Below, in pieces: positions 1 to 64,000 of a stretch of DNA of 64,000 bases. The stretch is from Peptoanaerobacter stomatis (GTDB taxonomy: Bacteria; Bacillota; Clostridia; Peptostreptococcales; Filifactoraceae). The stretch is taken from the NCBI RefSeq assembly GCF_000238095.2, contig NZ_JH815225.1, positions 130,981-194,980 on the forward strand, read 5' to 3'. The first letter of the stretch is position 1. Every line of letters begins with the position of its first letter. The translations under genes and the position numbers were made by a program. The notes beneath the pieces are model-generated. The model was not told where the DNA came from. It did no database searches and saw nothing but the letters and a program-made list of their open reading frames with translations.

Positions 1-135
1 TCAAGAATAAGAGATACTGATATGGCAAAAGAGATGAGTAAGTTTACAAAAGACAACATATTAACACAAGCATCTCAAGCAATGCTTGCACAAGCAAATC
101 AATTGCCACAACAAGTATTACAATTATTAAGATAG
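1..135 (+). CDS. flagellin, C-terminal fragment (5' end outside window)
   Basis: An open frame enters from the left edge and ends at TAG 133-135, giving 44 residues. They read [20 protein letters not shown], then an ILTQAS-type turn, then [18 protein letters not shown], the highly conserved D0 helix at the C-terminus of bacterial flagellins. This end packs in the filament core and carries the export and polymerisation determinants. A hairpin terminator follows directly (153-195), so this flagellin gene ends its own transcript. Its position next to a glycan/acyl-type cluster and a FliB methylase gives that region its likely role. Whether it is the only flagellin cannot be seen here. Confidence 0.93.
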
Positions 136-152
136 TATAATATTTTTTAAGA

Positions 153-195
153 AAGTGCTATATAATGCTTAGATGTATTATATAGTGCTTTTTTT
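153..195 (+). terminator. Rho-independent terminator of the flagellin gene
   Basis: Arms 153-166 and 177-190 pair over 14 positions (two are U-G wobbles) around a 10-nt loop, followed by a run of T (191-195). Confidence 0.85.
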
Positions 196-250
196 AGTTG
201 CAAAAATAATAGTTATTAAAAATATAGCAATTATGTACTATATATATTTA

Positions 251-372
251 TACTAATACTATTTTCTAATAAAATTATGGATAACTTATATAATTATATA
301 ACATCAATATAAATAGTTTATTAAAAAAATTAATTATTATGTTTTTCCATTGTTCTATTAGATTTTAGTATA
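251..372 (+). repeat. short interspersed repeat, subtype A
   Basis: Starts TACTAATACTATTTTCTAAT, continues with AAAATTATGGATAACTTATA and ends TTTTAGTATA. The same order of blocks recurs near 15374, 46537 and, more diverged, 1648, 11905 and 24929. Confidence 0.65.
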
Positions 373-457
373 AAGCTTAACAGAACGATAAAAAATATGT
401 GTAAATTATAGTATTCTTATATGAATTATCTATTATTCTATGTGGGCTTAGTATTAG
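366..457 (-). repeat. short interspersed repeat, subtype D (inverted)
   Basis: Read on the minus strand it begins CTAATACTAAGC, passes ACATAGAATAATAGATAATT and ends in a GTTAAGCTTTATACTA block. This resembles the copies at 58396-58504 and 61361-61483. It shares its boundary with the previous copy. Confidence 0.5.
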
Positions 458-491
458 TTTAATTAGTGAATAAAAATAAACGTAATAATTG

Positions 492-528
492 GAGTATATT
501 GAAAAAAAGAGTTTTTTTTGTTATACTC
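492..528 (+). other. long A/T-rich hairpin upstream of the deacetylase gene
   Basis: GAGTATA (492-498) pairs with TATACTC (522-528). After one mismatch, a G plus seven A pairs with a T run, leaving a 3-nt loop. No T-tract follows the 3' arm, so it is not an ordinary terminator; a leader structure of the cluster transcript is possible. Confidence 0.4.
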
Positions 529-678
529 TATATTGTCTATAGTGTATTTTTTTATTTGAAACTAATAATATTAAATATAAAAAATAGACAAATTAGTAAA
601 GAATTACTATAATTATAGAAGATTTGTTGTTATATAAAGAATTATAGTAAATTTTATATAGAGGGTGTAAAAGTACTC

Positions 679-1632
679 ATGAACGAAATAACCATTGTTA
701 TGTATCATTATGTGAGAGAGCTTGAAAACACAAGATATCCGAATATAAAAGGGCTAAAATTGTCAGAGTTTAAAAAACAGATTGAATATTTTAAACAAAG
801 ATATACGTTTATATGTTTGGAAGATATTTTTGAAGCTATATATGGTGGGAAAAAATTAAAAGAAAATTCTATTTTTTTGACATTTGATGATGGATATTTA
901 GATCATTACACCAATGTATTTCCGATTTTAAAAAACAATGGAATTAGAGGTTTTTTTTCAATGCCAGCAAAAATATTAAATGAAAATGAATTACTGGATG
1001 TTAATAAAATACATTATATACTTGCTGTTGCAGATGAAAACTCTCTTATTAAAAAATTATATGAAAAATTGGATTATTATAGAGGAATCGAATTTAATTA
1101 CCCATCGAATGATGAAATTTTTAATGAAATTAATGTAGAAAAAAGCAGATTTGATAATGAAAATATAATATTTTTAAAAAGAGTATTACAGACATATCTA
1201 CCGTATGAATTGAGAAATAAAATTGTAGATGAATTATTTTTAGAATATGTACTGGAAAATGACATCAGCAAAAAGAATATACTGCTTAATGAAACGTATA
1301 TGAATATGGAACAGATTAAGCTTATGATAAAAAGTGGTATGTCATTTGGATTACATGGATATAATCATGAACATTTAAAAAATATGAGCATAGAAGATAT
1401 GAAAAAAGATATTGATAAAAGTATTTATTTTTGGGATGAAATAATAGATAAGAATTGCTTAACTATTTGCTATCCATATGGTTCATATAATAAGGACACT
1501 GTATCTTATGCTATAGAAAAAGGATGTAAGTTGGGATTTTCAACAAAAATTGCAAAGACTGAATTAAATTTAAAAAATGCATTGACTTTAAGCAGATTTG
1601 ATACAAATGATTTTTATCCGAAATCTAAATGA
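679..1632 (+). CDS. polysaccharide deacetylase family protein (NodB homology domain)
   Basis: The 317-residue protein has the NodB signature. The first motif is TFDDGY near residue 70, whose second Asp binds metal. The second is HGYNHEHL near residue 228 (HxxxxH metal site). A YPYG motif follows near residue 263. Such enzymes remove N- or O-acetyl groups from polysaccharide or peptidoglycan with a divalent metal. There is no signal peptide or membrane segment: the protein starts directly with the MYHYV strand, so it is predicted cytosolic and would act on a sugar precursor or a lipid-linked glycan, not on finished wall. GAGGGTG lies about 11 nt before the ATG. It heads the cluster downstream of flagellin, separated from the next gene by a repeat copy. 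The exact substrate cannot be told. Confidence 0.85.
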   Translation: MNEITIVMYHYVRELENTRYPNIKGLKLSEFKKQIEYFKQRYTFICLEDIFEAIYGGKKLKENSIFLTFDDGYLDHYTNVFPILKNNGIRGFFSMPAKILNENELLDVNKIHYILAVADENSLIKKLYEKLDYYRGIEFNYPSNDEIFNEINVEKSRFDNENIIFLKRVLQTYLPYELRNKIVDELFLEYVLENDISKKNILLNETYMNMEQIKLMIKSGMSFGLHGYNHEHLKNMSIEDMKKDIDKSIYFWDEIIDKNCLTICYPYGSYNKDTVSYAIEKGCKLGFSTKIAKTELNLKNALTLSRFDTNDFYPKSK

Positions 1633-1647
1633 TTTTATTTATATATT

Positions 1648-1757
1648 TAATATTATTATCTAATAAAATAATAGATATTTTATAAAAATAAGTCTATAAA
1701 TAATATCATATTTTATACAGTATAATTTTTATAGCATTCTATCAAATTTTAATATAA
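1648..1757 (+). repeat. short interspersed repeat, subtype A (diverged)
   Basis: TATTATCTAATAAAATAATAGATA at the left and TTCTATCAAATTTTAATATAAAG at the right match the two ends of the other copies. It lies between the deacetylase and malic enzyme genes. Confidence 0.5.
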
Positions 1758-1813
1758 AGCAAAAATACTTAAATTTAATATTTTATTTAAATAAATATAA
1801 TTTAGGAGGAGCT

Positions 1814-3010
1814 ATGGTTAATTTTGAAGAAGAGGCGTTAAAACTCCATAAGCAAAACAAAGGAAAAATTGGTATAAAAAGCAAGATAAATATAAATAGT
1901 AAGGAAGTATTCAGTTTGGCACATACTCCTGGAGTGGCATTTGCTTGTAAAGAAATACAAAAAAATCCAGACTCTATATATGAATATACTGCAAAAGGGA
2001 ATTTGGTGGCTGTTGTAACAGATGGTTCGTCTATATTAGGTCTTGGTAATATAGGCTCTAAAGCAGGTATGCCCGTTATGGAAGGTAAGGCTATGCTTAT
2101 GAAAGAATTTGCAGATGTTGATGCTTTTCCTATATGTTTGAATACACAAGATACAGAAGAAATAATATCTGCAATAAAAAATATATCACCTACATTTGGT
2201 GCTATCCATTTAGAAGATATAGCTGCACCAAAGTGCATAGAAATAGAAAAAAGATTATCTGATGAACTTAATATACCTGTTTTTCATGATGATAGAGATG
2301 GAGCAGGAATAGTAGTAAGTGCAGCTTTATTGAATGCACTTAAGTTAGTAAATAAACCTATAGAAAAAGTAAAAATATGCATAAATGGAGCTGGAGCTGC
2401 CGGATACGGTGTACTTAATATGTTAATGTTACTTGGAGCAAAAAATATAATAGTTTGCGATAGAAAAGGTATAATATATAAAAATAGAGAAAATGACAAT
2501 TTATTTAAACAAGAAATTGCTGATATTACGAATAAAGATTTAATAACGGGTAACTTGAAAGATGCTGTCAATAATGCGGATATTTTTATAGGTGTATCTT
2601 CGTCTAATCTATTAGATGAAAGTATGATACGATCTATGAATGAAAAATCTATAGTTTTTGCTATGGCAAATCCTGTTCCTGAAATATATCCAGATGTTGC
2701 AAAAAAATATGGGGCATTTATTGTTGGTTCTGGTAGGTCAGATTATGAAAATCAAATCAATAACATATTAGCTTTTCCGGGAGTATTCAGGGGATTATTG
2801 GATGCAAGAGCTAAAAAGATAACAGATAGTATGAAATTGGCTGCAATAAATGCAATAGCTGAGTCTATAAGTGATAGTGAATTAAATCCGAGCTATATAA
2901 TACCAAGCGCCCTTGACAGAAGAATAGCACCTCTTGTATCAAAAGCAGTATTTGACGCTTATAAAAAAGAATTTAATATTAATAAAGAAAGTGATATATA
3001 TGAAATATGA
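1814..3010 (+). CDS. NAD(P)-dependent malic enzyme (malate to pyruvate + CO2)
   Basis: The 398-residue protein has the compact bacterial malic enzyme architecture. An N-terminal catalytic domain contains YTAKGNLVAVVTDGSSILGLGN and KAMLMKEFADVDAFPIC. The metal-binding stretch is LEDIAAPKCIEIE, followed by HDDRDGAGIV. The Rossmann NAD(P) domain has GAGAAGYGVLNM near residue 191. It decarboxylates malate and yields NAD(P)H. AGGAGG precedes the ATG by 4 nt. Unusually for a central-metabolism gene, its 3' end overlaps the LuxE-like start by 11 nt, so the two are probably translationally coupled. It may supply reducing power or pyruvate to the LuxC-type reductase; that link is inference. It could equally be the cell's only housekeeping malic enzyme. 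Confidence 0.93.
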   Translation: MVNFEEEALKLHKQNKGKIGIKSKININSKEVFSLAHTPGVAFACKEIQKNPDSIYEYTAKGNLVAVVTDGSSILGLGNIGSKAGMPVMEGKAMLMKEFADVDAFPICLNTQDTEEIISAIKNISPTFGAIHLEDIAAPKCIEIEKRLSDELNIPVFHDDRDGAGIVVSAALLNALKLVNKPIEKVKICINGAGAAGYGVLNMLMLLGAKNIIVCDRKGIIYKNRENDNLFKQEIADITNKDLITGNLKDAVNNADIFIGVSSSNLLDESMIRSMNEKSIVFAMANPVPEIYPDVAKKYGAFIVGSGRSDYENQINNILAFPGVFRGLLDARAKKITDSMKLAAINAIAESISDSELNPSYIIPSALDRRIAPLVSKAVFDAYKKEFNINKESDIYEI

Positions 3011-4076
3011 TGATGTCTTAAAATATGAACCATTTTCATTAACTAAAGCTGAAAAACAAATACTTTTATTAAAAAGATTAAATTATCTAACTAAATTGCA
3101 TTATGAAAAATGTGATGATTATAGAAAAATTCTTGATTTTTTAGGATTCGATAAAAATAAAAATTATAATGTTGAAGAACAAATATTTTTACCTATTAGA
3201 CTTTTTAAAGAATTGGATTTAAAAAGCATACCTGATGATGAAATATTTAAAAAAATGACCTCATCAGGAACAACAGGGCAGCAAGTTTCAAAAATATATT
3301 TAGATAGAGCCACATCTTTATACCAACAAAAAACTCTAATAAAGATAATGAGCAGTATTATTACTCATAATCGTATGCCTATGATAATAATAGATACAAA
3401 AAGAGTTGTGAGCGATCCGAATTTTATTTCAGCAAGAAAATCTGGTATACTTGGTTTTTCATTATTTGCAAAAGATAAAATTTTTGCACTTGATGATAAT
3501 ATGAATTTGGATATAGATTTATTAGAAAAATTTTTAGAGAAACATAAAAATGAAGATATTTTCATATTTGGATATACTTTTATAATATGGCAATATTTTT
3601 ACGAAGAATTAAAAAGACGTAGAAAAACTTTAGATTTATCAAATGTTATACTACTTCATGGTGGCGGTTGGAAAAAACTGAAAAATTTAAATATATCTGA
3701 TATGGCTTTTAAAGAGTCCTTGAATCAAGTAGCAAATATAAAAAGAATATCAGAATTTTATGGCATGGCTGAACAAACTGGCAGTATATATATTACTTGT
3801 GAACATGGAAATATGCACACAAGTACATATTCAGATATTATTATTAGGAGAAAAGAGGACTTTTCTATATGTGATATAGGAGAAAAAGGAATTATACAGC
3901 TAATATCTCTTATACCGGAATCATATCCTGGACATAATATACTTACAGAAGATGAAGGAGTAATATTAGGAGAAGATGATTGTCCTTGCAATAGAAAAGG
4001 AAAGTATTTTAAAATATTAGGCAGAATACAAAATGCTGAAATTAGAGGATGTAGTGATACCTATGAGAGAAAATAA
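3000..4076 (+). CDS. LuxE-like acyl-protein synthetase
   Basis: The product has 358 residues from the ATG at 3000 (MKYDDVLKYEPF). An in-frame upstream ATG at 2934 would extend it 22 residues into malic enzyme and has no ribosome site. The adenylate-forming signature TSSGTTGQ lies at residues 87-94 and FYGMAEQTGSIY near 256, as in the LuxE family. LuxE activates a fatty acid with ATP and passes the acyl group to the cysteine of LuxC. Outside luminous bacteria, LuxE homologues sit in surface-polysaccharide clusters, where their substrates are mostly unknown. The gene overlaps malic enzyme at its start and luxC at its end, so all three should be made together. No LuxAB luciferase is present. Confidence 0.88.
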   Translation: MKYDDVLKYEPFSLTKAEKQILLLKRLNYLTKLHYEKCDDYRKILDFLGFDKNKNYNVEEQIFLPIRLFKELDLKSIPDDEIFKKMTSSGTTGQQVSKIYLDRATSLYQQKTLIKIMSSIITHNRMPMIIIDTKRVVSDPNFISARKSGILGFSLFAKDKIFALDDNMNLDIDLLEKFLEKHKNEDIFIFGYTFIIWQYFYEELKRRRKTLDLSNVILLHGGGWKKLKNLNISDMAFKESLNQVANIKRISEFYGMAEQTGSIYITCEHGNMHTSTYSDIIIRRKEDFSICDIGEKGIIQLISLIPESYPGHNILTEDEGVILGEDDCPCNRKGKYFKILGRIQNAEIRGCSDTYERK

Positions 4077-5259
4077 TGTATATCATTATATAAAATCTGA
4101 TATATATAAAGGGAAGATTTTAGATATATTTGACAGTTTAATTTGTGAGTTTTTGAATGATTTGTCGATACACTTAATGAATACTACTGACAAGAAGTTG
4201 TATCCTGATATAATAACATTTGCGTTTTATATAAGAAAATCTAATATACTAAAAAAGAAAGAGCTGTATGCAAATTCAATGACAAGAATAGGAAAAGGAG
4301 TAGTTTTTCATATTGCACCATCTAATGTGCCGATAAACTTTGCATTTTCTTTAGTATTTGGATTATTATCTGGTAATATAAATATAGTAAGAGTTTCAAA
4401 AAAAGATTTCAAGCAAACAAAAATAATATGTAATAGTATAAATAATATTTTAGATAATGATAAGTATAGTAGTATTAAAAATAATATAAGTATAATATCT
4501 TATGAACATAATAAAAAAATTACAGATTATTATTCCAATCTATGTGATGTTAGAATTATTTGGGGAGGAGATAATACAATAAATGAAATAAGAACATCCC
4601 CTATAAATACACGAACTATGGAGTTAACTTTTGCAGATAGATATTCGTTTTCTATAATATCTGCAAAAAGTATACTTGATTCATCAGATGAGCAATTAAA
4701 AAGATTATCAGAAAATTTTTATAATGATACTTATTTAATAGATCAGAATGCTTGCTCTTCACCACATCTGATAGTATGGAAAAATGATGTCGAAAATTAT
4801 GAATTATTGAAAAAATCTAAAGATATTTTTTGGAAATTTGTTTATAATACTGTAAAAAAATGGGAAATTGAAGATGTTTATGCAAGTGAAAAATATACTC
4901 TTGCATGTGAATATGCTACAATTTATGAAGAAATAGATAAGTTGGAAAGATATGATAACTATATATATATATTGAATCTCAATTCAATAAAAAATTCTAC
5001 AATAAAAATAAAAGGTAAGTTAGGATTATTTAGTCAAATATCTATTGATTCTTATGATGAAATTGCACCATTATTAAAAAAAGAAACTCAAACAATAACA
5101 TATTATGGCATTGTTTCCGGTGAAATAGTAGACTTTATAAAAAAAATTGGTACAAAAGGTGTTGATAGAATTGTACCATTCGGAAAATCATTGGAATTAG
5201 ATTTAATTTGGGACGGATATGATATTATTAATATGTTGTCAAGAATAATATATAGGTAG
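4063..5259 (+). CDS. LuxC-like acyl-CoA/acyl-protein reductase
   Basis: The 398-residue protein belongs to the LuxC branch of the aldehyde dehydrogenase superfamily. HIAPSNVPINFAFS near residue 83 is the nucleotide-binding strand region. DQNACSSPHL places the catalytic cysteine at residue 231 (counting from 4063), and DRIVPFGKSLELDLIWDGYDI near the end is typical of the family. It reduces an activated acyl group to an aldehyde with NAD(P)H. I prefer the ATG at 4063, which has AGAGGA upstream; an ATG at 4033 adds ten residues and lengthens the overlap with luxE. Together with LuxE it forms the fatty-acid-reductase pair. The aldehyde cannot feed a luciferase here, so another acceptor such as a sugar or protein amine is likely (inference). 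Confidence 0.9.
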   Translation: MRENNVYHYIKSDIYKGKILDIFDSLICEFLNDLSIHLMNTTDKKLYPDIITFAFYIRKSNILKKKELYANSMTRIGKGVVFHIAPSNVPINFAFSLVFGLLSGNINIVRVSKKDFKQTKIICNSINNILDNDKYSSIKNNISIISYEHNKKITDYYSNLCDVRIIWGGDNTINEIRTSPINTRTMELTFADRYSFSIISAKSILDSSDEQLKRLSENFYNDTYLIDQNACSSPHLIVWKNDVENYELLKKSKDIFWKFVYNTVKKWEIEDVYASEKYTLACEYATIYEEIDKLERYDNYIYILNLNSIKNSTIKIKGKLGLFSQISIDSYDEIAPLLKKETQTITYYGIVSGEIVDFIKKIGTKGVDRIVPFGKSLELDLIWDGYDIINMLSRIIYR

Positions 5260-5266
5260 ATTAATT

Positions 5267-6193
5267 ATGGATAACAACTTGTTTTTTAAAAGAGCAACGA
5301 TAAATGACTTAGATAAGATTATAAATTTTTTGAAAACTAATTTTAAAAAAAGAAAATCATATTATGAAAAGAAAGATTTTTTTAAAAATGAATTTTTAGA
5401 TTTTGATGAGTATAATATGAATTGCGTTATATCTTGTGATAAAAGTGATAATATATTGTCTTTATCAAGTTATTATATGCCTAATAAACATTTTATGCTT
5501 TCTGGATTATGGTCTTCTAATGAAAAATCACCTCCTATGACAGGTTTTTTAACAAGAAAATATATGATTGACACTGTAAAGCCAAATATATTTTGTGGAA
5601 TAACTGAAATTAAAGAATCACTTATATCTCATAGGAGATTTGCACCCAATATATTGAATTTCGAATATTATATAGTAGATAAATACAAGTACAAGTATAA
5701 TTCCAATAATTTAAAACTAATAAATCTCACATCAGATATTTATTTTTTGGATGAAAAGTCATATTCTAATATGAAGGTTAATTTTTATAAAACTTATTCT
5801 TATTTTTTAAAAAGATATATTTCAAATTTATTTTTAGATTATAAAATATATGCCTTGTATGATGCTGATACTTTGCTTTGTATTATTGTTTTTAAGATAA
5901 ATTATGAAAAAAAAATTTTGTGTATAGTAGATTATTTAGGTAATTACCAATATATAAACAATATAGATATGTCGGTATTAGCAGATGAGTACGATTGTAA
6001 CTTTATTGATTTTTTATGTTATGGATTTGATAGTAAAATTTTGCTTGATTCAGGCTTTATATTAAAAAAAGATATAGATTATTCATATACATATAATGGA
6101 AAATCACCTACTAATTATGGAAGATTATATGCTTTTTCTACAAAAACAGATATATTTTTAACAAGGGGCGATGGTATACTGCAGGAAATCTAA
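5267..6193 (+). CDS. GNAT-like acetyltransferase-fold protein, paralogue 1
   Basis: The 308-residue protein starts with FKRATINDLDKIINFLKTNFKK, the first strand and helix of a GNAT domain, followed by a second half of similar size. It is clearly related to the next protein: both share the N-terminal R-A-x-x-x-D-x-x-K-I pattern, a ..FL/ExxRY or LxRKYMI helix, and near the C-terminus a block FIDFLCYGFD..LLDSGF that matches VDFYQYGISEDILNSSGF in paralogue 2. Proteins of this type occur in surface-glycan gene clusters and presumably acylate a sugar amine. It starts 7 nt after luxC and is surely cotranscribed. I see no strong canonical acetyl-CoA loop (Q/RxxGxG/A), so catalytic activity is uncertain. 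Confidence 0.6.
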   Translation: MDNNLFFKRATINDLDKIINFLKTNFKKRKSYYEKKDFFKNEFLDFDEYNMNCVISCDKSDNILSLSSYYMPNKHFMLSGLWSSNEKSPPMTGFLTRKYMIDTVKPNIFCGITEIKESLISHRRFAPNILNFEYYIVDKYKYKYNSNNLKLINLTSDIYFLDEKSYSNMKVNFYKTYSYFLKRYISNLFLDYKIYALYDADTLLCIIVFKINYEKKILCIVDYLGNYQYINNIDMSVLADEYDCNFIDFLCYGFDSKILLDSGFILKKDIDYSYTYNGKSPTNYGRLYAFSTKTDIFLTRGDGILQEI

Positions 6194-6199
6194 TAATTG

Positions 6200-6328
6200 A
6201 TACTAATATCTGCTTAATTAATAGATAAAATTTATATTGAGATATTTATTTTAAGTATGCTTAATTTTTGGTAGCTAATCAATTCTTAAAAACAGAAATA
6301 TCCATTATTGTATTAACTTTTAGTATAA
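6200..6328 (+). repeat. short interspersed repeat, subtype B
   Basis: Begins TACTAATATCTGCTTAATTA, contains ATAGATAAAATTTATATTGA and TTTTAAGTATGCTTAATTTT, and ends ATTAACTTTTAGTATA. It lies inside the modification operon, and its last bases run straight into the AAGGAG of the next gene. Close relatives are at 32657-32781 and, inverted, at 41672-41787 and 54164-54281. Confidence 0.75.
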
Positions 6329-6337
6329 GGAGATTTT

Positions 6338-7348
6338 ATGAAAAGTAAAGTAAAGATAAGATTTGCTAATGTTCATGATGTTTCAAAAATAATGACATTT
6401 ATAAAAAAATACTGGGCTGAAAATCATATACTTGCAAATAATAAAAATTTTTTTGAATATCAGCATAAAATAGATGACAAAATTACTTATGTAATAGCAG
6501 AAAATGATTCAGAAGAAATATTAGGTCTTATAGGATACATACCGTATTCTAACGAAGATAAGCCTGATATAGCTACAGCATTATGGAAGTCTATAGATAG
6601 TACAAATCCTCTTTTAGGATATGAAATTTTGAGATATGTTATTAATAATACAAATTCAAGAATAGCCTGCTGCTGTGGTATAAATACTACTACATTTTTA
6701 TTTTATAGAAAATTAGGTTATACCATAGGTACATTAGAGCATTATTATAGACTAAATGATATAAAAGAATATAAAATAGCTATAATAAATGATAGAAAAA
6801 TCTTAGAAAACCCTACATCAAATAAAAATTATGAACTTAAAGAATTTTTTGAATTTAATAAATTACTGTCGGAATTTAATTTTAGTGTGTGTAGAGATAG
6901 AAAACCGTATAAAAGTAAAGATTATATAAAATATAGATATTTTGAACATCCTATATATAAATATAAAACATATGGAATAATAGGTGATTATGGTAAATGT
7001 AATTCTATAATTATTACAAGAGAGCAGTGTGTAGAAGAATCAAGACAATTAAGAATAATAGATTTTTTTGGAGTTGATGATGATTTAAAACATATATATA
7101 ATGCTTTGGGAGAATTAATGTGTAAAAATAATTATGAATATGTCGATTTTTATCAATATGGTATAAGCGAAGATATATTAAATTCTTCAGGCTTTATAAA
7201 AAAAGACAGTAATGATATTAACGTAATTCCAAATTATTTTGAGCCTTTTGTACAAAAAAATATAGATATACATTTTTATATATCTGAAAAAGACAATTTT
7301 TATTTATTTAAAGGTGATGCTGATCAGGATAGACCAAATTTTTATTAA
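6338..7348 (+). CDS. GNAT-like acetyltransferase-fold protein, paralogue 2
   Basis: The 336-residue protein starts VKIRFANVHDVSKIMTFIKKYW, a GNAT beginning, with an acetyltransferase-like strand VIAENDSEEILGLIGYIPY near residue 66 and FLFYRKLGYTIGTLEHYYRL near residue 127. Here the RKLGY element is the typical C-terminal part of a GNAT domain, so it looks more canonical than paralogue 1. It ends FYLFKGDADQDRPN, a tail I associate with proteins from O-antigen or flagellar-glycan clusters. AAGGAG precedes the ATG by 6 nt. The pair probably arose by duplication and may modify two positions of one sugar, or form a heterodimer; both are inference. Confidence 0.65.
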   Translation: MKSKVKIRFANVHDVSKIMTFIKKYWAENHILANNKNFFEYQHKIDDKITYVIAENDSEEILGLIGYIPYSNEDKPDIATALWKSIDSTNPLLGYEILRYVINNTNSRIACCCGINTTTFLFYRKLGYTIGTLEHYYRLNDIKEYKIAIINDRKILENPTSNKNYELKEFFEFNKLLSEFNFSVCRDRKPYKSKDYIKYRYFEHPIYKYKTYGIIGDYGKCNSIIITREQCVEESRQLRIIDFFGVDDDLKHIYNALGELMCKNNYEYVDFYQYGISEDILNSSGFIKKDSNDINVIPNYFEPFVQKNIDIHFYISEKDNFYLFKGDADQDRPNFY

Positions 7349-7439
7349 ACATAAATATTTAAAATTCAAAAAATAGAATTTTGAATATGATATATAGCTA
7401 TAAAATTGTGATATTATTAAATATAAAGGAGAATTTATT

Positions 7440-7679
7440 ATGACAAATATAGAAAAATACAATGCTGTTTTTATGGGAACTTTTTCAATAAACGAAAATG
7501 ATTTGAAAGAAAATCCTACTTATCAAAAACTTAAAGTGTGGGATTCAGTTGCTCATATGTCTCTTATTTTTGCGATAGAAGAAGCTTTTGATATATCATT
7601 TGAAACAGATGATATGATAGACTTTGATTCTTATGAAAAAGGAAAAGAATTATTAAAAAAATATGATATACAATTCTAA
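7440..7679 (+). CDS. acyl carrier protein
   Basis: A 79-residue acidic helical protein with WDSVAHMSLI, where Ser36 is the expected 4'-phosphopantetheine attachment site (D-S-hydrophobic motif). AAAGGAG lies 8 nt upstream. Being encoded 11 nt before the SDR reductase and in the same run as an AMP-forming ligase and LuxC/LuxE, it is a dedicated carrier, not the fatty-acid synthase AcpP, which normally has DSLD and sits with fab genes. The likely flow is ligase to ACP, reduction on the carrier, then transfer or reductive release. This flow is inferred from the gene set. Confidence 0.9.
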   Translation: MTNIEKYNAVFMGTFSINENDLKENPTYQKLKVWDSVAHMSLIFAIEEAFDISFETDDMIDFDSYEKGKELLKKYDIQF

Positions 7680-7690
7680 GGGATGATAAA

Positions 7691-8428
7691 ATGTTAAATG
7701 ATAAAAATATAATAGTTACAGGAAGTAATAGAGGCATAGGAAAATCAATAGTAAAGATATTGGCATCCAATAAGGCAAATATTTGGGCTGTAAGTAGAAA
7801 TATAACTGATGAATATATAAATTTTTTAAGAGATTTAGAAAGAAAAAACGGTATTTTTATAAAACCTATATATGCAGATATGAGAAGTGAAGAAAATATA
7901 AAAGATGCATATAAAGAAATAAGTTCTGAAAAAAAACAAATAGATGGTTTAGTAAATACTGCAGGTATTATGAATAATACATTATTTTCTATGACATCAT
8001 CAAGTGTTTTTAAAGATGAAATGTCTGTGAATTTCTATTCTATTTTTCTACTTACACAACTTGTAAGTAAGAAAATGCAAAGACAGAAGAATGGTAGTAT
8101 TGTAAACTTTACTTCTACAGTGGCAATAGATGGTTGTGATGGAAAGGCATCATATTCTGCTACTAAAGGAGCAATTCTTTCTTTTACAAAATCAATAGCT
8201 AAAGAATTAGGCTCATATAATGTAAGAGCTAATTGCATTGCTCCAGGTATAGTAGATACAGATTTGATAAGTAATGTTAGTGATGAAAAGAAAAAAATAT
8301 ATATTGATAGTACATCACTAAAGAGAATAGCGCATACTGACGAAATAGCAAATGTAGCATTATTTTTACTTTCAGAGTATTCAAGTTATATTACTGGTCA
8401 AGTTATAAGAGTAGATGGTGGATTATAG
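7691..8428 (+). CDS. SDR-family 3-oxoacyl-ACP reductase-like protein
   Basis: The 245-residue classical short-chain dehydrogenase has the cofactor motif TGSNRGIG at 10-17, an NTAG motif near 89-92 (NNAG in most relatives), catalytic Ser142 and Tyr155/Lys159 in SYSATKGA, and it ends TGQVIRVDGGL like FabG. Such enzymes reduce a 3-keto group on ACP, or a sugar keto group. GGGATG lies 6 nt before the ATG. Its place directly after the ACP favours an acyl-ACP substrate. No ketosynthase is encoded in the cluster, so the keto substrate would have to come from elsewhere or from a preformed acid. Confidence 0.88.
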   Translation: MLNDKNIIVTGSNRGIGKSIVKILASNKANIWAVSRNITDEYINFLRDLERKNGIFIKPIYADMRSEENIKDAYKEISSEKKQIDGLVNTAGIMNNTLFSMTSSSVFKDEMSVNFYSIFLLTQLVSKKMQRQKNGSIVNFTSTVAIDGCDGKASYSATKGAILSFTKSIAKELGSYNVRANCIAPGIVDTDLISNVSDEKKKIYIDSTSLKRIAHTDEIANVALFLLSEYSSYITGQVIRVDGGL

Positions 8429-8444
8429 AGAAAAGGCGATGTTA

Positions 8445-8846
8445 ATGAATACACAAGAAGATATATTTAAAAATTTGGAATTTCATCATATAGGAATAGC
8501 TACGAAATCCATATCAGATGAAATCATGCTTTATAAAATGTTAGGATATAAAGAGGAAACAGATTTTTTTAATGATTATGAGCAAGGTATAAGAGGAATA
8601 TTTTTAAATAGCGATAGTGGTGTAAGAATTGAATTATTAGAAAATCTCCCTAATAGTAATATACTTGATGAACATATTAAAAAGAATAATAAAAATTATC
8701 ATTTAGCTTTCTTGTCTGAAACTCTTATTATAAAATCAAGGAATCTTAAAATGCTAAAAGAGCCTAAATATTCCAGTTATTTTAAAAAGAAAGTTTGTTT
8801 TTATATTATGAAAAATATGGCTATTATTGAATTAATAGAAAAATGA
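8445..8846 (+). CDS. VOC-superfamily (glyoxalase/epimerase-like) protein
   Basis: A 133-residue protein starting with FHHIGIATKSISDEIMLYKMLGYKEE, the beta-alpha-beta opening of vicinal-oxygen-chelate proteins, with a second metal-ligand region VRIELLEN near residue 66 and HLAFLSE near 87. His and Glu positions resemble methylmalonyl-CoA epimerase-type proteins. Longer starts at 8415 and 8439 exist; GAGAAAAGG sits 8 nt before the ATG at 8445, so I choose that. The reading frame overlaps the SDR gene only if the longer start is used, and its end overlaps the ligase gene by 4 nt (ATGA). It may epimerise or isomerise the carrier-bound acid. At 133 residues it is a single-module size. Confidence 0.7.
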   Translation: MNTQEDIFKNLEFHHIGIATKSISDEIMLYKMLGYKEETDFFNDYEQGIRGIFLNSDSGVRIELLENLPNSNILDEHIKKNNKNYHLAFLSETLIIKSRNLKMLKEPKYSSYFKKKVCFYIMKNMAIIELIEK

Positions 8847-10264
8847 AAGAAGATATTGTTATGGAATTTTATAATTTAGATGATAGATATAATGATAAAC
8901 CTATAATTATAGATTATAGAGGAAATTTATTAAATAAAGATAAATATAAAAAAATAAATTTAGAAATTAAAAATAATATAAAAAAAAGAACTCTTGTATT
9001 CTTATTTTGTGAAAACAGTATAGATTGTATATCTATCTATATAAGTCTTCTAAATAATGGGATTGTACCTGTTATGATTTCTCCTGATTTAGATGAAGAA
9101 TTGTGTAATAATTTGATAAATATATATAAGCCTTCATATTTGATTTTGAATATTAGTATGAAAAAACAAAAATTTGATTATAAAAAAGTATTAAGTAATG
9201 GAGATTATATATTTTTAAAAACTGATTATTATGAAAAGCATAATCTTAGTGATGAATTGGCAATTCTTCTTACTACATCAGGGAGTACAGGTTCTCCTAA
9301 ATTAGTAAGACAAAGCTATAAAAATATAAACTCTAATGCAAGTGCAATAGCTAAATACTTGGAATTAAATGAATATGAAAAGCCTATTACTACATTGCCA
9401 TTTAATTATACTTATGGTATATCGGTTATAAATAGTCATTTATTAGTAGGAGCAACGATACTTGTTACCAATAAATCAATAATACAAAGAGATTTTTGGG
9501 ATTTTGTAAAAAAATATAAAGCTACATCCATTGCAGGAGTACCATATACGTATCAAATGCTCAAAAAAATAAGATTTTTTGATATGGATTTACCTTATTT
9601 AAAAACTATGACACAAGCAGGTGGGAAATTATTAGTTGAACTTCACGAAGAATTTGCAAACTTTGCATTAAAAAATGATAAAAAATTTGTAGTAATGTAT
9701 GGGCAAACTGAAGCAACAGCAAGAATGGGATATCTTCCGCACGATAAGTCTATTGAAAAAATAGGAAGTATGGGAATTTCTATACCAAATGGACGTTTTG
9801 AGTTAGTAGATGTTGATAATAATATAATAGATACTCCGGAAGTTATAGGGGAATTGGTTTATTATGGTGACAATGTAACACTTGGATATAGTGAAAATAT
9901 AGAGGATTTATCAAAAGATGATGAAAGAAATGGCAGACTTGTAACAGGTGATATGGCAAAATTTGACGCAGATGGATATTATTATATAGTTGGAAGAAAG
10001 AAAAGATTTTTGAAAATTTTTGGTAACAGAGTCAATCTTGATGAAGTTGAAAGAATTTTAAATTCTCAATTTACTGAAAATGAGTTGATTTGCTCAGGGA
10101 AAGATGATAACATGATTGTTTACTATACAAAATTATTAGATGAGAAGATTCTCAGTGATTTTTTGTCGGATACTTTGCATATTAATAAGTCTGCATTTAG
10201 ATTTAAAAAAATAAAAAACATTCCCAAAAATGAATCAGGTAAGATACTGTATTCTAAATTATAA
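8843..10264 (+). CDS. AMP-forming acyl ligase (ANL superfamily)
   Basis: The 473-residue enzyme has the complete adenylation motifs: P-loop LTTSGSTGSPK (143-153), MYGQTEATAR, TGDMAKFDADGYYYIVGRKKRF with the hinge region, and a C-terminal IPKNESGK whose Lys467 is the adenylation lysine. It activates a carboxylic acid with ATP and transfers it to CoA or, given the dedicated ACP, to the phosphopantetheine of the carrier. It starts inside the previous gene (ATGA overlap) and is the last gene of the run. At 473 residues it is slightly shorter than typical acyl-CoA synthetases and has no thioesterase or condensation domain attached. The substrate cannot be read from the sequence. Confidence 0.9.
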   Translation: MKEDIVMEFYNLDDRYNDKPIIIDYRGNLLNKDKYKKINLEIKNNIKKRTLVFLFCENSIDCISIYISLLNNGIVPVMISPDLDEELCNNLINIYKPSYLILNISMKKQKFDYKKVLSNGDYIFLKTDYYEKHNLSDELAILLTTSGSTGSPKLVRQSYKNINSNASAIAKYLELNEYEKPITTLPFNYTYGISVINSHLLVGATILVTNKSIIQRDFWDFVKKYKATSIAGVPYTYQMLKKIRFFDMDLPYLKTMTQAGGKLLVELHEEFANFALKNDKKFVVMYGQTEATARMGYLPHDKSIEKIGSMGISIPNGRFELVDVDNNIIDTPEVIGELVYYGDNVTLGYSENIEDLSKDDERNGRLVTGDMAKFDADGYYYIVGRKKRFLKIFGNRVNLDEVERILNSQFTENELICSGKDDNMIVYYTKLLDEKILSDFLSDTLHINKSAFRFKKIKNIPKNESGKILYSKL

Positions 10265-10568
10265 TAATAGCAAATAAAAAATAATGAATATTTTAAATTT
10301 ATATGCAATTAATAAAACGATAGTATTAAATATAAATTAATTGATTTTATAAAGATGAAGTTAGTAAGTATATTATTTAATTTAATTTTATTCAATTAAA
10401 TTAAATAGATATTTTTTATATAATGATAAAATATATTTTGCTTGGGGCACTTTTATAAATATCTGCTTTGCAGGTATTTATAAAAGTGTTATTAATTTAA
10501 CTCACAAAACAATTTGAGAATCTCTTGATTCAAATAGAGTTTGCAATAAAATCATAGTTTTTTATAAA
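10265..10568. other. 304-bp convergent intergenic region between the acyl ligase and fliB
   Basis: No ORF. It contains a strong hairpin: arms 10448-10465 and 10471-10488, 18 pairs with one wobble, loop CTTTG. This hairpin probably ends transcription from one or both sides, although no T-run follows. The surrounding sequence (AAATATATTTTG ahead of the hairpin, TTATTAATTTAA after it) recurs around 35640-35715 and partly at 17020-17130, so it is itself a repeat. Confidence 0.55.
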
Positions 10569-11816
10569 TTAATTGTTTATTAAAGTGTACATGCCTCCTA
10601 AGGTATTAAGTTCCCAGTTTTCTATGTTTTGAATTAAGTAATGATAATAATTACTGTTATGTGCCAAGCTTCTTGAAACAGCACGTACTATATTGAAAAA
10701 ATCTTCTTTTTTTATGCTATCGTTATCTTTTGCTATTCCAAACATTAGTGATTTTATTATAAAGTAATCTCCACATAATACTATTAGAGATTTCCATATA
10801 TCATCAGGATATGTGAAAGGCATTAAATCTAAAAAATATTTGTTTACAAGATAATTTTCAATCATCATGCTACCTATATCGGAGTCAAAAAAAGGTCTTA
10901 TTTTATTTTTTATAACAAAATTATATTCATTTAACAATGTATTATCATCTTTATCGTTTTTAAAAAAATCTATTGTAGAATTTATAAAAATAGAGATTGA
11001 TGAATCTTTGTTTTTAAGAGAAATGTTTTCTAAACTAAGTATTATTTCTTTGCACAATAATGCTTGTTGGAATTTATTTTCAGATAAACTGTCTAAAAGA
11101 GAGTTATCGTTTAAATTTTCTAATGTATTTACAAATTTTATTATTTCATCATCTATTAGTTGATAATTTTTCTGTTTTATAAGCGCATTTACTTTTTTGT
11201 AAAGTATGCCAAGAAAAGTAAGCCTTGACACTATATCAATATTTCTATTCTGCAATATTGTAATTGAAGCTATTCTGATATTCCAAAAATATTTGTGAGC
11301 GTTTTTGCTTACAAATCTGCCTTTTGTATATATCCTTTTTTTATAATTCATATATTTTTGGTAATCAAGTTCTATATGTTCGAAACATATTCCGTTAGGA
11401 GAGTATAGTATTTTTCTTGCTGCTTCAGGGCATGATGGGGTAAGAGACATTTCTAATTCATCATCTACAGAGTTGAAATGCCTTGGATATGTTTTGCAAG
11501 TGTCACACATATAATCTTCGCCAAGATTTATGTATATATTACATAGTAAATCTTCATTTAAAAATGGACAACTGTTTCCATTTTTATTATCAAGATTTAT
11601 AATTGCATAATCTTCATCAGATATAGATTTTTTATTTTTTATTACTTTATTATCTTTAAGAGGATGAAAAATATTGTCTTTTAATTTTTTGTATTTCTTA
11701 TATGTTTCTTTATCTACAGTTATATTCCAATTTTTACAACAGGTTTCTTCGCAGTTGGAACCTATACAGGTAAAATCTTTTAAGTATTCGGGCACTAATA
11801 CCTTTACTTTTCCCAT
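10569..11816 (-). CDS. fliB: flagellin lysine N-methylase
   Basis: The 415-residue protein begins VLVPEYLKDFTCIGSNCEETCCKNWNITVD, the hallmark N-terminal cysteine cluster of FliB (Cys17, 22, 26, 27), and continues with CPFLNEDLLCNIYINLGEDYMCDTCKTYPR and SCPEAAR. The cysteines are thought to bind an iron-sulfur cluster. In Salmonella, FliB methylates lysines of flagellin. It is transcribed toward the acyl ligase from the opposite end, so flagellin and fliB bracket the LuxC/LuxE/ACP cluster. That bracketing is the best evidence that the cluster acts on flagellin. Full length for the family, no disruption. Confidence 0.9.
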   Translation of the reverse strand: MGKVKVLVPEYLKDFTCIGSNCEETCCKNWNITVDKETYKKYKKLKDNIFHPLKDNKVIKNKKSISDEDYAIINLDNKNGNSCPFLNEDLLCNIYINLGEDYMCDTCKTYPRHFNSVDDELEMSLTPSCPEAARKILYSPNGICFEHIELDYQKYMNYKKRIYTKGRFVSKNAHKYFWNIRIASITILQNRNIDIVSRLTFLGILYKKVNALIKQKNYQLIDDEIIKFVNTLENLNDNSLLDSLSENKFQQALLCKEIILSLENISLKNKDSSISIFINSTIDFFKNDKDDNTLLNEYNFVIKNKIRPFFDSDIGSMMIENYLVNKYFLDLMPFTYPDDIWKSLIVLCGDYFIIKSLMFGIAKDNDSIKKEDFFNIVRAVSRSLAHNSNYYHYLIQNIENWELNTLGGMYTLINN

Positions 11817-11904
11817 TTTTTATCACCTAATTTAAATTTATTTTAACTCTTTTATTATATCATAGGTGCATTGCCCTTTAAAGATTTTTTATAAATATTA
11901 TTCA

Positions 11905-12018
11905 TACTAATTTCAAATAGAAGAATAGATAGTTTATATTAAGAAGTCTATAAATAATGTTGTATTTTATTAAATTTACAAAGTGCTATTATTTTGTAAT
12001 TCTATTGAGTTTTAGTAT
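11905..12018 (+). repeat. short interspersed repeat, subtype A
   Basis: TACTAATTTCAAATAGAAGA at the left, TTTAGTAT at the right, with AAGTCTATAAATAATGTTGT and TATTTTATTAAATTTACAAA in the middle. The middle blocks also occur in the copy at 24929-25047. Confidence 0.65.
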
Positions 12019-12087
12019 CAATTATGAGAATAATTTTTATAAACATTAATATTCATTTTTTAAAATATATTGATGTTATATTAAATA

Positions 12088-13149
12088 TTACATAATAACT
12101 CTATTTTTTCCGCTGTTTTTACCTTTATACATTTTTTTATCTGCAAGTTTAATTATTTCTTTTACATTTGAAGACTCTTTGGAGCTTGCAGCACCTAATG
12201 TTATAGTTGTGTTTATTTTTTTGTTGTTTATGATTATAGAAGATTTTTCAACTGTTGTTCTTATTCTCTCCAATATGCTGTACACAATATTATCGTTTAA
12301 GGCTTTTTCTTGACCTTTTGGAGTTTTGAACAACATTAAAAACTCTTCTCCGCCCCATCTGAATATCATATCAGAACTTTTTGTTTTCTTGTTCAATATA
12401 TTCGATATCATAACAAGTATGTCATCGCCGATGTCGTGACCGTATGTGTCATTTATTTTTTTGAAATTATCAATATCTACAAAGGCGATGTAAAAATGCT
12501 CGTTATCAGAAAAATTCTGTATATTATCATCTATATTACTAAGAACATCGTCAGCTTTATGTCTATTATATAGTTGTGTAAGTCTATCGGTATACATAAT
12601 ATTTTCCATTCTTTCAAATTTGTCTTGAAAAAATGCTTTTTCCATATTTGCAGACCATTTTAGGACTTTTTCTGCAAATAAAATCATTCCGAAAAGACCG
12701 ATTATATTCGTAAGAGAAAAATATACCGTCAAAAATGTCAAGTTTCTGTTAGAAAAATCAAGTTTTACATCAAAATATAATATAAAATATAATACACATT
12801 CAATTACTGCCAATATATAGAAAATTTTTCTATTTGGAAAAGGTACTGTTATTGCTAAAAAGCATAAAGCTATGAGCCAGTTTTGAAAACTGTACTCCCA
12901 GCCCAATATATATGTAATTACAGTATAAAGTACAGTACCTTCTATAAGTGATGAAAGTACAGCAATCCGCTGGTTTTTAAATATATAAAATATGTTTATC
13001 AGCAATATAATTGTACCGATAAAGTCCAAATAAACTAATTCGTATTTACCTATACTGAGAAAAGCAAAGAAAAGTGAAATATTTAATATAAGTCCAAATA
13101 ATATTAGTAAGAAATAAGTTGGTCTGTCTGGAATATTTTTATTAATCAT
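12088..13149 (-). CDS. membrane-bound diguanylate cyclase (GGDEF domain)
   Basis: A 353-residue protein with about six hydrophobic segments in the first ~165 residues, then a cytoplasmic GGDEF domain: DRLTQLYNRHKADD, AFVDIDNFKKINDTYGHDIGDDIL and the active-site loop RWGGEEF. It should make cyclic-di-GMP from two GTP, in response to a signal sensed by the membrane part. The position five residues before GGEEF carries KSSD, where RxxD would form the inhibitory I-site, so product inhibition may be absent. It lies upstream of fliB in the same direction with a repeat between them; cyclic-di-GMP control of motility makes the neighbourhood sensible. The target is unknown. Confidence 0.92.
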   Translation of the reverse strand: MINKNIPDRPTYFLLILFGLILNISLFFAFLSIGKYELVYLDFIGTIILLINIFYIFKNQRIAVLSSLIEGTVLYTVITYILGWEYSFQNWLIALCFLAITVPFPNRKIFYILAVIECVLYFILYFDVKLDFSNRNLTFLTVYFSLTNIIGLFGMILFAEKVLKWSANMEKAFFQDKFERMENIMYTDRLTQLYNRHKADDVLSNIDDNIQNFSDNEHFYIAFVDIDNFKKINDTYGHDIGDDILVMISNILNKKTKSSDMIFRWGGEEFLMLFKTPKGQEKALNDNIVYSILERIRTTVEKSSIIINNKKINTTITLGAASSKESSNVKEIIKLADKKMYKGKNSGKNRVIM

Positions 13150-13502
13150 ACTTAAGTACCTCCATATATATTTTAAAAATTAATACGTTATGATTATTTA
13201 ATATAGTATAATAATCATTTATATAGTATTATAAAATATTTTGGACTAAATGTCTACTAAATTTACATTATAATTATAAAAAAGTAGATATAATTTTAAA
13301 ATATAAAAAATAGTATTATATATAATATATAAGTTATAAATAATAAATAAGTATCATAATTAGATATATTGTGGTAATTTTTGTAAAATTATAAAAAAAG
13401 TAATTATATAAAATTTTAACAATTTTTAAATTTTTATATTGTTTTAACACACTAATATTTAGTATAATAGAACAAATATATTTTTGTTAGGAGAGAAATT
13501 TT
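13150..13502. other. 353-bp divergent promoter region (GGDEF gene / lepA)
   Basis: Extremely AT-rich, no ORF. It contains the lepA promoter (13439-13468). The GGDEF-gene promoter should lie at 13180-13260 on the minus strand, but I cannot fix it. An ACTAATATTTAGTATAAT segment at 13451-13468 looks like the fused two ends of the interspersed repeat. Confidence 0.5.
13439..13468 (+). promoter_or_regulatory. sigma-A-type promoter of lepA
   Basis: TTGTTT (13439-13444), 18-bp spacer, TATAAT (13463-13468). The -10 box is 34 nt before the start codon. Confidence 0.55.
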
Positions 13503-15308
13503 TTGAAAAAGATAGATCATACAAGGAATTTTTGTATAATAGCACATATAGATCATGGAAAATCTACTCTTGCGGACAGATTGATAGAAGATACAGGAGT
13601 GGTTGCTCGTAGAGATATGAAAGAGCAATTGCTTGATAATATGGATTTGGAACGTGAAAGAGGAATAACTATAAAATTGCAAACCATAAGGCTTATATAC
13701 AAAGCAAAAGATGGAGAAGAATATTATTTCAATTTAATAGATACTCCGGGACATGTAGATTTCAGTTATGAAGTATCACGTTCGCTTGCGGCTTGTGAGG
13801 GAGCGATATTAGTGGTTGACGCTGCTCAAGGAGTAGAGGCTCAGACTCTTGCCAATGTATATCTTGCACTTGATCAAGATTTGGAGATAGTGCCTGTTAT
13901 AAACAAAATAGATTTACCAAGTGCAAGACCTGATGAAATAAAAGAAGAAATAGAAGAAATAATTGGACTTGACGCATCAGATGCACCTTTAATATCTGCT
14001 AAGCAAGGGCTTAATATACAAGATGTGCTTGAAGCCATAGTACAAAAAGTGCCAAAACCGTCAGGAGACATCAATAAACCTTTTAAAGCACTTATATTTG
14101 ATTCTTATTATGATGCTTATAAGGGAGTAATTGCATATGTAAGAGTGTTTGACGGCAAAATCAAAAAAGGTGATAATATACTTATGATGAACACTAAAAA
14201 AACTTTTGAAGTAACTGAAGTGGGTATAATATCGCCAACACATATTGCAGTAGATGAACTTATTACAGGTGATGTAGGTTATATAACGGCTTCTATAAAG
14301 GATATAAGGAGTTGTAGGGTAGGAGATACGATAACTTTGGCAGATACTCCTACTGATGAGGCATTGCCGGGATATAAAAAAGCAACACCGATGGTATATT
14401 GCGGAGTTTATCCTGCCGAAGGAGAAAAATATGAAAATGTAAGAGATGCACTTGAAAAATTGCAAGTAAATGATGCAGCTTTGGAGTTTGAGGCGGAAAC
14501 ATCTGTTGCACTCGGTTTTGGATTTAGATGTGGTTTTCTTGGATTACTTCATATGGAAATCATACAAGAAAGGCTTGAACGTGAGTTTGACCTTGACATC
14601 ATAACTACAGCGCCGTCTGTTGTGTATAGAGTAACAAAAGTTGACGATACCGTACTTATGATACAAAATCCTACTAATTTACCGACTGAGCAAGAAATAA
14701 GAATAATAGAAGAACCGATAGTAAAAGCGGATATAATCGTGCCAAAAGACTATGTAGGTGCAGTTATGGAGTTGTCACAAGAAAGACGTGGGACAATGCT
14801 GAATATGGAGTATTTGGACGCTACAAGAGTGATGTTGCATTATGAATTACCGCTTAATGAAGTTATATATGACTTTTTTGATTCATTAAAGTCAAGAACG
14901 AGAGGTTACGGTTCATTTGATTATGAGTTTAAGGAATTTAGGCAATCAGAACTTGTAAAACTTGATATACTTATAAATAAAGAAAAAGTTGACGCATTAT
15001 CATTTATAGTGCATGAAACAACTGCACAGACAAGAGGTAGAGTAATGTGTGAAAAATTGAAAGATGAAATACCTAAGCATCAATTTCCAGTGCCGATACA
15101 AGCGGCAGTAGGCGCGAAGATAATAGCAAGAGAAACTATAAGCGCATATAGAAAAGACGTGCTTGCAAAATGTTATGGAGGAGATATATCAAGAAAGAAA
15201 AAATTGCTTGAAAAACAAAAAGAAGGTAAAAAGAGAATGCGTCAGATAGGAAACGTTGAAGTTCCTCAAAAAGCATTTATGTCAGTATTGAAGATAAATA
15301 AAGATTAG
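13503..15308 (+). CDS. lepA: elongation factor 4 (LepA), back-translocating ribosomal GTPase
   Basis: A full-length 601-residue LepA. The G1 motif is [14 protein letters not shown], with [11 protein letters not shown] (switch I), DTPGHVDF and NKIDLP. The LepA-specific C-terminal domain contains [14 protein letters not shown] and ends with a basic stretch, [26 protein letters not shown]. It binds stalled ribosomes and helps translation under stress. The start is TTG at 13503, with TTAGGAGAG 8 nt upstream; the protein starts at the position normal for the family. It is followed by a 19-bp perfect hairpin (15313-15365), so it is monocistronic. Confidence 0.98.
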
Positions 15309-15312
15309 TGTT

Positions 15313-15365
15313 ATAAGAGATTAGATTATTTTAGTGTAATATGCTGAAATAATCTAATCTCTTAT
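15313..15365. terminator. long hairpin after lepA
   Basis: Perfect 19-bp inverted repeat (15313-15331 and 15347-15365). No T-run directly after the second arm, so termination may be imperfect. Confidence 0.65.
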
Positions 15366-15373
15366 TGTAAAAT

Positions 15374-15501
15374 AATTTATATTATTTTCTAATAAAATTA
15401 TGTATAACTTATATAACTATATAACATTAATACATATAATAATTTATTGAAATATGTTTGGTATAATCAGGCATTATTTAATTTAAAAAAGATTTAGTAT
15501 T
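15374..15501 (+). repeat. short interspersed repeat, subtype A
   Basis: ATTTTCTAATAAAATTATGTATAACTTATATAACTATATAACATTAAT is nearly the left half of the 251-372 copy; the right end is TTTAGTATTA, immediately before the AAAGGA ribosome site of the next gene. Confidence 0.65.
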
Positions 15502-15512
15502 AAAGGAAATAT

Positions 15513-16220
15513 ATGAATAAACTTTCAAATAAAACTTTTCTTGTGGATTTTAGGATTGATGAAGAAATAGAAAATGAACTCAAGAAAAATGATATTGAAT
15601 ATATAAAAACATTAAAAAATGAAAATCTTTATTATGAAATATGCGGACATCCGGATATTGCAGCGTGCGATTTAGGTGATGTTACAGTCATAGAGCCTGA
15701 TACATATAATTTGATGTATGAAAAGATAAAAGATTTCAAGATAATAAAAGGAGAAACAATATTAAGAGGTAAATATCCATATGATATAGCCTATAATTTT
15801 GTAGTAACTGGAAAATATATAATAGGAAAATTAAATTATATGGATAACGTTGTGAGAAAATTGGCTGAAGAAAAAGGATTGGAATTTATAAATGTGAAGC
15901 AAGGATATGCAAGATGTTCGACAATAAGTTTGCCGAAAGATAGATTTATAACATCAGATTCAAATATATATGAAACATTGATTTCTAAAAATTTAAAATG
16001 TTATTTAATTGAATGTCAAGATATATATTTAAGCGAAAGATATAATGGGTTTTTAGGAGGAAGCTGTTTGATATATGACAATGAAATAATGTTTTTTGGC
16101 GATATAAACAGTATAAGCACAGGAGATATTTTAAAAAAAATATTGAAAGAAAATCATATAAAATATTATGATATAAATAATTTAAAGCTAAAAGATTATG
16201 GCTCAATGATTAAATTATAA
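15513..16220 (+). CDS. GME-fold (guanidine-modifying enzyme-like) protein of unknown function
   Basis: A 235-residue soluble protein. Features are CGHPDIAACDLGD near residue 45, RGKYPYDIAYNFVVTGKYIIGKLN near 87, and GFLGGSCLIYDNEIMFFGDI near 172. The HPD-type motif together with a late GGSC cysteine is reminiscent of the His...Cys catalytic arrangement of amidinotransferase/deiminase (GME) folds, and clostridial proteins of this type exist without a known function. AAAGGA lies before the ATG. It is not in an obvious operon: a repeat precedes it and the ferredoxin has its own promoter. The assignment rests on pattern recall, so treat it as tentative. Confidence 0.5.
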   Translation: MNKLSNKTFLVDFRIDEEIENELKKNDIEYIKTLKNENLYYEICGHPDIAACDLGDVTVIEPDTYNLMYEKIKDFKIIKGETILRGKYPYDIAYNFVVTGKYIIGKLNYMDNVVRKLAEEKGLEFINVKQGYARCSTISLPKDRFITSDSNIYETLISKNLKCYLIECQDIYLSERYNGFLGGSCLIYDNEIMFFGDINSISTGDILKKILKENHIKYYDINNLKLKDYGSMIKL

Positions 16221-16404
16221 AAATGATAATTATTTTTGAACAATTAATTGATAATGAAAAGTGGATTTTTTATCAAAATTAATAATTCGATTTAAAAGAA
16301 AAATATTTATCTAATGATAATAAATATCTATAAATTAAAAAGACTTGTTTATTCAAATACAATAATGCTATAGAATAAATAATATAAAAAATTAAATAAA
16401 AGTA

Positions 16405-16433
16405 TTTACAAATGAAAAAATAGGTGATATAAT
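16405..16433 (+). promoter_or_regulatory. sigma-A promoter of the ferredoxin gene
   Basis: TTTACA (16405-16410), 17-bp spacer, TATAAT (16428-16433): near-consensus, fitting a strongly expressed small protein. Confidence 0.8.
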
Positions 16434-16494
16434 ACGAAAAGAAAATTAAATTATCAATTGAATTTAATAAAACAAAATTTTTTATATTATTTAG

Positions 16495-16677
<183 letters not shown>

Positions 16678-16694
16678 TTGTTGCTTAAAATTTG

Positions 16695-16721
16695 GCCAAC
16701 GCATTTATGCGTTGGCTTTTT
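16695..16721 (+). terminator. Rho-independent terminator of the ferredoxin gene
   Basis: GCCAACGC/GCGTTGGC stem (16695-16702, 16709-16716), 6-nt loop, T5 tail. Confidence 0.95.
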
Positions 16722-17186
16722 ATATGCTATATAATTTGAATAAGTATCTTTTATAAAAATATTACTGCTATTTAATGTAATACTAAAATCTTATAGAATA
16801 ATAATATAAAAACATAACAATTAATTTTTTAAATAAATTATTTATATTAATGTTGTATAATTATATATGTTGTTCATAATTTTATTAGAAAATATTATAA
16901 ATCCAGATATTTTTTAATAAAATGCTCATACTAAATACTATTATGAATTATTATATTTTTGAATTTTATATATTTATTTTTAAAAAGTATAATTTTTTAC
17001 AAATATAATATAGTTTTATATCAAATATATTTTGATAGGTTGTTTTTTTATAAACATCAGTAAGTCGGATATTTGTAAAAGCTTTAGAAATTTTACTTGT
17101 AAAACAATTTAGCCTATTCTAATTTAAATAGGTTTTTGTATAAAAATAATTTAATTTATTTGTGCTATGTTATGCTACAATAGATT
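16722..17186. other. AT-rich gene-free region upstream of the insertion sequence
   Basis: No ORF. The part around 17020-17135 resembles the sequence around 10430-10540 (AAATATATTTTG, then a TATAAA..ATC hairpin-like block, then AAAACAATTTnnnnnnnTCT and a TTCAAATAGrTTT-like end), i.e. the hairpin-containing repeat type. It ends with a 26-bp sequence (17142-17167) repeated on the other side of the insertion. Confidence 0.5.
17142..17167 (+). repeat. 26-bp direct repeat, left copy, flanking the insertion sequence
   Basis: Identical to 18330-18355 over all 26 bases (AAAAATAATTTAATTTATTT followed by GTGCTA). It lies 19 bp outside the left inverted repeat, whereas the right copy abuts the right end. 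Confidence 0.85.
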
Positions 17187-17268
17187 TGTGACAAAAAAGT
17201 ATAAAAAAAGAAAGCCAACTGATATAATAAGATTTGGAAAAAATAAAAATCAGTAAAGAGGCTTTCTT

Positions 17269-18213
17269 ATGAATAAAAGTATAACAGAAGGAATGAAAAG
17301 ACGCAAGCAAATAATAGAATATGCAATAAAAGAAAAAAATAATGCAAAAGCAGCAAGAAAATACCATGTAACAAGACAGTATGTACATTATTGGATGAAA
17401 AGATATGATGGAACAATAGAATCATTAAGAAAAGAGTCAACAAAACCAAAAAGCCATCCAAAAGAGCACACAGCAGAAGAACAAGAAAAGATAAAACATT
17501 GCTATAGATATCATAAGCATGAAGGGTTAGCACAAGTATACAGAAAGTTACAAGAAAAAGGATATACAAGATGCTATGATTCAATGACAAGACAGATAAA
17601 AAAATTAAAATTAAAAACTATACAAGAAAAAAAAGAAATTAGAAAAAAGAAGAAAGAAAAGAAAGTAAGCAAAGTAACAAGACCAGGAGAGCAAGTACAA
17701 GTAGATATAAAATATGTACCGTTAGAATGCATAGGATTTAAAAGTGAAGTAGACAGATATTATCAAATAACAGGTATAGATGTATATACAAGAAAAAGAA
17801 TATTGAAGCTTGTAAAAGAAAAAAGCACATACGAAACAAGTAATTACTTAAATACATTAGAAAAAGAAATGGGATTTAAAATAGAGCAAATACAAACAGA
17901 TAATGGATTAGAATTTACAAATGAGCAAGACAGAACAAATAAAAAAAGTAGATTTCAAAAAACATTAGAAGAATTAGGTATAGAGCATAAACTAACAGCC
18001 GCATACAGTCCGTGGCAAAATGGGTATGTAGAAAGAAGTCATAGAGAAGATAGTGAGAAATTTTATGCAAATAGAAGATTCAAGAGCGAAGAAGAGATGT
18101 ATAAGAGTTTTGAAAGATATGCAAAAAGGCAAAACAATATAGCGAAGAAAGTTTTGAAATTCAAAACTGCAAATGAAATGTTAGAAGATTATATAGAAAA
18201 AGCGAGAGTGTGA
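17269..18213 (+). CDS. DDE transposase (integrase core, IS481-like)
   Basis: The 314-residue protein has an N-terminal helix-turn-helix (AIKEKNNAKAARKYHVTRQYVHYWMKRYDG, residues 19-48), a second basic helical segment to residue ~138, and an rve/integrase core with catalytic Asp146 (QVDIKYV), Asp211 (QTDNGLEFT) and Glu255 (YVERSHRED). The motif order and the single full-length frame fit the IS481/IS3-related group; no frameshift is needed. All three acidic residues are present, so it is probably active. AAAGAGG precedes the ATG. Codon use is lysine/AAA-heavy like the host. Confidence 0.9.
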   Translation: MNKSITEGMKRRKQIIEYAIKEKNNAKAARKYHVTRQYVHYWMKRYDGTIESLRKESTKPKSHPKEHTAEEQEKIKHCYRYHKHEGLAQVYRKLQEKGYTRCYDSMTRQIKKLKLKTIQEKKEIRKKKKEKKVSKVTRPGEQVQVDIKYVPLECIGFKSEVDRYYQITGIDVYTRKRILKLVKEKSTYETSNYLNTLEKEMGFKIEQIQTDNGLEFTNEQDRTNKKSRFQKTLEELGIEHKLTAAYSPWQNGYVERSHREDSEKFYANRRFKSEEEMYKSFERYAKRQNNIAKKVLKFKTANEMLEDYIEKARV

Positions 18214-18222
18214 TTTAGAAAA

Positions 18223-18266
18223 TTTTTAACAATATATGGGGTTACCCGCATATATTGTTAAAAAAA
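18223..18266 (+). terminator. hairpin terminator of the transposase gene
   Basis: TTAACAATATATG (18226-18238) pairs perfectly with CATATATTGTTAA (18249-18261), extended by flanking T and A runs. Confidence 0.75.
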
Positions 18267-18329
18267 TATGATATACAATAATCAAAATTATATTATAGGC
18301 TTTGTGTCAAAAATGTTTGACTTTTTTAC

Positions 18330-18355
18330 AAAAATAATTTAATTTATTTGTGCTA
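18330..18355 (+). repeat. 26-bp direct repeat, right copy
   Basis: Identical to 17142-17167; directly adjoins the right end of the insertion. The remaining bases up to the next gene (18356-18543) are AT-rich with no other feature that I recognise. Confidence 0.85.
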
Positions 18356-18543
18356 AATATTGACAAAATAAGTGATTAACGGCTATAATATTGTAGATAT
18401 AATTATGCAAACTTATATTGATGTTGTTTGATTATATTAATTAAACATTTTTATTAAATATTTTACTGGTTGTTGAAAATAATCAATAAGTATTAAGTTT
18501 TGAATTTGTATAATATAAGTTTAAATAGAGTGAGGGATAACAA

Positions 18544-19263
18544 GTGGATATAAAAATAAGTTCATATATTCAACATTATGTAGGGCCGTCACAATCATAT
18601 TATAATGCTCAAAATAGATTTGATTCCATATTGAAATATAAGCTTGGGATTTTTAAAGAAGATAAAAATTTAACTGATGAAAATATAATTTTTGATTATG
18701 GTGATACAAAAACAGAAAATACTGAAGATAGTGCAGTGTTTTCTGATAATTCTAAGATTTCAAAAGACAGCTTTTCTTCTGTGAAACCACTTGCAAAAAC
18801 AGTTGGGTCTATACTCATAAATGGAATTTTGGATACAACGGATGTTAGAAAAAAATCTAATTATTCTGCTGAATATCTCAATTCAAAACTTTCAGGAACG
18901 CCGTTAGAAGGACTTGGCGAAGATTTTAAACGTGCAGAGGATTTGTATGGCATAAATTCAATAGTGCTTATGTCTATGGCAAAATTGGAATCTAATTTTG
19001 GAAGAAGTAAAATAGCTTTGGATAAAAATAATTTGTTCGGTTATCAAGCATATGATTCAAGCCCATATACATCTGCGAAATCATATAACACTAAAAAAGA
19101 CAGTATATATGATGTAGCAAAACATCTCTCTAATAATTATTTGAGTCCGAATGGAGATTATTTTAATGGATATTCTGTGGATGCTATAGGCTTAAAATAT
19201 TCTACTGACAGTAGTTGGGCATCTAAAGTTAAAAAGATAGCATCAGAGCTTATAAAAGCATAA
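18544..19263 (+). CDS. glucosaminidase-domain protein (peptidoglycan hydrolase)
   Basis: A 239-residue protein. The C-terminal half (residues 118-239) is an endo-beta-N-acetylglucosaminidase domain: DLYGINSIVLMSMAKLESNFGRSKIALDKNNLFGYQAYD, with Glu149 as the expected catalytic acid, then YDVAKHLSNNYL. The first ~100 residues are a polar, low-complexity linker. There is no signal peptide, which is notable for a wall hydrolase; export through the flagellar apparatus (as with FlgJ, which carries the same kind of domain) is conceivable because flagellar rod genes lie downstream. The start is GTG at 18544 with GTGAGG 9 nt upstream. Confidence 0.85.
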   Translation: MDIKISSYIQHYVGPSQSYYNAQNRFDSILKYKLGIFKEDKNLTDENIIFDYGDTKTENTEDSAVFSDNSKISKDSFSSVKPLAKTVGSILINGILDTTDVRKKSNYSAEYLNSKLSGTPLEGLGEDFKRAEDLYGINSIVLMSMAKLESNFGRSKIALDKNNLFGYQAYDSSPYTSAKSYNTKKDSIYDVAKHLSNNYLSPNGDYFNGYSVDAIGLKYSTDSSWASKVKKIASELIKA

Positions 19264-19296
19264 CTATATTGTTTTTTGCATTAAGGGGATATGCTT

Positions 19297-19935
19297 ATGA
19301 GAGGCAAGAGACGCTCACAAAGAATAAGAGACTATAGAAAAGCACGTTTTGAGCGTGCTATAAGTGTTATTGAAGGAAAAAATTTTCATAGAAGTAAAAT
19401 GTCAAGGGGTAATAAAATTGTGTTATTCGTCATATTGGCTATTTTACTGGGAATGAATTTTTTTTCTATGAGATATAGAGCAAAGACTTTTGATTTTTCA
19501 AAAGATGATTTTGCCTCAAAATATGAACAATTTATAGTTAAAAATAAAGATAAATTCGATTATGACAAATCAATAAAAGATATAATAGAAAATAACGGAG
19601 AATACTCTTTTTTGCAGGAAAGTTCTTCGGCTACAAACAGTTTAATAGCTGTTTATCAATATTCAGACAAAGTAAAAAAAATTGGTGTTATAGGCATACC
19701 AAGAGAAGACGCTGATTTTGAAAAGGCATATATTGAGAATGTGTCGGTTATAATTTCTTTAATAGTCGGCAAAAACTATAATGATTGTAAGGAATACCTT
19801 AGAGATATAAATATTTTAGATAAAAATTATAATATAAGAAAAGAAAAAGAGTTACCGAGAGTGAAGATAAATAGTAACATAATAAATTTTTCTTACAAAG
19901 AAAGCAGCTTGATATTCAGTATAGAAGCTGAATAA
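19297..19935 (+). CDS. single-pass membrane protein of unknown function
   Basis: The 212-residue protein (from ATG 19297, 8 nt after AAGGGG; ATG 19291 is too close to that site) has a strongly basic N-terminus of about 40 residues (RGKRRSQRIRDYRKARFER), one membrane segment (IVLFVILAILLGMNFF) and an outside domain of about 150 residues without a motif known to me. It lies between the glucosaminidase gene and murA, where Bacillus carries ywmB, but I see no sequence likeness I could defend. The topology (basic inside, domain outside) suggests a wall-associated role. Confidence 0.6.
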   Translation: MRGKRRSQRIRDYRKARFERAISVIEGKNFHRSKMSRGNKIVLFVILAILLGMNFFSMRYRAKTFDFSKDDFASKYEQFIVKNKDKFDYDKSIKDIIENNGEYSFLQESSSATNSLIAVYQYSDKVKKIGVIGIPREDADFEKAYIENVSVIISLIVGKNYNDCKEYLRDINILDKNYNIRKEKELPRVKINSNIINFSYKESSLIFSIEAE

Positions 19936-19957
19936 AATATGAAAGGATTTGTTAATA

Positions 19958-21211
19958 TTGGCATATTTATTAGTGAGCCAAAGCGATAGTTTAAGAGGAG
20001 AAGTTGAGATAAGCGGGGCAAAAAATGCTGTGCTTCCTATAATAGCTGCTACTCTTTTGGTGGATGGCCAAAGTGTAATAAAGGGTGTTCCTAATTTAAG
20101 CGATGTTAAAGTTATATGTGATTTGCTAAGTTATTTAGGGGCAGATGTAAAATTTGAAGGGGATACATTAATTGTAAATGCTAAAAATATAAGAACAAAT
20201 GAAGCTCCTTATGACCTTGTGAGCAAGATGAGAGCATCGTTTTTGGTGATGGGACCTTTATTGGCAAGATTTAAAAGAGCAACTGTATCTATGCCCGGAG
20301 GTTGTCCGATAGGTTCAAGACCTATAGATTTGCATTTAAAAGGATTTAAAGCGCTTGGAACTAAAATAGATGTTGAGCATGGTTGCATAGATGCTTATAC
20401 TACTAAATTAATTGGAAACCAGATTTACTTGGATTTTCCGTCAGTGGGTGCTACTGAAAATATAATGATGGCGGCTGCACTTGCAGATGGTGTTACAGTA
20501 ATTGAAAATGCGGCAGAAGAGCCGGAAATAGTAGATTTGGCAAATTTTATAAATGCAATCGGTGCAAAAGTAAGAGGGGCAGGAACAAATACAATCAGAA
20601 TAACTGGCGCCTCAAAATTGAATGAAGTGGAATATACAGTAATACCGGATAGGATAGAGGCAGGAACATATATGGTTGCATCAGCTATTACAAGAGGAGA
20701 TATTACTATAAAAAATGTGATAAGCGACCATTTAAGACCTGTAATTGCAAAATTGCTTGAAGTAGGATGTATTGTTGAAGAAGGTGGAAATTTTATCAGA
20801 GTTAAAGGCCCTGATATAATAAAGTCCACAGATATAAAAACTATGCCACATCCCGGTTTCCCTACAGATATGCAGTCATTATTTATGACATTGTTATCAG
20901 TGTCTCAAGGTAGCTCTATAGTAACTGAGACAGTATTTGAAAATAGATTTATGAATGTGGCTGAGTTGAAAAGAATGGGAGCGGATATAAAAATAGAAGG
21001 TAAATCCGCAATGATAAACGGTATAGAACAGTTGCAAGGTGCAAAAGTAAAGGCTACCGATTTAAGAGCGGGAGCGTCTTTGATACTTGCAGGATTGATA
21101 GCCAAAGGAGATACTAAAATATCTGATATATATCATATTGAAAGAGGATATGTAGATATAATAAATAAAGTAAGTGCTTTGGGCGGAACTATAAAGAGAA
21201 TTGAAGATTAG
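19958..21211 (+). CDS. murA: UDP-N-acetylglucosamine 1-carboxyvinyltransferase (MurA)
   Basis: A 417-residue EPSP-synthase-fold enzyme that transfers enolpyruvate to UDP-GlcNAc, the first committed step of peptidoglycan synthesis. It has [15 protein letters not shown] near the start, [17 protein letters not shown] with the catalytic cysteine (the fosfomycin target), [17 protein letters not shown], and [12 protein letters not shown] choose TTG at 19958, which is 10 nt after GAAAGGA; TTG 19949 is too near. The gene follows the membrane protein by 22 nt. Full length and intact. Confidence 0.96.
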
Positions 21212-21328
21212 AATTAAGGTAAATTTAAGACGGTAATATTATATTTAAACAGTCTTAAAAAACATTTGAAATATATAATAAATAATGATTTAATTTATAA
21301 TTTTATAATTAAGGAGATAATTATCGTG

Positions 21329-22351
21329 ATGAGTTTTTCACCGGATATAGGAATAGATTTAGGTACTGCATCTGTGCTTGTGTATGTAAAAGGAAAAGGA
21401 ATAGTTTTGCAGGAACCATCAGTTGTTGCAATGGATACTTCTACAGGGAAATTGCTTGAAGTAGGAGAGCAGGCTCAAAGAATGCTTGGTAGAACTCCAG
21501 GACATATAGTGGCTGTTAGACCTCTTAAAGATGGAGTTATATCAGATTATGATATGACTGAAAAGATGCTCAAAAATTTTATACAAAGAGTTACAGGTGG
21601 AGTAGGTCTTTTTAGATTTTTTAAACCTCAAATAATAGTATGTGTGCCTTCCGGAGTTACAGAAGTTGAAAAAAGAGCAGTTATAGATGCTACTATGGAG
21701 GCGGGAGCAAGAGACGTATTTTTGATAGAAGAACCGATTGCGGCTGCGATTGGAGCAGGAATAGATATTGCACAACCGAGCGGATCTATGATAGTAGATA
21801 TAGGTGGGGGTACAACGGATGTAGCTGTAATATCATTAGGTGGTATAGTTGAAAGTACGTCAATAAAGATGGCCGGAGATAAATTCGATGAAGCTATCAT
21901 GAAATATATGAAGAAAAAACATAACCTGCTTATAGGAGAAAGAACGGCTGAAGAAATAAAGATGAACATAGGTTCTGCTTACCATAGAGATAAAGATATA
22001 TATATGGAAGTTAGAGGAAGAAATCAGTTATCAGGACTTCCTGAAATTGTAAAAGTTTCATCAAAAGAATCTTTAGAGGCTCTTGAAGACAGTGTAGTTC
22101 AAATTGCAGATGCAGTTCATTCAGTGCTTGAAAGAACACCGCCTGAATTATCTGCCGACATATCTGATAAAGGTATACTTATGACCGGAGGAGGCTCACT
22201 TCTTTGGGGATTGGATAAACTTATTGAAGCGAGAACAGGAATAAAAGTTTATATAGCGGAAGAAGCGATATCTTGTGTTGTAAAAGGTACCGGAGAATCA
22301 TTAAAATCTTTAAAACATCTGGGAAGATCTACAAATTCAAGAAGAAGATAA
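21329..22351 (+). CDS. mbl: rod-shape-determining actin-like protein (MreB/Mbl type)
   Basis: A 340-residue MreB-family protein: IGIDLGTASVLVYVKGKGIVLQEPSVVA (phosphate 1), VCVPSGVTEVEKRAV, EEPIAAAIGAGID, IVDIGGGTTDVAVIS (phosphate 2) and ILMTGGGSLLWGLDKLI (adenosine). It forms filaments that guide lateral wall synthesis. The chosen ATG 21329 follows AAGGAG (21311-21316); GTG 21326 is equally possible. Its position after murA and directly before flhO-flhP is the order of Bacillus mbl, so I use that symbol; an mreB function cannot be excluded. The spoIIID gene that normally precedes mbl in spore-formers is missing. Confidence 0.9.
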   Translation: MSFSPDIGIDLGTASVLVYVKGKGIVLQEPSVVAMDTSTGKLLEVGEQAQRMLGRTPGHIVAVRPLKDGVISDYDMTEKMLKNFIQRVTGGVGLFRFFKPQIIVCVPSGVTEVEKRAVIDATMEAGARDVFLIEEPIAAAIGAGIDIAQPSGSMIVDIGGGTTDVAVISLGGIVESTSIKMAGDKFDEAIMKYMKKKHNLLIGERTAEEIKMNIGSAYHRDKDIYMEVRGRNQLSGLPEIVKVSSKESLEALEDSVVQIADAVHSVLERTPPELSADISDKGILMTGGGSLLWGLDKLIEARTGIKVYIAEEAISCVVKGTGESLKSLKHLGRSTNSRRR

Positions 22352-22469
22352 TACAATAACAATATAGTTTTTTTAATAATTTGTTCTGTATCTATATTAT
22401 TTTGTAATAATCTAAACTTTTTGTGTTAACATACCGATAATATATTAAAATTGTATTTTAGGAGATATT

Positions 22470-23588
22470 ATGTTTAGAGGAATATATACAGCGGCAAATG
22501 CTATGCTGACTAAGCAAAATAGAATAGAAACCATATCCAATAATATAGCAAATGTTGATACAACCGGATTTAAAAAAGATGTAGACGTTATAGAAGCATT
22601 TTCAGAGAAACTTTTGTATAAGAGAGAAAATAACGAAGGATATCTTCGTGCTTTTCCAAACAGAGCAAAAGTAAGCAATAAACAACTTAGAGATGGCAAT
22701 ACAAGAATAGATATAGATATAACGAGAGGTTATCTTCAGCTTGAGGATAAAAACGGCAACAGCTATCATAAATCAGCAAGTTTAGTAAGAGATGAAGAAG
22801 GTTATTTAAGGACTGTATACAGAGAGTATAACTCCGATGTTATAACTAAGTTCGGAGCATATTTGTTAGATGTAGACGGTAATAAGATAAATGTGCCACA
22901 AGGTGAAATTGCAATAGATTCATTAGGCAATTTGACAGCCGGAGGAACAGCTGTTGCAAAAGTTATAATACCTGAGGCGAGAAAATCAATAGGTACAATA
23001 AATTCTGGTGCTTTGAGAGATAGAGTTATGATTAATTTCAATCAAGGCAGTCAAGAAAGAACAGAAAACCCTATGCATATAAGTCTTGAAGGTGAAGGAT
23101 TTTTTAAGATAAGAATAAATGGTACAGACAGCATAAAATATTCCAGAAGTGGAGCTTTTACCATGGATGAAAATAGGGTGATTAAAGACTATCTCAATAA
23201 TACGGTACTTTCAGAAGATAACAATCAAATAACAGTACCTGAAAACTCCAAATTAGTTGAATTTAAAAGAGATGGTAGCGTATATTCATTGAACAATGAT
23301 GGTCAAAGAGAACAGATAGGTAAACTTGCCCTTGTTGATATAACCAATAAAGAAGATATGCAAAAATATGGGCATAGTTATATGCAGATGATTGGGAATA
23401 CACAGCCTCAAGAAAAGGCATTTGAAGGTAAAGTGCTTCAAGGTTACCTTGAACGTTCAAACGTAAATACTATTGATGAAATGGTAGATATGATTGAAAT
23501 GTTCAGAGGGTTTGAATCCGACCAAAAGGTTATAAATTCTTACGACCAAATTATGCAAAAGGCTGCTAATGAAATAGGTAAGATTTAG
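22470..23588 (+). CDS. flhO: flagellar hook-basal body protein, FlhO/FlgF-like distal rod protein
   Basis: The 372-residue protein has the rod/hook N-terminal motif FRGIYTAANAMLTKQNRIETISNNIANVDTTGFKKD and the C-terminal motif GYLERSNVNTIDEMVDMIEMFRGFESDQKVINSYDQIMQKAANEIG. Between them, GSQERTENPMHISLEGEGFFKIR is the D1 region. These ends form coiled-coils in the distal rod. It is longer than FlgG (270 residues) because of an extended middle part. TTAGGAGA lies upstream. It is followed 56 nt later by flgG, as in Bacillus flhO-flhP. Confidence 0.92.
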   Translation: MFRGIYTAANAMLTKQNRIETISNNIANVDTTGFKKDVDVIEAFSEKLLYKRENNEGYLRAFPNRAKVSNKQLRDGNTRIDIDITRGYLQLEDKNGNSYHKSASLVRDEEGYLRTVYREYNSDVITKFGAYLLDVDGNKINVPQGEIAIDSLGNLTAGGTAVAKVIIPEARKSIGTINSGALRDRVMINFNQGSQERTENPMHISLEGEGFFKIRINGTDSIKYSRSGAFTMDENRVIKDYLNNTVLSEDNNQITVPENSKLVEFKRDGSVYSLNNDGQREQIGKLALVDITNKEDMQKYGHSYMQMIGNTQPQEKAFEGKVLQGYLERSNVNTIDEMVDMIEMFRGFESDQKVINSYDQIMQKAANEIGKI

Positions 23589-23644
23589 AATTCATTAAAA
23601 ACTGTATGGATATATTTTTTGATATAGATTTTTGGAGGTAGTTT

Positions 23645-24457
23645 ATGAGAGCTTTGTGGACCGCTGCAAGTGGAATGAAAGCACAACAGACTAATATGGA
23701 CGTAATAGCACATAATATTTCTAACGTCAATACAACAGGTTATAAAGCACAAAAAACAGAGTTTAAAGACTTATTATATACTTATTCAAGTCCTGTAAGC
23801 AATGATGTTCAATTAGGTCAACCTGTGAATTTACAAATAGGTCACGGTGTTATGCCGGTTGCAACATCAAGAAAGTTTATTACAGGAAGTGCAGAAAGAA
23901 CAGAAAATCCTACTGATTTGGCAATAGTTCAAGGAACAGGATTTTTTGTAGTGGAAAATCCGAATGATGCCGGAAATGAAAACAACAGATATTATACAAG
24001 AGACGGTAATTTTAAATTTTCAGTTGAAGACGGTCAGTTGACACTTGTAACTTCACAAGGGGAAAAAGTACTCACGACAGATGACGGATATATACAATTG
24101 CCTGAAAACAGCAAAGAATTTTCCGTAAGTCAAAATGGAACTGTTACTGCTAAAAGCCTTGAAGGAGAAACTTTATCATTAGGACAGATAAAAATAGTTA
24201 CTTTTGTAAATCCTGAAGGATTAAAAGCAGTAGGAGATAACTTTTTTGTTCCGACAGATAACTCAGGACAGCCTGTACAAGAAGAAGACGAAACAAGAGA
24301 AACTAAAATATATCAAGGATATTTAGAAATGTCGAATGTACAGCTTGTGGATGAAATGGTTAGAATGATAACAGCGCAAAGAGCATATGAAATAAATTCA
24401 AAATCAGTACAAACAGCGGATGATATGCTTAATACGGTAAATCAATTAAAGAGATAA
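23645..24457 (+). CDS. flgG: flagellar distal rod protein FlgG (FlhP)
   Basis: A 270-residue protein with MRALWTAASGMKAQQTNMDVIAHNISNVNTTGYKAQKTEFKDLLY at the N-terminus, GSAERTENPTDLAIVQGTGFFVV in the middle and GYLEMSNVQLVDEMVRMITAQRAYEINSKSVQTADDMLNTVNQLKR at the C-terminus, all diagnostic for FlgG. It forms the drive shaft through the envelope and is exported by the flagellar type III system. TTTGGAGG precedes the ATG. It is in the same run as flhO and the rod-binding protein. Confidence 0.97.
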   Translation: MRALWTAASGMKAQQTNMDVIAHNISNVNTTGYKAQKTEFKDLLYTYSSPVSNDVQLGQPVNLQIGHGVMPVATSRKFITGSAERTENPTDLAIVQGTGFFVVENPNDAGNENNRYYTRDGNFKFSVEDGQLTLVTSQGEKVLTTDDGYIQLPENSKEFSVSQNGTVTAKSLEGETLSLGQIKIVTFVNPEGLKAVGDNFFVPTDNSGQPVQEEDETRETKIYQGYLEMSNVQLVDEMVRMITAQRAYEINSKSVQTADDMLNTVNQLKR

Positions 24458-24485
24458 TTAAACTTATAGTATAAAGAGGTTTATT

Positions 24486-24848
24486 ATGAATATAGATACG
24501 TCATATCAACCATATATATCAAATTCAAACTTGAATATATCTCAAGAAAAAATAAATACGCTTGATAAGAAAAAACTTAAAGAGGCTGCACAAGGTATGG
24601 AGGCAGAATTTTTAAAAGTATTTTTAAAACAGAGCAAAAAACTTATGTTCAAGGAAGATGACGAAAAAAATAAAGCTCCCGGAAAGGACATAATGACAGA
24701 TTTTATGTTTGAAAGATTAGCTGAGCAAATGTCAAAGACATCACCGCTTGGTATATCTGAAATGATAATAAGAGACGTCGAGAACAAACAATCTGATTTG
24801 GACAAAAATTTATCCCAAGAGGATATAACAAATACAATAGAAGTGTAA
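24486..24848 (+). CDS. rod-binding protein (FlgJ N-terminal domain only)
   Basis: A 120-residue protein with LKEAAQGMEAEFLKVFLKQSKKLMF and DIMTDFMFERLAEQMSKTSPLGISEMI, the rod-binding domain of FlgJ. In proteobacterial FlgJ this domain is fused to a glucosaminidase; here it stands alone, while a separate glucosaminidase is encoded at 18544-19263 in the same gene block. It probably caps or escorts rod subunits. AAAGAGG lies ahead of the ATG, 28 nt after flgG; a terminator follows. Confidence 0.88.
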   Translation: MNIDTSYQPYISNSNLNISQEKINTLDKKKLKEAAQGMEAEFLKVFLKQSKKLMFKEDDEKNKAPGKDIMTDFMFERLAEQMSKTSPLGISEMIIRDVENKQSDLDKNLSQEDITNTIEV

Positions 24849-24856
24849 TTTATAAA

Positions 24857-24886
24857 ATATAGTCAATTTATTGGCTATATTTTTTT
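24857..24886 (+). terminator. terminator after the flagellar rod genes
   Basis: ATATAGTCAA (24857-24866) pairs with TTGGCTATAT (24871-24880, one wobble), followed by T6. Confidence 0.85.
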
Positions 24887-24928
24887 GTACTAATTTTAGT
24901 TTTTGATGTATAATATAAATTGTATTAT

Positions 24929-25047
24929 ACTAATTTCTAATAGAATAATAGATAATGTATATTAATAAATCTATAAATACGGTTGTATTTTATTAAATTT
25001 ACAAAACACTTTTTTCTATCATTTTATTGGATTTTACTATTAGTATA
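24929..25047 (+). repeat. short interspersed repeat, subtype A
   Basis: TACTAATTTCTAATAGAATAATAGATAAT at the left, TTTTATTGGATTTTACTATTAGTATA at the right. The central TAAATCTATAAATACGGTTG and TTTATTAAATTTACAAAAC match the copy at 11905. A truncated copy may follow at 25073-25150. Confidence 0.7.
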
Positions 25048-25180
25048 AGCTAAGTGTATAAAAGTTGATTAAAAGACTAATAACACAGATATTTTTATTA
25101 GCCTTATACTATGGCTGTCATATAGCATTTTAAAATGGATTTAGTATTGGATATTGTATTTGAAGATTGGAGAGTGTATT

Positions 25181-26125
25181 ATGAAAATAGTTGTTTTGGA
25201 TGCTTATTCTATAGTTTATAATGACTTGTCTTTTGATTTCTTAAAAGATTATGATGCGTCAATTTATGATTTTACATCACCTGAAGAGGTTGTAAGTAGG
25301 ATTGGAGATGCTGAAGCCGTTTTTACAAATAAGTGCGAAATAGATAAGAATGTTATAGACAGTTGTCCAAATTTAAAGTTTGTAGGAGAACTTGCAACAG
25401 GCTATAATAATATAGATGTACAATACTGTAAAGAAAAAAATATTATAGTAAGCAATATACCAAGCTATGCATCGAATAACGTATCAGAAATGGTTTTTGC
25501 ATTCTTATTGGACGTTTTTTATAATCTGCATGACTATGATGTTGCAATTAAAGAAGGTGAGTGGATAAATTCAAAGATATTCACATTTTTTAAGCATACT
25601 ACACATAATTTGGCAGAAAAAACAATAGGAATAATAGGATATGGTGACATAGCTAAAGCTGTTGAGAAAAAAGCGATAGTTTTTGATATGAATGTTCTTG
25701 TGCATAGAAGAACTCAGGATACATCGGACAAAAAATTTGTCAGTCTTGATTATTTGCTTGCAAATTCAGATATAATAACAGTACATACGCCACTAAACCA
25801 ACAGACAGCTAAGCTTATAAATGAAGAAAGCATATCAAAGATGAAAGACGGAGTAGTTTTTGTAAATACTTCAAGAGGAGGAATCGTAGATGAAAAAGCA
25901 CTTTACAATGCACTTGAAAGCGGTAAGATTTCTCATGCTTGTCTTGATGTGTTAACGAAAGAGCCTATGGAAAAAGATAATATATTGTTAAAGGCAAAAA
26001 ATATTACAATGACACCGCACATAGCTTGGGCAGCATATGAAACACGAAAAAAATTGATAGATATATTAGAAGAAAATTTGAAGGCGTATGTATCAGGCAA
26101 ACCTATAAATGTAGTGAATAAGTAA
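25181..26125 (+). CDS. D-2-hydroxyacid dehydrogenase (NAD), glycerate/lactate dehydrogenase type
   Basis: A 314-residue enzyme from ATG 25181, which follows TTGGAGAG. The NAD-binding fingerprint is GIIGYGDIAKAVEKKA. The catalytic blocks are ATGYNNID (substrate loop), VHTPLNQQTAKLIN, VNTSRGGIVDEKAL (catalytic Arg), a DVLTKEPM segment and TPHIAWAAYETR (catalytic His). It reversibly oxidises a D-2-hydroxyacid; D-glycerate/hydroxypyruvate or D-lactate/pyruvate would fit, and the sequence does not decide. It stands alone between a repeat and the parvulin gene. Confidence 0.88.
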   Translation: MKIVVLDAYSIVYNDLSFDFLKDYDASIYDFTSPEEVVSRIGDAEAVFTNKCEIDKNVIDSCPNLKFVGELATGYNNIDVQYCKEKNIIVSNIPSYASNNVSEMVFAFLLDVFYNLHDYDVAIKEGEWINSKIFTFFKHTTHNLAEKTIGIIGYGDIAKAVEKKAIVFDMNVLVHRRTQDTSDKKFVSLDYLLANSDIITVHTPLNQQTAKLINEESISKMKDGVVFVNTSRGGIVDEKALYNALESGKISHACLDVLTKEPMEKDNILLKAKNITMTPHIAWAAYETRKKLIDILEENLKAYVSGKPINVVNK

Positions 26126-26180
26126 AAAATTATATCTTGAAATTATAAAAAAATTATATTATAGTATACTTAAACTAAAA

Positions 26181-26224
26181 AAAGGAGGATAAGCAATAAC
26201 AGATTGCTTAATTGTTGTTAAATG
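26181..26224 (+). promoter_or_regulatory. strong Shine-Dalgarno separated from its start codon by a hairpin
   Basis: AAAGGAGGA (26181-26189) is 32 nt before ATG 26222, far beyond the usual 5-10 nt. Between them AAGCAAT (26191-26197) pairs with ATTGCTT (26203-26209). Folding that hairpin would bring the effective spacing to about 13 nt. No in-frame start lies nearer: a TAA directly precedes the ATG. Confidence 0.5.
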
Positions 26225-26962
26225 AATGAAAATGCAGTATTAGCAAAAATTGGAGATTTAGATATAACACAAAGAGATGTGAATTATATGAAAAAAAGTA
26301 TGGATAAAAGACTTCTTTCTCAGTTTTCAGGAGCACAGGGAGAATTTTATCTATTACAAGAGCTTGTAAATCAAAAGCTTATGGCTCTTGATGCAAAAGA
26401 TACAGGAGAAGTTGAAAAAGATGAGTTCAAATTTGAATTCGAATCTATGAAAGATAATTTCATATCACAATATATGATAAAAAAATTGCTTGAAAGTGTG
26501 GATGTTACAGATGAAGAAATCAGAGAGTTTTATGATGAAAATCAAGATTCTTTTGGAAAAATGGAAACAGTAGAGGCAAGTCATATATTGGTAGGAGATT
26601 TAGAAAAAGCTGAAGAATTATATGAAAAAATAATTAACGGAGCAGATTTTGCTGAAGTTGCAAAAGCAAACTCTACTTGCCCATCCTCAAGACAAGGTGG
26701 AGATCTTGGATTTTTCGGCAAAGGTCAAATGGTAAAAGAATTTGAAGATGCAGCTTTTTCTCTAAATATAGGAGATGTATCAAAACCTGTAAAGACACAG
26801 TTCGGATATCATATTATAAAGCTTACTGATAAAAATACAGAAGAGAAAAAAGAATTTGAAGAAGTAAAAGATGAGTTAAGACATACATTGCTTGCAAAGA
26901 AACAACAAGAAGCATATGTAAATAAAATAAATCAGTTAAGAGATAAATACGATGTAAAATAA
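26222..26962 (+). CDS. cytoplasmic parvulin-type peptidyl-prolyl isomerase
   Basis: A 246-residue protein. The N-terminal ~110 residues are a SurA/trigger-like helical chaperone part (LAKIGDLDITQRDVNYMKKSMDKRL). Residues ~117-215 form a PpiC rotamase domain: VEASHILVGDLEKAEELYEKI, GADFAEVAKANSTCPSSRQGGDLGFFGKGQMVKEFEDAAF, VKTQFGYHIIKL. There is no signal peptide or lipobox, unlike PrsA, so it acts inside the cell. The start is preceded by TAA and a far-placed ribosome site with a hairpin. Single-gene unit. Confidence 0.9.
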   Translation: MNENAVLAKIGDLDITQRDVNYMKKSMDKRLLSQFSGAQGEFYLLQELVNQKLMALDAKDTGEVEKDEFKFEFESMKDNFISQYMIKKLLESVDVTDEEIREFYDENQDSFGKMETVEASHILVGDLEKAEELYEKIINGADFAEVAKANSTCPSSRQGGDLGFFGKGQMVKEFEDAAFSLNIGDVSKPVKTQFGYHIIKLTDKNTEEKKEFEEVKDELRHTLLAKKQQEAYVNKINQLRDKYDVK

Positions 26963-27067
26963 ATGTTTTATAATAATGTTTATCATTAAAATAAAATGTG
27001 TATAAATATTGTGTACAATAGATTTTTAAATTTAATTGAATATTGTAAAATACGAGGAGATATTTTA

Positions 27068-27103
27068 ATGAATTTGTTGAATTTTAATTCACTTTATTTA
27101 TAG
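27068..27103 (+). CDS. possible 11-residue leader peptide
   Basis: ATG 27068 follows GAGGAGA by 7 nt and the frame MNLLNFNSLYL ends with TAG at 27101-27103, 60 nt before the HesB-like gene. The quality of the ribosome site is the only evidence; it could be a leader peptide, a relic, or chance. Confidence 0.25.
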   Translation: MNLLNFNSLYL

Positions 27104-27163
27104 TTTACCTGTTCTTGTATTTTATGTATTCTAAATAAAAATATATGTTTTTGGGAGGATAAT

Positions 27164-27496
27164 ATGGAGAACGTTATAAGCATTGACAAAAAAGCCTCAG
27201 ATGAATTGAAAAGTATACTATCATCTATGAGCATAAATGCAGATACTATAAGAATATTTATATCAGGAATGGCTTGTCATGGACCTATGTTCAACATAGC
27301 TAAAGACGAAGAAAAATCAAATGACTATGCAACAGAGTTTGACGGTATAAAATATGTGGCGGATAAAGCCCTTATGGAAGAATTTGGAGGTTTTGAGATA
27401 CAATATCTTGAAGAAGACAGTTTTCACGGATTATATGTAAAACCACAAATAGTAGCGGAAGCAGGAAGTTGCGGTTCTTGTAGCGGTTGTCATTAA
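27164..27496 (+). CDS. HesB/IscA-like iron-sulfur protein (Cys form)
   Basis: A 110-residue protein related to the A-type iron-sulfur carriers: ISIDKKASDELKSILSS, IRIFISGMACHGPMFNIAKDE and a C-terminal tail GSCGSCSGCH. In several clostridial relatives the position in the G-x-C-H/S-G-P motif is selenocysteine; here it is TGT cysteine (residue 38). It lies head-to-tail against mnmH, a selenium-dependent tRNA enzyme, with a shared terminator. The C-terminal CxxC..C tail could bind a cluster or metal. GGGAGG precedes the ATG. Function beyond the family is unknown. Confidence 0.7.
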   Translation: MENVISIDKKASDELKSILSSMSINADTIRIFISGMACHGPMFNIAKDEEKSNDYATEFDGIKYVADKALMEEFGGFEIQYLEEDSFHGLYVKPQIVAEAGSCGSCSGCH

Positions 27497-27497
27497 C

Positions 27498-27547
27498 AAA
27501 AAAACTCTAATACCAATAAAAATTTTTATTGATATTAGAGTTTTTTT
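27498..27547. terminator. bidirectional terminator between the HesB-like gene and mnmH
   Basis: About 24 of 25 positions pair between 27498-27522 and 27523-27547, with A-run and T-run at the two ends, serving the convergent genes. Confidence 0.9.
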
Positions 27548-28580
27548 ATGCAAAATATTCTTCGAAATCTTTTGCAATTTGCTTTGCAATTTCAATGGAA
27601 TTATTATTGTTATATATTTTTGTAAAATTTTCTTTCGGTAATTTATAATTTCTATCATAGTAATTTTCGCATAAATCTTGTATCAAATCATTAAAATTAT
27701 TATTTTTTAGAAAATCCATATACATATTTATTCTTGATTCAGATATATATTTTTCTAATTTTTTTACGGTTTTTTCAATAAGTTCTTTATCATTTTCAAA
27801 GTCCACAAGGTATTGTGTCTTTATTTCGTTTATTCTAAAATCCATATCTGAATTTATCAAAATTTTTGTGCTTGCTCTTAATTTTGTATATAAAGATGCA
27901 GGGAGTATTATATTACCTATCCTTTTTGATTCTCCTTCGGCAAAAGCATATGAATTTTCAAATTTTTTTAAATCTTCAAACAGCAAAGATTCAAATTTTT
28001 TTTGTGAAAAAGGTTCAGATTTGCCTATAGAACCAAGCAATGAACCTCTGTGATTGGCATATTTTTCAAGGTTTAACACGTTATATCCCATATTTTGCAG
28101 TTCGTTTAATATAGAGGTTTTACCTGTGCCGGTATAACCGTATAAAGTTATGAGCTTTACATTGGAAATCAGATTTTCTAAGTGTTCATTGACATATTTT
28201 CTGTAAGACTTATATCCGCCTGATATTTTATGACATTTTACACCTACTCCAAGCAACATATTTACAAGTGCTGAGCTTCTATAACCTCCTCTTGAACAAA
28301 AGAAATATAATTCATCATAATTTGTTTTTAATTCTATTATTTGTGTGAATATATCAGGCAATCTTTTTGATATGGCTGTTACTCCTACTATTTTAGCTTG
28401 TTCAAGTTCCCCGTTTTTGTATAAAGTGCCGACAATTTCTCTTTCATCGTCTAATAAAACAGGGATGTTTATAGCATGTGGTATGCTTGAATGATTAAAT
28501 TCCGATGGGCTTCTACAATCTATGTATAATTTGGTCTTGTTTATATTCAGAGTATCTTCATAATGAATAGTTTCAAACAT
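27546..28580 (-). CDS. mnmH: tRNA 2-selenouridine synthase
   Basis: The 344-residue protein has an N-terminal rhodanese domain with YIDCRSPSEF and active-site Cys95 in FFCSRGGYRS, then a P-loop domain GYTGTGKTSILNEL (148-155 for the loop) and the family motif NHRGSLLGSIGK. MnmH replaces sulfur by selenium in the wobble uridine of certain tRNAs, via a geranylated intermediate, using selenophosphate. Its presence implies selD elsewhere in the genome. Complete and intact; its 5' side is preceded by a region with GAGG ahead of ATG 28580. Confidence 0.95.
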   Translation of the reverse strand: MFETIHYEDTLNINKTKLYIDCRSPSEFNHSSIPHAINIPVLLDDEREIVGTLYKNGELEQAKIVGVTAISKRLPDIFTQIIELKTNYDELYFFCSRGGYRSSALVNMLLGVGVKCHKISGGYKSYRKYVNEHLENLISNVKLITLYGYTGTGKTSILNELQNMGYNVLNLEKYANHRGSLLGSIGKSEPFSQKKFESLLFEDLKKFENSYAFAEGESKRIGNIILPASLYTKLRASTKILINSDMDFRINEIKTQYLVDFENDKELIEKTVKKLEKYISESRINMYMDFLKNNNFNDLIQDLCENYYDRNYKLPKENFTKIYNNNNSIEIAKQIAKDFEEYFA

Positions 28581-28827
28581 AATAACCTCTTTATTATAAA
28601 ATTATTTTTATTCTATTACAATCAATCATTTTATAGTATAATATTTTATAGAAATTTTTCAATAAAAAATTGTTCGAATTTTAATTTATTGTATTAATAT
28701 TTTTTGATATAAATTTGTTATATTTGGGTATGAAAAATAAAGTATTTTCAGTTTTTAATTTATTTTCTTGTATAGATTATAAATTGAAAACAGTTATGGA
28801 GGGATTATTATTTTTGACAGTAAGTGT

Positions 28828-29730
28828 ATGTGTGATTATCAGATTATAGATCTTTCACAAAAAGATATGATGAAAAGCTATTTTGACCTTGTAGATTATA
28901 AGGCATGTGAATATAGTTTTATGACACTTTATATGTGGCAACATATATATAACACTCATGTTATGGAAAAAGATGATACAATGTATGTTTTTGGACATGA
29001 TGAAAAAGGATATTTTTCAATAGTTCCCATATCCAAGAAAAAAAGATGGGAAAGAGATTTACAAGAGCTTGAAAAAATATTCGCAAAATGTTTTAACAGT
29101 AGTAAGATAGTCATGAGAGCCGTGCCTGAAGAATATGCAAAATTTATAGAAGAAGAATATCCTTCAAGATTCAACATATATAAAGAAAGAGATTCTTTCG
29201 ATTATATGTATGATGCGGAAAAACTCAGAACCTTGTCAGGAAGAAAATTGCATGCAAAAAAGAACCATTTCAACTCATTTATAAAAGAATTTGAAGGCAG
29301 ATATGAGTATAAAAGGTTGACTACAAGAGATCAGTTCAATGACGCACTTGATCTTATGAAGAGATGGGCTGAAAATAAAACTATAGATGATACTATAGTA
29401 ATTGAGCAAGAGGCAGTAGAAAAAATATTCAAACACTATGAAAAACATAAAGATACAAAAGTAGGCGGTATATATATAGACGGCAAACTTGAAGCGTTCA
29501 CATTTGCTGATATGCTCAAAGACGACACAGTTTGTGTACATCTTGAGAAAGCCAATCCTGAAATAAAAGGGCTATATCCGGCTATAAATAAGATATTTTT
29601 ATGCGAAGAATTTGAAGATGTAAAATTTGTTAACAGAGAAGATGATTTAGGATTAGAAAATTTGAGAAAAGCAAAACTCTCTTATAATCCGGTAGAATTA
29701 GTAGAAAAATATGTGATAATAGAAAAATAG
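28828..29730 (+). CDS. DUF2156 / phosphatidylglycerol lysyltransferase C-terminal-like protein
   Basis: The 300-residue soluble protein consists of a double-GNAT-like domain: YSFMTLYMWQHIYNT, then GRKLHAKKNHFNSFIKEFEGRYEY, GGIYIDGKLEAFTFADML and LYPAINKIFLCEEFEDVKFVNREDDLGLENLRKAKLSYNPVEL. These motifs belong to the family of aminoacyl-lipid transferases (LPG synthase C-terminal, PF09924 type) but without membrane domains. The strong site GGAGGG (28798-28803) is 24 nt before ATG 28828, whereas ATT codons at 28807 and 28810 lie at a better distance; a non-ATG start is possible. It is followed 22 nt later by an Eis-like acetyltransferase, forming a pair. Confidence 0.8.
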   Translation: MCDYQIIDLSQKDMMKSYFDLVDYKACEYSFMTLYMWQHIYNTHVMEKDDTMYVFGHDEKGYFSIVPISKKKRWERDLQELEKIFAKCFNSSKIVMRAVPEEYAKFIEEEYPSRFNIYKERDSFDYMYDAEKLRTLSGRKLHAKKNHFNSFIKEFEGRYEYKRLTTRDQFNDALDLMKRWAENKTIDDTIVIEQEAVEKIFKHYEKHKDTKVGGIYIDGKLEAFTFADMLKDDTVCVHLEKANPEIKGLYPAINKIFLCEEFEDVKFVNREDDLGLENLRKAKLSYNPVELVEKYVIIEK

Positions 29731-29752
29731 ATACTCTATTTGAGGTTTCATT

Positions 29753-30901
29753 ATGGAATTTACTTTTGCAAATCATGAAGACAAAAAAGCTGTAAAAAAT
29801 TTATGGAAATACTGCTTTACAGACACTGATGAATATATTGATTATTATTTTACCAAAAGATATGATATAAAAAATAATTTTCTTATGAAAAAAAATAATG
29901 TTGTAATATCATCTCTTATGACAAATCCATATAAAATTGATATAAACGGCAACATATCAGATACGGCATATATAGTTGGAATATCATGCGACGCTGTAAA
30001 CAGAGGGAGAGGCTATGTAAGCGCTTTGATAAAAGAAACTCTAAAAGACAGATATTTAAAAGGTGAAGATGTATCCATGCTTATGCCGATAGACACAAAT
30101 ATATATACGAGATACGGATATGCCAACATCGCTGACATGATAGAGCTTGATATACCGCTTGACAGAATAAAAAATAAAAGATGTAATGATGTTGAAGTAA
30201 AAGCCTATGATGAGAGTTTGTTAAAAGATTTAATATATATATATTCAAAATCTTGTGAAAATTTCGGTGCATATTTTGTAAGAGATGAGATTTATTTTAA
30301 AAATTTCATAGATGAGATAAATTTGGAAAACGGATATGTATATTTGGCATATTTTGATAATGAGCCTATAGCATATATGGTGTTTTATCCCAAATATGAA
30401 TTGGAAAAAACAGGGTTTGTAAGAGAAATTTTTTCACTTTCGAAATCAGGATATGACAAGTTACTTGATATAGTGAAATCTCATTATACACAAATTAAAA
30501 ATATATTGCTTCATACGAGTAAAAATTCACATCTTCTGCAATATTTTGATAATGACAACAATATTGTTTATAAGATAAAACCTTTTATTATGTCAAGAGT
30601 TATAAATGTATTAAGTACACTGAAAAACTTAAATTCACAAGAAAGATTTTGTATAGAAATAAAAGATGATATAATAGAAGAAAATAATGCAAAATTTGAA
30701 GTATACAAAGATTTGGTTAAAAAAACAGAAGAAAAATGTAATTTTAGTATAAATATATATGATTTCACACAATTATATTTCGGCTATTCATCTCTTGATT
30801 ACGTTATATTTAAAAACAATATTTCATTAGAAAAAGATGAATATGATATATTAAAAACAATATTTTTACAAAAAGACAATTATTTTAACGATTATATATA
30901 A
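29753..30901 (+). CDS. Eis-like GNAT N-acetyltransferase
   Basis: A 382-residue protein: N-terminal GNAT domain (FANHEDKKAVKNLWKYCFTD, then VGISCDAVNRGRGYVSALIKETL with the acetyl-CoA loop NRGRGY, then MLMPIDTNIYTRYGYA), a second GNAT-like part, and a C-terminal SCP2-like domain from about residue 280 (IMSRVINVLSTL..). This three-part build is that of the Eis family, which acetylates amines on small molecules or proteins. It probably shares a transcript with the preceding gene. The biological substrate is unknown. Confidence 0.85.
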   Translation: MEFTFANHEDKKAVKNLWKYCFTDTDEYIDYYFTKRYDIKNNFLMKKNNVVISSLMTNPYKIDINGNISDTAYIVGISCDAVNRGRGYVSALIKETLKDRYLKGEDVSMLMPIDTNIYTRYGYANIADMIELDIPLDRIKNKRCNDVEVKAYDESLLKDLIYIYSKSCENFGAYFVRDEIYFKNFIDEINLENGYVYLAYFDNEPIAYMVFYPKYELEKTGFVREIFSLSKSGYDKLLDIVKSHYTQIKNILLHTSKNSHLLQYFDNDNNIVYKIKPFIMSRVINVLSTLKNLNSQERFCIEIKDDIIEENNAKFEVYKDLVKKTEEKCNFSINIYDFTQLYFGYSSLDYVIFKNNISLEKDEYDILKTIFLQKDNYFNDYI

Positions 30902-31396
30902 TCAAGTTAAGAATACATCTTTTATCAAAAAAATTTTTGTTAATGCTTAAAAATATAATTTAATTTCAGACAAAAATTAGAATAAAAATATAAAATTTTT
31001 GATAATTCAAATTTTATTAATAAAGTGAAATTTGTATTTAAAAAAAATTATTATAAATCTGATTGCAAGATATATATTATCAAGCAAAAAGATATATATA
31101 CAATATTATTGTTTCTGGCTATATAGGAAAAATCCTTAATATAAGACAATATCATCATATTTACAACTAAAAATATTTTATATTATAATATTTGAAAAAT
31201 ATAATATTTGAGTTGGTTAATTACACAATACTATGTGATGAGTGCGTCTTGTCAGATAGTATATTTTTTTGTCAAATTATAATTATATACTTTAAAATTT
31301 TGTGTTTTTTAAAAAACATATTTTATAAAATTCAAAAGTTTTATAATTTGCAACAGTGTTTAGTATTAAAATAATAGAAAGACTTGGAGGGAATAT
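30902..31396. other. 495-bp gene-free region before the hydrogenase maturation operon
   Basis: Very AT-rich. A 60-codon open frame at 31192 has no ribosome site and no protein-like composition, so I leave it out. The right part (about 31290-31372, ending TTTAGTATTAAAAT) resembles 47990-48076 and is probably a diverged repeat copy. The operon promoter is likely here but not identified. Confidence 0.5.
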
Positions 31397-31657
31397 ATGC
31401 AAAGCAGAGTGGCAATAATAGGTATAATAGTAGAAGATAATACCTACATAGAAGAACTTAATAATTTGTTGCATAAATACAGTCATATAATAGTAGGTAG
31501 AATGGGAGTACCATATAGAGATAGAAACATAGGGGTTATAAGTATAATAGTAGATGCGCCAAGTGACGAGATAAATACTTTGTCAGGTAAGCTTGGAATG
31601 ATAAAAGGCATAAATTCAAAAACTATTTATGCTAAGGTTGCAGACAAGCATGAATAA
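31397..31657 (+). CDS. TM1266-type iron-only hydrogenase system regulator (ACT-like)
   Basis: An 86-residue protein, VAIIGIIVEDNTYIEELNNLLHKYSHIIVGRMGVPYRDRNIGVISIIVDAPSDEINTLSGKLGMIKGINSKTIYAK, matching the small ACT-fold proteins found with hydE/hydG/hydF in many anaerobes and called hydrogenase-system regulator. A true regulatory role has not been shown to my knowledge. TTGGAGGG lies 8 nt before the ATG. It overlaps the longest hydE frame and heads the operon. Confidence 0.92.
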   Translation: MQSRVAIIGIIVEDNTYIEELNNLLHKYSHIIVGRMGVPYRDRNIGVISIIVDAPSDEINTLSGKLGMIKGINSKTIYAKVADKHE

Positions 31658-32645
31658 TTTAATTCACAAGATAAAAAACAGAGATGAACTTAAAAGGGAA
31701 GAGTTATCGTATTTATTGGCATTAGACGATTTTTCAAAGATTTTTAGACTTGCTGATGATATAAGAAATGAAAATTTTGGGAATTACGTGGATATAAGGG
31801 CAATATTGGAATTTTCAAATTACTGTAAAAGAAAATGTAAATATTGTGGTCTCAACTCCACAAATAAAAATGTAAAACGTTATCGTATGAGCGTTGATGA
31901 AATTTTAGAAACGGTAAAAACTGCATATTATGCAGGATATAAAACCATAGTTTTGCAGTCCGGAGAAGACAACTACTACACAGCTAAGATGATAGGAGAT
32001 ATTGTAAGGCAGATAAAAAAACACACTTCTATGGCTGTAACTGTAAGCTCAGGAGAGCTCAGTTATGAAGACTATAAATATATAAAATTATGTGGAGCGG
32101 ACAGATATTTATTAAAACATGAGACATCTGATGAAAAAATATATTCATATTTACATTCATGTGGAACTCTTAAAAATCGTCTTAATGCACTTAAAAATCT
32201 AAAGTCTCTCGGATATTATACAGGCAGTGGCTTTATGATAGGACTTCCTTTTCAAACTCTTGATACCATTGCAAACGACATACTTACTCTTGCGAGCATA
32301 CCTTGTGATATGGCAGGGATAGGACCGTTTATATCACATAGTGATACACCGCTTAGAGATTTGCAAAATGGAAGCACAGAGCTTACCAAAAGAGCGGTAG
32401 CACTTACAAGAATAGTGTTGCCTAAAGCTCACTTACCTGCAACTACTGCACTTGGAGTTATAGACTCAAAAGAAAAAGATAATATATTTTCATGTGGAGC
32501 AAATGTCATAATGAGGAAAGTTACCCCACAAAAATATGAACAGTATTACAGTATATATCCGTCAAATATAAAAGTGAGTGATATATACAAAGAAAGAAAA
32601 ATTTTAGAGCAACAGATAAAAAATTTAGGAAGAATACCTGTGTGA
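31650..32645 (+). CDS. hydE: [FeFe]-hydrogenase maturase HydE (radical SAM)
   Basis: A 331-residue radical SAM enzyme with the CKRKCKYC motif (Cys59, 63, 66 from ATG 31650) binding the SAM cluster, TIVLQSGEDNYYT (GGE-like), SGFMIGLPFQT and CDMAGIGPFISHSDTPL. HydE helps build the dithiomethylamine bridge/organometallic precursor of the H-cluster. ATG 31629 would add seven residues and overlap the upstream gene more; I chose 31650, 8 bases before the upstream stop. The family's length is about 350. Confidence 0.96.
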   Translation: MNNLIHKIKNRDELKREELSYLLALDDFSKIFRLADDIRNENFGNYVDIRAILEFSNYCKRKCKYCGLNSTNKNVKRYRMSVDEILETVKTAYYAGYKTIVLQSGEDNYYTAKMIGDIVRQIKKHTSMAVTVSSGELSYEDYKYIKLCGADRYLLKHETSDEKIYSYLHSCGTLKNRLNALKNLKSLGYYTGSGFMIGLPFQTLDTIANDILTLASIPCDMAGIGPFISHSDTPLRDLQNGSTELTKRAVALTRIVLPKAHLPATTALGVIDSKEKDNIFSCGANVIMRKVTPQKYEQYYSIYPSNIKVSDIYKERKILEQQIKNLGRIPV

Positions 32646-32656
32646 TACGAGTATAA

Positions 32657-32781
32657 TACTAATACCAATATTAGTTTGATTAATGGATAAAATTTATATA
32701 AGTTGTTTATTTAAGTACACTTAATTTTACTTAGCCAATAAATTATTAAAAATATCCATTATTCTATTAATTTTTAGTATA
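32657..32781 (+). repeat. short interspersed repeat, subtype B
   Basis: TACTAATACCAATATTAGTT, ATTAATGGATAAAATTTATATAAG, AAGTACACTTAATTTT, and end TTCTATTAATTTTTAGTATA. Close to the copy at 6200-6328. It lies inside the hyd operon between hydE and hydG. Confidence 0.8.
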
Positions 32782-32877
32782 AATTTGAATATATTTTTGG
32801 TGTTACATAGCATTTTAAACAGGTTTCAATGTAATTTTTTATTATTAATATCAAAAAAATAAAAAGGTGGTGTTTAT

Positions 32878-34296
32878 ATGTATAATCCAAAATCATCAAA
32901 AGCACAAGAATTTATAAATGATAAGGAAATATTGGATACAATAAAATATGCAAAAGAAAACGGCAGTAATATTGAACTTATAGAGCAAATACTTGAGAAA
33001 GCTGAAAAAATGAACGGTATAACACATAGAGAATCAGCAGTGTTATTGGAATGTTCGGATAAAAATGTATTAGAAAAAATATATTCAATAGCAAAAAAAA
33101 TAAAAGAAAGAATTTATGGTAAAAGAGTAGTTATGTTTGCGCCTCTTTATTTGTCAAATTATTGTGTAAACGGATGTACTTATTGCCCATATCATCTAAA
33201 AAACAAGACTATAAAAAGAAAACAATTATCTCAAAAAGATATAATAAGAGAAGTTACAGCTCTACAAGATATGGGACACAAAAGATTGGCACTTGAAACA
33301 GGAGAAGATCCTGAAAAATGTCCGATAGATTATGTGCTTGAAAGTATAAAAACAATATATTCCGTACATCATAAAAACGGAGCAATAAGACGTGTGAATG
33401 TTAATATAGCGGCAACAACGGTAGAAAATTATAAAAAGTTAAGAGATGCGGGGATAGGAACATATATACTTTTTCAAGAAACTTATCATAAAGAAACCTA
33501 TGAAAAAGTTCATCCTACAGGTCCTAAGCATAACTATGCTTATCATACCGAGGCTATGGATAGAGCAATGGAGGCAGGGATAGATGATGTGGGTATAGGC
33601 GTATTATTCGGACTTTATCAATACAGATATGATTTTATAGGATTGATGATGCACGCAGAACATTTGGAGGCTAAATTTGGTGTAGGACCTCATACTATAA
33701 GCATACCGAGAATAAGACCTGCAGATGATATAGACTTGAATGAATTTCCCAATGCAATATATGATGAATTATTTAAAAAAATAGTGGCATTAGTAAGAAT
33801 ATCGGCACCTTATACAGGGATAATAATTTCTACAAGAGAATCACAAAAATCAAGAGAAGAAGTTTTGAAAATAGGTGTATCACAAATAAGTGGAGCATCA
33901 TCTACAAGTGTAGGAGGATATGAGCAAAAAGAAAGCGAAGAGGATAATTCTGCACAATTTGATGTAGATGACAACAGAACATTGGATGAAATTGTAAATT
34001 GGCTGTTAAAATTGGGATATGTGCCAAGTTTTTGTACAGCCTGTTATAGGGCAGGGCGCACAGGTGACAGATTTATGAAACTTGCAAAATCAGGTCAGAT
34101 TGTAAATGTATGCCAGCCGAACTCACTTATGACACTTAAAGAATACTTGATAGATTACGCAAGTAATGACACAAAGCAAAAAGGAGAAACAGTTATATTA
34201 AATGAACTCGAAGAAATACAAAGAGAAGTTGTAAAGAAAAAAGCAAAAGATTATATACATCAGATGCAAGAAGGAAAAAGAGATTTCAGATTTTAA
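32878..34296 (+). CDS. hydG: [FeFe]-hydrogenase maturase HydG (radical SAM tyrosine lyase)
   Basis: The 472-residue enzyme has NYCVNGCTYCPYH (Cys96, 100, 103) for the SAM cluster, the LETGEDP motif, and the C-terminal auxiliary-cluster motif CTACYRAGRTGDRFM (CxxC plus a later Cys). It splits tyrosine and delivers CO and cyanide as an iron complex for the H-cluster. AAAGGTGG precedes the ATG by 8 nt. Length is normal. Confidence 0.98.
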   Translation: MYNPKSSKAQEFINDKEILDTIKYAKENGSNIELIEQILEKAEKMNGITHRESAVLLECSDKNVLEKIYSIAKKIKERIYGKRVVMFAPLYLSNYCVNGCTYCPYHLKNKTIKRKQLSQKDIIREVTALQDMGHKRLALETGEDPEKCPIDYVLESIKTIYSVHHKNGAIRRVNVNIAATTVENYKKLRDAGIGTYILFQETYHKETYEKVHPTGPKHNYAYHTEAMDRAMEAGIDDVGIGVLFGLYQYRYDFIGLMMHAEHLEAKFGVGPHTISIPRIRPADDIDLNEFPNAIYDELFKKIVALVRISAPYTGIIISTRESQKSREEVLKIGVSQISGASSTSVGGYEQKESEEDNSAQFDVDDNRTLDEIVNWLLKLGYVPSFCTACYRAGRTGDRFMKLAKSGQIVNVCQPNSLMTLKEYLIDYASNDTKQKGETVILNELEEIQREVVKKKAKDYIHQMQEGKRDFRF

Positions 34297-34339
34297 TATA
34301 TCAAAATTTATTTTATTGAAATGAAGAAGGTAAAAAATA

Positions 34340-35524
34340 ATGAGCTTAAACGAAACTCCAAGAGGAGAAAGAATTCATATAGGATTTTTCGGTCGAACAA
34401 ATGCAGGTAAGTCATCAATTATAAATGCCATTGCCAATCAGGAGGTTTCAATAGTATCAGATATAAAAGGAACTACGACAGATGCAGTTTTTAAATCTAT
34501 GGAAATAGCCGGAATAGGAGCTTGTGTGCTTATAGATACGGCAGGATTTGATGACGACAGCAATCTTTCAGAAAAAAGAATAGAGAAAACTGAAAATATT
34601 TTAGAACGTACAGATATAGGAGTTGTAGTATTTGCAGATGATGATATATCGCAAGAGCTTGAATGGATAGAAAAACTGAGAGCCAAAAAAACTCCTGTAA
34701 TAGCCATAATAAATAAGATAGACGAAAATAAAAATACAAAATTATTACAACATAAAATAGAAAAAATAAATCTTAGAGCTATATCTGTAAGTGCAAAAGA
34801 AAAAAAGAACATACAAAAAATAATAGAAGAATTGAGAAACATAGCATTAGATATAAAAGAAAGCTCCATATGCGGACATTTGGTAAAAAAAGATGATGTT
34901 GTACTGCTCGTTATGCCACAAGATATACAAGCACCAAAAGGCAGATTAATATTACCACAAGTACAAACTATAAGAGATTTATTAGACAACAAATGTATAG
35001 TTATATCAGTAACGGCAGATAATCTTGAAAAGGCATTTAAAATCTTAAAAGAACCTCCTAAATTGATTATAACGGATTCACAAGTTTTTGCAAAAGTATA
35101 TGAGCAAAAACCGCAAGAAAGTGCATTAACATCATTTTCCGTTTTATTTTCAAGACATAAAGGAGACATAGATATTTTTGTAGAAGGTGCTTATTCCATA
35201 AGCAATTTAAAAAACGGAGATAAAGTGCTTATTGCGGAAGCTTGTAGCCATGACCCGCTTGACGGAGATATAGGTCGTATAAAACTACCGGCTCTGCTTA
35301 GAAAAAAGACAAGAGCCGATTTGGATATACAAGTTGTAAGCGGTAATAATTTTCCCATAGATTTAAGCGAATATGCACTTATAATACACTGTGGAAGTTG
35401 TATGTTCAACAAAAAATATGTTATGAACAGAGTAGAACAGGCAAGAAATCAAGGAATACCCATAACCAATTACGGCATAGCAATAGCATATATGAATAAT
35501 ATTTTAGAAAAAATAAAAAAATAA
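34340..35524 (+). CDS. hydF: [FeFe]-hydrogenase maturation GTPase HydF
   Basis: A 394-residue protein: an N-terminal Era-like GTPase (GFFGRTNAGKSS at about 15-26, DTAGFDD, NKID), a middle dimerisation domain, and the C-terminal cluster-binding domain with EACSHDPLDGDIGR and HCGSCMFNKKYVMNR (CxH...HCxxC). HydF is the scaffold that hands the 2Fe subcluster to hydrogenase. It starts 43 nt after hydG, so regulator-hydE-hydG-hydF form one operon. No hydrogenase structural gene is in this window. Confidence 0.98.
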   Translation: MSLNETPRGERIHIGFFGRTNAGKSSIINAIANQEVSIVSDIKGTTTDAVFKSMEIAGIGACVLIDTAGFDDDSNLSEKRIEKTENILERTDIGVVVFADDDISQELEWIEKLRAKKTPVIAIINKIDENKNTKLLQHKIEKINLRAISVSAKEKKNIQKIIEELRNIALDIKESSICGHLVKKDDVVLLVMPQDIQAPKGRLILPQVQTIRDLLDNKCIVISVTADNLEKAFKILKEPPKLIITDSQVFAKVYEQKPQESALTSFSVLFSRHKGDIDIFVEGAYSISNLKNGDKVLIAEACSHDPLDGDIGRIKLPALLRKKTRADLDIQVVSGNNFPIDLSEYALIIHCGSCMFNKKYVMNRVEQARNQGIPITNYGIAIAYMNNILEKIKK

Positions 35525-35535
35525 TATAGAGATAA

Positions 35536-35580
35536 AATATGAAAATTGTGTATTTAAAATAATATAATAATTTTCATATT
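35536..35580 (+). terminator. weak hairpin terminator after hydF
   Basis: AATATGAAAATT (35536-35547) pairs with AATTTTCATATT (35569-35580), followed by TATTTTAT. Confidence 0.5.
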
Positions 35581-35639
35581 TATTTTATCAATAGCAGTAA
35601 TTATGTTGTAAAAAACTTTTTTCATATTTATTCTATTAT

Positions 35640-35735
35640 CAAATTAAATACAGATATTTTTTAATAATGCTCAAATATATTTTGTTTGAAAAATAATTTG
35701 AGCATTATTAATTTAAACAATGTTCAGTATAAATT
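35640..35735 (+). repeat. hairpin-containing intergenic repeat
   Basis: A 14-bp perfect stem AATAATGCTCAAAT (35663-35676) / ATTTGAGCATTATT (35696-35709), preceded by AAATACAGATATTTTTTA and followed by AATTTAAAC..TTCAGTATA. The flank resembles 10410-10500 and 16902-16935. Confidence 0.5.
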
Positions 35736-35803
35736 ATCAATATATTATATTTTAAAACAGATTAAATGGATGTATAATAAATATAATATGAGGAGATGGT
35801 TTA

Positions 35804-36532
35804 ATGATAAATATAGCAATTTGTGACGATATATCATATGTATGTGAACAAATAAATACATATATACAAGAATTTTACATAGAAACTGAAGAGCAATTTG
35901 AAATATATATAGCAAATGACGCAGAAACTTTATATGAAATTATGAAAAAAGAAAAAATAGATTTGCTTTTCTTAGATATAGAATTACCTGATATAAACGG
36001 AGTTGAAATAGGAAATTACATAAGAAAAAAAATGCAGGATGATGATATGCAAATAGTTTATATATCGGGTAAACAAGACTACTGCAGAAGTCTTTTTGAT
36101 ATAAGACCTATGAATTTTTTGGACAAACCTTTTACAAGAGAAGACATTCATAAACAGTTAAAAGACTATCTGAAACTTTGTAAAAAATTTTTTCCGACAT
36201 TTTCGTACAAGATAGGTCAGGATACATTTTTTCAAAAAATTGATGAGATAACATACTTTGAAATTGTCGGGAAGAAAATAAAAATGGTAACAAAAGCGTT
36301 TGAAATTTTATTTTATGCAGATATGAATCAAATAGAAAAAGAACTTGATAAATTTTATTTTGTTCAAATTCATAAATCATATTTAATAAATATGGAAAAA
36401 ATAGAAAAATACGGCAGTAAAGAGGTTGTTATGAACGGCGGAAGAAGAATTGCCATAAGTAGAAGTAAAAAAGACGTTTTTTTAAATAAAGTCTTGGAAT
36501 TTGAAAAAAATAAACTATTTACAAAATTTTGA
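35804..36532 (+). CDS. AgrA-like response regulator (REC + LytTR)
   Basis: The 242-residue protein has a receiver domain (IAICDD at 4-9, phospho-acceptor Asp58 in LLFLDIELPDINGVEIG, Lys in DKPF near 107) and a LytTR DNA-binding domain from about residue 140 (KIDEITYFEIVGKKIKMVTKAFEILF, FVQIHKSYLINMEKIEKYGSKEVVMNGGRRIAISRSKK). LytTR regulators such as AgrA and VirR bind pairs of ~9-12 bp direct repeats about 21 bp apart, exactly what lies upstream of agrD (37887-37919). GAGGAGA lies before the ATG. Its gene precedes and overlaps the kinase's longest frame, the reverse of the staphylococcal agrC-agrA order. Confidence 0.93.
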   Translation: MINIAICDDISYVCEQINTYIQEFYIETEEQFEIYIANDAETLYEIMKKEKIDLLFLDIELPDINGVEIGNYIRKKMQDDDMQIVYISGKQDYCRSLFDIRPMNFLDKPFTREDIHKQLKDYLKLCKKFFPTFSYKIGQDTFFQKIDEITYFEIVGKKIKMVTKAFEILFYADMNQIEKELDKFYFVQIHKSYLINMEKIEKYGSKEVVMNGGRRIAISRSKKDVFLNKVLEFEKNKLFTKF

Positions 36533-36564
36533 TTAAAACAAATGTAAAATGTTCAGGAGTTAAT

Positions 36565-37836
36565 ATGCCGATTACAAAATTATTTATGCCGTTTTTAAGT
36601 GTTTTTTATATTTATATAGTACATTTAATGGTCAATGCCTTATCAAATGAAAGAGTAGAAGAAAATGATAAAAAATATTATCTTAGATATATAGTATCTT
36701 ATATAATAGTCGTTTTTTTTTCTACAGTAATCCAAAAACCTATATTTAATCTATTTGCGAGCTATACAGCTATTTTTATTATATTGAACAACTATTGTTA
36801 TGATTTAGTTGACAAAGCTTTTAATGCTTTATATATTGATACTGTTTTACTTATTGCCGAGATTGTTAGCGGGACTTTTTTAGGATATGCTCACATAATT
36901 CCTACAAGAGACATAGAAATAAAACAAGTTGCAGATTTGATTATAATGCAGGCTTTCAGCTATATAGTAGCTTTGATTTTAGCAAAAGTGAAAAAAGAAA
37001 AAAATAATAAAATAGATGATTTTACAAAATATTATTTACTTACAGTTCCTCTCTTATCATTAATTCTACTCATATTATTTTACTCATTTGAAAAAATACA
37101 GCCGGTTCAAACTTCAATTCTCACAATACTGCTGTTATTGATAAATGTCATTACATATAAAGTGTATATAAATACAGTTAAAATAATTACTTTCAAAAAA
37201 AATAAAGAAGTCGTGGAAGAACAGAATAACTTTTACAAAAATCAGTTAAGACTGATGAAAGAAAGCGAAGAAACTATCAAATCATACAGACATGATATGA
37301 AAAATCATATGACCGTTATAAATTCTTTAATTGATAAAGATGAAATTGAAGCATTAAAAAAATATCTGAACGAAATAAGCAACATAAGTTTTGACAATGA
37401 AAAATATATATCAAGCGGAAATGAAATAATAGACAGCATAGTAAATTATAAATTAAATTTAGCTGAAAATGAAAAAATAAGATTTATTACAGACATTTCA
37501 ATTTCTACAGGCTTGCATATATCATCTTATGATATGACGATAATACTCGGCAATATATTGGACAACGCCATAGAAGCATCTAAAAAAGTGGATGAAGTTG
37601 AAAGAAAGATCATATTAAAAATAAAAGAAGAAAACGGTAAATTTATCATATATATACAAAATAAGTTTAATGGGAATTTAAAAAATAACTATGAATCTAC
37701 AAAAGATAATGAAAAAGAACACGGGTACGGAATAAAAAATATAAAAAAAGTAGTTGAAAAAAATAACGGTATATGTAAATTTGAAATAATTGACAAAAGT
37801 ATTTTTACAACATTGATAGTATTCATAATACAATAA
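36565..37836 (+). CDS. AgrC-like sensor histidine kinase (HPK10 type)
   Basis: A 423-residue protein from ATG 36565, which follows CAGGAG by 5 nt; TTG 36529 would overlap the regulator gene. About six membrane segments fill residues 1-205, as in pheromone-sensing kinases. After a coiled linker comes the H-box SYRHDMKNHMTVINSL (His243), the N-box MTIILGNILDNAIEAS and a short G-box HGYGIKNIKKVVEKNNG. It should sense the peptide made from AgrD and phosphorylate the neighbouring regulator. The D-box is weak, as usual in this subfamily. Confidence 0.92.
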   Translation: MPITKLFMPFLSVFYIYIVHLMVNALSNERVEENDKKYYLRYIVSYIIVVFFSTVIQKPIFNLFASYTAIFIILNNYCYDLVDKAFNALYIDTVLLIAEIVSGTFLGYAHIIPTRDIEIKQVADLIIMQAFSYIVALILAKVKKEKNNKIDDFTKYYLLTVPLLSLILLILFYSFEKIQPVQTSILTILLLLINVITYKVYINTVKIITFKKNKEVVEEQNNFYKNQLRLMKESEETIKSYRHDMKNHMTVINSLIDKDEIEALKKYLNEISNISFDNEKYISSGNEIIDSIVNYKLNLAENEKIRFITDISISTGLHISSYDMTIILGNILDNAIEASKKVDEVERKIILKIKEENGKFIIYIQNKFNGNLKNNYESTKDNEKEHGYGIKNIKKVVEKNNGICKFEIIDKSIFTTLIVFIIQ

Positions 37837-37886
37837 ATAAAATATTGCAGATATCTTCAATTTAAATGTGTTTTAGTATTATTTAC

Positions 37887-37953
37887 CAATTTTTCCAAAA
37901 ATCGTGTCAATTTTTCCAACTCTATTGATTATATATTAAAAATTTTCGATAAT
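37887..37953 (+). promoter_or_regulatory. predicted LytTR operator and sigma-A promoter of agrDB
   Basis: The 12-base sequence CAATTTTTCCAA occurs at 37887-37898 and again, identically, at 37908-37919: a direct repeat with a 21-bp period (two helical turns). Six bases farther on lies TTGATT (37925-37930), then a 17-bp spacer and GATAAT (37948-37953). This is the geometry of AgrA-type activation sites directly upstream of the -35 box. It is 47 bases from the -10 to the agrD start codon. The sequences are seen; the binding protein is inferred to be the LytTR regulator at 35804-36532. Confidence 0.75.
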
Positions 37954-38000
37954 AAAATCAGTTAATTTATTATATTATATAGAAAGGTTTAGGTGAACCG

Positions 38001-38147
38001 ATGTTAAAATATATTTTTAGAAAAATTTTAATATGCATATCTTTTTTGGCTCTATTGACAGCTTATTACTCTGCGAACACAGCATGCACATATTTAGTCT
38101 ATCAAGAAGAACTGCCTTCGGAAGTAAAAAAATTAAGGAAATTTTAA
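38001..38147 (+). CDS. agrD: cyclic lactone autoinducer peptide precursor (AgrD)
   Basis: A 48-residue peptide: a hydrophobic amphipathic leader (LKYIFRKILICISFLALLTA), a core SANTACTYLVYQEELP and a charged tail SEVKKLRKF. The single core cysteine is Cys29 and the conserved proline is ten residues later (Pro39), the same spacing as in Staphylococcus aureus AgrD. This predicts a five-residue thiolactone ring Cys29-Thr-Tyr-Leu-Val33 with a short N-terminal tail. AGGTGA lies just before the ATG. The stop codon directly abuts the agrB start. The gene is too short for ordinary ORF lists. Mature ends are inference. Confidence 0.88.
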   Translation: MLKYIFRKILICISFLALLTAYYSANTACTYLVYQEELPSEVKKLRKF

Positions 38148-38765
38148 ATGAATGGAAGTTTTATAGAAAAAATAGTCTGTTTTTTAAAAAAAGAAGGAAT
38201 AATTGAAAGCGATAAAGAACAAATTTATTTTTTCGGTATAAAGCAAGCGGCTTTTTTACTTATAAACCTTATTATTACATTAAGTATAGCAATTATTTTT
38301 GAAAAGAAAATAGAGCTATTGATCTTCATTTTACAATTCATTTCTCTAAGAAGTTTTTCAGGAGGATATCATTCAAAAAGCAAAATTACATGTACAATTA
38401 TTTCTTCCGCTGCACAAATAATCGCTTTATTTTTACTTGGAATTGTATATTTAGACATAAAATTTGTTATTATCGCTACAATTGTATTTTCTATTTTAAT
38501 AATTTTATTTTCTCCAATTGAATCATCAAATAAGCCTTTAGACAAACTTGAAAGGAAAATATATAAACGTATAACGACATTCATATTATTTGTATTCATT
38601 GCAATTAGCATATTCAGTTATTTTTTCTATAACACGGATACCGTAGCCGGGATTACTTTAATTAATACAGGTATTGTTTTGATATTGCAACTTATATGTG
38701 TAATTAAGCACAAAATTGTTTTTGTAACAGTTATTGTTTTGAGTATTTTATCAATATTTTCATAA
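38148..38765 (+). CDS. agrB: AgrB-like accessory gene regulator peptidase/exporter
   Basis: The 205-residue membrane protein has the AgrB signature RSFSGGYHSKSKITC, with catalytic His75 and Cys82, close to His77/Cys84 of S. aureus AgrB. About five to six hydrophobic segments follow. AgrB cleaves the AgrD tail and forms the thiolactone. The start codon follows the agrD stop without a gap, so the two are translationally linked. Order here is agrA-agrC then agrD-agrB, split in two transcription units in the same direction. Confidence 0.95.
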   Translation: MNGSFIEKIVCFLKKEGIIESDKEQIYFFGIKQAAFLLINLIITLSIAIIFEKKIELLIFILQFISLRSFSGGYHSKSKITCTIISSAAQIIALFLLGIVYLDIKFVIIATIVFSILIILFSPIESSNKPLDKLERKIYKRITTFILFVFIAISIFSYFFYNTDTVAGITLINTGIVLILQLICVIKHKIVFVTVIVLSILSIFS

Positions 38766-38837
38766 TATAATAAATTAATGAAAAACTATATGATAACCTT
38801 TTATTGGAATAATTAACTTAAAATCAAGGAGAAAAAA

Positions 38838-40247
38838 ATGAAAAATTTAAAAAGAAGAATTTCTGTTCTATTAACATTGCTGTTGATTTTCGGTGTTTTT
38901 TCTTTTACAAGTAATCGGATCCACGCACAAGACAATTTAAAAGATTATAATTTTGTCAAGCAACTGAATTCAGGATTTTATCAAGAAGATTACACAGTTG
39001 CAGGATTAATAAAAGAAAAAATAAATTTAAAAGAAAAGAATACACAAAGAACTTTAATGTACAGCACTCGCTCTGTAAGAGATGAGATGAAAACCAACAA
39101 CACGGAAACTGCAAGCGAAGAAAATCAAAACACTAAGATTATTAACTTCGGTGAAGTAATAACAAGCAATATTACAACAGCGGGACAATTACAAGTTTAT
39201 CTTTTAGAACAAACTCAAAAAGGTAAAATAACAGTCTATATGGACGTTCCTAATGATGCGGGTATAAACTACGACTTATATTTATATAGATACAATTCTC
39301 AAACGGATCAGTTGGAATTTGTAGACGGTTCGGGAAATCCGGCAGCTAATTATGAACAGTTGAGCTCAATATGCGAACCCGGCATATACGTTGTAGGAGT
39401 AATGCTTAAAGATTTGACAACAAATCCTGCGCCTTGCGCATTTATAGCAACAAACTCAACAAAATACTCACAATATGAACCGAATGACAAAATTAATCAA
39501 GCAAAAGAATATGAAATGGAAACACTGTTAAAAGACTCAATAGACAATCCGTTTGATGAAGACTATTATGTTACACGAATAACAAATCAGGCGGACTATC
39601 AAGTCGTTTTACAAAATGCTCCGGAGGGTGCAAAATATTATGTTCAACTGTTTGACTCATCACTGAATTTTGTATCCGGTGCTTATATTGAACCTCAAAA
39701 TAACAATTTTAAAACAGGAACATTACAGCAAGGAGTATACCTGATAAAGATAGCATCATCACAAGGCTATGATGAAAATACGGAATATGAGTTTATAATT
39801 ACAGATAAAATATCAAACAATCCTGTTTTTAAAACAACAAAAAGCGGAAAAATAGTGCAACTCACGGACAAAGCCGTTTATATAAACGGTAAACAGGCGG
39901 ATATGAACTGGCGTTACAGATACAGTATTAACTATACAAGAAATCAGGAAGTTGATACATCTCCGATGACTATGATCAATAAATCTTTTTATAAAAACGG
40001 AACATACCGCGGACCGCAAAATGTTAAATCAGATGATTGTATAGAAGTTAAAATGACAGGTTTTTCTTATATGTATTTTCATAATAATTTAAATACGGGA
40101 GAGTATGAATTTTATTATATAAAGCCAAGCGAAATGATAGCTTCAGGTTATTATTCTTTTTATGTAGATGTAAATACAGGAAAAGCAATAGATACCGAGT
40201 GGAATTGGTATGCAAGAAAACTTCAAATGCCACAAGATTTAAAATAA
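38838..40247 (+). CDS. secreted protein with two PPC-like beta domains, function unknown
   Basis: The 469-residue protein has a signal peptide (KNLKRRISVLLTLLLIFGVFSFTSNRIHAQ, cleavage probably near residue 31). Two stretches resemble bacterial pre-peptidase C-terminal (PPC) domains: about 120-215 (TTAGQLQVYLLEQ..YDLYLYRYN..PGIYVVGVM) and about 225-330 (YEPNDKINQAKEYEME..DEDYYVTRI..YLIKIASSQGYDENTEYEFII). The remaining C-terminal part (330-469) carries no domain I know. No protease or binding motif is seen. It starts 72 nt after agrB with AAGGAG upstream and no terminator in between, so it may be cotranscribed with agrDB and be an Agr-controlled surface or secreted factor (inference). Confidence 0.75.
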   Translation: MKNLKRRISVLLTLLLIFGVFSFTSNRIHAQDNLKDYNFVKQLNSGFYQEDYTVAGLIKEKINLKEKNTQRTLMYSTRSVRDEMKTNNTETASEENQNTKIINFGEVITSNITTAGQLQVYLLEQTQKGKITVYMDVPNDAGINYDLYLYRYNSQTDQLEFVDGSGNPAANYEQLSSICEPGIYVVGVMLKDLTTNPAPCAFIATNSTKYSQYEPNDKINQAKEYEMETLLKDSIDNPFDEDYYVTRITNQADYQVVLQNAPEGAKYYVQLFDSSLNFVSGAYIEPQNNNFKTGTLQQGVYLIKIASSQGYDENTEYEFIITDKISNNPVFKTTKSGKIVQLTDKAVYINGKQADMNWRYRYSINYTRNQEVDTSPMTMINKSFYKNGTYRGPQNVKSDDCIEVKMTGFSYMYFHNNLNTGEYEFYYIKPSEMIASGYYSFYVDVNTGKAIDTEWNWYARKLQMPQDLK

Positions 40248-40272
40248 TTTGGATAATTTTCAAGGAGGGAAT

Positions 40273-41229
40273 ATGATAAGTTCTATAAGCGGTCAAAATA
40301 ATGTGCATATACTCACAGTAAACAATAACAAGATAAAAAACGACCAAGATGATGTCAATGTAATGCTTGATAAAAAAGATCAAAGCCAAAAAGATATTTT
40401 TGCAAAATTTGAAAAAGCTGCAGGAAGAAAAATAATATTTTTGGGAGATATCTATGATTCTGAGGGTTATATTGACGAATTTGATAAGGTTTCGAGAGAA
40501 TATCGTGATAAAATGTGTGCTGTAGAAGAAAATGCACGCTATGAGATAAAAGGCAATCTACACCGTAGGAGGTGTGATTTTCATTTTGCATATATAATAT
40601 CTCCGACAGAAACAATAAATGCAATGGAAGAAAAATACCAAGAGTTAAAAAAAGGCATATTGGAAAATTATACAGGAGAAGAACAAAAAAAACACCTGTC
40701 TGCACTCGATAAAGAGTTTAAGATTGTAATGGACAAAAATGTAGTTAGACCGATTGAAGATACAATTAATAATAACAAGGCCGAATTTTTTCTTTTGGAG
40801 TTTTTTTCAAAAATTTCAGATTCTAAAAGTCATTTTGGAAATATAACAAAAGGAGATATTGAGCGTTTTAAAAGTGAAATAGACAAGATAAAAAAACAGT
40901 TTGAAGAGTTAAAAAAATCATTAGAACAAATTCATGAAAAAGAAGGAGTTCTTGATTATATTGCAAAGATTGGAGATATGATGGCTTTAAGTTCAAAAAA
41001 TTTGGCAAAGTCATTTAATGCAAAATTTAAAAAAGTAGACGAAAAGGCAATAGAAAAATTAGAAGAATTTGGAAAACTGTCAAAAGAAAAAGAAAAGTTA
41101 CTCAAATACAAAGATAAAGGAAAAACAGACGAAGAAAAATATCAAAGTGCAGCAAAAAACAAAAAAGAACTTGAAAAAATAGACAAAAGGATAAAAAGTT
41201 TTGTAGAATATGAATTAAAAATACGATAA
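40273..41229 (+). CDS. cytosolic helical protein of unknown function
   Basis: The 318-residue protein starts at ATG 40273, directly after CAAGGAGGGAAT, 25 nt downstream of the previous stop (a TTG at 40249 lacks a ribosome site). After a short polar N-terminus (MISSISGQNNVHILTVNNN) it is almost all helix, with coiled-coil-like stretches at about 190-225 (FKSEIDKIKKQFEELKKSLEQI) and 250-310 (KKVDEKAIEKLEEFGKLSKEKEKLL). It has no signal peptide, no membrane segment and no cysteine cluster. I do not recognise the family. Its tight placement behind the secreted PPC protein suggests a shared role in the Agr-linked unit. Confidence 0.7.
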   Translation: MISSISGQNNVHILTVNNNKIKNDQDDVNVMLDKKDQSQKDIFAKFEKAAGRKIIFLGDIYDSEGYIDEFDKVSREYRDKMCAVEENARYEIKGNLHRRRCDFHFAYIISPTETINAMEEKYQELKKGILENYTGEEQKKHLSALDKEFKIVMDKNVVRPIEDTINNNKAEFFLLEFFSKISDSKSHFGNITKGDIERFKSEIDKIKKQFEELKKSLEQIHEKEGVLDYIAKIGDMMALSSKNLAKSFNAKFKKVDEKAIEKLEEFGKLSKEKEKLLKYKDKGKTDEEKYQSAAKNKKELEKIDKRIKSFVEYELKIR

Positions 41230-41249
41230 TAAACAATAAAAAAATTAAA

Positions 41250-41287
41250 GAGGACTTCTAATACAAAAATGCAGAGGTTCTCTTTTT
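41250..41287 (+). terminator. terminator of the agr-linked genes
   Basis: GAGGACTT (41250-41257) pairs with AGGTTCTC (41275-41282, two wobbles), followed by T5. Confidence 0.75.
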
Positions 41288-41918
41288 ATATTCTGCGGGA
41301 GTGTAAAATAGTTTTGTGAATAGCCTTTCTTATGGTAAAACTATGCTTAATTTATTAAAGCGAATGATATTATTTTTTTTGAACAGTATTCAATTCACCT
41401 TATATAAAATGTTATTAAAAAATATAAAAATTTCTGATTTTTACATATTTACCTATTTAAAAAAATATAATTTTTTAGCAGTATAATTACATCATATTTT
41501 TAATTAGTACTTTGTATTATAGAGTATGGCTGTTTTTTTGTATTGGAAAAATAAATAAAAGTATGATATAATACTATGATTATAGCTATTTAATTATAAA
41601 ATTGTTTAAAAATTTTACTGAACATTATCAAAAAATATTTACTTAAATTATATTAATACAGCCAAATCAGTTATACTAAAAGTTAATAGAATAATGGATG
41701 TTTTTGTTTTCAAAAATTTATCAGTTAAGTAGAATTAAGTATACTTAAAATAAACAACTTATATAAATTTTATCCGACCGGTATTAGATATAAAAAATAT
41801 TGATAAATAAGGCTATATAAATATTCAATATTTTACTTTTTAAACAGTGATAATATAAGAGTTATATTTTTAAAAATTAAATAACTATAATCATAGTCTA
41901 TTATTTAAGGGGTGTAGT
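41288..41918. other. 631-bp gene-free region before the NYN/OST-HTH operon
   Basis: No coding frame with a ribosome site. It contains an inverted subtype B repeat (41672-41787). The rest is AT-rich sequence with short hairpins, none terminator-like. Confidence 0.55.
41672..41787 (-). repeat. short interspersed repeat, subtype B (inverted)
   Basis: Plus strand reads TATACTAAAAGTTAATAGAA, ATTAAGTATACTTAAAATAA and TTATATAAATTTTATCC..GGTATTAG, the reverse complement of the 6200 and 32657 copies block for block. Confidence 0.8.
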
Positions 41919-42902
41919 ATGTTTAATGAAGAGAAAAAAATTGCAGTCTTGATAGATGCCGATAACGTGTCACCTAAATATATAAAATCTCTTTTGGATG
42001 AAACATCAAACTACGGCACTATCACATATAGAAGAATATATGGAGACTGGACATCACAATCTCTTTCAGGTTGGAAATCTGTAATGCTTGAAAACTCTCT
42101 TAATCCTGTGCAACAATACAGCTATACAACAGGGAAAAATTCTACCGACTGCGCAATGATAATAGATGCCATGGATATACTTTATTCTAATTCGGTGCAG
42201 GCTTTTTGTTTAGTGTCAAGTGATTCCGATTTTACAAGGTTGGTTATGAGATTGAGAGAAGCGGGTATGCTTGTCATAGGTATGGGAGAAAAGAAAACTC
42301 CAAAGCCTTTTACAAATGCTTGCAGTATATTTAAATATCTGGATGTATTGGTGGAGTATGAAGAAGAACAAAACGATGAAGAGAAAATGGATATAAAGGA
42401 AAAATTGCCTATCGAAGATGGCCAATCATCTGATAAAAACTATATTACAAGTATAGATGACATAGAAAATATAATATTAAAAATAATATTGGAAAAATCG
42501 GATACAAGCAAATATATGAACATAGGTGAAATAGGTAACAGCATACTCAAAAGATATCCTGATTTTGATGTGAGAAATTATGGATATTATAAACTATCTA
42601 CATTTTTATCCAATCTTCCTTCAATAGGCATAGTCAAAAAGGAAAATTCAGTTAAAGCATATATAAAGGAAAACAACGAGATAAGGGATATAATATATAC
42701 TATTTTGGAAGACAATGAGTCAAAATCAGTAGATATGGGAAGATTATCACAATTGTTATTGGAAAAGATGCCGCAATTCGATGTAAAAAACTATGGATAT
42801 AATAAATTCTCTAAATTTATATCATCATTTGACGAGTTTGAAATAAAAAGTAGTGGACAAAGAAACTGCATAAAAAATGTCAGTATTAAGGTTGCAAGGT
42901 GA
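41919..42902 (+). CDS. NYN-domain RNase-like protein with two OST-HTH (LOTUS) domains
   Basis: The 327-residue protein has an N-terminal NYN domain (1-~140): KIAVLIDADNVSPKYIKSLL, RIYGDW, STDCAMIIDAMDILYS and CLVSSDSDFTRLVMRLREAG give the acidic PIN-like active site. After an acidic linker there are two OST-HTH/LOTUS modules, about 175-250 and 252-325, which repeat each other: YPDFDVRNYGYYKLSTFLS and MPQFDVKNYGYNKFSKFIS. In animals such domains (MARF1, Tudor proteins) bind RNA. A role in RNA cleavage or targeting is likely but untested. It heads a tightly packed run: the next gene starts 5 nt after its stop. Confidence 0.88.
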   Translation: MFNEEKKIAVLIDADNVSPKYIKSLLDETSNYGTITYRRIYGDWTSQSLSGWKSVMLENSLNPVQQYSYTTGKNSTDCAMIIDAMDILYSNSVQAFCLVSSDSDFTRLVMRLREAGMLVIGMGEKKTPKPFTNACSIFKYLDVLVEYEEEQNDEEKMDIKEKLPIEDGQSSDKNYITSIDDIENIILKIILEKSDTSKYMNIGEIGNSILKRYPDFDVRNYGYYKLSTFLSNLPSIGIVKKENSVKAYIKENNEIRDIIYTILEDNESKSVDMGRLSQLLLEKMPQFDVKNYGYNKFSKFISSFDEFEIKSSGQRNCIKNVSIKVAR

Positions 42903-42906
42903 CCGG

Positions 42907-43869
42907 ATGAAAATACAAATAATACCGATAAGAATTGGTGATATAAATACTAATGAAATAATAATAGAGAATTCTCAAAAAATAAAGATAGCTTTTTTGA
43001 CTTATTGTGGGATTATAACAAAATTTGAAGTACCTGATTCAAACGGAAACTTCGAAAATATAATAAAACATCAAAAAGATAATCTTTACGACAAAAATTC
43101 GTTTGATTATGCTAATATAATAATGATAAAATCTGATAAATCTTCGTTGCTTGACAAAAAAGAATATATATTTATGGATGATATGGAAGTTTTTTCCAAA
43201 TCAAACATTTCAGAGTATGAGTTTGAGACATTTAGAGAAAAAGATTTGATAAGAGTCAGTTTAAAATCTACTACGCTCCACAGCAACGGTTTTAATATAA
43301 ATAAGATTATAAAGTACAGCTTGGACGAAGAAAATAACTTCTTGATAGATTATGAAATAGAGTCGGAAAAAAGCATATCGCTTAACATATTCAACAATTT
43401 GAGTTTTAACATAAGACCTGAAGATGAAGAAGGTATATTAAATCACAGACTTCTTATTCCAAGCAAATTTTTCTATCAAATATCTTCTAAAGAGGCGAAA
43501 ATAAGGAAACTCAGCGTAGAAAATACTCCGTTTGATTTTTCGTATTTAAGATCAATAAAAGACGGAGTTAAAAGTCATTACGGAAGAATACACAAAAATG
43601 AAGTGTATAATACATTGTTTGAACTGGAAAATATGGATATAGAGCCAACAGTGAGTATATATCATGAAAATTCAAAAAGACTTTTAAATATTACTACCAA
43701 TAATACTCATATATTTGTAAATTCCAATAATATTAGTAATAATGAATTTATAAATATAAGATTCTATGATTTTATATTAAATGATAAATGGATGAGATTG
43801 GAGTTTCCTGTTATAACACCGGATAATAAATATCATAAATTCATAAATTACAATTTTAAGATTATGTAG
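42907..43869 (+). CDS. aldose 1-epimerase-like (galactose mutarotase fold) protein, probably non-catalytic
   Basis: The 320-residue protein starts IKIAFLTYCGIITKFEVPDSNGNFENIIKHQ, like the GalM opening, and has NTPFDFSYLRSIKDGV, matching the tpfDFr block of aldose epimerases. At NIFNNLSFNIRPEDEEG, where GalM enzymes carry NxTNHxYFNL with the catalytic histidine, no histidine is present. It may therefore bind a sugar without converting it. ATG 42907 follows AAGGTGACCGG and comes 4 nt after the preceding stop. It lies between an RNA-binding protein gene and coaE; its role there is unclear. Confidence 0.6.
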   Translation: MKIQIIPIRIGDINTNEIIIENSQKIKIAFLTYCGIITKFEVPDSNGNFENIIKHQKDNLYDKNSFDYANIIMIKSDKSSLLDKKEYIFMDDMEVFSKSNISEYEFETFREKDLIRVSLKSTTLHSNGFNINKIIKYSLDEENNFLIDYEIESEKSISLNIFNNLSFNIRPEDEEGILNHRLLIPSKFFYQISSKEAKIRKLSVENTPFDFSYLRSIKDGVKSHYGRIHKNEVYNTLFELENMDIEPTVSIYHENSKRLLNITTNNTHIFVNSNNISNNEFINIRFYDFILNDKWMRLEFPVITPDNKYHKFINYNFKIM

Positions 43870-43878
43870 GTAATAATT

Positions 43879-44466
43879 ATGAAAATAGTAGGGATAACAG
43901 GCTCAATTGCAAGCGGAAAAAGTGAAGTAAGCAAATATATATCATCAAAAGGATATAAAATAACAGACGCAGACTATATATCAAGAAACATAACCAAAAA
44001 AGGCAATATAGGATATAAAGTGATAATTGATAATTTTGGGAATGTGATTGATGAATCAGGAGAAATAGACAGAAAAAAACTTTCAAACATGGTGTTCAAT
44101 GACAGCAAGCAACTTGAGAAACTCAATTCGTTATTACATCCTTTGATATTTGAAGAGATTGACAAAAATATAAAATCATTTAACAATGAAAAAACAGTTT
44201 TTTTAGATGCACCGCTTTTGTTTGAGACTATGCTTTATAAAAAATGTGATGAGATTATACTCATATATTGCGATGAAAAAACTCAAATAGAAAGAATTAT
44301 ATTGAGAGATAATACAGATGAGGAAAAGGCAAGACTTATAATAGAAAAACAGATGAGTGTAGAAGAAAAAATGAAAAATAGCGACTATATAGTTGAAAAT
44401 AACACAACACTGGACAAGTTGCATTTTAAAATAGATGAAGTATTGAATATGATAATTAGGGATTGA
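43879..44466 (+). CDS. coaE: dephospho-CoA kinase
   Basis: A 195-residue kinase: P-loop GSIASGKS (8-15), DADYISRNI (substrate Asp), HPLIFEEI and DAPLLFETMLYKKCDEIILIYC, then LRDNTDEEKARLIIEKQMSVEEKMKNSDYIVENN. It catalyses the last step of coenzyme A synthesis. The gene follows the mutarotase-like gene by 9 nt and is followed 1 nt later by a lytic transglycosylase, a common pairing in Clostridia. Confidence 0.96.
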   Translation: MKIVGITGSIASGKSEVSKYISSKGYKITDADYISRNITKKGNIGYKVIIDNFGNVIDESGEIDRKKLSNMVFNDSKQLEKLNSLLHPLIFEEIDKNIKSFNNEKTVFLDAPLLFETMLYKKCDEIILIYCDEKTQIERIILRDNTDEEKARLIIEKQMSVEEKMKNSDYIVENNTTLDKLHFKIDEVLNMIIRD

Positions 44467-44467
44467 T

Positions 44468-45043
44468 ATGAAGATTAAAAAATGGGTAATACCTCTTTTT
44501 ACAGTTATATTTTTAGTGATATTTTTCAAAATAGTAGGATTCGATGAGATTAAAAAAATTATTTATGAATATTCACATCCTGTAAGATATGAAAATATTG
44601 TTGATAAATACAGCAAATTATATAATGTTGACAAGGAACTAATATATGCAATAATTCAAAATGAGTCAAAATTTTATACGTTTGCTAAGTCAAAAACCGG
44701 CAGTAAAGGATTGATGCAAGTGTCGGATGTGACTTATGAGCATGCTAAAAATGTAATAGACATAAAAAGAGATGATATATATGATAAGGAAACCAATATA
44801 GAGGTCGGAGTGTGGTATCTTTCGCATCTAATAAGTAGATTTAAAAATGAAAAGTATGCCATTTTAGCTTATAATGCAGGACCTGAAAATATATTGGAAT
44901 GGATAAATAGAGGTTTTTTAGATGTTAGTAAAGAATATACAAGCTGGAATATACCTTTTATAGAAACCAGAATGTATATAGAAAAAGTTATAAAATCTAA
45001 AGAATACTATTCAAAATTGTTTGTATCGGGAAAATATAAGTGA
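44468..45043 (+). CDS. membrane-anchored lytic transglycosylase (SLT domain)
   Basis: The 191-residue protein has an N-terminal membrane anchor (IKKWVIPLFTVIFLVIFFKIVG) followed by a goose-lysozyme-like SLT domain: YNVDKELIYAIIQNESKFY with catalytic Glu66, KSKTGSKGLMQVSDVTYEHA, and ILAYNAGPENILEWI. It cleaves the MurNAc-GlcNAc bond of peptidoglycan, forming 1,6-anhydro ends. The gene starts 1 nt after the coaE stop. A terminator follows. Confidence 0.95.
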   Translation: MKIKKWVIPLFTVIFLVIFFKIVGFDEIKKIIYEYSHPVRYENIVDKYSKLYNVDKELIYAIIQNESKFYTFAKSKTGSKGLMQVSDVTYEHAKNVIDIKRDDIYDKETNIEVGVWYLSHLISRFKNEKYAILAYNAGPENILEWINRGFLDVSKEYTSWNIPFIETRMYIEKVIKSKEYYSKLFVSGKYK

Positions 45044-45049
45044 TTAAAA

Positions 45050-45098
45050 AATGCTATAATTTTTCACTAATTATAGCATTATATATTGCTTTTTTTAT
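45050..45098 (+). terminator. terminator of the coaE operon
   Basis: AATGCTATAAT (45050-45060) pairs with ATTATAGCATT (45070-45080); a T7 run lies at 45091-45097. Confidence 0.75.
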
Positions 45099-45147
45099 GA
45101 ATATAAAAAAGTATAGAATAAAATATTATAGATAGAGGGATTTTTTT

Positions 45148-46419
45148 ATGAATAAATCGGTTAAAAGAGATGTATTAATTGTATCATTTGCCTTGTTTTC
45201 TATGTTTTTTGGAGCAGGTAATGTTATATTTCCACCATATTTAGGACTTACAAGCGGAAGTGATTTTTTATTGTCTGCGCTTGGCTTTATTATTACAGGT
45301 GCCGGTTTACCTATACTTGGTATCATAGCTATTGCCAAATCAGGAACATTTGATAATTTTGCAAATAGAGTTTTTAATAGATTTCCGTTAATTCTTGGAA
45401 CTTGCATAATGATTGCAATAGGACCGCTTCTTGCTATACCTAAAACAGCCGCATTAACATATGAAATAGGAATTAAAACATTATTTCCAAACTCAAACTC
45501 ATATATAGCGATAATAATATTTTTCTTAGTTACATTGTTTTTTTCACTAAATTCAAGCAATGTTATAGATAAATTAGGTGCAATATTGACACCGTTATTA
45601 CTAATATCTTTAATAATACTTATAGTAAATGGAATAGTAAATCCTTTGGGAGTACCAAAAGATTTAAAAATTGAAGGTGCCTTTTCAATGGGCTTTGTTA
45701 ATGGATATCAGACTATGGATGCTCTTGCTTCAATAATGTTCGCAATGATTATTATAAAAAGCATTTCACAAAAAGGTTATAAAGGAGAAAAACTCAGAAA
45801 TATAACATCAGTTACAGGTTTTTTTGCAGGATTAGGGCTTGCGCTCATATATTTCGGACTTTTATATATAGGAGCTTGTGCGAGCGCTTCGGTATCACCT
45901 GATATAAGTAAGAGTGATATGGTAATATATATAGCTGAACAAACTATGGGAGATATAGGAAAATTCATACTTGCAATGATAATAAGTTTTGCGTGTCTTA
46001 CAACTGCAATAGGTCTTACTACAACAGCAGGGGAATATTTTGAAACAATTACAAAGGGAAAACTAAAATATAAATTTACAGTTGTATTTACTTGTATATT
46101 CAGTGCGTGTATGGCATATTTGGGAGTAGACAAAATAGTAGCATTTTCAGCACCTATATTATCAGCGCTTTATCCAACAAGTATAATATTGATAGTATTA
46201 AACGTGTTTTCTATAAAAAACAAATATATATATAAAGCTTCTTGCTTACCTGTGCTTATATATGGGATATTGACATCTATATTGCCAAAAGCGATATCTG
46301 AACAGATAAACTCTATTTATCCTATGTTTACAGATGCTTTCGGTTGGTTGCCATTAGCAATAGTAGGAGGAGTTGTAGGCTATATAGTGTCTTTAAAAAA
46401 TGTCAGAGTTGCTGAATAA
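45148..46419 (+). CDS. brnQ: branched-chain amino acid:cation symporter (BrnQ/LIV-II)
   Basis: A 423-residue protein with about twelve membrane segments. The first, LFSMFFGAGNVIFPPYLGLTSG, is the BrnQ signature; others include TGAGLPILGIIAIAKSG, GYQTMDALASIMFAMII and LTTTAGEYFET. It imports leucine, isoleucine and valine with Na+ or H+. There is no T-box or other leader structure in the short upstream region (45099-45147). A strong hairpin follows. Confidence 0.95.
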   Translation: MNKSVKRDVLIVSFALFSMFFGAGNVIFPPYLGLTSGSDFLLSALGFIITGAGLPILGIIAIAKSGTFDNFANRVFNRFPLILGTCIMIAIGPLLAIPKTAALTYEIGIKTLFPNSNSYIAIIIFFLVTLFFSLNSSNVIDKLGAILTPLLLISLIILIVNGIVNPLGVPKDLKIEGAFSMGFVNGYQTMDALASIMFAMIIIKSISQKGYKGEKLRNITSVTGFFAGLGLALIYFGLLYIGACASASVSPDISKSDMVIYIAEQTMGDIGKFILAMIISFACLTTAIGLTTTAGEYFETITKGKLKYKFTVVFTCIFSACMAYLGVDKIVAFSAPILSALYPTSIILIVLNVFSIKNKYIYKASCLPVLIYGILTSILPKAISEQINSIYPMFTDAFGWLPLAIVGGVVGYIVSLKNVRVAE

Positions 46420-46432
46420 TAAAGTTGTAATA

Positions 46433-46476
46433 AAAAAACAGTTATATTTCAAATAGTTGATATATAACTGTTTTTT
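46433..46476 (+). terminator. terminator of brnQ
   Basis: AAAAAACAGTTATAT (46433-46447) pairs perfectly with ATATAACTGTTTTTT (46462-46476). Confidence 0.9.
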
Positions 46477-46483
46477 GTATTTT

Positions 46484-46647
46484 TATGCTAATATTGGTTT
46501 AATTAATGGATAAAATTTATATAATCTTTTTAATTTGATATTATTTTCTAATAAAATTATGTATATAATTATATAGCATCAATATGAATAGTCTACCGGA
46601 AAAATTAATTATTATGATTTTCCATTATTCCCATAAGATTTTAGTAT
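46484..46647 (+). repeat. composite interspersed repeat (subtype B fragment + subtype A copy)
   Basis: TGCTAATATTGGTTTAATTAATGGATAAAATTTATATAA (46484-46523) matches the start of subtype B. The next ~110 bp, from ATTATTTTCTAATAAAATTATG to GATTTTAGTATG, match subtype A at 251-372, including the GTTT..CCATT(G/A)TTC block. This looks like an insertion or recombination between two subtypes. Confidence 0.65.
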
Positions 46648-46713
46648 GAGTATGCTCATTATATTAAAAACTATCTATATTTAAGCTAAATAATAAAGCG
46701 AGCTTAATTATTT

Positions 46714-47892
46714 TTATTGTATAGTACAGTTATAGAATTTGACATTACCGTTAAACAGTTTAGGATAAGTGTTATTTAAAAATTCACAACTTTCAAATAT
46801 TATATTATTTCCGTTTTCTGCATTAATAAAAGAAAAATATGTGCTTGTTTCATTATTTTTAATTAAAGAGCTTACTACTTTTGAATCAGAGCAATTTGTA
46901 AATTCAAACATTGAAAATTCCTTACAATCTCTAAATATACAAGATGATAAATTAATATTTCTACTGCTATTAAATGTTACACAACCATATGTGCATTCAT
47001 ATATCTCTGAGTTTACTGCGAATAAATCAGAAACATTTTCTCCGATTATTCCATATGTTCCGCAACCATACAGTTTGCAATTTTCGATATATATATTAGA
47101 ACTGTTTGCAAGGCTTATAACTCCACCTGTGCAATATCCTGTATCAATTGTGTGACCTGCTATAATATTTTTAATTTTAATATTTTTGCAGTTTTCAAAA
47201 GGAAGCACATTTGCATACCTTGGAGTGACTAATAAAGTTGGAACGACACCATCTTTGGCATCTATTATAATATTATTTACATTTGATATGATATGTTCTT
47301 CTCCGTCAAAAGCATGCTCAGTTTTTATTGCAGGATTTGATATGTTTTTAACTTTAGTTAAATTATATTCTGATGCTGTCAAAATAATCTTTGTATTGTT
47401 TTTTATATTATTTAGAAGTTCCGTTGCGTTAGATACTTCTACAACTCTATATTTTAAAATTGAAACAGAACTGTCGTAAGGGTCCCAATCAACAGTACAA
47501 TCCAAGGCTTCTGACACAAGTCTCAACGGAACTAAAGTAACACCGTTTTTGTTTATAGTTGCTGGACTTAAAGGATTTTTCTTACCATTTACAGTATACG
47601 AATTTTTTTCAATTATGATAGTTTTTTTAGATTTTTTATCTTTAATTTTAGCAGTGGCAGTTGATGAATCCCATGAAACAGTGCAACCTAAATTTTCTGA
47701 TATATCTCTAAGCGGTACAAATGTTGTTCCGTTTGATATAACAGGAGATGTTTTCATACTAATTTTCTTTTCATTGATGTAAACTGTAATTGATTTTTCT
47801 GCAAATGTTTTGCTTGGCAAAATGCTGATTAAACATATAAGCAGTAAAAAATATGTAATAACTTTAAAATAACATTTTTTTTCATAGTTCAT
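46714..47892 (-). CDS. secreted protein with copper-amine-oxidase-N repeats and a right-handed beta-helix
   Basis: The 392-residue protein has a signal peptide (CYFKVITYFLLLICLISILPSKTFA), then two tandem copper-amine-oxidase N-terminal-like repeats at about 33-90 and 93-148: VPLRDISENLGCTVSWDSSTATAKI and VPLRLVSEALDCTVDWDPYDSSVSI. These repeats often attach secreted clostridial proteins to the envelope. From ~185 to the end runs a beta-helix of NIKIKNI/NIYIENCKLYGCGTYGI-type rungs, a fold used in polysaccharide lyases and adhesins. No catalytic residues can be named. AGGAGG lies before the start (minus strand). Confidence 0.85.
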   Translation of the reverse strand: MNYEKKCYFKVITYFLLLICLISILPSKTFAEKSITVYINEKKISMKTSPVISNGTTFVPLRDISENLGCTVSWDSSTATAKIKDKKSKKTIIIEKNSYTVNGKKNPLSPATINKNGVTLVPLRLVSEALDCTVDWDPYDSSVSILKYRVVEVSNATELLNNIKNNTKIILTASEYNLTKVKNISNPAIKTEHAFDGEEHIISNVNNIIIDAKDGVVPTLLVTPRYANVLPFENCKNIKIKNIIAGHTIDTGYCTGGVISLANSSNIYIENCKLYGCGTYGIIGENVSDLFAVNSEIYECTYGCVTFNSSRNINLSSCIFRDCKEFSMFEFTNCSDSKVVSSLIKNNETSTYFSFINAENGNNIIFESCEFLNNTYPKLFNGNVKFYNCTIQ

Positions 47893-48250
47893 TTTAAATA
47901 CCTCCTAATTTTGTGATTTTTTAAGTAATGAATTTTTCAATTCATTTATTATGTATATTGATTTAATACTAAACACTAATTAAAAATCATATACTAAAAA
48001 ATTTGTATTTTTTAAAATTGCAAATCATATAAAGTTTAGATATTTTATAATTTGTAATAGAGTTTGGTATTATTAAAAAAATATGTAATATTTATACATA
48101 AAAATATCTATAATAATTTTATGTATTTTTTAAATTTGAGATTGGTAATGATAAATTTTTTACAAAAAATTAAGTAAATCCATCTTTAAGTTAATTTATA
48201 TCATAAACTTAAATTTCATATCTTTTATTAAACTTCGACAAAGTTTATTT
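47893..48250. other. 358-bp gene-free region upstream of the beta-helix gene
   Basis: No ORF. 47963-48076 (TACTAAACACTAATTAAAAA ... TTTGGTATTATT) has the terminal sequences of the interspersed repeat and resembles 31290-31372. A T-rich hairpin close to 48230-48250 (AAACTTCGACAAAGTTT) lies just after the ClC stop codon. Confidence 0.5.
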
Positions 48251-49801
48251 TCATATGTTGTCGAAGTAGTCTATAATATCTTTAAGGTGTTTGTTGTCTG
48301 TCAGTACAGTTATTGTATCTCCGCCTTTTATGACCGTATTTCCTTTTGGAATTATTTCGTTGTCTAATCTTTTTATTGAAACTATTAGTGCATTAAAAGG
48401 CATATCTATATCTTTTATATACGTTCCTGAAATAGAGGAGTCATAATTTATTATGAACTGATGCAATACTTTTTCATTTATGTAATTATTTTCAGTTTCT
48501 TGAAGTGATGAATTAAGCATTCTTTCAAATAATTCTTCATAAATAGGTTTGCATCCACATATTTCGGCTACTAAATATGCTGTTATTGAAACCATACATA
48601 AAGATAATATGTGTTCAAATGAACCTGTCATTTCTGTTACAAGCATTATTGATATTATTGGTGAGCGTACTACACTTGAAAGCATTGCAGCCATAGCAAG
48701 TATGATAAAATTTACAAAATAATCGTTGTTTATATCAATCAGGCTAAAATGAGCTATTATGTTATAATAAATTCCTCCTCCTATAGCACCTATTACAAGT
48801 GTTGGTAAGAATATTCCGCCTTGAGCTGTAGAGCCGTAGCTTATGGCTGTAAATAATAGATTAAGTACAAGTATCATAGTTAACAGTTGTATGGATACTC
48901 TGTTTGCAACAAGACTTTCTATTACGTGATGTCCGCCTCCTAAAACATATGGAAATGTATAACCGAAAATTCCGGCAATCAAAAATGCTATTATAGGTTT
49001 AAATTCATTTTTTATTGGCAGTTTTTTATAAAGTGTTTGTATAGAAAGCAGAGTTTTATTAAAACTTACTCCAATAAGTCCGATTATTATTCCAAGTATT
49101 ATTATATGACCATATTCATTTAAACTGAGCGGTGTTTTTACGGAAAATGAAAAGCTTGGTGAAAGCCCAAATATTGTCTTGCTCATAAAGTCGGCGATAA
49201 CACTTGCTATTATAGCCGGTACAAGTACTAAATGTGAAAAGTTTTTATGTATTTCTTCAAGTACGAAAATTGTACCTGATATAGGAGCTGAAAATGCGGC
49301 AGATAGTCCTGCACTTGCACCTGCACTTATCAAATACCTCTGTTCATTTTGATCACGCCTTAAAAATTTTGCAATAAGCTTAGCCGTGGCGGCCCCTAAT
49401 TGTATAGAAGGTCCTTCTCTACCAAGTGATAAGCCTCCAAGCGCTGCAAAACTTCCTCCTACAAATTTGGATATGATAGTTTTTAAGGAGTCCATATTAA
49501 ATACTCCCATAAGCTCTCCTTGAACTTGTGGTATACCGCTACCGCTACTTAAAGGCGCCCACTTTACCAATAACCCGACTATCAATCCAAGAGATGAGAG
49601 CAGTATTATCAAAATTAAAAAATATGTAAAATTAAGCGGTATAGAGTACAAATATCGACAAATTTTCTCCATATAAGAGAGAAAAAATCTGTAAGATACA
49701 GATACAAAGCCTGCACCTATTCCGATCAATATACCGTCAAATACTAATGTTTTTTTCATATTGGAAAAGTTATTCAATATGTCTTTAGTGGATGATTTCA
49801 A
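48251..49801 (-). CDS. ClC-family chloride channel/antiporter with C-terminal TrkA-C domain
   Basis: The 516-residue membrane protein carries the three selectivity motifs GSGIPQVQGEL, GREGPSIQLG and GGIFLPTLVIG, and a gating glutamate within GREGP (Glu as in H+/Cl- antiporters). Around ten membrane helices are followed by a cytosolic TrkA-C/RCK-C domain at about 440-516 (GTYIKDIDMPFNALIVSIKRLDNEIIPKGNTVIKGGDTITVLTDN). Exchange of Cl- for H+ is likely, with control by a small ligand or by the RCK domain. No riboswitch-like leader precedes it. Single gene. Confidence 0.95.
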   Translation of the reverse strand: MKSSTKDILNNFSNMKKTLVFDGILIGIGAGFVSVSYRFFLSYMEKICRYLYSIPLNFTYFLILIILLSSLGLIVGLLVKWAPLSSGSGIPQVQGELMGVFNMDSLKTIISKFVGGSFAALGGLSLGREGPSIQLGAATAKLIAKFLRRDQNEQRYLISAGASAGLSAAFSAPISGTIFVLEEIHKNFSHLVLVPAIIASVIADFMSKTIFGLSPSFSFSVKTPLSLNEYGHIIILGIIIGLIGVSFNKTLLSIQTLYKKLPIKNEFKPIIAFLIAGIFGYTFPYVLGGGHHVIESLVANRVSIQLLTMILVLNLLFTAISYGSTAQGGIFLPTLVIGAIGGGIYYNIIAHFSLIDINNDYFVNFIILAMAAMLSSVVRSPIISIMLVTEMTGSFEHILSLCMVSITAYLVAEICGCKPIYEELFERMLNSSLQETENNYINEKVLHQFIINYDSSISGTYIKDIDMPFNALIVSIKRLDNEIIPKGNTVIKGGDTITVLTDNKHLKDIIDYFDNI

Positions 49802-50133
49802 AGTTTTCTCCTTTCATATTTTTTATAATTTTCAATTAATATTATAACATAGTGTAAAAAACAATGTAAGATATATTTAAAAACATTTTCATAAAAAATT
49901 TATGGATTAAAAGTATTAATAAAATACTGAAAATAAGTTTTTATATGCTTATTTTCCAATATATCTAAATTTTTTTTAAAATAAATTGACAATTTAGATT
50001 TTTTTTGTTATTATTGTTAAGGTAAATTCCATATAGAAATTTTTGATATATTACCGTTTATTTTTAAATAAAATATATGTTTGTATGACAGATTTTATAT
50101 TTAATAAATAAATTGGTATATTGTAGTTTTTTT
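49802..50133. other. 332-bp region upstream of tRNA-Gly (divergent from the ClC gene)
   Basis: Contains a near-perfect sigma-A promoter (49986-50014) pointing toward the tRNA. Nothing else recognisable. Confidence 0.6.
49986..50014 (+). promoter_or_regulatory. sigma-A promoter, probably for tRNA-Gly
   Basis: TTGACA (49986-49991), 17-bp spacer, TATTAT (50009-50014). It lies 120 bp before the tRNA, leaving a leader of about 110 nt to be removed. Confidence 0.65.
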
Positions 50134-50207
50134 GCGGGTGTAGCTCAGTGGTAGAGCCCCGGTCTTCCAAACCGGTTGCGAGGGTTCGATCCCCTTCACC
50201 CGCTCCA
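50134..50207 (+). tRNA. tRNA-Gly (anticodon TCC)
   Basis: Complete cloverleaf: acceptor GCGGGTG/CACCCGC, D-stem GCTC/GAGC, anticodon stem CCGGT/ACCGG with loop CTTCCAA (normal U33, anticodon TCC, reads GGA), T-arm GAGGG-TTCGATC-CCCTT, encoded CCA. Confidence 0.97.
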
Positions 50208-50233
50208 TTTTTTATAAGATAGATTTTTTATAA

Positions 50234-50262
50234 AAAACACCATTCACAGCAATGGTGTTTTA
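50234..50262 (+). terminator. terminator after tRNA-Gly
   Basis: AAAACACCATT (50234-50244) pairs with AATGGTGTTTT (50251-50261). Confidence 0.85.
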
Positions 50263-50390
50263 TTATTGTAAAAATTATGATATAATTTATAAAATAGTTT
50301 GAAAATTGTTCAAACATATTTTTGTAAGGATATTCATTGAAACTATGATAAATTATATGGTATAAAAATATAAATTATAGCAATTTTTTT

Positions 50391-50498
50391 TAATAGTAGG
50401 ACTGGTTTAAAAAGACACATAGGATGATGATTAACAATAAAGCTCATTAGTTTATCAAAATATAAATGTATATTCTTTTAATTAGATAATAGTATAAG
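50391..50498 (+). repeat. short interspersed repeat, subtype D
   Basis: TTTAAAAAGACACATAGGATGATGATTAACAATAAAGCTC and TCTTTTAATTAGATAATAGTATAA. The copy at 58396-58504 matches block for block at roughly four bases in five. Confidence 0.75.
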
Positions 50499-50663
50499 TT
50501 ATATATATTATTCAGTAAAATTTGCACTATAAAATGTATAGAATGAGGCGAACGAATATATCTTGAATATGTGTACTAAAGAGACACAAATGAAAAATAT
50601 ACCGGTCCAATGACATAAATACACATTTTTATACCAAATTTCAATAAACTAAAATTAAAATGT

Positions 50664-50738
50664 GCATCTATAGTTCAAGGGATAGAACGCTCGCCACCGA
50701 AGCGAGAGATATGGGTTCGAGTCCTATTAGATGTGCCA
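50664..50738 (+). tRNA. tRNA-Arg (anticodon CCG) with an unusual A at position 33
   Basis: The cloverleaf is complete: acceptor GCATCTA/TAGATGT (first pair G-T), D-stem GTTC/GAAC with AAGGGATA loop, anticodon stem CTCGC/GCGAG, T-arm ATGGG-TTCGAGT-CCTAT, encoded CCA. The seven-base anticodon loop is CACCGAA, so position 33, almost universally U, is A (50696), and the anticodon read at 34-36 is CCG, for the rare codon CGG. The tRNA end is only 18 nt before the thyX start codon with no terminator between, so processing from a tRNA-thyX transcript is likely. It could be a decaying or specialised tRNA. Confidence 0.85.
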
Positions 50739-50756
50739 AATACAGTGAGGTGAGTT

Positions 50757-51542
50757 ATGAAGGTAGAGTTATTGGCATATACACCAAATCCTGATTATGT
50801 AGTAGCTATGTCAGCTAAACTATGCTATTCTAAAACGGGAGTGGATAATATAAGGGATAATCTTGATGATGAAAAAGTACAAAAATTTATATCACATTTG
50901 ACAAGTATAGGACATCAAAGTCCGATAGAGCACGTAAGTTTTACGTTTGCGATAGAAGGTATAAGCAGAGTATGTACGCATCAATTAGTAAGGCATAGGA
51001 TAGCAAGTTATTCTCAACAATCTCAAAGATATGTTAAATTAGAGCAATTTGAGTATATAATTCCACCGCAAATAGCTGAAAATGAAAAAGCAAGAGAAAT
51101 TTTCATAAAAGCTATGGAGGATGATCAAAAAGCATATGATAAAATAGTTGATGAGCTCATTGAAGGCAATGTTAAGTATTTCATAGAAGAAGGCTATACT
51201 GAAAAACAAGCCAAATCTATGGCAGAAAAAAAATCTATAGAAGATGCGAGATATGTTTTTCCAAATGCGTGTGAAACTAAAATTGTAGTTACTATGAATG
51301 CGAGAACTCTCATAAATTTTTTTGAACACAGGATATGTGAAAGAGCTCAATGGGAAATAAAGGAAATGGCATATCTTATGCTTGAAGAAGTTAAAAAAAC
51401 GGCTCCTAATCTGTTTAAAAATGCAGGTCCTTCTTGCATTTCAAGGAATAAGTGTAAAGAGGGCGCTATGAGTTGCAGACATCCGGAAATACCGAAAACA
51501 AGGATGGAAGAAATGGATAGGAAGATAAAAGATAATCTTTAA
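50757..51542 (+). CDS. thyX: FAD-dependent thymidylate synthase
   Basis: The 261-residue protein has the ThyX motif [11 protein letters not shown] (RHRX7S, residues 79-89) and THQLVRHR context; it methylates dUMP using methylene-tetrahydrofolate, FADH2 and NADPH, replacing ThyA. C-terminal CxxC-like stretches ([16 protein letters not shown]) end the protein. GTGAGGTGAG provides the ribosome site between the tRNA-Arg 3' end and the ATG. Downstream, rlmB, a YacP-like gene and obg follow with almost no gaps. Confidence 0.97.
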
Positions 51543-51568
51543 TATTGAACAATAGGTGTGGAAATAAA

Positions 51569-52312
51569 ATGAACTATATAATTGGCAAAAATCCGGTAAT
51601 AGAAGCTATAAAAAATGATAGAGAAATAGATACAATATATATAAAATCAGGCGAAAAAGAAGAAAGACTTAAATATATAATATCTATAGCAAAAGATAAG
51701 AAGATATTGGTAAAAGAAGTCGATAAGAAAAAATTGGATATGATGAGTGAAAATGCAAACCATCAAGGAGTTTTGGCACTTATAAGCGAATATAAATATT
51801 ATGAGTTTGATAATTTACTTGAAGATATAAAAAATAATAGAGAAAAAGGCAAAAAAAATCTCATACTTATACTTGATAGAATAGAAGATGTTCATAATCT
51901 CGGTGCGATAGTTCGTTCAGCTTATTGTGCTTCTGCAGATGCAATAATAATACAAAACAGACGTTCGGCGCAGATAAATCAAACAGTTGAAAAGACATCA
52001 GCAGGAGCAACATCATATATGAAGATATGTAGAGTATCCAACTTAAATGATACAATTCAAAAATTAAAAGACTCAGGTATATGGATATATGCACTTGATA
52101 TGGGAGAAACTCCATATTTTGATACGGATCTTAGCGGAGATGTAGCACTTGTAGTAGGGAATGAAGGCAAAGGTATAAGCACACTTGTTAAAAGAAACAG
52201 TGATATGATAATATCAATACCGATAACAGGAAAAATAGATTCACTCAATGCAAGTGTATCAGCATCAATAGCTATGTTTGAGGTTGTAAAGCAGAGAATG
52301 AGGAAGAAATGA
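51569..52312 (+). CDS. rlmB: 23S rRNA (guanosine-2'-O-)-methyltransferase RlmB (TrmH/SpoU family)
   Basis: A 247-residue protein: an N-terminal substrate-binding domain (YIIGKNPVIEAIKNDREIDTIYI, NHQGVLALI) and a SPOUT catalytic domain with LDRIEDVHNLGAIVRSA (motif 1), VVGNEGKGIS (motif 2) and IPITGKIDSLNASVSASI (motif 3), forming the knotted SAM site. ATG 51569 is preferred to TTG 51545, since AGGTGTGGA lies upstream. Its end overlaps the next start by 4 nt. Confidence 0.93.
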   Translation: MNYIIGKNPVIEAIKNDREIDTIYIKSGEKEERLKYIISIAKDKKILVKEVDKKKLDMMSENANHQGVLALISEYKYYEFDNLLEDIKNNREKGKKNLILILDRIEDVHNLGAIVRSAYCASADAIIIQNRRSAQINQTVEKTSAGATSYMKICRVSNLNDTIQKLKDSGIWIYALDMGETPYFDTDLSGDVALVVGNEGKGISTLVKRNSDMIISIPITGKIDSLNASVSASIAMFEVVKQRMRKK

Positions 52313-52839
52313 AAAGATTAAAAAAAATCCTCATAGTTGACGGATATAACGTCATAAATGCTTGGGAGGACTTAAAAAAATTATCAGAAGAAAATCTTGA
52401 ATATGCAAGAGAAAAATTAAATTATGTAATAAGTGAATATGCACAATTTAAAGGTTACAAAACCATAATAGTTTATGATGCGTATAAAGTCAAAGATTCT
52501 GTTACAAGATATGAGAAAATAAAAAATCTTGAAATAGTTTTTACAAAAGAAAAAGAAACAGCAGACACATATATAGAAAGATATATAACTGAGTTAGGCC
52601 CCAAAAAATTTTTGGATATTACAGTTGCAACAGATGATATAGCAGAGCAACAGGTAGTGTCAGGTAAAGGCGGAAACAGAATTTCTACAAGACAATTATA
52701 TATAGAAGTAAATAATGCACAAGTAAAAATACAGGAAAAAATACAAAAAACAGTGAAGAATAAAAGAAATACATTAGATGATTTTTTAGATAAAGAAATG
52801 ATAGAAAAACTAAATGATATGAGAAAAAAAGATTTATAA
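52309..52839 (+). CDS. YacP-like NYN-domain protein (ribosome-associated endoribonuclease family)
   Basis: The 176-residue protein has the NYN/PIN-like fold: ILIVDGYNVINAW (acidic pocket), IIVYDAYK, FTKEKETADTYIERY, and ITVATDDIAEQQVVSGKGGNRIS. In Bacillus subtilis this family (YacP/Rae1) cleaves mRNA in the ribosomal A site. The gene directly follows rlmB, as is common, and overlaps it by ATGA. Confidence 0.92.
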   Translation: MKRLKKILIVDGYNVINAWEDLKKLSEENLEYAREKLNYVISEYAQFKGYKTIIVYDAYKVKDSVTRYEKIKNLEIVFTKEKETADTYIERYITELGPKKFLDITVATDDIAEQQVVSGKGGNRISTRQLYIEVNNAQVKIQEKIQKTVKNKRNTLDDFLDKEMIEKLNDMRKKDL

Positions 52840-52845
52840 AAGTAA

Positions 52846-54138
<1,293 letters not shown>

Positions 54139-54163
54139 AAAATATTTTTAATAAAAATCAATA

Positions 54164-54281
54164 TACTAATGCTAAAGATTAATAGAGTAATGGATATTTT
54201 TGTTTTTAAAAATTTTATTAGCTAATTAAAATTAAGTACACTTAAAATAAAAAACTAATTAATAAAACATATATTAGCATA
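54164..54281 (-). repeat. short interspersed repeat, subtype B (inverted)
   Basis: Plus strand reads TACTAATGCTAAAGATTAAT, GAGTAATGGATATTTTTGTTT, AATTAAGTACACTTAAAATA and TATTAGCATA; it matches 41672-41787 over most of its length. Confidence 0.8.
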
Positions 54282-54304
54282 AACAGTAAAAAATGTATTA
54301 TAAT

Positions 54305-54357
54305 AAAAAAAAAGAGCTTTTGCAATTATTTTTAATTTTGCAACAGCTCTTTTTTTA
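54305..54357. terminator. bidirectional terminator between obgE and the MtnA-like gene
   Basis: AAAAAAAGAGCT..TTGCAA and TTGCAA..AGCTCTTTTTTT pair as a long stem with one internal mismatch, ending exactly at the stop of the minus-strand gene. Confidence 0.9.
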
Positions 54358-55401
54358 CTATTTTTCGAAATATTCTTTTAAATTATATGGTGAAAATATT
54401 CCCTTATCAGTTACAACACCATTACAAAGTTTAGGCGGAACTATATCAAATGCAGGATAATATGCTTTTACTTCGTCTTTAACAATTTTTACACCCATGG
54501 ATTGCATTACAAGATTTTCATCTCTATATTCTATTTTTACAGAATCGACAGTTTTATGCGAAAAATTTGGAGAGCCTGTAACAAAATACGGTATTTGTAA
54601 ATAATTTGCTGCTATTGCTATTTGAAATGTACCTATTTTATTCACTATATGCCCGTCTACTGTTATTACATCAGCAGCAGATGTGAATAAATCTACATTT
54701 TTTTCTTTCATTATAAAAGCAGGCATATTATCCGTTATTACAGCAACGTCAAATCCCATATCGCTAACTACGCTTGCTGTAAGCCTTGCACCTTGAAAAT
54801 ATGGTCTTGTTTCAGCGCATATAACTTTTATATTATTATTTAGGGCTTTACATTCGTTTAATAGAGTCCCTATAATTGTTTCAGCAAAACATTGTGTAAG
54901 AATAGTTCCGTTTTTAGGAATTAAAGATGCAAGATATTTTCCTGTGTTTATGTATTTAAGATAGTTATTGTTTATATAATTAAATGCGATAATTCTAAGT
55001 TCTTCTACTAAATCAAGTCCGCTTATTCCGTTATTTAATAAACTTTTTGCTTTTTCAAGTGAATTATTGGTTATTATTTCCATTTTTGAAGATGTTGTAG
55101 GTCTTGCATGAGATAATTTATAGGCTGCATCTGTTAGAGTAGCTATTATTTTGTCTTTTTTTTCATCTTTTACTTGATATGCTGCAAGTGCCATTCCCAT
55201 AGCAGCAGCCGTATATGGTCCGCCGCTTTGCGTAACCATATCTGCTATCGCTTTTGCTACTTCTAAATAAGTTGTACAAACCACATATTCTATATTTATA
55301 GGGTAAATTCTTCTGTCCAATATGCGAACTTTTCCGTCTTCATACCAAGCAACATTTTCGTATTTCAGTATAAATCCCATGCCATCGTCGGCTCTTTGCA
55401 T
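54358..55401 (-). CDS. MtnA/eIF2B-alpha-family sugar-phosphate isomerase
   Basis: The 347-residue protein has the eIF2B-alpha/MtnA fold: HARPTTSSK, the catalytic-cysteine region ILTQCFAET, an ETRPYFQGARLTA loop and ITDNMPAFIMKEKNVDLFTSAADVI with the catalytic Asp. The family includes 5-methylthioribose-1-phosphate isomerase of methionine salvage and related 5-deoxyribose-disposal or ribose isomerases. No other methionine-salvage gene (mtnK, mtnN and so on) lies near, so the substrate is open. The Cys/Asp pair is kept, so it should be active. Confidence 0.82.
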   Translation of the reverse strand: MQRADDGMGFILKYENVAWYEDGKVRILDRRIYPINIEYVVCTTYLEVAKAIADMVTQSGGPYTAAAMGMALAAYQVKDEKKDKIIATLTDAAYKLSHARPTTSSKMEIITNNSLEKAKSLLNNGISGLDLVEELRIIAFNYINNNYLKYINTGKYLASLIPKNGTILTQCFAETIIGTLLNECKALNNNIKVICAETRPYFQGARLTASVVSDMGFDVAVITDNMPAFIMKEKNVDLFTSAADVITVDGHIVNKIGTFQIAIAANYLQIPYFVTGSPNFSHKTVDSVKIEYRDENLVMQSMGVKIVKDEVKAYYPAFDIVPPKLCNGVVTDKGIFSPYNLKEYFEK

Positions 55402-55572
55402 TATAAATCATTCCTTTTATATATTCTTTTTAAAAGTGGGCAATTATTTTTTTAATTTTGATTTTATAGTAAAATCTATTTAAATTAAGATATGCTCAGA
55501 TTGATTTTCTAATATAATTGCTAATACTTTTATAAATATCTACTTTTAATTTGATAATAGTATTAAATATAA

Positions 55573-56241
55573 TTATTCTCTGCTGTTATAATCCAACCAA
55601 TTATTTTGAGCTTTTTGCTTCATATAAGTAGGAGTAGTTGCACATCTGAATAATTTTGAATAATATTTTGCAGCATCTTCATATAAGTCCAATTTTCTAC
55701 AAGTTTCTGACAATATATTGTAAAGTACATGTGTCTTAAGTCCAAAATATTCAAAATCTTCAGATTCAAATGCTTCCTCAAATTCTATCTTTGATGCAGT
55801 CAGATATTTTTGCTCGTTTTGGATATCACCTTTTTCCCTATATAACCATGATGTTTTAAGGTTTTGAACGCCTTTTAAAGTGTGCGGTTCGTCTATTATA
55901 TCGGCTATTAACAAAGCCAATCTTGATATCCTTATTGCATCGTCTATCTTTCTTTCTTCACAGTAATGAGAATAGTCTTTGACATTTGAAAAATAGTTTA
56001 TAAGTTTTGCAATGTCTTCTTCATATAGTGTGTTGTTCAATTTCTCATCAAACGCCATTCCGCATATAGGACATACATTCATGTCATACAAATATGGGGA
56101 AGTATCTTTATATATTCTATGCCCGTCTGTTTCAGATTCTAATATCCTAAGTCTGCTTGATATAGGCTTTTTTGTCGTGAATTCGGTGTGGCAGTTAGGG
56201 CAGATAACTTTTTTATCGAAAAGTTTCTTAGGTTTTTTCAT
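55573..56241 (-). CDS. DUF2225 family zinc-ribbon/TPR-like protein
   Basis: The 222-residue protein starts with two zinc-knuckle cysteine pairs, VICPNCHTEF (near 15) and VCPICGMAF (near 57), followed by a helical repeat region (about 90-215) with TPR-like sequences such as YEDAAKYYSKLFRCA. DUF2225 proteins are widespread in Firmicutes; no function is established. Monocistronic. Confidence 0.85.
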   Translation of the reverse strand: MKKPKKLFDKKVICPNCHTEFTTKKPISSRLRILESETDGHRIYKDTSPYLYDMNVCPICGMAFDEKLNNTLYEEDIAKLINYFSNVKDYSHYCEERKIDDAIRISRLALLIADIIDEPHTLKGVQNLKTSWLYREKGDIQNEQKYLTASKIEFEEAFESEDFEYFGLKTHVLYNILSETCRKLDLYEDAAKYYSKLFRCATTPTYMKQKAQNNWLDYNSRE

Positions 56242-56393
56242 AATAACAAAACAAGTCCCTTTCTTTTAAAATATGATTATTCAACTGAAATTTTATATAA
56301 TATGTTTTTTATGAAAATTGTATAAATACTAAAGTAATATGCACAAATTTATATATAATTATAAGACTATGATACTATATTTTTTTTAATATT

Positions 56394-58331
56394 TCAATCT
56401 TGATTTTTTTCTATGAGTTCTAATATATTTTCCCATTGTTCGTACAAATCTTTTAGCACTTGCTCTTTATGTGATTTTTGTTTGGTAAATTCTACTGATT
56501 TTTCCGGATTGGAGTATACTTCTTCTTTGCACAGCTCTAAATCTATATAATTTATTTCTTCTTCTATTTTGTGTATGCTTTCCAATATGCTTTTTTCTTC
56601 ATTTTTTAATTTTCTTTTTTCTGTTTCTTGTTCTTTATTTTTCTTCTTTTGTAGTTTCAATTGTGTTTTTGTTATTGTGTCTTCTTTTTCTAAAAGAAAT
56701 TGATTGTACTGATCCAACTCATTTTTTTTGTCAATCATATAATCATAATTACCGAGATATTCTACAAATTCTCCGTTTTTTAATTCAAATATTCTATCGG
56801 GTACTTTATTCAAAAAATATCTGTCGTGTGAAATCACAAGAACTGTTCCGTTATATGCACAAATTGCATCTTCCAATACTTCTTTTGAGGCTATATCGAG
56901 GTGATTTGTAGGTTCGTCCATAAACAAGAAATTTGATTTTGAAAGCATTAATTTCAGAAGTGATACTCTTGATTTTTCTCCACCGCTTAAGTCAGATATT
57001 TTTTTGAAAACATCATCTCCTGTGAATAAAAAACCGGCTAAATAGTTTCTTATTTGTACTTCTTTTAGATTAGGGTAGTTATTCCATATTTCTTCTAATA
57101 TTGTATTGTTCATATTAAGGTCTGAACGCTCTTGATTGAAATATTCGGTATTTACATTGACACCATATTTTATTTCGCCTGTATCTTGATTTTCAAGTCC
57201 TAATAAGATATTGAAAAATGTGGTTTTGCCTGTACCGTTTGCGCCTATTATTGCTATCTTTTCGCTTGAATATATATCCATGTTGACATTTTTGAACAGA
57301 TTTCTTGTATCGTATGATTTTGATAAATTATTTATATGAAGTACATCTTTTCCTGATTTTACACTGCATTCAAACATTATGTTTGATTTATAATTTTCTT
57401 TTGTGGGCTTTTGTATGATTTCCATTTTTTCTAAGGCTTTTTCTCTTGATCTTGCTCTTTTGACTTGTTTTTCTCTGCCGAATGCCTTTAATTTGTCAAT
57501 TATTTCTTTTTGTCTTTTTATTTCGGCTTGATTGAGTTCATAGTTTTTTATTTCTAATTCTTCATCTTTTTCTTTTTCTATAACATAATTTTCATAATTG
57601 TAGTTATAAATTTTAGCTGTGTGATTTGACATATCTATTGTCTTTGTGGTAAGTGTATTTAAAAAATATCTGTCATGAGAAATTATGAGAGTAGTACCGT
57701 CATAATTTTTCAAAAAGGTTTCAAGCCAAGTTATAGAGTCCATATCAAGATGATTTGTGGGCTCATCCAGAAGTAATATAGATGGTTTTTTTAGAAGTAT
57801 TTTTGCAAGTAAAAGTCTTGATTTTTCACCACCTGACAGTAAATCTATCTTTTTATCCAAATCGTTTACATCAAAACCTAATCCTATAAGTACACCTTTG
57901 GCTTTGGAGTTATAGGAGTATCCATCATTTTCTACGAATTGTTCTGTTTTTTTTGCATACTCTTTCATAAGCTTTTGAGATTTTTCTTCGTCCATATGAT
58001 GCTCGGCTATGTCATGCTCAAGCCTTCTTATTTCATCTTCTAATTTTATTAAATCTTCAAAAACTGAAAGTGTTTCTTGTATCAATGTTTTATCGCTTAC
58101 TATGTTTACATTTTGGCTCATATATCCAAGGGAAGAATCTTTGGCTATGAATATATCGCCTGAATCTTTCGGTTCTATGCCTGCGATTATATTGAATAAT
58201 GTGGTCTTGCCTGCACCGTTTGCACCGACTATTGCAACTTTTTCACGTTCATTTATTGCAAAACTCACATTATCGAATATCAAATCTATACCATAAGTTT
58301 TTCGTAAATTACTTACGCTCAAACTAATCAT
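56394..58331 (-). CDS. ABC-F family ATPase (ribosome-associated, YheS/Uup-like)
   Basis: The 645-residue protein has two ABC modules without membrane segments. Module 1 has GANGAGKTTLFNII, LSGGEKSRLLLAKIL and LLLDEPTNHLDMDSI. Module 2 has GANGTGKTTFFNIL, LSGGEKSRVSLLKLM and LFMDEPTNHLD. A linker of the P-site tRNA-interaction type (about 230-310, basic KRQKEIIDKLKAFGREKQVKRARSREKAL) joins them, and a coiled-coil C-terminus follows (ITKTQLKLQKKKNKEQETEKRK). Such proteins act on stalled ribosomes or give antibiotic resistance; this one looks like the housekeeping type. Two successive ATGs (58334, 58331) can start it. Confidence 0.92.
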   Translation of the reverse strand: MISLSVSNLRKTYGIDLIFDNVSFAINEREKVAIVGANGAGKTTLFNIIAGIEPKDSGDIFIAKDSSLGYMSQNVNIVSDKTLIQETLSVFEDLIKLEDEIRRLEHDIAEHHMDEEKSQKLMKEYAKKTEQFVENDGYSYNSKAKGVLIGLGFDVNDLDKKIDLLSGGEKSRLLLAKILLKKPSILLLDEPTNHLDMDSITWLETFLKNYDGTTLIISHDRYFLNTLTTKTIDMSNHTAKIYNYNYENYVIEKEKDEELEIKNYELNQAEIKRQKEIIDKLKAFGREKQVKRARSREKALEKMEIIQKPTKENYKSNIMFECSVKSGKDVLHINNLSKSYDTRNLFKNVNMDIYSSEKIAIIGANGTGKTTFFNILLGLENQDTGEIKYGVNVNTEYFNQERSDLNMNNTILEEIWNNYPNLKEVQIRNYLAGFLFTGDDVFKKISDLSGGEKSRVSLLKLMLSKSNFLFMDEPTNHLDIASKEVLEDAICAYNGTVLVISHDRYFLNKVPDRIFELKNGEFVEYLGNYDYMIDKKNELDQYNQFLLEKEDTITKTQLKLQKKKNKEQETEKRKLKNEEKSILESIHKIEEEINYIDLELCKEEVYSNPEKSVEFTKQKSHKEQVLKDLYEQWENILELIEKNQD

Positions 58332-58395
58332 CAATTTACCTCTTCTTGCCGTTGATTTTTAATAATATATTTCTATCTTTGAATATTATTTTTCA

Positions 58396-58504
58396 TACTA
58401 ATACTAAATCTTGTTAAAAAGACATATAGAATAATAGTTGATAATAAAGTTTATCATTTTGTTAAAATATAAATATATGTTCTTTTAATTAGATAATAGT
58501 ATAA
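58396..58504 (+). repeat. short interspersed repeat, subtype D
   Basis: TACTAATACTAAATCTTGTT, AAAAAGACATATAGAATAATAGTTG, TTTAATTAGATAATAGTATAA; close match to 50391-50498. Confidence 0.75.
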
Positions 58505-58577
58505 ACATTTATTTGAACATTATATTAAAAAATATCTATGTTTTTTAGATAATAATATAAGGTGATTAATAAAAATA

Positions 58578-60749
58578 TTATGATAATATTTCTAATTTTA
58601 CAACAGACGTATCTATAGTTTTAACGCCTACTTTATCGAATACTATACTGTATTTTCCACCTGTTTTTCCAACTATCATACCTTTTCCGAATGTTTTATG
58701 TGATACTTTTGTCCCCATTTTTATGTCTTGAGGTTCATCTTTTTTATGCTCATTCATAATTTTATATTTTTCTATATATTTTTGATGAAGTGAATATGCT
58801 TGTTTGCTCTCTTCATCTACATAATATTCTTTTTTCTCATTTATAACCAAATCTTTGTCTATTTCTGATATGAATCTTGAGGAAAGGTTACAGTTAGTTT
58901 TGCCATATAAAAGTCTTGATTTAGCTCTTGTTATAAATAATTTTTCTTTTGCTCTTGTGATTGCAACATAACAAAGTCTTCGCTCTTCTTCCAGTTTTGA
59001 TTCATCTAATACAGATCTCGATGACGGAAATATATTTTCTTCTGCCGCCACTATAAATACAACAGGAAATTCAAGACCTTTTGCACTGTGTATAGTCATA
59101 AGTGTAGCATAATTGCTCTTTTTATCATCTTCATCCATATCTGTTGAAAGAGTTGCATTTTGAAGAAAATCTGATAAAGATTTGTCTTCACTTGTTCTTT
59201 CGAATTCTTGTATAACAGATTTTAATTCATTTATATTTTCAAGTCTTGACTGTGATTCCGGCGTTTTTTCTTCTATAAGGCTGTTTTCGTAATTTGTGGA
59301 AGATATTACTTTTTCAAGTAATTCACTGACAGGTAGTATCTTTGCAAAGGCTTTTAAGGCACCTATCATAACGGCAAATTTTTTTATTGATTCCTGTGCT
59401 TTGCCGGCACCTATTATTTGAGATATATTTTCTATGGAATCGAGCATACTTATAGAGTGTTCTCTTGCATATTGTTCGAGTTTTTCTACGGTTTTTGCAC
59501 CGATACCCCTTTTTGGAACATTTATAATTCTTTTTAATGATACATCATCGTTTTTGTTGTCAATTAGTCTTAAGTATGCGAGTATATCTTTTATTTCCAT
59601 TCTGTCATAGAACTTTAAGCCTCCAAAAATTTTGTAAGGTATCTTATATTTCATAAATGCTTCTTCATATTTTCTTGAAAGTGCGTTTGCTCTGTATAAT
59701 ACGGCGAAATCACTGTATTTGTATCCTTGCTCTGTCAATTTTCTTATGTTTTGTGCAACATACAGGCTTTCATCATTTTCACTTGTGGCCTCATATATCG
59801 TAATTTTATCTCCATTATCCGATGATGTCCATATTTTCTTATCTTTTCTGCCTTCATTGTTTTTTATAACTGTACCTGCTGCATTTATTATGTTTGATGT
59901 TGAACGATAGTTTTGTTCCAATTTTATTTGGATTACATTTTCAAAATCTTTTTCAAATTCCAATATATTTCTTATATCTGCACCTCTCCAACCGTAGATT
60001 GATTGATCATCGTCTCCGACAACACAGATATTTTTGTGTTTTTGTGAGATCATTTTTATGAGCAGATATTGGGAGTAGTTTGTATCTTGATACTCGTCTA
60101 CCATTATATATTCAAATTTATCTTGATATTTTCCCAAAACTTCTTTATGCAATTTAAATAGTCTTATACAGTTGTATATCAGATCATCAAAGTCCATAGC
60201 ATTATTTTTTTTGAGTTCTTCCTGATAAAGTCTGTATACTCTTGCTATTTTGCTATTTCTATAATCAGATGTCGCTTCAGCTTCGTAATCATCTACCGAA
60301 ACCATAGAATCTTTTGCTCTTGAAATTTCACTTGCAACTGATGCTATATTGAGAGTTTCTTTGTCATATCCGAGAATATCCATACAATTTTTTATAAGCA
60401 CTTGTTTGTCTTGTGTGTCATATATTGTAAAATTATTTTCGTATAGAATATGTGAAGCTTCATATCTCAATATTCTTGTACAAAAAGCGTGAAATGTGCT
60501 TATCCATACTCTTTTTGAATCTATACCTATGAGGTCTTCAACTCTGCTTTGCATTTCTTTTGCAGCTTTATTTGTGAAAGTTATTGCGAGTATATTATAT
60601 GGGTTTACATTTTTTTCTTCTATCAAGTATGCTATTTTGTTTGTAATTACTCTTGTCTTTCCTGAACCTGCACCTGCCAATATCAATAGTGCACCGTCTG
60701 TAGTAATAACTGCTTGTTTTTGTTTTTCGTTGAGTTTATCTAATTCCAT
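58578..60749 (-). CDS. pcrA: UvrD/PcrA-type DNA helicase
   Basis: The 723-residue superfamily 1 helicase has motif Q/I (LNEKQKQAVITTDGALLILAGAGSGKT), motif II (YIMVDEYQDTN), GDDDQSIYGWRGAD (III), LEQNYRST (IV) and VTIHSAKGLEFPVVF/CYVAITRAKEKL (V, VI). The C-terminal ~50 residues (MGTKVSHKTFGKGMIVGKTGGKYSIVFDKVGVKTID) form the Tudor-like RNA-polymerase-binding domain of PcrA. It unwinds 3'-5' for repair and transcription conflicts. The next gene on the same strand is ABC-F, separated by a repeat. Confidence 0.97.
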   Translation of the reverse strand: MELDKLNEKQKQAVITTDGALLILAGAGSGKTRVITNKIAYLIEEKNVNPYNILAITFTNKAAKEMQSRVEDLIGIDSKRVWISTFHAFCTRILRYEASHILYENNFTIYDTQDKQVLIKNCMDILGYDKETLNIASVASEISRAKDSMVSVDDYEAEATSDYRNSKIARVYRLYQEELKKNNAMDFDDLIYNCIRLFKLHKEVLGKYQDKFEYIMVDEYQDTNYSQYLLIKMISQKHKNICVVGDDDQSIYGWRGADIRNILEFEKDFENVIQIKLEQNYRSTSNIINAAGTVIKNNEGRKDKKIWTSSDNGDKITIYEATSENDESLYVAQNIRKLTEQGYKYSDFAVLYRANALSRKYEEAFMKYKIPYKIFGGLKFYDRMEIKDILAYLRLIDNKNDDVSLKRIINVPKRGIGAKTVEKLEQYAREHSISMLDSIENISQIIGAGKAQESIKKFAVMIGALKAFAKILPVSELLEKVISSTNYENSLIEEKTPESQSRLENINELKSVIQEFERTSEDKSLSDFLQNATLSTDMDEDDKKSNYATLMTIHSAKGLEFPVVFIVAAEENIFPSSRSVLDESKLEEERRLCYVAITRAKEKLFITRAKSRLLYGKTNCNLSSRFISEIDKDLVINEKKEYYVDEESKQAYSLHQKYIEKYKIMNEHKKDEPQDIKMGTKVSHKTFGKGMIVGKTGGKYSIVFDKVGVKTIDTSVVKLEILS

Positions 60750-60800
60750 TAATATCGTTCCTTGTAATTTATTTTTATATGGTATTAATAAATTTGTTTG

Positions 60801-61265
60801 TTATATTTTATCTTTTTTACGTATTTTTTTGAAAAATCTGGTCAATATTTTTGAACTTATAGTTTTTTTAAATGAATAGTCCAATTTGTAAGGATATACA
60901 AGCTCATCTTTTATAATTGGAATTTTGGATATGACAGAGCCCATAGTTTCGTCTGTTGCACCTATATACAGTTTTTTTATACGGCTTTGTATTATTGCAC
61001 CTATGCACATAAGACAAGGCTCTAATGTAACATACATTTCACAATCGTCCAATATAAAACTGCCTTTATTTTTAGAGGCTTGCTCTATTGCTATTAATTC
61101 AGCGTGTCTTGTAACGCATTGCTCTGCATTTTTGGTATTGTATGCTTGTGCTATAATCTCGTTGTTTCTTATGATTACACAGCCGACAGGAACTTCATTT
61201 TTATAATAAGCTTTTACAGCATTTTTAAGTGCAAGTCTCATAAAATAAGGATTATAATTGTCCAT
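60801..61265 (-). CDS. tadA: tRNA-specific adenosine deaminase
   Basis: The 154-residue protein has HAE (His54, Glu56) and PCLMC (Cys84, Cys87), the zinc deaminase signature, plus VPVGCVIIRNNEIIAQAYNTK. It converts A34 to inosine in tRNA-Arg(ACG). A longer frame up to 61391 adds 42 hydrophobic residues; ATG 61265 follows AGAGAG and gives the usual family start, so I take that. It is 51 nt upstream of pcrA on the same strand and probably cotranscribed. Confidence 0.93.
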   Translation of the reverse strand: MDNYNPYFMRLALKNAVKAYYKNEVPVGCVIIRNNEIIAQAYNTKNAEQCVTRHAELIAIEQASKNKGSFILDDCEMYVTLEPCLMCIGAIIQSRIKKLYIGATDETMGSVISKIPIIKDELVYPYKLDYSFKKTISSKILTRFFKKIRKKDKI

Positions 61266-61360
61266 GTTAATCTCTCTTATAGTTTGCTTTACTATATTAT
61301 AATAGCTTGGTAAATTTAAAATTGAAATTCGTTTTTTTATTAGTATTATAATGGTGATAC

Positions 61361-61483
61361 TATAACTTAATAGAACAATAAAAAACACCATTTCATAAAT
61401 TTAATAAAGTACAACAAAAATGTATTTACTGTTCATATAAGTTATCTATTATTACATTATAAAACAGTATAAATTAATTTTAT
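61361..61483 (-). repeat. short interspersed repeat, subtype A/D-like (inverted)
   Basis: Plus strand: TATAACTTAATAGAACAATAAAAAA ... TATAAGTTATCTATTATTACAT ... ACAGTATA. Read in reverse it is similar to 366-457 read in reverse, including ATAATAGATAA and GTTCTRTTAAG. Confidence 0.55.
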
Positions 61484-61742
61484 TATAAGTTTAATAGATA
61501 TTTTATAAATCATCCATTTATGAATTTTACAATATATTTTTGATTTATTTTAAAGTTAATTTACTATAAATTAACAATATATTTGATTTTGATTAAAATA
61601 AAAATATAACCATTGAAATTATAACAGATTTAAAAAAATATAGCAAGTTGCATAAATTTGTAAATAAATTAATATTTTGACTAAATATTATTTAAACTAA
61701 AATATATTTGATTGGATAGTAGCATTAGAATTAATATAAAAT

Positions 61743-61797
61743 AAAAATGGCTGTTTTTAACAATGCAGTACATTTATTAAAAAAGCCATTTTTTTAT
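61743..61797 (-). terminator. terminator of the chemotaxis receptor gene
   Basis: AAAAATGGCT (61743-61752) pairs with AGCCATTTTT (61784-61793), extended by inner T and A runs; T/A runs at both ends permit either direction. Confidence 0.7.
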
Positions 61798-61929
61798 TTT
61801 ATTAGTGAATAAAATTATATTGTGTAATTAATTTTGCCTAATTATCATAAAAAATAATTTATCTTTTGTAATGAACATTATTAATGAAGTTTCGTATAAA
61901 ATAAATCAATTTTATAACAATTTTATAAA

Positions 61930-64000
61930 TTAAAATCTGAATTTTGATACTTCTTCTTGTAAGTCTGTGGCTATTGTTGCAAGATTTTCACTTGCTTTTG
62001 ATATATCTTGAATTGATTCTGTTTGTGAATCTACTGACGCGGCAGCTTGCTGGGTTGTAGCTGCATTTTCTTCAGCTATTGCAGATAAGTTTTCTACTAC
62101 TCTTATAACATTTTGATTTTCTTGTTCTATTTTCTTTGATGAAGAATTTATATTATCTACTATTTTTTTACTGTTTTCTACAGCTGTTGATATTTCTTCA
62201 AATTTCTTGCCTGTTTCGTTTACTTTTTCTTCTTGCTTGTTTGACATATCTGTTGCAGATTGCATCATTGATACGGCACTTTCTGATTTTACTTTTAATT
62301 CATCTATTACTTTTCTTATTTCTTCTGTGAAACCTGCTGATTGTTCTGCCAATTTTCTTATTTCTTCTGCCACTACTGCAAAGCCTTTACCTGCTTCTCC
62401 TGCTCTTGCAGCTTCTATCGCGGCATTAAGTGCAAGAAGATTTGTTTGATCTGATATTGATTGTATCATTTCTGATGCTGTTGATATTTTTTCTGTGCTC
62501 TTATTAGTATCAAATATTACTTCACTTACTTTTGATTGTATATTTTGATTTTCTTCTGATATTTCTATAAGCTCTTTAAGAACTTCATTACCTTCTTCTT
62601 TTTTAGCATATATTGTATTCGTGGATTCTGAAAGTTGTTCTAATATATCAATCATTTCGCTTAATAAAGAATTTGAACGCTCTATACTTTGCGCAGCACT
62701 TTGTGTGTCTTGTGCTTGTGATGTAGCTCCTTGTGCTATATTTCCGACTGCACTTGCCACTTCTTGAGATGATTCTGATGTGCTTTGTGATGTAGCTGTC
62801 AACTCTTCTGCAGTAGCTGCTACATTTTGAGTATTTGAAGATATAGAAGTTATAAGGCTCTTTAGGTTATCTACCATTAGTCTGATACTTCTTAACATTG
62901 CGCCTATTTCATCATTATTGTTTCTATATGCTCTTACTTTAAGAGAATCTTCTTCTACATCAAGATTATATTCTGCCATTTTACCTATGGCGGATTGCAC
63001 AGCTGACAGTGGGAAACTTACCATTTTTCTGATAGATGTAGATACTACAAGTATTATTATTAAAATCATAACTATGCTTATGATTATTGTTAAATACATA
63101 TTATATCTTGCATAGGCTGTAAATGAACTGAGTGCATTTGTAGAACTGTATACCCAGCTTTTATCTACGCCTTTTATTTTAATAGGAACATATATAACTT
63201 TTGACATATCTCCAGTTAAAGTGGATTTCCTATTAATCATAGTTTCTTTATCATTATTTGCATTTTCTATTGCATTTCTTGTACCTTCATCGTTTTCTGC
63301 AACATTTTTAGTGAGCAAGGCTTTGTCATATGAGTTGGCTACTATTGTTCCGTTGCGTGCCAATATAGTTTTGATGTTATTTTTGGATACACCTTCTATT
63401 TTTTCTATTTTTTCTTGAAAAGTATCCAAATTTAAAACAGCTACTACTACACCTACTACATTTCCATTGTGTTGTATGGGGATTGACAAGCTCGTAATAA
63501 GATTATCGGAAACGGAGGTATAAGGAGGAAGTAGCACATTGGTTTTATCTTGCATAGGTTTTGTATACCATGCTTCATCTTTTGGAACTATTGTTTTCAT
63601 TGAAACTGTATTTCCGGATGAAACAGCATATGGTCCAAATCTTCCTGTAGGATTGTCTGGAGTTTTATATTGTTCATCTTTTCCATCGAAGGCATTGGGT
63701 TCAAAAAATATTCCGATAGAGTCTATATCAGGGTTGTTAAGAGTTATTTTTTCAAGACTCTTGATTACGAGATTTCTGCTTCTTTCTTCTACAGGACTTT
63801 CCAAAATTTGTTCAACTATTATTTCCATATCTTTTGCACTTTGGTACATACCGTTAAACATAGATTCGATTTCTAAAGCGAGTTTACGAGTTTTTTCAAG
63901 CTCTATGGATTCATTGGTCTTTATAGCATATCTGTAATTGCTTGCAGAGTCATAGACAGTTTTGGCACCTAATATAAGAATCAGTACCGCAGCTATTATA
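61930..64000 (-). CDS. methyl-accepting chemotaxis protein (5' end outside window)
   Basis: The frame is open across the right edge: upstream of an internal ATG (63861) it continues for 46 more codons to the window border with a membrane segment ([12 protein letters not shown]), so the gene starts outside. The visible ~689 residues contain a periplasmic-type Cache sensor domain ([30 protein letters not shown]), a second membrane segment ([19 protein letters not shown]), HAMP, and the MCP signalling hairpin with [32 protein letters not shown]. It senses a ligand outside and controls CheA and hence the flagella. Nearby flagellar genes agree with a motile cell. Confidence 0.95.

Follow-up and report, generated by a model that had tools for sequence, protein, structure and literature searches.

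The window (the whole 64-kb stretch of Peptoanaerobacter stomatis DNA that was analyzed) begins within a flagellin gene and carries, on the same strand, a run of genes from a polysaccharide deacetylase to an AMP ligase, followed by a convergent fliB. An ORF check located all the ORFs of the original prediction, and its gene list, from the deacetylase to the AMP ligase together with the flagellin end and fliB, was largely borne out, mostly by Pfam and NCBIfam matches. Positions in the window are as follows.

1 to 135, plus strand: 3' end of a flagellin gene, recognized from the sequence, with the C terminus ending at about 135
679 to 1632, plus strand: PDA, polysaccharide deacetylase of the NodB type (PF01522; E = 4.5e-22)
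1814 to 3010, plus strand: MalE, small malic enzyme (PF00390, E = 1e-30; PF03949)
3000 to 4076, plus strand: LuxE, acyl-protein synthetase homologue (PF04443, E = 1e-51; Cys of RGCSDT)
4033 to 5259, plus strand: LuxC, acyl reductase homologue (PF05893, E = 9e-30; Cys241 in DQNACSSP)
5267 to 6193, plus strand: GNATa, diverged paralogue of GNATb (24% identity; E = 1e-12)
6338 to 7348, plus strand: GNATb, GNAT-like, proposed N-acyltransferase (homologues in loci linked to nonulosonic acids, NulOs; weak fold model)
7440 to 7679, plus strand: ACP, with the phosphopantetheine serine in WDS (PF00550, E = 0.011, below the cutoff)
7691 to 8428, plus strand: SDR, FabG-like 3-oxoacyl-ACP reductase (PF13561, E = 3e-54; TIGR01830, E = 1e-63, below its cutoff)
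8415 to 8846, plus strand: VOC, methylmalonyl-CoA epimerase-like protein (PF13669, E = 2e-10; TIGR03081, subthreshold)
8843 to 10264, plus strand: AMP ligase, proposed acid:ACP ligase (PF00501; E = 2e-41)
10446 to 10490, plus strand: terminator-like hairpin of 20 pairs with a T-containing tail behind it, at the operon end in the gap between AMP ligase and fliB
10569 to 11816, minus strand: FliB, flagellin lysine-N-methylase (NF038110; 297 bits against a cutoff of 85)

The deacetylase contains the motifs TFDDG, HGYNHEH, and YPYG and has no apparent signal peptide (read by eye), and it is therefore probably a cytoplasmic de-N-acetylase. The malE gene overlaps the start of luxE. GNATa and GNATb had been described as two GNAT-like paralogues; their paralogy stands, but neither window copy has a significant Pfam match that would secure the GNAT identity. 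The homologue of GNATb in genome G263 matches Acetyltransf_9 (PF13527) at 2e-4, below the cutoff, and a fold search with a poor model of GNATb (pLDDT 47) returned GNATs as the top matches (E = 1e-3). The ACP scored 16.4 bits against a Pfam cutoff of 20.8, and its WDS serine is invariant across five to six homologues. As predicted, neither LuxAB nor a ketosynthase was found among the island ORFs. The predicted bracketing by fliB was only partly right: fliB, the sole copy among the genomes of the family, is indeed the next gene, but it is a convergent neighbor beyond the terminator-like hairpin and outside the operon.

LuxE could be aligned to chain E and LuxC to chain A of the structure 7xc6, and both catalytic cysteines match, at a similarity of just 34 to 42 bits. 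Each of these cysteines is kept in 22 out of 22 homologues. Judged by the catalytic cysteines, the two proteins are an acyl reductase pair of the LuxC/LuxE superfamily. The bioluminescence equivalogs NF052251 and NF052244 of NCBIfam were missed by a wide margin (55 bits against cutoffs of 750 and 550), and the ACP fell far under the NCBIfam cutoffs for fatty-acid ACPs. In a LuxE/LuxC tree, the closest relatives of the pair came from Helicobacter, and Pse-type and Leg-type contexts were intermingled, which fits a plug-in that makes a substituent and not enzymes of the sugar skeleton.

Just upstream, beyond the window, ORFs and Pfam matches revealed more flagellin copies (interrupted by assembly gaps read as N), an FlgN-like gene, fliS, fliD, and maf. 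The Maf flagellin glycosyltransferase (C1:123070-124815; PF01973, E = 1.7e-42) is the only Maf in the genome and adjoins fliD, fliS, and flagellin. The claim that the locus has no glycosyltransferase thus holds inside the window but not for the genome; it arose from where the window happens to be cut. A complete legionaminic acid (Leg) pathway (LegB/C, a PtmE-like protein, and LegH/I/G/F; locus L007) is encoded 400 kb away. NulO biosynthesis genes are absent from the window's own island and present in the islands of genomes G263 and G825. With the Leg genes at this distance, the link to Leg is drawn here by analogy with G263, G825, and G990. The G+C content of the operon is 22 to 28%, compared to 30% in other genes; MalE is host-like at 31%, and the Maf of this locus is equally low at 25%. 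Among 198 genomes of the same order, only the window's own gave a close LuxC match, so that no close relative was found there. Sister species are flagellated but have neither LuxC nor FliB, nor any strong match to Maf. The operon is probably a horizontally acquired, mobile module.

The same module recurs in more distant genomes. In G263 and G825, PDA, GNATb, ACP, SDR, AMP ligase, LuxE, and LuxC form one contiguous cluster with Leg genes, maf, fliS, fliD, and flagellin, and in G990, the module adjoins Leg genes, four of which are 64 to 72% identical to those of the window genome. Direct linkage to maf, fliD, fliS, or flagellin was seen in G263, G825, G658, G715, G747, and G200. PDA homologues adjoin LuxC in Helicobacter cinaedi (49%), G990 (46%), G263, G825, and G960, and the same five genomes have GNATb homologues (38% in both H. 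cinaedi and G990), a gene that is retained alongside the ACP cassette at loci linked to NulOs. AMP ligase homologues lie near ACP in most LuxC loci. At 12 of 20 Bacillota LuxC loci, LuxC has a NulO synthase within 15 kb (about 0.7% per locus expected by chance), these loci being mostly from two orders that were chosen for having matches; flagellar genes are beside LuxC at 8 of the 20. A first even sample of the phylum gave a NulO or Maf linkage for just two out of four other matches. All surveyed genomes in which the cassette is complete and includes ACP encode a NulO synthase, except for a Pelagibacter contig (a partial single-cell genome), and two genomes with a bare LuxE-LuxC-ligase trio beside rpoN have none. 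Where Leg-type loci have PDA, Pse-type loci have a DUF4910/DUF2172 protein (the Campylobacter Cj1295 family), so that both types likely include an amide hydrolase.

Not all loci follow this pattern. At several Pse-type loci, the cassette comes with neither GNATb nor PDA, and no flagellar or NulO genes were found near the modules of G960, H. cinaedi, and G708. FliB is beside LuxC at two loci only (the window and G629, the latter with a highly diverged LuxC and LuxE). Counterparts of MalE, VOC, and GNATa are missing from other LuxC loci, and these three have no assigned step in the scheme below. We considered whether malic enzyme provides NADPH or a C4 acid, and nothing supports a particular role. 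In weighing the function proposed below, we counted against it the Pse-type, G960, and H. cinaedi loci, the diverged G629 pair, the three genes particular to the window, the choice of orders by hits, and the result of the first sample, as well as the remoteness of the Leg genes.

Flagellin glycans influence filament assembly, phage binding, and immune recognition. We consider it likely that the operon, from PDA to the AMP ligase, tailors the sialic-acid-like NulO glycan of flagellin. This reading draws on the upstream maf-fliD-fliS-flagellin cluster with the genome's only Maf, the complete Leg pathway, and the G263, G825, and G990 modules. It also draws on the NulO synthases near LuxC at the Bacillota loci and in surveyed genomes with the complete cassette but not in trio-only ones, from the likely amide hydrolase of both locus types with its Cj1295 precedent, and from the conserved LuxC and LuxE cysteines and the five genes shared with Aeromonas and enterobacterial islands. 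The carrier-linked acid/aldehyde pathway for a flagellin glycan that the original prediction had envisaged is supported by this Maf, the Leg pathway, the G263 and G825 loci, and the published Aeromonas and enterobacterial cassette.

How the tailoring might proceed is more tentative, and we rate as slightly short of an even chance that the module exchanges an N-acyl group of legionaminic acid, after which Maf would pass the sugar on to flagellin. Legionaminic acid would be made by the remote pathway. LuxE would activate a small carboxylic acid to an acyl-AMP and an acyl-Cys, and LuxC would reduce the LuxE-bound acyl group to an aldehyde, the two together acting as a carboxylic acid reductase. 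SDR could then reduce the aldehyde or a keto group, and the AMP ligase would put the resulting hydroxy- or oxo-acid onto the dedicated ACP. PDA would strip an N-acetyl group off CMP-Leg or a precursor of Leg, GNATb (perhaps GNATa) would move the ACP-borne acyl group to the freed amine, and Maf would pass the CMP-sugar to flagellin. The sequence of events, the exchange of acyl groups, and most of all the identity of the product are what we infer. It is a long shot that the module, via the LuxE-LuxC reductase and the dedicated carrier, leaves a free or masked aldehyde, or a substituent new to NulOs, on the flagellin sugar; if so, the filament would bear a reactive or chemically new group, and the Lux pair would have a function new outside bioluminescence.

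The low G+C content of the operon and the Helicobacter affinity of LuxE and LuxC would also suit an operon that works for a small molecule or some other glycan of the cell surface and owes its place next to flagellin only to a hot spot for foreign genes there, as would the H. cinaedi, G960, and G708 modules with their surroundings. We regard this as unlikely given the repeated linkage to maf, fliD, fliS, or flagellin in six genomes and the low G+C content that Maf shares here. A fatty acyl group or fatty aldehyde, giving the flagellin glycan a lipid-like part (a liposugar), was suggested by the authors of the Aeromonas and Enterobacteriaceae surveys (PMC7874193 and PMC4875605), and characterized LuxE/LuxC homologues use long-chain acyl groups (7xc6). 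The island has no ketosynthase or thioesterase, however, and neither the ACP nor the Lux pair comes near its fatty-acid or bona fide counterparts in score, which makes a liposugar rather unlikely. A further alternative is that the LuxC aldehyde is the acceptor for a carbon-carbon bond-forming enzyme that lengthens a sugar-like chain, and is not an intermediate of an acyl group. A split transketolase is found in H. cinaedi, G990, G708, and Pelagibacter; H. labetoulli has a ThDP-type enzyme (by eye) and a NeuB-like synthase; and in G1045, a NeuB-like gene adjoins ACP. No such carboligase is encoded in the window operon or in the modules of G263, G825, and G960, and we find chain extension quite improbable. 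The predicted coupling of an aldehyde to lysines of flagellin, where it would compete with methylation by FliB, was set aside here as a FliB-linked modification system and is highly improbable: aldehydes do react with lysine amines and fliB is the next gene, but FliB co-occurs at only 2 of 20 LuxC loci, compared to 12 of 20 for NulO synthase, is convergent behind a terminator here, and has beside it no evident reductive-amination enzyme, while a NulO/Maf route is available.

NulO tailoring, our preferred reading, can be set against known systems. The core gene set is not new, being already known from flagellin glycosylation islands of Aeromonas and Enterobacteriaceae. Group II polar-flagellin islands of Aeromonas have been described with ACP, 3-oxoacyl-ACP reductase, AMP-dependent synthetase, LuxE, and LuxC (PMC7874193, Front Microbiol 2021), together with NulO genes and maf-2 and often near flagellar genes; by that annotation, they share all five genes with the window operon. 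They differ in having pseudaminic acid, many glycosyltransferases, and Fgi-1 after luxC, whereas the NulO genes of the window genome are Leg-type and remote, and the operon adds PDA, the two GNAT-like genes, malic enzyme, and VOC. In Enterobacteriaceae islands and the fliA-fliC cluster of Dickeya zeae, the same cassette (AcpP, FabG, a FadD/CaiC ligase, LuxE, and LuxC) is inserted beside fliC (PMC4875605 and PMC7575072). The D. zeae cluster uses VioA, RfbC, and FkbM, with no Maf listed. FliB islands are known in Enterobacteriaceae too, but the survey found them and glycosylation islands to be nearly mutually exclusive, whereas the window has both at one locus. The bioluminescence LuxC-LuxE fatty acid reductase (7xc6) shares both active-site cysteines and the LuxE-LuxC pairing; the window lacks LuxD, LuxA, and LuxB and has its own ACP and AMP ligase. 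Flagellar glycosylation islands of Clostridium resemble the locus in that a variable region next to fliD holds maf, flagellins, fliB, and NulO genes, with FliB, Maf, and Pse genes all present in C. beijerinckii (PMC13317340), with LuxE and acyl-carrier terms absent from the main text of that paper.

Our literature search found no measured product of any such LuxE-LuxC-ACP cassette, which we also counted against tailoring, and nothing specific on N-4-hydroxybutanoyl NulOs or on GriC/GriD as a LuxE/LuxC-like acid reductase. N-3-Hydroxybutyryl NulOs do exist (PMC3210612, a review of marine polysaccharides). In Campylobacter jejuni, Pse acquires its N5 substituent 2,3-di-O-methylglyceroyl only with Cj1295, and the authors of that work proposed that the sugar is first deacetylated and then reacylated (PMC3068675). 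The likeness lies in a dedicated N5-acyl group on a flagellar NulO and a proposed amide hydrolase; the differences are that no LuxE/LuxC was reported there and that Leg-type loci have PDA in place of the DUF4910/DUF2172 protein. Lux-type acid reductases recur in flagellin glycosylation islands of several phyla, where surveys had guessed a liposugar. The comparison offers a testable alternative, in which an amide hydrolase and an ACP-borne acyl group exchange the N-acyl group of a NulO, and the window operon, G263, and G825 are compact systems in which to identify that group.

The ten genes of the LuxC/LuxE island in the window, which covers C1:130981-194980 of a 2.33-Mb genome, are organized like an operon: several overlap (malic enzyme/LuxE, LuxE/LuxC, SDR/VOC, and VOC/AMP ligase), with gaps of ~90 to 180 bases between PDA and malic enzyme, GNATa and GNATb, and GNATb and ACP. 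From reading the sequence, LuxE starts at 3000 and not at the TTG at 2934 of the mechanical ORF. The gene immediately preceding fliB, in the same orientation, encodes a GGDEF diguanylate cyclase (12088-13149). The original prediction had no glycosyltransferase here, an artefact of the window edge, as Maf is encoded just upstream. The features are as follows.

679-10264: ten co-directional genes, namely polysaccharide-deacetylase protein (PDA), malic enzyme, LuxE, LuxC, GNATa, GNATb, ACP, SDR, VOC, and AMP ligase
10446-10490: terminator-like 20-pair hairpin, ending the operon ahead of convergent fliB
Within C1:112000-131700 (L003, the upstream region): 581-aa flagellin glycosyltransferase Maf (PF01973, 1.7e-42)
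L003, with Maf: fliD, fliS, a FlgN-like gene, and flagellins interrupted by runs of N

Maf is the only PF01973 protein in the whole genome, and a complete legionaminic acid (Leg) pathway is predicted at C1:527800-534700 (names from gene order and similarity), so both a glycosyltransferase and a nonulosonic acid (NulO) donor would be available. The N runs (L003:16855-17204 and 18002-18981) lie inside tandem flagellin genes, masking flagellin number and variable regions there. The FlgN-like gene and the flagellins are separated by the gene for a 116-aa protein without a Pfam family (L003:15623-15973), whose position would be in keeping with a GlfM-type helper of Maf. The maf-flagellin-Lux region is flanked on both sides by an rve-type transposase gene, in two copies ~48 kb apart (window 17269-18213 and L002:8458-9391) that share 934 identical bases.

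We labeled 20 LuxC loci from Bacillota, as well as those of Helicobacter and one Pelagibacter contig. A NeuB/LegI/PseI-type synthase lay ≤15 kb from LuxC at 12 of the 20 (G263, G715, G658, G825, G747, G834, G971, G966, G990, G1045, G629, and G200; chance expectation, ~0.7% each), in a sample that is not independent because some pairs are closely related and two orders were chosen for having hits. Flagellar genes (maf, fliD, fliS, flagellin, or fliB) lay within ~20 kb at eight (the window, G263, G715, G658, G825, G747, G200, and G629). In the first even phylum sample, two of four non-self hits showed NulO/Maf/flagellin linkage. In the other two, G492 and G576 (L034 and L036), a LuxE-LuxC-ligase trio adjoins an rpoN-like gene (named by eye) and the genomes contain no NulO synthase; there the enzymes are put to another use. 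In G263 and G825, seven of the genes found in the window (PDA, GNATb, ACP, SDR, AMP ligase, LuxE, and LuxC) form an unbroken stretch with Leg genes, maf, fliS, fliD, and flagellin. The same seven genes are isolated in G960, 310 kb from the NulO synthase, and the window shares this split arrangement. Besides the window, a FliB-Lux neighborhood was seen only in G629 (L112:11149-19769), where a FliB homologue adjoins pseudaminic acid (pse) genes and very diverged LuxC/LuxE. In Helicobacter cinaedi (L010) and a Pelagibacteraceae contig (L012), the cassette (ACP, FabG-type reductase, AMP ligase, LuxE, and LuxC) is joined by radical SAM/SPASM, FabA-like dehydratase, and split transketolase genes, with no flagellar genes within the stretch read, apparently an uncharacterized biosynthetic cluster common to very distant bacteria.

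Of 198 genomes from the order, only this one has LuxC, and the phylum sample yielded 5 of 398. A search of 11 genomes of the family, counting this one, found flagellins in 9; LuxC and FliB were absent from all but this one. The two genus-mates had no Maf match, and the flagellin neighborhoods examined from genus-mates held no cassette; other sugar genes lie near flagellins in some family genomes. The G+C content of the island genes is 22 to 28%, versus 30.1 ± 3.2% for the remaining window genes; Maf and FliB are likewise low (25 to 26%), and malic enzyme is at 31%. In the LuxE+LuxC tree, the window groups beside Helicobacter. Horizontal acquisition is the natural reading of this rarity, composition, and placement.

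Enzymes of the LuxE and LuxC families activate an acid and then reduce it to an aldehyde, and since both proteins keep their active-site cysteines, they likely do so here. The ACP keeps its WDS serine. Because Pse- and Leg-type contexts are intermixed in the LuxE/LuxC tree, the cassette probably makes a substituent rather than the sugar skeleton. Leg-type loci carry PDA and GNATb, and most Pse-type loci carry a DUF4910/DUF2172 protein, which we equated with the Cj1295 family from its aminopeptidase-like description. In Campylobacter, the di-O-methylglyceroyl group at N5 of Pse depends on Cj1295, which was proposed in the same study to strip off the acetyl and so make room for a different acyl (PMC3068675). 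Both types of loci may follow a common logic, in which an N-acetyl would be hydrolyzed (by PDA in the window operon) and an ACP-borne acyl put in place (by GNATb); our guess for this acyl is a small hydroxy- or oxo-acid. The product probably differs between relatives, as several have extra genes (transketolase, radical SAM, dehydratase, or ThDP).

The five-gene cassette has been described in 98 Aeromonas strains (PMC7874193), ~70 enterobacterial strains (PMC4875605), and Dickeya (PMC7575072). In Aeromonas piscicola, deletion of the neighboring island segment, which lies between luxC and the pseC side, lowered flagellin mass and motility (PMC7874193). The papers searched on Clostridium and Geobacillus flagellin islands gave no match for LuxE. 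The cassette itself is already known; new here is a Gram-positive, Leg/Maf-linked version, which adds a deacetylase and a GNAT-like pair.
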